DNA of 21,961 nucleotides from a virus: positions 1 to 21,961 of IMG/VR virus record IMGVR_UViG_3300031997_000076; one strand, 5' to 3'. How positions within the stretch are numbered: position 1 is the first letter of the stretch; each line of letters opens with the position of its first letter. The position numbers and the translations under genes are program-made. Below, piece by piece: positions 1 through 21,961 of this stretch. The notes beneath the pieces are model-generated. The model was given only the letters and a program-made list of their open reading frames with translations, had not been told where the DNA came from and made no database searches.

Positions 1-150
1 CGCACCGATGGAACGCTCGTCCCCATTGCAAAAGTCATCTACATTGGGTTGTCCATTCGGGAAAGCTGTGTGCTTGATGTCTCCAGATCGTCCGCGCTCG
101 CGTTCTCCTCCCGGAGAAGCGCATCGGTGGATCTGGAGGTCACGAAGTAG
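1..150 (+). CDS. 3' end of an unidentified phage protein (partial)
   Basis: An open frame enters from the left edge and ends at TAG 148-150, directly abutting the ATG of the next gene at 151. The visible 49 residues have alternating hydrophobic and Ser/Arg residues (SRSSALAFSSRRSASVDLEV), which looks like a short beta-strand repeat such as is found in some small phage structural proteins, but I do not recognise a family. The exact stop-start junction with a plausible gene, and the lack of any better frame, argue that it is real. The ATG-initiated ORF in another frame here (8-223) is Arg/Ser-rich and looks like a shadow. The function is unknown; terminase and other packaging genes would be expected further upstream. 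Confidence 0.55.
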   Translation, partial: RTDGTLVPIAKVIYIGLSIRESCVLDVSRSSALAFSSRRSASVDLEVTK

Positions 151-471
151 ATGGCCGACTTCACGCACGTCGGGGACATCGGTACGGCAATCACGATCAC
201 GTTCTACGAGAAGGACGGCGTGACGCCAGTGGATCTCACCGATGTCGATACGATCGAGTTCAAGGTCGAGCGCCGGGACGGCTCCGGCATGATCTGGGAG
301 CCGGACATCATCGACATTCCCGGAGGAGTGGCCCGGTACGTCACCCTGGCAGGCGATCTGGACATCGCCGGCAAGTGGCAGATCCAGGGCCACATCGTCT
401 TCACGGACACGACCGAGTGGCACACCGAGAAGGTGACGTTCGAGGTCAAACCCATCCTGTCCGGGGCATAG
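151..471 (+). CDS. Small Ig-like / BppU-N-like phage protein
   Basis: A 106-residue protein starting at ATG 151, immediately after the upstream TAG, with GGAGG at 135-139 as a somewhat distant ribosome binding site. The pattern is GDIGTAITITFYEKDG, then PVDLTDVDTIEFKVERRDG, then a segment around residues 64-80 with AGDLDIAGKWQIQG, and a final FTDTTEWHTEKVTFEV strand. This matches the beta-sandwich layout of the BppU N-terminal / phage Ig-like domain family, in which a short domain describes 'extra material' on baseplates or capsids. Such small proteins also occur next to portal genes in metagenomic siphoviruses. It ends one base before the portal start and is probably translationally coupled to it. 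The role is inferred as a minor virion or head-associated protein. Confidence 0.6.
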   Translation: MADFTHVGDIGTAITITFYEKDGVTPVDLTDVDTIEFKVERRDGSGMIWEPDIIDIPGGVARYVTLAGDLDIAGKWQIQGHIVFTDTTEWHTEKVTFEVKPILSGA

Positions 472-472
472 C

Positions 473-2677
473 ATGAAACTCAAGGAATGGATCGCCCGGC
501 AACTGTCCCGGATCTTCAAGGGCAGCGTGACCTATCAGATCGTGGTGGCGCCCGCCGAGAGTGGACAGACGTACCCGGATGTCCACTCCGAAGAGGACTC
601 ACTCGCTACGGACTTCATCTTCGGCAGCAGCCCAACGCTCTACGCAGCCGTGCGGGCCGTGGCCAACGCAATCGCCATGGTGCCCATCCGAGTCATCGGG
701 CCGGACGGGAAGGAACGACCGAACCATCCCCTACAGAAACTCCTCGACAGGCCGAACGATTGGGACACCACCTTCGACCTCATGGAGCAGACCGGAATCT
801 TCCTCGAGGCCACGGGCACGATGCCGTGGTATCTCGAGGGCGGGGCCAACAAAGGCAAGCCGAGTCAGATCATCCCGCTCCACCCGAACCGCGTGACGCC
901 TGTTCTGCATCCGACGAAGAAAATCTCCGGGTACGAGTACAGCGTGGACGGCAGGACCAAGGTGTTCTCCGTCGATGAGATGATCCTGTTCCGCTTCTTC
1001 GACCCCGGTGATGTCAAGGGCATGTCCGGCATGGGCTCCATGACGCCCGCGATGGATTCGGCCATCGTGGATCGGCTTGCCGTGCGGTTCAACCGGCAAT
1101 TCTTCAAGCGCGGAGCCGTGCTGTCCGGCGTCATCGAGACGGAATCCGAGGACATCGAACCCGCCACGATGGAGAAGTACGTCCAGCAGTTCCGGGACAG
1201 GCACGCAGGCAGCGAGAGGGCATGGGATGTCCGTGGGCTCTCCCACGGGCTGAAGTGGAAGCCGACGCAACCCACCCACACCGATATGCTGTTCGAGAAA
1301 CTGCGGTCCATGAACCGAGAGGAAATGCTGATGTCCGTGGGCGTGCCGCCCATCATGGTAACGCTCCTGGACGGTGCTACCTACTCCAACGCGCAGCAGC
1401 AGGAGTCGGCGTTCTGGATCGCTACCATCCTGCCCAAGATCCGCAAGATGGAGGCGCGCCTGAACCGCGACCTCGCATCACGGTACGGGGATGTGACCAT
1501 CATCCTCGACATCAGCGACATCAAGGCGCTCCAGCCCGACCGAACCCAGATCGCCTCCGTGATCTCGCCCCTGTTGGAGCGCCGCATCATCAACCCGAAC
1601 GAGGCCAGGTTCTACCTCAGCTCGGGTCGCATCCCGAAACTCGATCCCGTCAAGCATGGGGAAGAGTTCCTGACGAACTTCCAGATCACGTCGCTCAAGG
1701 CGAGCCTGGATGTGCGAACCCCCGCGACACCCGAGGTTCCACCAGCGGACACTCCACCAGACGAGTCTCCAGAGGATGACCAGGTGGAGAACCTTCTGGC
1801 GACACTCGCTCGGAAGGCCATCGAACTCGACATCGAGACGCGGAACGAGATCCGCACCCGCAATCTAGATCCGATTCGCCGGGCCTCCATCCGGATCTTC
1901 CAGGACACTTCCTACTCCCTGTTCGAGCAGCAGCGGAAGGCCGTACTCGAGGTCATCGAGAGGCGCAAGGGAGTCCTGGTGGATCTGGCGAAACTCCAGT
2001 TCCCGGCCAAGAGCTCCCGCTTCAAGGGCGTCATGGATGATCTCAGCGGACTCCTGGATGAACTGGAGAACGAATACCAAAGTCAGTTCCTCGGGGCCTA
2101 CTACGACACCGTATCGGAGACCGGCAGGGAAGCCATGCGTCTCATCGACCCCGACTTGACCTATCACTCCTCGGGGGTATCGGCCACCACCTTCACCTCC
2201 AAGCAGTCCGGCAAGCTCATCGTGGGGATCCACGAGGCTACGCTGGCGAAGGTACAGGCCACGCTTGCGGAAGGGCTTGCCTTGGGGGAGACGAACGCGG
2301 ATCTCGCCTCCCGCCTGATGGACGTGATGGGTTCGGATGTGAACGTGGAGCGCGCACGCATGATCGCGCAGACGGAATCGAACCGCTCGGTGAACTTCGG
2401 CCAAGTGGATGCGTGGGCACAGACCGGCGGTGTGGTCAATCGCAAGATGTGGGTCTCGTCTGGAGACGACAAGGTGCGTGACACTCACCAGCAAGCGGAC
2501 GGCCAGGTGGTCGGTCTCGACGAGACCTTCACCGTTGGGAGCTCCCGGCTGGATTACCCCGGGGACGAAGATCACGGGGCCGACGCATCCGAAGTGATCG
2601 ACTGCCGATGCTCGATGGATCCGATCCTGGCGAGCGAAGCAGCCGCCTACTCGCGGAACGGAAAGGGTCACGCATGA
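473..2677 (+). CDS. Portal protein fused to a MuF-like (SPP1 gp7-type) C-terminal domain
   Basis: A 734-residue protein. Residues about 45-400 are a HK97-type portal: TLYAAVRAVANAIAMVPIRV, then HPLQKLLDRPND, then a long helical part including VGVPPIMVTLLDGATYSNAQ, typical of the family that forms the dodecameric ring through which DNA enters the capsid. A Pro/Asp/Glu-rich linker sits at about 416-438. The remainder is helical and then carries a MuF/phage head morphogenesis signature: AQTESNRS near 632, MWVSSGDDKVRDTHQQADGQ near 655, and a terminal IDCRC near 708. Usually portal and MuF are two separate adjacent genes of about 400-500 and 250-350 residues; here both are in one frame with no stop. 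The MuF part is expected to be a minor capsid protein inside the head. The stop overlaps the protease start (ATGA). Confidence 0.93.
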   Translation: MKLKEWIARQLSRIFKGSVTYQIVVAPAESGQTYPDVHSEEDSLATDFIFGSSPTLYAAVRAVANAIAMVPIRVIGPDGKERPNHPLQKLLDRPNDWDTTFDLMEQTGIFLEATGTMPWYLEGGANKGKPSQIIPLHPNRVTPVLHPTKKISGYEYSVDGRTKVFSVDEMILFRFFDPGDVKGMSGMGSMTPAMDSAIVDRLAVRFNRQFFKRGAVLSGVIETESEDIEPATMEKYVQQFRDRHAGSERAWDVRGLSHGLKWKPTQPTHTDMLFEKLRSMNREEMLMSVGVPPIMVTLLDGATYSNAQQQESAFWIATILPKIRKMEARLNRDLASRYGDVTIILDISDIKALQPDRTQIASVISPLLERRIINPNEARFYLSSGRIPKLDPVKHGEEFLTNFQITSLKASLDVRTPATPEVPPADTPPDESPEDDQVENLLATLARKAIELDIETRNEIRTRNLDPIRRASIRIFQDTSYSLFEQQRKAVLEVIERRKGVLVDLAKLQFPAKSSRFKGVMDDLSGLLDELENEYQSQFLGAYYDTVSETGREAMRLIDPDLTYHSSGVSATTFTSKQSGKLIVGIHEATLAKVQATLAEGLALGETNADLASRLMDVMGSDVNVERARMIAQTESNRSVNFGQVDAWAQTGGVVNRKMWVSSGDDKVRDTHQQADGQVVGLDETFTVGSSRLDYPGDEDHGADASEVIDCRCSMDPILASEAAAYSRNGKGHA

Positions 2678-3492
2678 ACACTCTGGAGCTCCTGAAAGCC
2701 ACGAGGCCGGACGAGTACGCGATGCGCGAACGCCTGGCCGCCGACTGCAAGAAGGGAGGAAAGACGGAACTCCTCTGGTGGCAGGGAGGGTTGGATCGCG
2801 TTCTCAAGGCCGGTCCCGACATCTTCACCTTCACGATCTCCACCCCGACAGTGGATCGCTACGAGGATGTCGTGACCCCCGAGGGCATGGTCAACACCGC
2901 GTTCCGTAGCAACAACGTCGTCCTGTGGCAGCACGATCACACCAAGCACATCGGAAACTCCATCGCCGAGCGGATCATCCCCGGGATACGGGTCGAAGCC
3001 GACATGGACTTCGACACCGCCAACGATCAGGACGGTCTCGCCGCCATGGTCAAGGGCAAAGTCGCGGACGGAAGGATTCGAGCGACCTCCATCGGATTCC
3101 GCCCGCTCAAGTACGAAATGCGCTACGAGACCGCCGAGACCAACAGCGGGAAGACCCAGGACATCTGGACTGGCGGCTTCACGTTCCATGAGTGGGAGTT
3201 GCTGGAGTGGAGCATCGTCTCCATCCCGGCGAACCCCGATGCGGTGCGGAGGGCGTTCGGACTTCTGATGAACGGCCCGACCGATGAACTTGAAGAGGCC
3301 ATCCAGCGCGTGTTCGCACGCGAGTACGGGAACCGTCTGGAGGAAGCGTTCGGGGAGATCAGCCGGCTCAAGCAGTTGGTGGATCGCTTCGAGCGGGAAC
3401 CACGCGGACCAGGGATCACGATGGCGGAACTTCTCGAAATCGAGAAGGCTTCGAGCATCCTGCGTGATCTCAGTCTGACAAGGAGAGACTGA
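2674..3492 (+). CDS. Prohead (capsid maturation) protease, HK97/S78 type
   Basis: A 272-residue protein. I choose ATG 2674, which overlaps the portal stop as ATGA, rather than an in-frame ATG at 2608 that would extend 22 residues into the portal gene. The fold signature is FTFTISTPTVDRYEDVVTPE, the likely catalytic His within VLWQHDHTKHIGN (H87 or H89), the nucleophile region ATSIGF (S139), and WELLEWSIVSIPANPDA near 174-190. These match the herpesvirus-protease-like HK97 gp4 family, which removes the N-terminal delta domain of the major capsid protein and other internal proteins during head maturation. The C-terminal 80 residues are helical and could be a self-cleaved tail. It lies just upstream of the capsid gene as expected. 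Confidence 0.92.
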   Translation: MNTLELLKATRPDEYAMRERLAADCKKGGKTELLWWQGGLDRVLKAGPDIFTFTISTPTVDRYEDVVTPEGMVNTAFRSNNVVLWQHDHTKHIGNSIAERIIPGIRVEADMDFDTANDQDGLAAMVKGKVADGRIRATSIGFRPLKYEMRYETAETNSGKTQDIWTGGFTFHEWELLEWSIVSIPANPDAVRRAFGLLMNGPTDELEEAIQRVFAREYGNRLEEAFGEISRLKQLVDRFEREPRGPGITMAELLEIEKASSILRDLSLTRRD

Positions 3493-3986
3493 TGATTCGC
3501 AAGCCACTGATGGGTCTGCTGGTGGCGGTCGGGCTGCTTGGTCTGGCCTCTACCGCGATGGCGACCAAGAACGCGCCGCAGTTGAGGACCGTTCAGTATG
3601 GAGTCGTGACGGTGGCGATCTCGCTTCCCTCGATGGCGACCAGCGCGCTCGACACCTCCTACGTGGACATCTCGGACGGGAAATGGACGATCCTGCCGGG
3701 CGCCACACCGTACACCGCCATGCCATTGAGCATCGGGGCGTACTTTGTGACGGCGCTGGTGGACTCAGTGAATACTGGGATCAGCGTCGGCACGCTTGCG
3801 TCTCCGACGACTGGTTGGCTGGAAATATACTCGCTGAACAACATCAACTCCAATCTAACGGCGGCGGCCCCGTTCAAGGCACTCGCCGTCTCGGTGGTCG
3901 CTCCGATTTTGAGGGTGATCGTCAGGCACGCGGAAGCCACCACAACCGGCTACTCCGTGCTTTACATCAACTACCCGATCAAGTGA
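3492..3986 (+). CDS. Small leader-bearing protein upstream of the capsid gene (unknown function)
   Basis: A 164-residue protein; the ATG at 3492 shares its first base with the protease TGA, with AGGAGA just upstream. The N-terminus is a textbook signal-peptide shape: MIRKP, then a hydrophobic run LMGLLVAVGLLGLAS, then TAMA before TKN, giving a predicted cleavage near residue 24. The rest is Ser/Thr/Ala-rich with short beta-like strands and no Cys, ending in YSVLYINYPIK. I do not recognise a family. A leader on a gene inside the head-assembly block is unexpected, because heads assemble in the cytoplasm. A second leader-bearing protein of similar size lies just after the capsid gene. Possibilities are an envelope-acting protein carried as cargo, a decoration protein with a misread hydrophobic arm, or a leader removed by the prohead protease. 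Confidence 0.85.
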   Translation: MIRKPLMGLLVAVGLLGLASTAMATKNAPQLRTVQYGVVTVAISLPSMATSALDTSYVDISDGKWTILPGATPYTAMPLSIGAYFVTALVDSVNTGISVGTLASPTTGWLEIYSLNNINSNLTAAAPFKALAVSVVAPILRVIVRHAEATTTGYSVLYINYPIK

Positions 3987-4075
3987 ATGGCATGACGTTC
4001 TCTCACGCCGGGGCGCAAGTTGCACCGCACGGCATCCCCCGCGACCTGCTACCGCAGTCGCTCTAGGAGGTTGGT

Positions 4076-5566
4076 ATGACCGAGCAAGTCAAAGCAACCG
4101 CACACGAAGAACTGGTGCGGCTGACAGAGCAGATCCGCGACGAGATCCGGTCGGAGCGCAAGACGTTCTCCGACAAGCTGGAGACCGTCGAGAAGATGGG
4201 TGTCGATCTCCAGCGCGAGATCGATCGCCAGCATCGGGAGCCCATCTTCCCCGGCGTGGATGCCGGTGAGTTCGATGGAACGCCCAAGTCGTTCCGCAAG
4301 ACGTTCATCTCGAAGCGTCCGCAGCCCGGGCAGAAGGGTCACGAGCAGATCAGCGAACTCCAGACGCTCAACGATGAGCTGTTCTACATGGAGAAGATCC
4401 GCCAGGCGTGCAAGCTCGACTCCATGCCGAACACGCCGGAAGACATCCGGGAGACCGCCAAGTGGAAGCAGTACCGGGAAGCCGTACATGCCATCACGAA
4501 GGCCAACGACATCCTGGACGACAGCGGCTCCTCGGTGTGGGTGCCCACCATCACGAGCCAGCAGATGACGGACTTCCTCACGATGGAGATGCGGGTCGGC
4601 TCGCTGTTCCAGGAAGTCCGGATGCCGAGCCCGACGTTCTACTGGCCCTTCGCAACCGCGGCTCCGATTGCCGTTCCGGTGAGCGAGGCGAACGACTACT
4701 CGCAGGCGTTCTCCCCGACCCTCACTCCGGCTACCTATCAGGCGTTCGGAGCCAGCGATCCGGTGGGTCGGGCGACCTTCACCGCGAAGAAGATCCGGGC
4801 CTTCCAGTTCTTCACGCGGGAGTGGAGCGAGGACACCATCGCAGCGGCGATGCCGTGGCTCAATCAGCAGATGCCGAGGGCCGTGGGTCGGGGCTGGGAG
4901 AACGCCATCGTGAACGGCGACACCGCCGGCACCCTGGATGCCGCGGACGCGAGCGAGTGCTCGACGTGGTTCAACGGTCTCCGGTACTACTGCATCTCAC
5001 AGGGTTCGTGGGCCGGAACCTCCGCCGACACCCATGGGTTCCCGCATCAGCAGATCGCCTACACGACTCCGGGAACGTGGGCCGACGCCGACTTCCAGAC
5101 CTCGCTCCGCGGACAGCGGGTGAAGATGGACAAGTACGGGGTTCTGCTCTCGGATCTCGCCTGGATCGTGTCGCTGGACTGCTACTACCGGATGATGGTT
5201 CTTCCGGGGATGCAGAAGTTGTCGGACTTCGGACCGCAGGCCACTCTGTTGAGCGGCCAGGTGGGATCGTTCGACGACATTCCGGTGATCCTGAGCCAGT
5301 TCTTCTTCCGGGTGGAGGGAGACAACGCGACCGACACGCTGAACGGGAAGAAGCACGGTACGCTCACCCGGTCCTCGGGTGGCAACCTGCTCGTGTACCG
5401 TCCCGCGTGGCTGCGCGGTCGGATGGCGAGCATGGCGGTGGAGGCGATCCGGTTCCCCATGAGCGACCAGCACGCGGTCGTGATGTGGGAGCGCGGGGAT
5501 TTCAACACCATCCATCCGGCGACGGCGACCACGGTGAACTACGGATACGACATCAAGCCTCTGTAG
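4076..5566 (+). CDS. Major capsid protein, HK97 fold
   Basis: A 496-residue protein starting at ATG 4076 behind TAGGAGG. Residues about 1-55 are charged and coiled-coil-like (HEELVRLTEQIRDEIRSERK), as in the N-terminal delta domain that acts as an internal scaffold in HK97-like phages and is then removed by the protease. The mature region has an N-arm with SSVWVPTITSQQMTDFL, an E-loop-like part, the characteristic WENAIVNGDTAG motif near 273-284, and a C-terminal P/A-domain ending with the strands MAVEAIRFPMSDQHAVVMWE and VNYGYDIKPL. The length is in the upper range for a delta-domain-containing MCP. The cleavage site would lie between about residues 90 and 150 but cannot be fixed by eye. Gene order protease-MCP-connector supports the call. 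Confidence 0.93.
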   Translation: MTEQVKATAHEELVRLTEQIRDEIRSERKTFSDKLETVEKMGVDLQREIDRQHREPIFPGVDAGEFDGTPKSFRKTFISKRPQPGQKGHEQISELQTLNDELFYMEKIRQACKLDSMPNTPEDIRETAKWKQYREAVHAITKANDILDDSGSSVWVPTITSQQMTDFLTMEMRVGSLFQEVRMPSPTFYWPFATAAPIAVPVSEANDYSQAFSPTLTPATYQAFGASDPVGRATFTAKKIRAFQFFTREWSEDTIAAAMPWLNQQMPRAVGRGWENAIVNGDTAGTLDAADASECSTWFNGLRYYCISQGSWAGTSADTHGFPHQQIAYTTPGTWADADFQTSLRGQRVKMDKYGVLLSDLAWIVSLDCYYRMMVLPGMQKLSDFGPQATLLSGQVGSFDDIPVILSQFFFRVEGDNATDTLNGKKHGTLTRSSGGNLLVYRPAWLRGRMASMAVEAIRFPMSDQHAVVMWERGDFNTIHPATATTVNYGYDIKPL

Positions 5567-5578
5567 TTCGTGATCTGA

Positions 5579-5645
5579 GCTGGGATGCCCTTCCCCAGCG
5601 ATGAACGAAGCGGGGTGGCCGGTCAGGAAGCTGGCCGCCACCCCG
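5579..5645 (+). terminator. Two tandem hairpins after the capsid gene
   Basis: The first inverted repeat is GCTGGG 5579-5584 with CCCAGC 5594-5599 (6-bp stem, 9-base loop). The second is CGGGGTGGC 5611-5619 with GCCACCCCG 5637-5645 (9-bp stem, 17-base loop). No T-run follows, so a classic intrinsic terminator is not shown; partial termination, Rho-independent pausing or protection of the capsid mRNA 3' end are more likely. The hairpins end 8 bases before the ribosome binding site of the next gene. Confidence 0.5.
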
Positions 5646-5665
5646 TATTCGTGAAGGAGACGAAG

Positions 5666-6172
5666 ATGCGGATTCTGAAGATCACTGGGTTGGTCGCGCT
5701 CCTGCTCTTGCCGCCGCTGCTGCTCAGGGCGGATTCGGTCATCACCAAGACTGCGAATGCGGTTCTCTCTGGCGATTCCGGGCCAGGGATGCTGGAGTGG
5801 CGGATCACCTGTACCGATACCGCCGTCGAACAGGGGGATACGCTCCTCACAGGATGGGTGAAGGCTCAGAACCAACTGCTCACCCGGGGTGGATCGGCGA
5901 ACACCCTGTTCCTCTCAGGGACGGCCTGGTACATGGACACCACAGCGACATCGCTGGTTCTGGAGACCTGCGCGACCCTGACACCCTCGACGGCGATTGG
6001 TCGGAAACCCATCCTGACTACGCTTGCGACTGGCATCACCAAAACTCCGGTGTCGTTCGCAACGGCGGTCCCGGTATCGAAGTGGTGGAGATTCATGTAC
6101 GTTTACACGGACAACGACTCGGTGGCGGCATCGGGCGCCATGATGATCCTGGAGATATGGAAACCGAACTAA
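5666..6172 (+). CDS. Second small leader-bearing protein, downstream of the capsid gene
   Basis: A 168-residue protein. I choose ATG 5666 because GAAGGAG at 5653-5659 lies six bases upstream and because the longer alternative (from 5585) would run through the hairpins. The N-terminus MRILKITG followed by LVALLLLPPLLLRA is a short positively charged, strongly hydrophobic signal-like segment, with a plausible cleavage before DSVITK. The mature part is beta-rich with two Cys (near residues 50 and 100) that could form a disulfide in an oxidising compartment. It ends in AASGAMMILEIWKPN, which resembles in layout the C-terminus of the leader-bearing protein before the capsid gene. There is no lipobox. 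Family and function are unknown; decoration, capsid cargo or an envelope protein affecting adsorption are all possible. Confidence 0.85.
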   Translation: MRILKITGLVALLLLPPLLLRADSVITKTANAVLSGDSGPGMLEWRITCTDTAVEQGDTLLTGWVKAQNQLLTRGGSANTLFLSGTAWYMDTTATSLVLETCATLTPSTAIGRKPILTTLATGITKTPVSFATAVPVSKWWRFMYVYTDNDSVAASGAMMILEIWKPN

Positions 6173-6492
6173 CGCAAGACGCACGCGACGCCTTCGGCGT
6201 TCCGGAGCATCCGGACATCGCGGGCTTGAAGCGTGCTCACCTTGACGCTTACGACAAGGCAATGGAGAAGGGAGCGAAGATGCAGGTGCAGGTGCGGGTA
6301 ACGAAAAGCACACTCATTCAAGGGCAAGGGTTCGTGGTCCATAAGGACCATACCTTCATGATCGACCGTGAGGACTTCCAGCGGGTGAAGAACTCGCTGG
6401 ACGGGAACCTGGAGCTGGTGGACCGGGACATCATGGAACCCCTCGTGATGCCCGACAAGAGCATGAAGTCGGGGTCGATGGTAACAAAGTAA
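6157..6492 (+). CDS. Small hypothetical head-region protein
   Basis: A 111-residue protein if started at ATG 6157, which overlaps the preceding gene by 16 bases but has GGAG only two bases before the ATG. An alternative ATG at 6280 has a better placed GAAGGGAG and would give a 70-residue protein starting MQVQVRVTK. The segment between the two starts (TQDARDAFGVPEHPDIAGLK) looks protein-like, and without it a 107-base gap would remain, so I favour the longer form. The C-terminal part has a compact basic/acidic pattern (FMIDREDFQRVKNSLDGNLE) and no recognised motif. Its stop abuts the connector ATG at 6493. A role in the head or as an accessory to MCP is inferred only from position. Confidence 0.7.
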   Translation: METELTQDARDAFGVPEHPDIAGLKRAHLDAYDKAMEKGAKMQVQVRVTKSTLIQGQGFVVHKDHTFMIDREDFQRVKNSLDGNLELVDRDIMEPLVMPDKSMKSGSMVTK

Positions 6493-7110
6493 ATGGCGCT
6501 CACTGTCGTCACGCTCGCCACCTACGCCCTCGCCACCATCGAGGATGTGACCCAGTACATGCAACTGGAAGGCCCCCCGAGCGCGGGGGAAGCCGAGTTG
6601 GTGAAGCGCGTCATCAACGCCGCGACCGATCGGGTGGAGCGGCATTGTGGCCGGCACTTCGTCGGGCGAGCCGTGACGGAGTTCTACGATGGCGAGGGGT
6701 CCAAGAGGCTCTACCTCCGTATGCACCCCGTCGTGTCGGTCTCCCAGGCCGATTACCTGGCGGTGGACGGATCGAGTTACGCCACCTACCTATCGAGCGA
6801 TCTGCTGCTCGACACCCGCAAGGGAGTCCTGATGCTCAAGGGCGGGTATTCGTGGACACATGGGATCCGGAACTGGCAGATCCAGTACACCCCTGGGTGG
6901 GCCACACTCGGGGACGTGCCGAGCGATGTGGTGCTGGCCTGCATGAAGCTCTGCGCCGAATACTGGCGGCAGTACGCGAACCGCCGGGACGACATTGACT
7001 CCATGAGCGTTGACGGCCAGACGGTCTTCTACTCCAGGGATCCGATGCCCAAGGACGTGAAGGCGCTTCTGGGGCACTTCGTGGTTCCCTACGGGACCGG
7101 GGGCGAGTGA
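6493..7110 (+). CDS. Head-tail connector (HK97 gp6-like adaptor)
   Basis: A 205-residue protein starting immediately after TAA 6490-6492. The N-terminal half has the helical pattern of the gp6/phage_connect family: TIEDVTQYMQLEGPPSAGEA, then LVKRVINAATDRVERHCGR, followed by a beta part and a C-terminal helix with LACMKLCAEYWRQYANRRDD. This family forms the ring below the portal that joins head to tail. The length is longer than the about 100-residue gp6 of HK97 but normal for the wider family, which inserts a beta domain between the helices (here about residues 65-135). Its position between capsid and gp10-like genes agrees. Confidence 0.85.
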   Translation: MALTVVTLATYALATIEDVTQYMQLEGPPSAGEAELVKRVINAATDRVERHCGRHFVGRAVTEFYDGEGSKRLYLRMHPVVSVSQADYLAVDGSSYATYLSSDLLLDTRKGVLMLKGGYSWTHGIRNWQIQYTPGWATLGDVPSDVVLACMKLCAEYWRQYANRRDDIDSMSVDGQTVFYSRDPMPKDVKALLGHFVVPYGTGGE

Positions 7111-7778
7111 TGCCACGGTTCGAGGGCGGAACTTCAGGGCTGCGCGGGGGACGGGCGCACTACCGTACCCGCAGATCCCGCGTCACCGCGGAGATTGATG
7201 GCATCGAGGAGATCCAAGCCTACCTCCTGAGTCTCCCATACGCCGTCATGAACCAGATGGGGACCAAGATGGTGGAAGCCCTCGTGCTCGTGCAGCGCAC
7301 CCTGGGACAGTCGATCCTGCGGAAGTTCACCCAGCACACCGGGCTGTTCCGCAAGTCCTGGGATATGCAGATGATTACGAAGCCGGTGGCCGGGAAGGGC
7401 CAGCTCGGGGGTGGGATAGTCGCCGGCAAGGTCGGATCGAATCACCCGGCAGCCTGGATTCAGAACGTGGGTTCCGGCTACCTACCTGGGGGCGTCGTGA
7501 GACCGAGGCAGGCCGGATCGCTGGCGATCCCGCAGACGAAGACGGCTCGCGGGAGTCGAGCTCGGGACTGGGGGGACCGCCTCGAGCTCCAGCAAGGCCG
7601 CCGGGGTGCCTATCTCGCCGAGAAGGCATCTGGCACCGTGCAGTACATCTTGAAGCGATCTGTGCGTCTCAAGCCCACCGGGTACCTGGATGAATCCGTG
7701 AATACCGCGGAGCCCTTGGTCGTGAACCTCCTGGGGTATGGAGTCGGGATCGCCGTTATGGAAGGGCCGAGGCCATGA
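7110..7778 (+). CDS. HK97 gp10-like neck / tail completion protein
   Basis: A 222-residue protein starting at ATG 7110, which shares a base with the upstream TGA; a GTG three bases earlier is also in frame. The N-terminus is Arg/Gly-rich. The central region has IEEIQAYLLSLPYAVMNQMG, then helices with ALVLVQRTLGQSILRKFTQHTGLFRKSW, like the HK97 gp10 family in which an N-terminal helix is followed by 'HTGxLRxS' and beta strands. Such proteins complete the neck or tail top. A basic segment at about 130-165 (RPRQAGSLAIPQTKTARGSR) resembles the Mu-like or bulky variants. The stop overlaps the next ATG as ATGA. Confidence 0.75.
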   Translation: MPRFEGGTSGLRGGRAHYRTRRSRVTAEIDGIEEIQAYLLSLPYAVMNQMGTKMVEALVLVQRTLGQSILRKFTQHTGLFRKSWDMQMITKPVAGKGQLGGGIVAGKVGSNHPAAWIQNVGSGYLPGGVVRPRQAGSLAIPQTKTARGSRARDWGDRLELQQGRRGAYLAEKASGTVQYILKRSVRLKPTGYLDESVNTAEPLVVNLLGYGVGIAVMEGPRP

Positions 7779-8239
7779 GCGCGCCGCGCGACACGCTCCA
7801 GATCATTCTCGACTACGACTACGCCGCCTTGGGGGTGCTCGTCGGCACTCCTCCTGGTGTGGATTACAACATCGGACTCGTGACGCTGACGCGGAAGCCT
7901 GCTACGTTGGAGCAGGTCGATCCGAGCAAGATGCCGTGGCTGCTCCAGACGGACGGTGACGGAGACTTCGAGTACGAACCGTCGAGTTCGGTGAACGAGG
8001 GATCCGACCTGATCTATCTCGGGTACGTCAGGCCGGACGCTGTTAGGTTCCCTGGGAAGACGGCGCCGGACATCCGGCGCGGCTTGATGTGCGACATCGA
8101 GTACATCCTTGACCACGCTGGGCAGCGTGGGGTCGAGGTCTTCGATCGCAGCCGGCGCAAACAGGTGTTCGATGACGCGAACGGCGAGTGGTCGCTGTTC
8201 GTCATTACCGAGTCGGTGCGTTACAGGCGCACCATATAG
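7775..8239 (+). CDS. Putative tail terminator protein
   Basis: A 154-residue protein with the ATG overlapping the upstream stop (ATGA). No strong motif is visible, but the size, mixed alpha/beta pattern (DTLQIILDYDYAALGVLVGT, then RGLMCDIEYILDHAGQRGVE, then GEWSLFVITESVRYRRTI) and position between a gp10-like gene and the tube gene match tail terminators, which cap the growing tail tube and bind the neck. The final strand ending in a basic RYRRTI is common for these. Alternatively it could be a minor tail protein. Function is inferred mainly from gene order. Confidence 0.65.
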   Translation: MSAPRDTLQIILDYDYAALGVLVGTPPGVDYNIGLVTLTRKPATLEQVDPSKMPWLLQTDGDGDFEYEPSSSVNEGSDLIYLGYVRPDAVRFPGKTAPDIRRGLMCDIEYILDHAGQRGVEVFDRSRRKQVFDDANGEWSLFVITESVRYRRTI

Positions 8240-8251
8240 GAGCTTACGACA

Positions 8252-9337
8252 ATGCCGAGACCAACAATCGGGGCGAATGCCTGGGCGCAGTTCATCCTCG
8301 AGCAGACCTACGCTGGCACCGCAGCCGCCGGCGGGCTGAAGCAGGTCGCTCTCATCTCGTCCGGACTCAAGCCGATGGCGGAGGAGTTCGCAGCCGACCC
8401 GTCCCTGGGCGGGATGGCCGACAAGGATCCCTACGTCAAACTCCAGCGCGGGGCCGGAGACATTCCGTTCGCCCTCCGCTACGAGGGGTTCGACAACATC
8501 TGGCACTCGTTCTTCGGCCAGATCAAGGACGAGGCCGGGCCGACCAACTACACCCGGTTCTACTACCCGTACCCGACCCAGAACGCCTACCAGAAGGGCG
8601 TTGCCGCGGAGAGCGCGGGCTACCGATCCATGCGGTTCGACCTCGTGAACCCAGCCGCAGCGTCCGACTACGGGATGCGGTTCCTCGGGATGCTCGTGCA
8701 GAACCTCAAGTTCAACATCACGAACCAGTCCGCTATCTGCACCGTGGGGTTCTTGGGCAAGGCACCCATCACGCTCTCAGCCGATCCCGGCACCCCGACG
8801 TTCCCCACCGCCGCGCTTCTCATGGGCGGTGACGCCTGCTCCCTGCGGGTCGTGGATCGCACCGCGGTCGGATCGCCCGTGACGTGGAACTTCCAATCCG
8901 CCGACATCAACCTTGGAATCCCCAAGAGCGAGGATCGGGAGTTCGTGGGATCCTTCGCCATGCAGGAACCCGTGCTGGCCGGCAAGATGACGGGCAGCAT
9001 CTCGGTCGTACACGAGTACCAGGACAGCGCCGCAGCCGGAACCGCAGGTGGCATCGGGCTGACCCGTTGGGCGCTCCCGGCCATCCACGAACTCTCGTTC
9101 AAGTGGGTGAAGGGAAACGCGGAGTTCGAGCTGTACTTCCCGTCCTGCATCGCATCGAGTCTCGGGCCGGAGATCGGCGACAACGGCGTGGTCGTGGAGA
9201 CCGTGAACTTCACCCCGTACTGGGAGACCTCGACCACGGGGCGGAACGCCTCGCTCGACATCTCGACCACCAAGGTTCCGACGATAGTGTACCTGAGAAC
9301 GAAGAACACGATCGTCTCGGTTCCCGTCATCACCTAG
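8252..9337 (+). CDS. Major tail tube protein
   Basis: A 361-residue protein with TAGGAG upstream of ATG 8252. It starts with GANAWAQFILEQTYAGTAA, then ISSGLKPMAEEFAADPSLGG, and has a central segment with DIPFALRYEGFDNIWHSFFG followed by a second repeat-like half (residues about 200-330) with PVTWNFQSADINLGIPKSED, MTGSISVVHEYQD and VKGNAEFELYFPSC. This two-part layout is that of long phage tube proteins (phage_tube-type family) whose subunits have two tube-like beta domains and form trimeric rings. The next genes are G/T and the tape measure, the canonical order. It has no scaffold or Ig-tail domain at the C-terminus. Confidence 0.85.
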   Translation: MPRPTIGANAWAQFILEQTYAGTAAAGGLKQVALISSGLKPMAEEFAADPSLGGMADKDPYVKLQRGAGDIPFALRYEGFDNIWHSFFGQIKDEAGPTNYTRFYYPYPTQNAYQKGVAAESAGYRSMRFDLVNPAAASDYGMRFLGMLVQNLKFNITNQSAICTVGFLGKAPITLSADPGTPTFPTAALLMGGDACSLRVVDRTAVGSPVTWNFQSADINLGIPKSEDREFVGSFAMQEPVLAGKMTGSISVVHEYQDSAAAGTAGGIGLTRWALPAIHELSFKWVKGNAEFELYFPSCIASSLGPEIGDNGVVVETVNFTPYWETSTTGRNASLDISTTKVPTIVYLRTKNTIVSVPVIT

Positions 9338-9352
9338 AAGAAGGAGAAGGGC

Positions 9353-9829
9353 ATGGACAGAGCGGAACAACTCAAGGAGGGCCGAACCCTCATCGTGGAG
9401 GTAGGCGGGTTCGAGGTTGCGGTGGTGTGTCCGACCGTATGGGATATGGTGGACGCAGGACTGGATCCCATCGTGGCCGACATCACAGCCGAGGCTGTGG
9501 ACCGCGAAGCCGCCATCGAGTCGCAGCAGAACGAGTTGCAGAAGGACACGCGGAAGTTCCGTGCGTTCGCCATCAAGCTCCTCGAGGTCTGCATGGTGGA
9601 CCCCAAGCTCTACACGGGAGATGGGGAATGCCCAGCCGGCCATACGACTCCCAAGATCCTCGGGAACCTCCTCCTCCCCCTGGCGGGGACCATGATGGAT
9701 CTGATGAACAAGGAAGTGGGGGAGGTCGGGAAGGCCACCGCGCGATTTCGCGTGGACGCCGACCGGGAAGTTGGTGCTGATCGCGGCCAGGTTGTTCGGG
9801 ATGAGCCCGTTGGAGATCCTGCGGCTTGA
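9353..9829 (+). CDS. Tail assembly chaperone, short form (G-like)
   Basis: A 158-residue protein with AAGGAG before ATG 9353. The body has the mixed pattern of tail assembly chaperones: RTLIVEVGGFEVAVVCPTVW, then a helical part with RKFRAFAIKLLEVCMVDPKL and LPLAGTMMDLMNKEV. The third-position G/C bias holds to codon GCG at 9740-9742, then fails exactly at CGA TTT, and the last 26 residues of the zero frame have codons with many third-position T (GTT GGT GCT GAT). This marks the place where a second frame takes over. In lambda-like systems the short form is made in excess and helps load tube proteins on the tape measure. Confidence 0.85.
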   Translation: MDRAEQLKEGRTLIVEVGGFEVAVVCPTVWDMVDAGLDPIVADITAEAVDREAAIESQQNELQKDTRKFRAFAIKLLEVCMVDPKLYTGDGECPAGHTTPKILGNLLLPLAGTMMDLMNKEVGEVGKATARFRVDADREVGADRGQVVRDEPVGDPAA

Positions 9830-9980
9830 CCGCACGGAGTTTCACCGGCTCATGGCCTTTGCCTATGAGGCGGAAAGGCAGAACACCCGCCATCTGATGA
9901 GGCTCCAGAACCGGGGCAAGGACGATATGCTCCCGGCCATCGCCGGGGCGGTTTACATCGGAACGAAAGCGGCGGGGTAG
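9353..9980 (+). CDS. Frameshifted tail assembly chaperone (G-T-like fusion)
   Basis: Predicted product of a programmed shift from the G frame to the overlapping downstream frame, which is open from 9708 (after stops at 9693, 9702 and 9705) to TAG 9978-9980. A +1 slip at TTT-C (9746-9749) gives 132 residues of G followed by 76 residues starting AWTPTGKLVLIAARLFGMSP, about 208 in all; a -2 slip at CGA gives one more residue. The added part has helices LEILRLDRTEFHRLMAFAYE and a final VYIGTKAAG. In tailed phages the T domain binds the tape measure; it lies one base before the tape measure gene. The T part has no well placed start of its own (TTG 9771, GTG 9774, ATG 9801 only, no AGGAG). The fusion is inferred, not demonstrated. 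Confidence 0.75.
9740..9750 (+). promoter_or_regulatory. Predicted ribosomal frameshift site (+1 or -2) in the chaperone gene
   Basis: Zero-frame codons are GCG CGA TTT CGC. A +1 slip of Phe-tRNA from TTT to TTC (9747-9749) continues with GCG TGG ACG; a -2 slip of Arg-tRNA from CGA to CGC (9741-9743) continues with GAT TTC GCG. Both land in the frame whose codons are G/C-ending downstream. CGA is a slowly decoded codon in many bacteria. The usual lambda-type -1 heptamer is not possible, since the -1 frame is not the open one. Confidence 0.6.
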
Positions 9981-9981
9981 G

Positions 9982-12459
9982 ATGGCCGAGAGACAGCACC
10001 GAGTCTCAATCAAGATCAGCGCCGAGCTGGATCAGGGGTTCGCCGGCGCCATGAAGCGCACCGGCCAACTCCTGAAGACGACGGGCGATCTGTCGGCCCA
10101 GGCGTTCCGCAACCTCGCCGCCGGGGCTGGAGCCGTGAGCGCAGCCCTCATGGGCACCGCCATCGCGTCCTCCAGCGTGCTCTCGGCCATCAACGACAAC
10201 TCCGCACGGATCGGTGCGAACGCTGAGGAGTATCAGAAGCTCATCTACGCAGCGCGACAGTTCGGAACCGACTCCGGGGCCATCATCGCTGCGTTCCGCG
10301 GTATTGCGAACTCCGCCGGAGCCGCGGTCAGCGGGAGCAAGGAAGCCCAGGCGGCCTATCGGTCGCTCGGGGTGGACGTGAAGGACGCTTCCGGCAATGT
10401 GAAGTCCTCCACCCAACTCTTCAACGAACTCACCGCATCCCTGGGGAACCAGTCGAACGTCACCATCCGGAACGCTCTCGCAATCAAGGTGCTTGGCAGA
10501 TCCGCCCTCGAGATGGGCGCCCTGGTAGGGGCAGGGTCGGAAGGCTTGCGGCTCCTGAGCCGGCAGCTCGAGGTTGTCGGCGGGGTGGCGAGCGAAGCCA
10601 GCGTGAAACTCGGGGACGCCCTCGGGGACGATCTCACGGCCATGAAGGCTTCGGTGCAGGGGATCGGGTTCGCCCTCGTGGACGTTTTGGGGCCGAGCAT
10701 CCGGAACATCCTGATCGACGTGATGAGCCTTGTGGTTGGGATCCAGCACTTCATCCGGAACAACGCAGAATTGGTGAAGTCGGTTGCCAAGTTCGCCCTG
10801 ATCGCAACCATCGCGTTCAGCAGCCTCTTCGTGTTCGCCAAGCTGCTCAGTACCACGGGCGCGATCCTTAGTGCCCTATCCACCATCACCTACGCGGTGG
10901 TGCGCGGCATGACCGCGCTGTTCGGAGCCACGGCGCTTGCTAGTGGTGGGATCGCTCTCATGTTCCTTGAGGTCACGCTGCTCGTCACCGCGTTGACGCT
11001 TCTTGGCGTCCTGCTGTCCAGACTCCTGTTCAGCAACCTCAACGACTTCATCGCCAAGATGAACGAGTGGGGCAACGCCATCCAGCAGATCGGAGCCAAT
11101 CTCATCGGCCTCAACGCCGCGATCCCAGGGATGGGATTGATCGGCAACAGCCTGATGGATACCGGCGCTGCCATGAAGAAGCTGGGCGAGTACACGCAGA
11201 AGGGCAGGGACACCTGGATCGAGTTCAAGTCCGCAGCCGAAGCAGCGAAAGCGGAGCTGGAGAGCCTGCGGGCGGAACTCGACGCGCTGGGGAAAGGCAA
11301 TCAGACGGGTGGAGTCGAGCTTACGGACACCGCGGGAGAGAAGCAGGTCAACCAGGTTGCGGAGTGGATGAAGTCCGCAGTAAAGCCCATGGCCGACAGT
11401 CTCACGGAGGCGCTTACCAAGGGGCTCCAGGGCACGAATGCGTACACGCAGCAATTCATGCAGGGCATCGCCGATCAGGTGAAGGCTCTGAACGACCTCA
11501 TCGAGAAGGGCAATGTCCGGGACTTGGATTTCATCCGGCAGAAGCTCACAGCCTTGAAGGAGATGGTCGATCTCCAGCGCGGGCTCGGTCGCCTGCGCCC
11601 CGGGGATACGTCCCGCAAGGAGTTCGGGGAAACCGGCAAGGTGGCGTCCGACACATCTGCCTTCAAGGGGCTCATCATCGACGCCACGGAGATCACCGCG
11701 CAGTACCAGCGGAACCTGAAGGGCATCACGAACAAGCTCCAGGACGAAGCCGTGAAGGCGCTGGAGGAGTTCGGCGACATGGGCGTGCGGGTCGCACAAT
11801 CACTGATCGGCAGCTTCATGGATCTTGGAAACCTGATCGGCGACTTCGTGTACGGGCTCCTGGCAGGACGGGACGAGCTCGCTCAGATGGGCACCGAACT
11901 CAGGATCCAGGAGTTGAACGCCAATCTAGCCACCACCACAAGGGAGCAGGAGCGATGGGAGCGCGCCGCGGCGAACACCAGAAAGGCCATGGACCGGCTC
12001 GAACTCTCCGCACTCCAGAATCAATCCGCATGGGGCGGGTTCTTCAAGTCGATGGGAGAGTGGATCGCGCAACTCATCTCGGATCTCGTCGCGCTCATTG
12101 CGAAGTTTGCAATCCTGAAGGCGCTGTCATCCATCGGTGGTCCGGTTGGCGGTTTTTTCGGCAAGCTCTTGTCGTTCGCCGGCGGGGCGAACGGTCTGCT
12201 CGTGCCGAAGATGGCGGGTGGCGGGATCTTGCGCGGTGGACAACCCGGCGTCGATAGCATTCCAGCGCTCCTCGCCCCAGGTGAACTTGTGCTGCCGTCC
12301 GACATGACGGAACGATTCCTCGCAAACCTCCAGTCCCCGTCCGGGGTCAGCGTACACATCAACGCCGGGCTCCTGGCCGGAGATGAGGGCACGGCCAGAG
12401 AACTCGCACGCATGGTGCAGAAGAAGCTCCGCTTCCTCGACACCGGGAAGACGATCTGA
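9982..12459 (+). CDS. Tail tape measure protein
   Basis: An 825-residue protein and the largest gene here, one base after the T frame stop. The N-terminal region resembles the start of tape measures (VSIKISAELDQGFAGAMKRT; ALMGTAIASSSVLSAINDNS). Hydrophobic segments that could cross a membrane lie at about 270-289 (FALIATIAFSSLFVFAKLL) and 319-346, as in tape measures that insert into the host membrane to form the DNA channel. Residues about 415-700 are helical and charged. The C-terminus has the familiar glycine-rich signature GGGILRGGQPGVDSIPALLA near 746-765, then GELVLPSDM. By the usual ruler relation of roughly 0.15 nm per residue, the tail would be about 120 nm long (inference). No peptidase or lysozyme motif is seen. 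The stop shares a base with the next ATG. Confidence 0.93.
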   Translation: MAERQHRVSIKISAELDQGFAGAMKRTGQLLKTTGDLSAQAFRNLAAGAGAVSAALMGTAIASSSVLSAINDNSARIGANAEEYQKLIYAARQFGTDSGAIIAAFRGIANSAGAAVSGSKEAQAAYRSLGVDVKDASGNVKSSTQLFNELTASLGNQSNVTIRNALAIKVLGRSALEMGALVGAGSEGLRLLSRQLEVVGGVASEASVKLGDALGDDLTAMKASVQGIGFALVDVLGPSIRNILIDVMSLVVGIQHFIRNNAELVKSVAKFALIATIAFSSLFVFAKLLSTTGAILSALSTITYAVVRGMTALFGATALASGGIALMFLEVTLLVTALTLLGVLLSRLLFSNLNDFIAKMNEWGNAIQQIGANLIGLNAAIPGMGLIGNSLMDTGAAMKKLGEYTQKGRDTWIEFKSAAEAAKAELESLRAELDALGKGNQTGGVELTDTAGEKQVNQVAEWMKSAVKPMADSLTEALTKGLQGTNAYTQQFMQGIADQVKALNDLIEKGNVRDLDFIRQKLTALKEMVDLQRGLGRLRPGDTSRKEFGETGKVASDTSAFKGLIIDATEITAQYQRNLKGITNKLQDEAVKALEEFGDMGVRVAQSLIGSFMDLGNLIGDFVYGLLAGRDELAQMGTELRIQELNANLATTTREQERWERAAANTRKAMDRLELSALQNQSAWGGFFKSMGEWIAQLISDLVALIAKFAILKALSSIGGPVGGFFGKLLSFAGGANGLLVPKMAGGGILRGGQPGVDSIPALLAPGELVLPSDMTERFLANLQSPSGVSVHINAGLLAGDEGTARELARMVQKKLRFLDTGKTI

Positions 12460-14108
12460 TGGCAGGCTCCATCAAGTTCAAGCTCGTGACCGCACCCTAC
12501 CTCAAGGACTCCGGTGCTGGGGTGATCGACGAGCGGCAGATATGGCCGAACGGCGGCGCCGGATACGAGTACGTCGAAGCAGATGTCGGTTCGGAACCCC
12601 CACGGATTACCAGATTCAATTCCGGTGTCGTGTCCGTTCCGATCCTTCGTAGCGGGCAGGCGCGGTCCTTCAGGACTGGCCCGGACGAGATCGGCATGGT
12701 GATCTCGTCAAAGCGATGGTCAGGATCCACCCTCGCCCAACTCTTCAAGTTGTGGCAGCTCGGGAAGCCAGTGGCCTTCACGCCTTGGTGGGATCAGTTC
12801 ACGGTCTGGTGCTCCACCTTCGGGTCTCTGGATCCCGGTTGTGGGGTCACAGAGATCGGTCAGAACTCCGCTGCGACAATCATCCCCAGGGCTCCCGGGT
12901 ATGACTACTATCCATCCCGCTTCGACAAGGATGACATCGGATGGATCATGCCGCTCGGAACGACCGATCTGGCGAAGTTCGTTCCGGGAATGATCGGCAA
13001 CGCGATCCTACTGGAATCGAAGACTCGGAATCTGATGGCTCTGAATCCGACGACTTCCCCGTTCGGCGCGCCCATCCTGACATCCGTGAACCCGGGGAAC
13101 ACCGAGGTCTGCACGTTCAAGACCGTCTTCATGCCGAGTGGGAACCATCTCGTCACCACGTTCGTCTCCGGGCTCACCATCGGGGTGCAGTACGTCCAGT
13201 CCATCTGGGCGCGTGGGGCCGGAACGATCGCGCTTGTACTGAGTGGAGGCTCGGCGGGCGCCTATGTCACCCTGTCTCCGGGGAAGTACATGCGTGTGTG
13301 GCAGCAGTTCACGGCGACCGCCACATCGCACACCCTATACATCACCCACGACCAGGGAACCAGCACGGGAGCGATGTTCAGTTTCGGTTGCTGGCAGTTG
13401 GAGGCCGGGGATTACCCATCCTCCTATATGCACCCTTCCGCGAATCCGTCCGTGCCGGACGTGCTGAACGTAGCGTCTCCCATCGGGCGCTCACCCGACT
13501 TGACGATTGCTACATGGGTGCGCCGCACATTCGATCCTGTGAGCAACTACCGCTATCTCTGGAGTTCCTCCGATGTCGGCGTCGATTACTTCTCCCTCAT
13601 CGGCCCAGGTCCAACGCTCGGGACAAGCATGGACGGATTTATCCCCACCACATACAGCATTCCAGCGGCTACGAATAGCTGGGAGCAGTTCGTGTTTACC
13701 CGCGAGTACGTCGGAGCACCCACCTACCAGGTGCGGTTCACGGTGTACCGGAACGGTGCGTTGCTCGGCGCGGTGAATCGCCCGGCTACCGCCTCTTCCC
13801 TGACCAAGTTTCCTGGAATGTGGATCGGGAGTGATTACGCGATCACGGGGCCAAAGTACCTCGGGTTGCAGATGCCGATGGACAGGTTCCGCATCGACTC
13901 CCGAGCGTGGACGCTTCAGGATGTCGAGAACGACTATGTGACGTTCAAGGACGCTGGCGTGCGCGCGTTCCTCTCCCAGACTGCCGGCAGACTGTTCCAG
14001 ATCACCACCATCCCTGGTTCGTTCGGCGCCAACGTGGACCCGTCGGCCATGATGGGTTCGGTGCAGTTGGAACAGGTCGGCACGATTCCACCGGCGGTTC
14101 CGTTGTGA
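12459..14108 (+). CDS. Distal tail protein with CBM-like and LamG-like domains
   Basis: A 549-residue protein directly after the tape measure (TGATG). Residues 1-110 have a distal-tail-like core (LAQLFKLWQLGKPVAFTPWW). Residues about 200-330 look like a carbohydrate-binding beta-sandwich of the CBM_4/9 type as found in phage tails: YVQSIWARGAGTIALVLSGG, then MRVWQQFTATATSHTLYI, then SFGCWQLEAGDYPSSYM. Residues about 345-510 look like a concanavalin/LamG-type jelly roll: LTIATWVRRTFDP, WEQFVFTREY, FTVYRNGALLGAVNRPA, MWIGSDY, and a closing DRFRIDSRAWTLQDVENDY. A short C-terminal part returns to CBM-like 'GSVQLEQVG'. It probably sits at the tail tip and contacts surface glycans. Four Cys occur. 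The domain order is read by eye and the boundaries are approximate. Confidence 0.75.
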   Translation: MAGSIKFKLVTAPYLKDSGAGVIDERQIWPNGGAGYEYVEADVGSEPPRITRFNSGVVSVPILRSGQARSFRTGPDEIGMVISSKRWSGSTLAQLFKLWQLGKPVAFTPWWDQFTVWCSTFGSLDPGCGVTEIGQNSAATIIPRAPGYDYYPSRFDKDDIGWIMPLGTTDLAKFVPGMIGNAILLESKTRNLMALNPTTSPFGAPILTSVNPGNTEVCTFKTVFMPSGNHLVTTFVSGLTIGVQYVQSIWARGAGTIALVLSGGSAGAYVTLSPGKYMRVWQQFTATATSHTLYITHDQGTSTGAMFSFGCWQLEAGDYPSSYMHPSANPSVPDVLNVASPIGRSPDLTIATWVRRTFDPVSNYRYLWSSSDVGVDYFSLIGPGPTLGTSMDGFIPTTYSIPAATNSWEQFVFTREYVGAPTYQVRFTVYRNGALLGAVNRPATASSLTKFPGMWIGSDYAITGPKYLGLQMPMDRFRIDSRAWTLQDVENDYVTFKDAGVRAFLSQTAGRLFQITTIPGSFGANVDPSAMMGSVQLEQVGTIPPAVPL

Positions 14109-15400
14109 TCCTGTTCACCCCCGCAGCGCGGAGGGCGCTCCTACAGCACTCCGCGCAGATCATCTACAAGGTCGAGATCGAATGGGACTCGGCTACGTCC
14201 AAGATCAAGCGTGGAACATGGGTGTACCGGGATTTCACCTATCTCGTGAGCGACCTCCCCACGCTCCGCGTCTCGGCGCGGCCCACGGAGCGGGTGCCGG
14301 AGATGACGGGCATGAGCATCGTGCTCTACAACGCCGACGAGAAGTTCTCGACGCTGAATCCATCGGGGTATGTCGATGACGACTCCGCCTCCTTTGCCCG
14401 GTGCAAGGTGAGCCTTGGCGTCCAGATCGAGCAAGGAGAAGTCCTAGCCGTCATGTTCGTCGGGGAACTGGATGACGTGATCGAGAACCTGGACGCAGGG
14501 ACGGTGGAGCTTACGTTCACAGATCCCTTGTCCCGCCTGCGCCGGACGGATTCCATAGGGGGCGGCGTTGGAGCCTTCGGCGGGATGGTCCCTACCGCCG
14601 GAGTACAACAGATCCTGTTGGATAACGGGTTCGTGGATTCCATCGACACAGTTTCGTTCAACGCCGCGATCCAGTCTGAACGCCGCGCTGGCCTGGAATT
14701 GTTCTCCTGGAGATCCGGCGAGTCCGGCACCATGAGTTCCATGGACTGCATCAAGCGGTTGTTCGACCATGTGAACGGGATGCTCTACTGGACGACGACT
14801 GGCACCATCGGTGTGTTCTATCTCTCCCCGGCTCCCATCGCCGCCGACACCACGCTCAACCGGGTGAAGACGATTTCCGAACTCAAGATGCAAAGACCAA
14901 CGGGCTCGGTGGTGAACCTCATCTACGTCAAGGTGAACGACGGGGCTGGTGGATACACGAGCCTCGACAACGCAGGACAATCGCTGGACCAGAGAAATCA
15001 GGCGAGCATCAACATCTACGGCCAGGTGAGCGCGGAGCGCACCTACGAGTGGACCTACGACATCGGCACCACCTACGGGTCGCAGCGGGCGAACAACGCA
15101 GCCCTGATCGCCCTGGAGATGTCGGCATACCCGCCCAAGATCCTCACGCTCCGATGCCCCATCGACACCATGGGGATCGAACTCTGGGATTTCGTCCGGG
15201 TGATCGACTCTGAAGTTGGTCTCGATGTCACTGGCTTCTGCTTCTCGAAGGAAGTACACTTCAAGGAGGCGATCTGCGGCTTCGAGATTTACGTCCTCCC
15301 TGGGGCATGGGGTACGGACAACTGGCTCAAGACGCAATCGGGCCATGTACTCGACGGGACGAAGGAAATCTACGGCGCGCCCTCGGGGGTGTATCTGTGA
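14105..15400 (+). CDS. Baseplate hub / tail tip protein
   Basis: A 431-residue protein starting with GTG 14105, overlapping the upstream stop as GTGA; an upstream in-frame ATG at 13907 would overlap the previous gene by 200 bases and give a Cys/Arg-rich shadow segment, so I reject it. The pattern VILFTPAARRALLQHSAQIIYKVEIEWDS then TYLVSDLPTLRVSARPTERV and a middle part with VELTFTDPLSRLRRTDSIGG resembles siphovirus tail-hub (gp27/gp44-like) proteins following Dit. Residues 225-260 (SMDCIKRLFDHVNGMLYWTT) match the hub domain that holds the tape measure end. The C-terminal part (LRCPIDTMGIELWDFVRVID) resembles a small beta domain. No peptidase motif is seen. Confidence 0.7.
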   Translation: MILFTPAARRALLQHSAQIIYKVEIEWDSATSKIKRGTWVYRDFTYLVSDLPTLRVSARPTERVPEMTGMSIVLYNADEKFSTLNPSGYVDDDSASFARCKVSLGVQIEQGEVLAVMFVGELDDVIENLDAGTVELTFTDPLSRLRRTDSIGGGVGAFGGMVPTAGVQQILLDNGFVDSIDTVSFNAAIQSERRAGLELFSWRSGESGTMSSMDCIKRLFDHVNGMLYWTTTGTIGVFYLSPAPIAADTTLNRVKTISELKMQRPTGSVVNLIYVKVNDGAGGYTSLDNAGQSLDQRNQASINIYGQVSAERTYEWTYDIGTTYGSQRANNAALIALEMSAYPPKILTLRCPIDTMGIELWDFVRVIDSEVGLDVTGFCFSKEVHFKEAICGFEIYVLPGAWGTDNWLKTQSGHVLDGTKEIYGAPSGVYL

Positions 15401-16083
15401 GCATCCGTGACACGATCAAGTGGGGCGGCGTAGCGGGGATCAATGCCGAGACCGTCACCGCGGTCAAGCTCCGCGCCATGAAGCGCGCCCTCGGTGGAAA
15501 CCGGCTTCTAGCGGCCACGACCCCGGGAGTCTCGTACAACGCCGCCACGGACGGTGGCTTCCTGCTCTCCTATCCTCAGAGCAATGCACTCAGGATCTTC
15601 CTCACGTTCAAGCGCGTCGTGTTGGGATCCCTCACGGGCATCGTGACCGTGAAGGTGTGGCCCTACAGCGGAACGGGTGGGAAGGCTCCAGAGGACTGGA
15701 TCACCACACACCCGCCGGATGTCCTGATGGCGAACTACACCTTGCGGCACAATTGGGATGCTCTGGACGCCGGGGACCGCCACACCTGGCTCCAGCTTGC
15801 CATCGGGTCGCGTCTGTGGAATATGTTTGCGGGTTCGAGCTTCACCGACAGCCCGATCTGCTACTCGCAGAAGAACAAGCTGTGGCTGGAGATCATCCCT
15901 TCTAACTGCGAGTACCTGAAGAACATCATGGTGTACGACTGGCCGACGCATCCCAGCTATTCGCTCACGAGCTCGTTCCCCGGGGCGTCATGGGGCTATT
16001 ACGACGGTGGCGAAGGGGGACAGCGGGTTGTGACCCACAGCTTCGGTGCGCGGTCCACGTTCGACATCTTCTGGGGGGGATAG
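15397..16083 (+). CDS. Tail-tip / fibre-like protein 1
   Basis: A 228-residue protein starting with GTG 15397 overlapping the upstream stop (GTGA). The start KWGGVAGINAETVTAVKLRA carries the 'W..G..lNA' motif seen at the beginning of many phage tail fibre proteins. The rest is beta-rich (SYPQSNALRIFLTFKRVVLG, IVTVKVWPYSG) and ends in a Gly-rich FDIFWGG. It is short for a receptor-binding protein and has no collagen-like repeat or chaperone domain. The layout is weakly like the next two proteins (a 'W' N-terminus, a central beta core, then LWLEIIPSN near 170). I infer a tail-tip or receptor-binding role from position; the family is not recognised. Confidence 0.7.
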   Translation: MSIRDTIKWGGVAGINAETVTAVKLRAMKRALGGNRLLAATTPGVSYNAATDGGFLLSYPQSNALRIFLTFKRVVLGSLTGIVTVKVWPYSGTGGKAPEDWITTHPPDVLMANYTLRHNWDALDAGDRHTWLQLAIGSRLWNMFAGSSFTDSPICYSQKNKLWLEIIPSNCEYLKNIMVYDWPTHPSYSLTSSFPGASWGYYDGGEGGQRVVTHSFGARSTFDIFWGG

Positions 16084-16644
16084 ATGGGCAAGCTCGTCTG
16101 GAGCCCCGCGGCGGAACAGGGGAGCGGGGTCTATGAGTGGGCGCACCGTGAGACGATGCTCACCACCAAGATCGACGGCTCGATGTACGCCATCATGCCG
16201 ATGAATCATCTGTACGCGATGTCCCGGTATCCCTACGAGATCAGCAGGGCAGGGGATTACCCTGCGGCGGGCAGTCCGAACGCCAAGATCCGCCTCCTCC
16301 CGAACGTAGGGGATTATGTCTGCGTGCAGTTCCAGATGTTCAACGAGGCGGCCTCGAGCGGCTACATCACCTTCTACATCACCAACCTTGCTGGAAGCAC
16401 TCGCGTCATGGTGGGAGCCGAACAGCTCTCGACGGCGACGCGGGCTTCGTACACCAGCAACCCCGGCGGGGCGCGGATACGCACCGGATGGAACATGAGC
16501 GCGGTGGGCGCGCTCGGTGATCTCCGAGGCGAGGACTGCGTGCTGGAGATGTACCTGAAGAACCTGACCTCCACCGTGAACCTAGCCAACATGCGGGTGA
16601 TGGCCGGCACCTCCCAATACTTCACATCGGACTACATGCGATGA
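16084..16644 (+). CDS. Tail-tip protein 2 (paralogue of the next gene)
   Basis: A 186-residue protein whose ATG abuts the upstream TAG. Its layout is KLVWSPAAEQGSGVYEWA at the N-terminus, a beta core RLLPNVGDYVCVQFQMFN, and a C-terminal WNMSAVGALGDLRGEDCVLEMY then NLANMRVMAG. The next gene shows KVWTPGETLENADLQAVV, RIMPLLGDYLWIRYAYSN, WGDLSGYDILYEMHAYW and VIAIYSPE in the same places, so the two are diverged copies of one ancestor. Function is unknown; a receptor-binding or tail-tip decoration role is inferred from its place after the hub gene. The stop overlaps the next ATG (ATGA). Confidence 0.75.
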   Translation: MGKLVWSPAAEQGSGVYEWAHRETMLTTKIDGSMYAIMPMNHLYAMSRYPYEISRAGDYPAAGSPNAKIRLLPNVGDYVCVQFQMFNEAASSGYITFYITNLAGSTRVMVGAEQLSTATRASYTSNPGGARIRTGWNMSAVGALGDLRGEDCVLEMYLKNLTSTVNLANMRVMAGTSQYFTSDYMR

Positions 16645-17177
16645 CGCGCAAGGTCTGGACGCCAGGAGAGACGCTGGAGAACGCGGACCTGCAAGCGGTC
16701 GTGGGCGACTGCTGCATCCACAACATGATCGCGTCCTACCCGTACTCGCTGGCCAACAATCCGATCAACACGGATGCAACCGCGGTTGGTGGTGGATCGC
16801 TGATCTTCCGGGTGCGGATCATGCCGCTGCTCGGGGACTACCTCTGGATTCGATATGCGTACTCCAACCCATCGTTCACGAACACGCAGTTCCGCGTGCT
16901 GCATCGGATCAAGACCATCGACGGCAGGGCAGTCATCAAGGATCTGTCGTTCGCCAAGACGCCCTCGGGTGGGATCGTGACGACATGGGATACCGTCGCC
17001 CTGGACGCAGTACCGACCTGGGGCGACCTGTCGGGGTATGACATTCTGTACGAGATGCACGCCTACTGGAGCGTCGGAACGGCGCGGCAGGTCATTGCGA
17101 TCTACTCGCCGGAACTGGGGCAGAATGACGGGAGCGAAGTCGCCGCTCCGGGAGACATGCTATGGCCTGGACCCTGA
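16641..17177 (+). CDS. Tail-tip protein 3 (paralogue of the previous gene)
   Basis: A 178-residue protein with ATGA overlap to the previous gene. The start RKVWTPGETLENADLQAVVG has the 'W.pGe.l.a.dLq' motif seen at phage fibre N-termini. Its core RIMPLLGDYLWIRYAYSN and final YDILYEMHAYW / RQVIAIYSPELG align by pattern with the preceding protein. The C-terminus (GSEVAAPGDMLWPGP) differs. It overlaps the HTH gene by 16 bases. The tandem copy suggests duplication and divergence, common for host-range proteins. No enzyme motif is visible. Confidence 0.75.
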   Translation: MTRKVWTPGETLENADLQAVVGDCCIHNMIASYPYSLANNPINTDATAVGGGSLIFRVRIMPLLGDYLWIRYAYSNPSFTNTQFRVLHRIKTIDGRAVIKDLSFAKTPSGGIVTTWDTVALDAVPTWGDLSGYDILYEMHAYWSVGTARQVIAIYSPELGQNDGSEVAAPGDMLWPGP

Positions 17178-17515
17178 TGGGAGCGCGAGTCATGAGAAGC
17201 GAGTCGGCCTGCACACCGCGGCTCGTGCAGATCACCGCGCACCTGCGATGCGTTCTGCTCGACGAGTCCGTGACGCTCACGGACAACGAGAAGATGAGGC
17301 TCCGGAGAGCCCTGGCCGTCATCGACGGCGGCGACGCCAGCCCCATCATCCTCGACGCCCTCGGGGATCCCACGCTCCGGCAACTCAAGGTCGCCTACAT
17401 CAATCATTGCATCCTGCGCGAAGGAACCGTCCGCGCCGCCAGCCGGCGACTCGGGATCGACCCTTCGGCGATCTGGCGCACCCTGAAGCGGGAAGAGGGC
17501 CGGAAGACTCCATAG
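17162..17515 (+). CDS. Fis-type helix-turn-helix DNA-binding protein
   Basis: A 117-residue protein. I choose ATG 17162, with GGGAG at 17150-17154 seven bases upstream; ATG 17177 (sharing a base with the upstream TGA) is an alternative giving 112 residues. The C-terminal part, residues about 80-112, reads INHCILREGTVRAASRRLGI then DPSAIWRTLKRE, a clear Fis/HTH_8-type helix-turn-helix (AA..LGI....W..L). The N-terminal part has a possible dimerisation helix with TDNEKMRLRRALAVID. It is the last gene of the late block and may regulate late or early transcription, or act in DNA packaging as a small DNA-binding subunit (inference). Separate TerS is not excluded, but the location after the tail genes makes a regulator more likely. 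Confidence 0.72.
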   Translation: MAWTLMGARVMRSESACTPRLVQITAHLRCVLLDESVTLTDNEKMRLRRALAVIDGGDASPIILDALGDPTLRQLKVAYINHCILREGTVRAASRRLGIDPSAIWRTLKREEGRKTP

Positions 17516-17748
17516 ACCTCCAGGGAGCCCCCAGGTGCCACGATCGCCCCCTCCCCCACCCCATCCATCCAACCCGCCCACGATCGCGCATCCAGCGAGC
17601 CCCCCAGCGAAATCCACCCAGTAAACAAGCATAAGTCCTTTGCTTGCAGATGGTTCCAAGAAAGAAACAAGAGTATCGGAAAAACACTGGATTCTTGCTG
17701 TGTGCAAGCCGATAATACTGTTGTACCGGAAGGAGAGAGGAGACACCC
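17516..17748 (+). other. Intergenic region between the late block and the small-gene operon
   Basis: The first 100 bases are strongly C-rich on this strand (17546-17582 is nearly all C with A and T) and hold a 10-base direct repeat CCACGATCGC at 17538-17547 and 17578-17587, exactly 40 bases apart. From about 17610 the sequence becomes A-rich (AAGAAAGAAACAAGAG near 17659-17674), unlike the surrounding genes. No ORF with coding character is seen. A hairpin with a T-run was not found, so I do not call a terminator here. Confidence 0.6.
17688..17742 (+). promoter_or_regulatory. Putative promoter with operator-like inverted repeat and strong ribosome binding site
   Basis: A weak -35-like TGGATT (17688-17693) lies 17 bases from GATAAT (17711-17716). 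Between them is the inverted repeat CTTGC-TGTGT-GCAAG (17694-17708), in the place where an operator would block RNA polymerase. Downstream are AGGAG copies at 17731 and 17738; the second lies six bases before ATG 17749. Host promoter rules are unknown, so the -35/-10 assignment is tentative; the operator-like repeat and ribosome site are directly visible. Confidence 0.4.
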
Positions 17749-18162
17749 ATGGTACTCAGAATCGAGACCTCGAGGGGGCCGGCGCCGCTGGACGAGATCA
17801 TCGGGTTCGCCCGCACGGAGGCGATCCGCCTGCGGGCCGACACGCTGCCCGATACGGTCGGCGACTGCACCTACTTCATCGAGACCCACACCCAGTTGTT
17901 CTTCCCCACGCAGACCGGGCTCTTTCATGCCGCGGTCGTCGAGAAGCCCTGTCCATCCTGCGACGGTCGAGGGGACCACGCCAAGCGCATCGCGGTCGAT
18001 GACTACATCAACACCGACGAGTGCGGCGAGTGCGACGGGGCTGGCAAGATCCGCGAGTGGTGCGGGGCGCCCGTCATCCTGGACGAAGACACCCATTGCA
18101 CGTTCTGTCACAAGGACGTGGACATCAAGGAACTCTCGAACAGCCCGGAGGTCCAGTCATGA
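17749..18162 (+). CDS. DnaJ-type zinc-binding small protein
   Basis: A 137-residue protein behind a very strong AGGAG. It contains CPSCDGRG (C68/C71) and CGECDGAG (C92/C95), two copies of the CxxCxGxG element of the DnaJ zinc centre, followed by lone C105 and a CTFC pair (C117/C120). No J domain (HPD) or client-binding domain is visible, and it is far shorter than DnaJ. The first 60 residues are a mixed alpha/beta region. Such proteins bind zinc and may act as small chaperones or RNA/protein-binding factors. The stop overlaps the next ATG (ATGA). It leads the operon, suggesting early expression. Confidence 0.75.
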   Translation: MVLRIETSRGPAPLDEIIGFARTEAIRLRADTLPDTVGDCTYFIETHTQLFFPTQTGLFHAAVVEKPCPSCDGRGDHAKRIAVDDYINTDECGECDGAGKIREWCGAPVILDEDTHCTFCHKDVDIKELSNSPEVQS

Positions 18163-18494
18163 CACGGGATGAAGCGATCCGAGAAGCCTGTTCCATCGTG
18201 GCGATGGCCTACCGGAGCATCGGCGACTACTCCCAGCCATCGGACGGATTCTGCTCGGGATGCCCTCCGCAGGAACACCCAGACTGGAACTACCAGAACG
18301 CGGGCCAAGCACTCCAGTATGTTCGCACCGCCGTTGTGCGCGCTCTCGCCGAAGACGGCCACACGGTCGCGCTGGAATGCCGGGAATCCCAACCCGCCTG
18401 CTCAGTCTGTGGGATCTCCGTCACCACGAGAGGCGAACTCTGCCCCTCCTGCTGGCTGGGCGAGGTCGCGTCGGGAAACGAGGATGTGTCATGA
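18159..18494 (+). CDS. Small Cys-rich zinc-ribbon protein
   Basis: A 111-residue protein starting at ATG 18159 (ATGA overlap); a longer in-frame ORF from 18021 would run through the previous gene and is rejected. C81/C84 (CSVC) and C95/C98 (CPSC) form a C-terminal zinc ribbon; C32/C35 (CSGC) is an additional pair. The N-terminal half is helical (TRDEAIREACSIVAMAYRSI). No family is recognised. It is likely a DNA- or protein-binding accessory, inferred only from the zinc ribbon and operon. Confidence 0.72.
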   Translation: MTRDEAIREACSIVAMAYRSIGDYSQPSDGFCSGCPPQEHPDWNYQNAGQALQYVRTAVVRALAEDGHTVALECRESQPACSVCGISVTTRGELCPSCWLGEVASGNEDVS

Positions 18495-18772
18495 GTTGCC
18501 AGTACCGCACCAAAGCCGAGAAGGAACGGGACGGCTGGAAGGCCACCGCCTACGCCTTCCAGGATTCCTACGTCAAGGCAGCAACCGACCTGATCCGCAT
18601 GAGAGACCGGCTTAGAACCGCGGACGACTGCGCCAACGCTTACGCACGCATCGTGGCAGCCATGGACTCGGACGATCTCCGCAAGGCCGGGGTGGATCTC
18701 CTGGAGGATTGCGCGAAGGTCGTGTTGCGTTACGCAGAACTTCGCATGGAGGAGATGCGTTGTGGACGATAA
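18491..18772 (+). CDS. Small helical hypothetical protein
   Basis: A 93-residue protein starting at ATG 18491 with ATGA overlap; the longer ORF from 18260 is a shadow of the previous gene. It is charged and almost fully helical (KERDGWKATAYAFQDSYVKA, then RKAGVDLLEDCAKVVLRYAE), with three or four Cys but no clear zinc pattern. Its 3' end contains GGAGGAG (18748-18754), which serves as the ribosome site of the next gene. Function is unknown. Confidence 0.68.
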   Translation: MSCQYRTKAEKERDGWKATAYAFQDSYVKAATDLIRMRDRLRTADDCANAYARIVAAMDSDDLRKAGVDLLEDCAKVVLRYAELRMEEMRCGR

Positions 18773-18977
18773 GCGATCGCTGGTAGTCCGGATCATGGTG
18801 GCGCGCAGGAAGCGCGAGAAGATGTCGCAAAAGACCTTCGCCGAGATCCTGGGCCGATCCGAGGTCTGGATGCGGAAGATGGAGGCCGGGGGCTGCGACC
18901 CCAACTACGAGACCCTGAGCCGGTTCGTCCGCAGGTTCAACGTGGACCCGCGGGATATGTTCGAGTGGCCTGTCTGA
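18762..18977 (+). CDS. XRE-type helix-turn-helix regulator
   Basis: A 71-residue protein starting with GTG 18762, seven bases after GGAGGAG, and overlapping the previous gene by 11 bases. Residues about 21-59 read MSQKTFAEILGRSEVWMRKM then EAGGCDPNYETLSRFVRRFN, a classic XRE/Cro-type HTH ('sQ..fAe.lG.s...v.kmE.G....', 'tL.rf...f.v'), followed by DPRDMF. It is a minimal single-domain regulator, unlike CI, which has a protease domain. It might repress the operon or the region upstream, where the operator-like inverted repeat lies at 17694-17708 (inference). The alternative ATG at 18795 would remove 11 residues. Confidence 0.85.
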   Translation: MDDKRSLVVRIMVARRKREKMSQKTFAEILGRSEVWMRKMEAGGCDPNYETLSRFVRRFNVDPRDMFEWPV

Positions 18978-18996
18978 TTCCAGGAGAGGAGTGACC

Positions 18997-19722
18997 ATGG
19001 CAGAGGACGCGGTAGAAGTCACGGTGACGGCTGGACCGCCAGGACTGGCGCAGAAGCTCATCGCGGTCGGGGGAGAGATCGGGTACATCCAGAAGGATGC
19101 GACGAACCCGCACCACAAGTACCACTACGCATCGGAGAAGGCCATCAAGGAGGCCGTGTACCCCAAGCTCCGCGAGCATGGAGTCCTGTTCCACCTGGAG
19201 ATCACTGGGGAGCCGTGCATCATGGACAAGGCTCTCATCGTGCCGATGCGCTGGACGTTCACGGACGCCGCGAGCGGCGAGATCATCACGGGGCTCTGGG
19301 CGGGTTCGGGGAGGGCCGGGGACGACAAGGGGCTCTACATCGCCGTGACGGGCGCGATCAAGTACGCGCTCACGACCATCATGGGCATCGTGACCGGGGA
19401 CGACCCCGAGATGGATATGCCGGTCCCCGAGACGAAGGCGAAGCCTCCGGTCAAGAAGCCGGCGACGCGGGATGAAGTGCTGGGCGTGAAGGAACCGCAG
19501 CCCGCAGAAGAGGAGCCCGTCAAGGATTCCGAGGGGATGCTGGCCTGCGGCGTCTGCGAGGAGACGTTCCCCGAGACCGCGGTGAAAGCGAAGTTCCCCG
19601 CGAAGTTCCCCGACCGTGGAGGCCGATGGGACACCGGAGAGCTGCTGTTCTACTGCCCGAAGTGCGAGAAGACGGTTGACAGTTTCGAGCGCGCCCGTGA
19701 GCGGGCGGCGGAAGGGTTCTAG
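18997..19722 (+). CDS. erf: ERF-family single-strand annealing protein with C-terminal zinc ribbon
   Basis: A 241-residue protein. I choose ATG 18997, five bases after GGAG; a GTG at 18991 is also in frame. The ERF core covers residues about 16-140: LAQKLIAVGGEIGYIQKDAT, YASEKAIKEAVYPKLREHGV, then WAGSGRAGDDKGLYIAVTGA and a highly typical IKYALTTIMGIVTGDDPE, as in P22 Erf and relatives that coat single-stranded ends and anneal them. A Pro/Lys linker at 140-175 leads to a zinc ribbon: C184/C187 and C220/C223. It ends with TAG 19720-19722. An in-frame open stretch of 67 codons follows the stop. The absence of a visible exonuclease or SSB partner in the window may mean the partner lies beyond the right edge. 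Confidence 0.9.
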   Translation: MAEDAVEVTVTAGPPGLAQKLIAVGGEIGYIQKDATNPHHKYHYASEKAIKEAVYPKLREHGVLFHLEITGEPCIMDKALIVPMRWTFTDAASGEIITGLWAGSGRAGDDKGLYIAVTGAIKYALTTIMGIVTGDDPEMDMPVPETKAKPPVKKPATRDEVLGVKEPQPAEEEPVKDSEGMLACGVCEETFPETAVKAKFPAKFPDRGGRWDTGELLFYCPKCEKTVDSFERARERAAEGF

Positions 19723-19926
19723 GATGTTGAGCCGGGGCGGGCGGCGATTGGGGAATCCCGGTCGAAGCGCACCCCCGTCCCGGCTCTTGGGAATGCGGCG
19801 GCGGCGATTGAATGTGGCGGGTGGTCGGGGCCGCATGACGAAGTTGGCGCGATCATTGGACGTTTCGCCGACGCTATGCTCGCCGAGGACCGCCAGCATG
19901 AGGAGAAGTCCGATGCCCCAGCGTAG
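19723..19926 (+). other. 67-codon open extension in frame with ERF after its amber stop
   Basis: The frame continues after TAG 19720-19722 as DVEPGRAAIGESRSKRTPVP ... HDEVGAIIGRFADAMLAEDR ... to TAG 19924-19926. It has protein-like composition, but there is no ATG, GTG or TTG until ATG 19876. It overlaps the next gene start by 14 bases. Either the amber stop is read through, the gene once was longer, or the frame is coincidental. The rival frame from ATG 19724 is Arg/Ser-rich and joins the next gene. Confidence 0.35.
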
Positions 19927-20101
19927 CCCGTGGGAATACTGGGTGGTGCGGTCAGACATGGTGCCGATTCTGACAGTATTTCGCAGAACGAAAACGCTAC
20001 TTGCTGCGGAACGCGAACAACGATACGCAAAACGCAATTGGCCGGACATGATTCTTGCAATCTACAAAGTCCGCCGCGTGGACAAGGAGGGGAAGAAGTG
20101 A
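19913..20101 (+). CDS. Small basic hypothetical protein
   Basis: A 62-residue protein starting at ATG 19913, seven bases after AGGAG (19901-19905). The upstream in-frame part (back to ATG 19724) is Arg/Ser-rich with no ribosome site, so I reject the longer start, although it cannot be excluded. The residues PWEYWVVRSDMVPILTVFRR then KTLLAAEREQRYAKRNWPDM and KVRRVDKEGKK are basic with Trp/Tyr, perhaps nucleic-acid binding. The codons here use many third-position A and T, unlike the genes before. GTGA overlap with the next gene. Confidence 0.7.
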   Translation: MPQRSPWEYWVVRSDMVPILTVFRRTKTLLAAEREQRYAKRNWPDMILAIYKVRRVDKEGKK

Positions 20102-20352
20102 AGCAGGTCTGGATTCGTTTCTGCGACGAAGGCAAGTCCGACAGCGGCAAAACGTCCCGCTTCTCAGTCAGAGCCAAAGATGGCGGGGCGCTACTCGGGG
20201 AGGTTCGCTGGTTTGGGCGCTGGAGGAAGTACGCATTCTTCCCTGAGGAACTGGCTGTGTTCGAGCAGGATTGCCTTCGGACCATTGCCGATTTCTGCGA
20301 GGCGCAAAGCAAAGAGCACCGAGGGCAACCCCACGTTGAGGTCGGGGCATGA
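20098..20352 (+). CDS. Small hypothetical protein
   Basis: An 84-residue protein starting with GTG 20098 overlapping the upstream TGA (GTGA), with AAGGAGG about eight bases upstream. A longer ORF from 19930 is rejected as a shadow of the previous gene. The sequence has a beta-like N-terminal part (VWIRFCDEGKSDSGK, RFSVRAKDGGALLGEVRWFG) and a C-terminal helix. Two Cys lie near residues 9 and 60. No motif is recognised. It is followed by a micro-ORF that overlaps its stop. Confidence 0.68.
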   Translation: MKQVWIRFCDEGKSDSGKTSRFSVRAKDGGALLGEVRWFGRWRKYAFFPEELAVFEQDCLRTIADFCEAQSKEHRGQPHVEVGA

Positions 20353-20384
20353 CCCGCCTCGCGCGGTGGTGGAGGGCGAGATGA
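20349..20384 (+). CDS. 11-codon micro-ORF bridging two genes
   Basis: ATG 20349 overlaps the upstream stop as ATGA, and its own TGA (20382-20384) overlaps the ATG of the next gene (20381) also as ATGA. It encodes MTRLARWWRAR. It exactly fills the 28-base gap between genes and may carry terminating ribosomes to the next start. It may instead be chance; its peptide need have no function. Confidence 0.35.
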   Translation: MTRLARWWRAR

Positions 20385-20638
20385 GCAAACCCATTGAGAT
20401 CATTCAAGCCATGCGGATTCCTCCGGTAACAGTCGAGGAAGCCCGCGCCATCCTCCGCGCCCACGCGGCGCAGGTAAAGCGGGAGCGCATACCGACGCCA
20501 GGTCAGTGTCCCTATTGCGGGTTCGATGCCATCTTCTTCGACAGGGAGCCGTCACCGAGATGGTCGCTCAAGGACGAGGACGGGACCTACATCGACTACT
20601 GCCCGAAATGCGGCCTGCCGCTGGAGGTGGAACCATGA
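20381..20638 (+). CDS. Small zinc-ribbon protein
   Basis: An 85-residue protein starting at ATG 20381, after GGAGGG. The longer ORF from 20180 is a shadow. C43/C46 (CPYC) and C74/C77 (CPKC) form a zinc ribbon of rubredoxin-knuckle type with a 27-residue spacing. The N-terminal 35 residues form a helix (VTVEEARAILRAHAAQVKRE). Function unknown; possibly a restriction-alleviation (Lar)-like protein, which has a similar length and two CPxC knuckles (Lar: 'CPFCG'... 'C..CG'), but this is only a resemblance. ATGA overlap with the next gene. Confidence 0.72.
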   Translation: MSKPIEIIQAMRIPPVTVEEARAILRAHAAQVKRERIPTPGQCPYCGFDAIFFDREPSPRWSLKDEDGTYIDYCPKCGLPLEVEP

Positions 20639-20877
20639 TCTTTCTGCCGCGAGGCTGCCGTAACCCCGATTGGACTCGAACACCGCTCCCGTCCTGGATT
20701 CCGGTGTCTTTGCCGGACGGACGCAAGACCGCCGACGTTGTGTGCCCCAATGGACATCAAGGCTTGATCGAGGATCACGAGATTGCTGCGAGCGGACAAG
20801 TCTCGCCGTCGGTGGTCTGCACCCAGGACGGATGCACCTGGCACGTATGGATAAAGCTGGAAGGATGGGAACCATGA
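20635..20877 (+). CDS. Small Cys/His protein
   Basis: An 80-residue protein starting at ATG 20635 (ATGA overlap, GGAGG upstream). C37-P-N-G-H41 and C62/C67 could form a CH-CC zinc site. It has Trp-rich ends (PDWTRTPLPSWIP; CTWHVWIKLEGWEP). No family is recognised. It is again translationally coupled in both directions. Confidence 0.68.
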   Translation: MIFLPRGCRNPDWTRTPLPSWIPVSLPDGRKTADVVCPNGHQGLIEDHEIAASGQVSPSVVCTQDGCTWHVWIKLEGWEP

Positions 20878-21140
20878 TCCCCGAGCCGACAGCAGAGCAG
20901 TTGGAGTGGTTTGAGCGGGACAGTGAAAGTTGGGCGAACTACTTAGATGGACTCCCGCCAACCCATATGATTATTTCGGCAACAGTCCGTGTCGCCGCCC
21001 ACTACAGGCGGTTATGGGAGGCGGCACTAGCAATATGCCGGGCTGAGGCCGAACGTCACCAAGCGAACGACGATCCGCAGCGCATGGACGCCGCACAATG
21101 GATCGAACGCAAGATCGTGGCCTTGAAGGAGGAAGCATGA
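20874..21140 (+). CDS. Small helical hypothetical protein
   Basis: An 88-residue protein starting at ATG 20874 with ATGA overlap; the longer ORF from 20670 is rejected. It is helical and acidic/aromatic (TAEQLEWFERDSESWANYLD; RVAAHYRRLWEAALAICRAE). No motif is recognised. It ends with GAGGAAGC before the next ATG. Confidence 0.65.
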   Translation: MIPEPTAEQLEWFERDSESWANYLDGLPPTHMIISATVRVAAHYRRLWEAALAICRAEAERHQANDDPQRMDAAQWIERKIVALKEEA

Positions 21141-21415
21141 CCAACATGGTGCCGAGCGCGGAGGAACGGATGCGGGGATTGTGCGTAGATTGGTCAGCCG
21201 ACATCGCAGACCAAGCAACAATAGTGCGTGGCGACGTGACGGCAGCGTTAGCTCGCGCCTTCGCCGACGGCCTCGCCAGCAAGGATGCGGCGGTGCAGGA
21301 GGAGCGTGAGACGTGGCTGCTTGCGCTGGTGGATTCAGGACTTCCCATCGATGCAGCGCGATCCGTTGCCGAACTGGCTAAAGCAGCCCGCGCACGTGGG
21401 GAGGATGGGAGATGA
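21137..21415 (+). CDS. Small helical hypothetical protein
   Basis: A 92-residue protein starting at ATG 21137 overlapping the upstream stop (ATGA), with AGGAGG just before. It is Ala-rich and helical (DVTAALARAFADGLASKDAA; PIDAARSVAELAKAARARGE). No motif is recognised. ATGA overlap with the next gene. Confidence 0.65.
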   Translation: MTNMVPSAEERMRGLCVDWSADIADQATIVRGDVTAALARAFADGLASKDAAVQEERETWLLALVDSGLPIDAARSVAELAKAARARGEDGR

Positions 21416-21603
21416 CAACAGACCGCGATCCACTTCCGACCGTCTCCGCATTGGAGCCAGAGCACATCCGCCATTGTGGTGTCTGCGGTCTGCCGACCAT
21501 CGTTACACATTGCGAAACGTACTGCGAGACCTGCAAGCGTTTGCTCTGTGCGTCCTGTCGGGATGATGGGCATGGAAGAACTTGCAGGGAGGAGGGAAGA
21601 TGA
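21412..21603 (+). CDS. Compact Cys-rich zinc finger protein (B-box/RING-like spacing)
   Basis: A 63-residue protein starting at ATG 21412 (ATGA). It has C22/C25, C34, C38/C41, C46/C49, H54 and C58 in one stretch from CGVC to CRE. Pairs arranged C-C ... C-C / C-C ... H-C suggest two zinc sites in a cross-braced layout like a B-box or short treble clef. It is nearly all zinc finger. Function is unknown; a protein- or nucleic-acid-binding role is inferred. ATGA overlap with the next gene. Confidence 0.7.
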   Translation: MTTDRDPLPTVSALEPEHIRHCGVCGLPTIVTHCETYCETCKRLLCASCRDDGHGRTCREEGR

Positions 21604-21857
21604 CGGATGACGAACGCTTCATTGAGTGGTGGTGTTCACCAAACGCGAGTTCCGCTAGATTAACTCCGCAGGATGAACCCGGGGCGTGTGCTGGATTCGC
21701 GGCTGGCCTCGCCGCAGGCCGCGCAGAGGTCCAGAAGCGCATCGACGAGAGCCCGGTGGTGACGTGCCACACGGATGACCTGGGGAGCCATGTCGTGTTT
21801 GTCGGAGACGCGCCTGGACCGTGGCACCTCGTCCCCGTCGAACCGAAGGATGATTGA
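21600..21857 (+). CDS. Small hypothetical protein
   Basis: An 85-residue protein starting at ATG 21600 (ATGA; GGAGGG upstream). FIEWWCSPNASS at the N-terminus, an Ala/Gly-rich helix (GACAGFAAGLAAGRAEVQKR) and a beta C-terminus (GSHVVFVGDAPGPWHLVPVE). It resembles in general character small phage proteins with an 'A.aaw.aGr' segment, but I do not recognise a family. Confidence 0.65.
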   Translation: MTDDERFIEWWCSPNASSARLTPQDEPGACAGFAAGLAAGRAEVQKRIDESPVVTCHTDDLGSHVVFVGDAPGPWHLVPVEPKDD

Positions 21858-21876
21858 GTCCGTGCGGGCGGCGTGA
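21850..21876 (+). CDS. 8-codon micro-ORF bridging to the next gene
   Basis: ATG 21850 lies inside the end of the preceding gene, behind GAAGG, and the frame MIESVRAA ends at TGA 21874-21876, which overlaps GTG 21873 (GTGA). It is the second such bridge in this operon. It may relay ribosomes to a start that has no visible ribosome binding site, or be chance. Confidence 0.3.
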   Translation: MIESVRAA

Positions 21877-21961
21877 GCGAATCCACCGTGATCCCTTGGC
21901 CGCTATGCCTTCTCGGGATGTTGCTCGCCGGCCTGATCGGTTGGAGCTGGGCTATGGGAGA
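21873..21961 (+). CDS. 5' end of a probable membrane protein (partial)
   Basis: GTG 21873 begins a frame open to the right edge: SESTVIPWPLCLLGMLLAGL then IGWSWAMG. The visible part has one strongly hydrophobic segment (residues about 8-26) that should span the membrane. Such small phage membrane proteins can be holins or accessory proteins, but nothing here decides. There is no clear ribosome binding site; coupling through the upstream micro-ORF is possible. Confidence 0.55.
   Translation, partial: MSESTVIPWPLCLLGMLLAGLIGWSWAMG

Follow-up and report, generated by a model that had tools for sequence, protein, structure and literature searches.

On the current view, tailed phages complete their heads in the cytoplasm, and one would not expect an export signal on a virion protein. 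The genes of decoration (cement) proteins commonly lie close to that of the capsid protein. Other phage-encoded proteins do carry export signals and act at the envelope, namely exported morons and receptor-masking proteins, for example T5 Llp, which is a lipoprotein.

According to a review of decoration proteins, many of them are dispensable, and Dec is able to bind mature P22 capsids in vitro; the review makes no mention of signal, periplasm, secretion or export, hence these proteins have not been described as exported (PMC7602432). An earlier sequence-only reading of the DNA considered here had argued that an export leader beside a capsid gene is odd, and this argument is sound, as in a Hankyphage study the lack of a signal peptide was taken to characterise variable proteins of the phage type (PMC6199706). 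A rumen-phage paper noted signal peptides in phages of Bacteroides, without a link to head genes (PMC5723332), and we found no description of head fibres or decoration proteins with signal peptides in the open-access literature.

The head gene cluster

The window, that is, the whole stretch of DNA analysed, is a virus contig of 21,961 bases with a head cluster in its left part. Two leader-bearing genes, P0001 and P0002, flank the capsid gene, at the positions and with the lengths that had been read from the sequence before. The features of the cluster are the following.

473..2677, + strand: fusion of the portal protein with a MuF-like head-morphogenesis domain (PHROG and Pfam family matches)
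2674..3492, + strand: S78 prohead protease (Pfam PF04586 above the cut-off), overlapping at its stop with the start of P0001
3480..3487, + strand: Shine-Dalgarno sequence of P0001, AAGGAGAG, read from the sequence
3492..3986, + strand: P0001, a 164-aa leader-bearing accessory protein between the prohead protease and the capsid gene
3492..3563, + strand: predicted Sec leader of P0001, 24 aa, MIRKPLMGLLVAVGLLGLASTAMA followed by T (strict and lenient rules; modelled helix 5-22)
4076..5566, + strand: major capsid protein, HK97 fold (PHROG phrog_10, E=1e-11; Pfam PF05065 above the cut-off)
5653..5659, + strand: Shine-Dalgarno sequence of P0002, GAAGGAG, read from the sequence
5666..6172, + strand: P0002, a 168-aa leader-bearing accessory protein shortly 3' of the capsid gene
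5666..5731, + strand: predicted Sec leader of P0002, 22 aa, MRILKITGLVALLLLPPLLLRA followed by D (strict and lenient rules; modelled helix 4-19)
6157..6492, + strand: 111-aa ORF in the position of the small head-cluster protein that follows the capsid gene in many relatives (by position and a DKxxK-like C-terminus, by eye)
6493..7110, + strand: head-tail adaptor (phrog_442, E=1.6e-33), marking the end of the head cluster

The HK97 fold of the capsid protein was assigned by family match, and the nearest isolated relatives of this protein are mostly T5-like capsid proteins (approximately 22-28% identity). The 111-aa ORF had no family match in the PHROG search. Just 5' of the portal gene, a 106-aa protein (positions 151-471) has a BppU_N match right at the Pfam cut-off. 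The gap between the capsid gene and P0002 contains a very stable hairpin at 5610-5646, GCGGGGTGGCCGGTC...GCTGGCCGCCACCCCGT (fold z=-5.8, no T-run), possibly an attenuator or an mRNA-stabilising element; a GC-rich inverted repeat is likewise present 3' of the capsid gene of L026, one of the fetched loci.

Predicted leaders of P0001 and P0002

Leaders with cleavage at A-M-A and L-R-A had been proposed for the two proteins, and both sequences indeed fit the pattern of Sec export and signal peptidase I. Each leader has an n-region with K/R and a Leu/Ala-rich core, and the predicted cleavage sites are A-M-A before T in P0001 and L-R-A before D in P0002, the latter having Leu at position -3, which is permitted and less usual. 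There is no Cys near either cleavage site, hence no lipobox in P0001 or P0002. In both genes the sequence AAGGAG is situated 6 bases 5' of the ATG; as both leader ATGs are preceded by such a strong Shine-Dalgarno sequence, the leaders should be translated.

The leaders were scored by two home-made rules calibrated on 62 E. coli K-12 genes. The lenient rule passes 17 of 19 exported and one of 43 cytosolic E. coli K-12 proteins, as well as 4 of 13 inner-membrane ones; the strict rule, which requires a helix-type core plus a cleavage site, passes 12 of 19 exported and 0 of 43 cytosolic proteins. P0001 and P0002 each pass both rules and are the only ones to do so among the 31 window genes scored (two listed ORFs were left out). 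When the whole proteins were shuffled, the strict rule was passed in 2.5% and 1.1% of cases for P0001 and P0002, respectively; thus, composition alone does not account for the pair of leaders.

In AlphaFold2 models built without an alignment, the leaders are helices (pLDDT ~64), and the bodies, for which a beta fold may be presumed, are modelled at pLDDT ~30, the mean over the whole model being 36 and 38, values too low for folds to be compared. An alternative put forward earlier was that the hydrophobic N-terminus is a buried strand of a capsid-binding fold; the helical leaders speak mildly against it.

Kinship of the two proteins

Searches of viral contigs, isolated phages, Pfam, PHROGs and PDB, and of every ORF in the loci that were fetched, gave no relatives of P0001 or P0002 except those in the near-identical contig L003. 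Nor do the two proteins match any decoration or cement family in the Pfam, PHROG and PDB searches and the scan with PF09956. A weak match of P0002 to L121 (E=0.002) involves a short ORF and was dismissed as due to chance, and weak PDB matches of P0001 (alkaline phosphatase) had E of 0.19 or worse and included the leader region. L026, the nearest capsid relative on the tree, has neither gene. Since P0001 and P0002 are free of homologues outside the near-identical contig, their assignment to the class of proteins described below is by leader and position, and not by sequence kinship.

L003 represents the same phage as the window, with 10 base differences in 5,117 (window positions 2306-7422). 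Nine differences fall within the protease, P0001 and capsid genes and, by eye, all of them are apparently protein-changing (K-N, I-T, L-P, S-A, T-L, A-T, N-H, T-A); three of the changed codons are located within 40 bases of the capsid gene.

Leaders in the head clusters of relatives

Distant relatives of the capsid gene were gathered stepwise with alignments, yielding, in addition to the window, 143 loci, some of which are second fetches of one contig; the family loci were grouped at 80% capsid identity into 86 clusters (lineages). Another HK97-type capsid family served as the control (82 loci, 25 clusters). We scanned the capsid gene with 1.6 kb of sequence on its 5' side and 3.2 kb on its 3' side. 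The contigs of the relatives are partly of uncertain binning, and the counts for them may miss genes, as the simple gene caller misses P0002, for which a longer ORF exists in another frame (it was added by hand). The lenient rule was dropped for counting, as it miscalls N-terminal strands in the control family.

Genes with strict-rule leaders were observed in 11 of 86 family clusters and in one of 25 control clusters, a contrast that is not significant at the level of lineages (Fisher p=0.29) because the control lineages are few. When distinct N-termini were counted, 11 of 585 had a strict leader in the family with T5-like capsids, versus 0.84 in shuffles (no more than 3 in any of 50 runs); in the control family it was one of 440, versus 1.1 in shuffles. 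The difference between the family and the control gave Fisher p=0.017 without the window and 0.006 with its two leaders, values that are optimistic, as the N-termini are not fully independent. No strict leaders were found in the head regions of seven isolated phages, including the T5-like My1. In the slot of P0001, between protease and capsid genes, the Microcystis phage Mvi-JY20 (L008:3934-4548) has a protein of 204 aa whose N-terminal segment is hydrophobic but does not pass the leader rules.

Curation by hand, combining the strict and lenient rules with inspection by eye and taking in a few cases slightly outside the scanned interval, yielded ORFs with a leader, situated within the head cluster or close to it, in 15 of the 86 capsid lineages (L021, L022, L024, L027, L029, L038, L040, L041, L046, L058, L088, L098, L100, L101 and the window). 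On the capsid tree the trait has a scattered distribution that takes 11 changes, of which well-supported branches force at least 9; the label is somewhat clustered and not random.

Several of these ORFs resemble surface proteins of virions. L022:9735 (at least 1137 aa) matches phage tail-fibre families (phrog_18345, 1e-19), and L041:5288 matches a head structural family (phrog_697, 8e-12). L024:4589 has a weak match to a tail-spike family, and pieces of it are similar to proteins of isolated phages, both tail-fibre and structural ones. Matches to PF09956 (Phage_cement_2) in the records of L046, L098 and L021 are below the threshold (14.7-18.8 bits, cut-off 24) and fall in, or apparently in, leader-bearing ORFs (L046:1878, perhaps L098:3258 and L021:6696), so that a relationship to cement proteins is a lead only. 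Other leader-bearing ORFs are, like P0001 and P0002, small and unmatched: L038:4258, between the portal and capsid genes; L101:1163, with the small head protein on one side and the next head-tail gene on the other; L027:7502, after the small head protein; L100:6639; and L022:9124.

In three families, homologues with and without a leader occur at corresponding places of the head cluster. L058:8567 is 46% identical to the leaderless L090, which begins just where cleavage of the L058 protein is predicted; L049, L052, L080 and L084 also have homologues that lack the leader, and this case is less sure because of a TTG start and a weak Shine-Dalgarno sequence. L058:8992 is homologous to leaderless proteins of L239, L090 and L039, with the common motif NGF..D.VQ.AIEE, and L088:8735 is 31% identical to the leaderless L049:8837.

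Two further features were seen in the relatives. The prohead protease and the capsid protein apparently form one fused ORF of ~700-800 aa in L012:4762-6939 and also in L034, L044, L045, L054 and L076. ORFs with glycosyltransferase-like N-termini, as judged by eye, occupy the accessory slot just after the capsid gene in L033:7838, L047:2569, L069:7196 and L099:2629.

Discussion

Of the options proposed by the sequence-only reading, exported proteins in the late operon are the best supported, given the leader anatomy, the translation signals and the recurrence in distant relatives, with export itself being predicted from the sequence. We consider it rather probable that P0001 and P0002 are lineage-specific accessory proteins that are exported by the Sec system late in infection, are cleaved and act outside the cytoplasm, and that they belong to a recurrent class. 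They would be two unrelated genes inserted in the late head operon, each precursor being made with a genuine Sec signal peptide and crossing the host inner membrane, and signal peptidase I would cut at about A24/T25 in P0001 and A22/D23 in P0002. The class would be that of phages with the T5-like capsid type having leaders at head-gene slots, and would comprise proteins of the surface type, namely fibre-like, perhaps cement-like and small unmatched ones. The mature proteins most likely would bind or coat something outside the cytoplasm, either the host envelope or virions released at lysis, and these two readings appear to remain close.

The first of them, in which the proteins are morons exported to the host envelope (for superinfection exclusion, receptor masking or a change of the surface), riding on late-operon transcription and unrelated to the virion, is one branch of the export explanation, and not an alternative to it. 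We hold it as a tentative possibility. It agrees with the presence of leaders, with the absence of virion family matches for P0001 and P0002, and with the accessory nature of the genes, missing as they are in the nearest relative, but in several leader-bearing ORFs of relatives there is sequence of phage fibres or structural proteins, and this suggests proteins of the virion surface more than morons of the envelope.

Alternatively, P0001 and P0002 could be ordinary decoration proteins that join the capsid in the cytoplasm; their hydrophobic N-terminus would then stay uncleaved and serve as an arm or strand for binding to the capsid or within the protein's own oligomer. The slot after the capsid gene is indeed occupied in some relatives by small leaderless proteins (L012:6952, L045, L072), and the post-capsid protein of the control family has a hydrophobic N-terminal strand that fools the lenient rule. 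However, the strict rule passes P0001 and P0002 and rejects the strands of the control family; the leaders are modelled as helices, and their Leu/Ala-rich sequence differs from the Val/Thr strand of the control; and leaders come and go inside families, the predicted cleavage site in one homologous pair being the very start of the leaderless homologue. The earlier proposal of decoration proteins with a leader-like arm is thus weakened, and we regard it as unlikely.

Somewhat more doubtful still is the full form of the second reading under export, in which virion-surface proteins (decorations, head fibres) would be routed through Sec, would fold or be modified in the periplasm or outside, and would dock on finished particles at lysis. 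Coating of virions after lysis would explain both the occurrence of leader-bearing ORFs among head genes and their fibre look, and, if docking at lysis took place, tailed-phage virions would be completed outside the cytoplasm.

The two proteins had also been suggested to be distant paralogues. They are similar in length and leader type, but share no sequence similarity, as BLASTP of P0001 against P0002 yields only E=7.6 and the Smith-Waterman z-score is -0.5, so that their endings, noted before as similar, are not alike beyond chance, and common descent seems very improbable. It is scarcely to be expected that the proteins are cargo or scaffold cut by the S78 prohead protease: P0001 is directly 3' of the protease gene, but the leader has the Sec pattern, and no prohead-targeting sequence was recognised.

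Recurrent Sec leaders on fibre- or coat-like proteins of head clusters raise a testable question, that is, whether these proteins are on the virion and how they get there. Either outcome would be useful: it would reveal that decoration has a late step outside the cell, or that the structural genes conceal a set of surface proteins secreted by the phage, which, in the latter case, are probably misannotated as tail fibres.

Compared with known systems, P0001 and P0002 resemble decoration proteins (lambda gpD, L Dec, T4 Hoc/Soc, T5 pb10) in being small and encoded near the capsid gene, and differ from them in having no sequence match to the known decoration families. Phage_cement_2 is approached, below the threshold, in L046, L098 and L021 and has no match in the window; similarly, the tail-fibre and structural families phrog_18345, phrog_9942 and phrog_697 are matched by leader-bearing ORFs of L022 and L041, and not by P0001 or P0002. 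The likeness to T5 Llp is that of a phage-encoded protein with an export signal, predicted in our case, whereas P0001 and P0002 have no lipobox and are situated inside a head cluster. What is new here is that such predicted leaders recur in the head clusters of distant phages with T5-like capsid genes.
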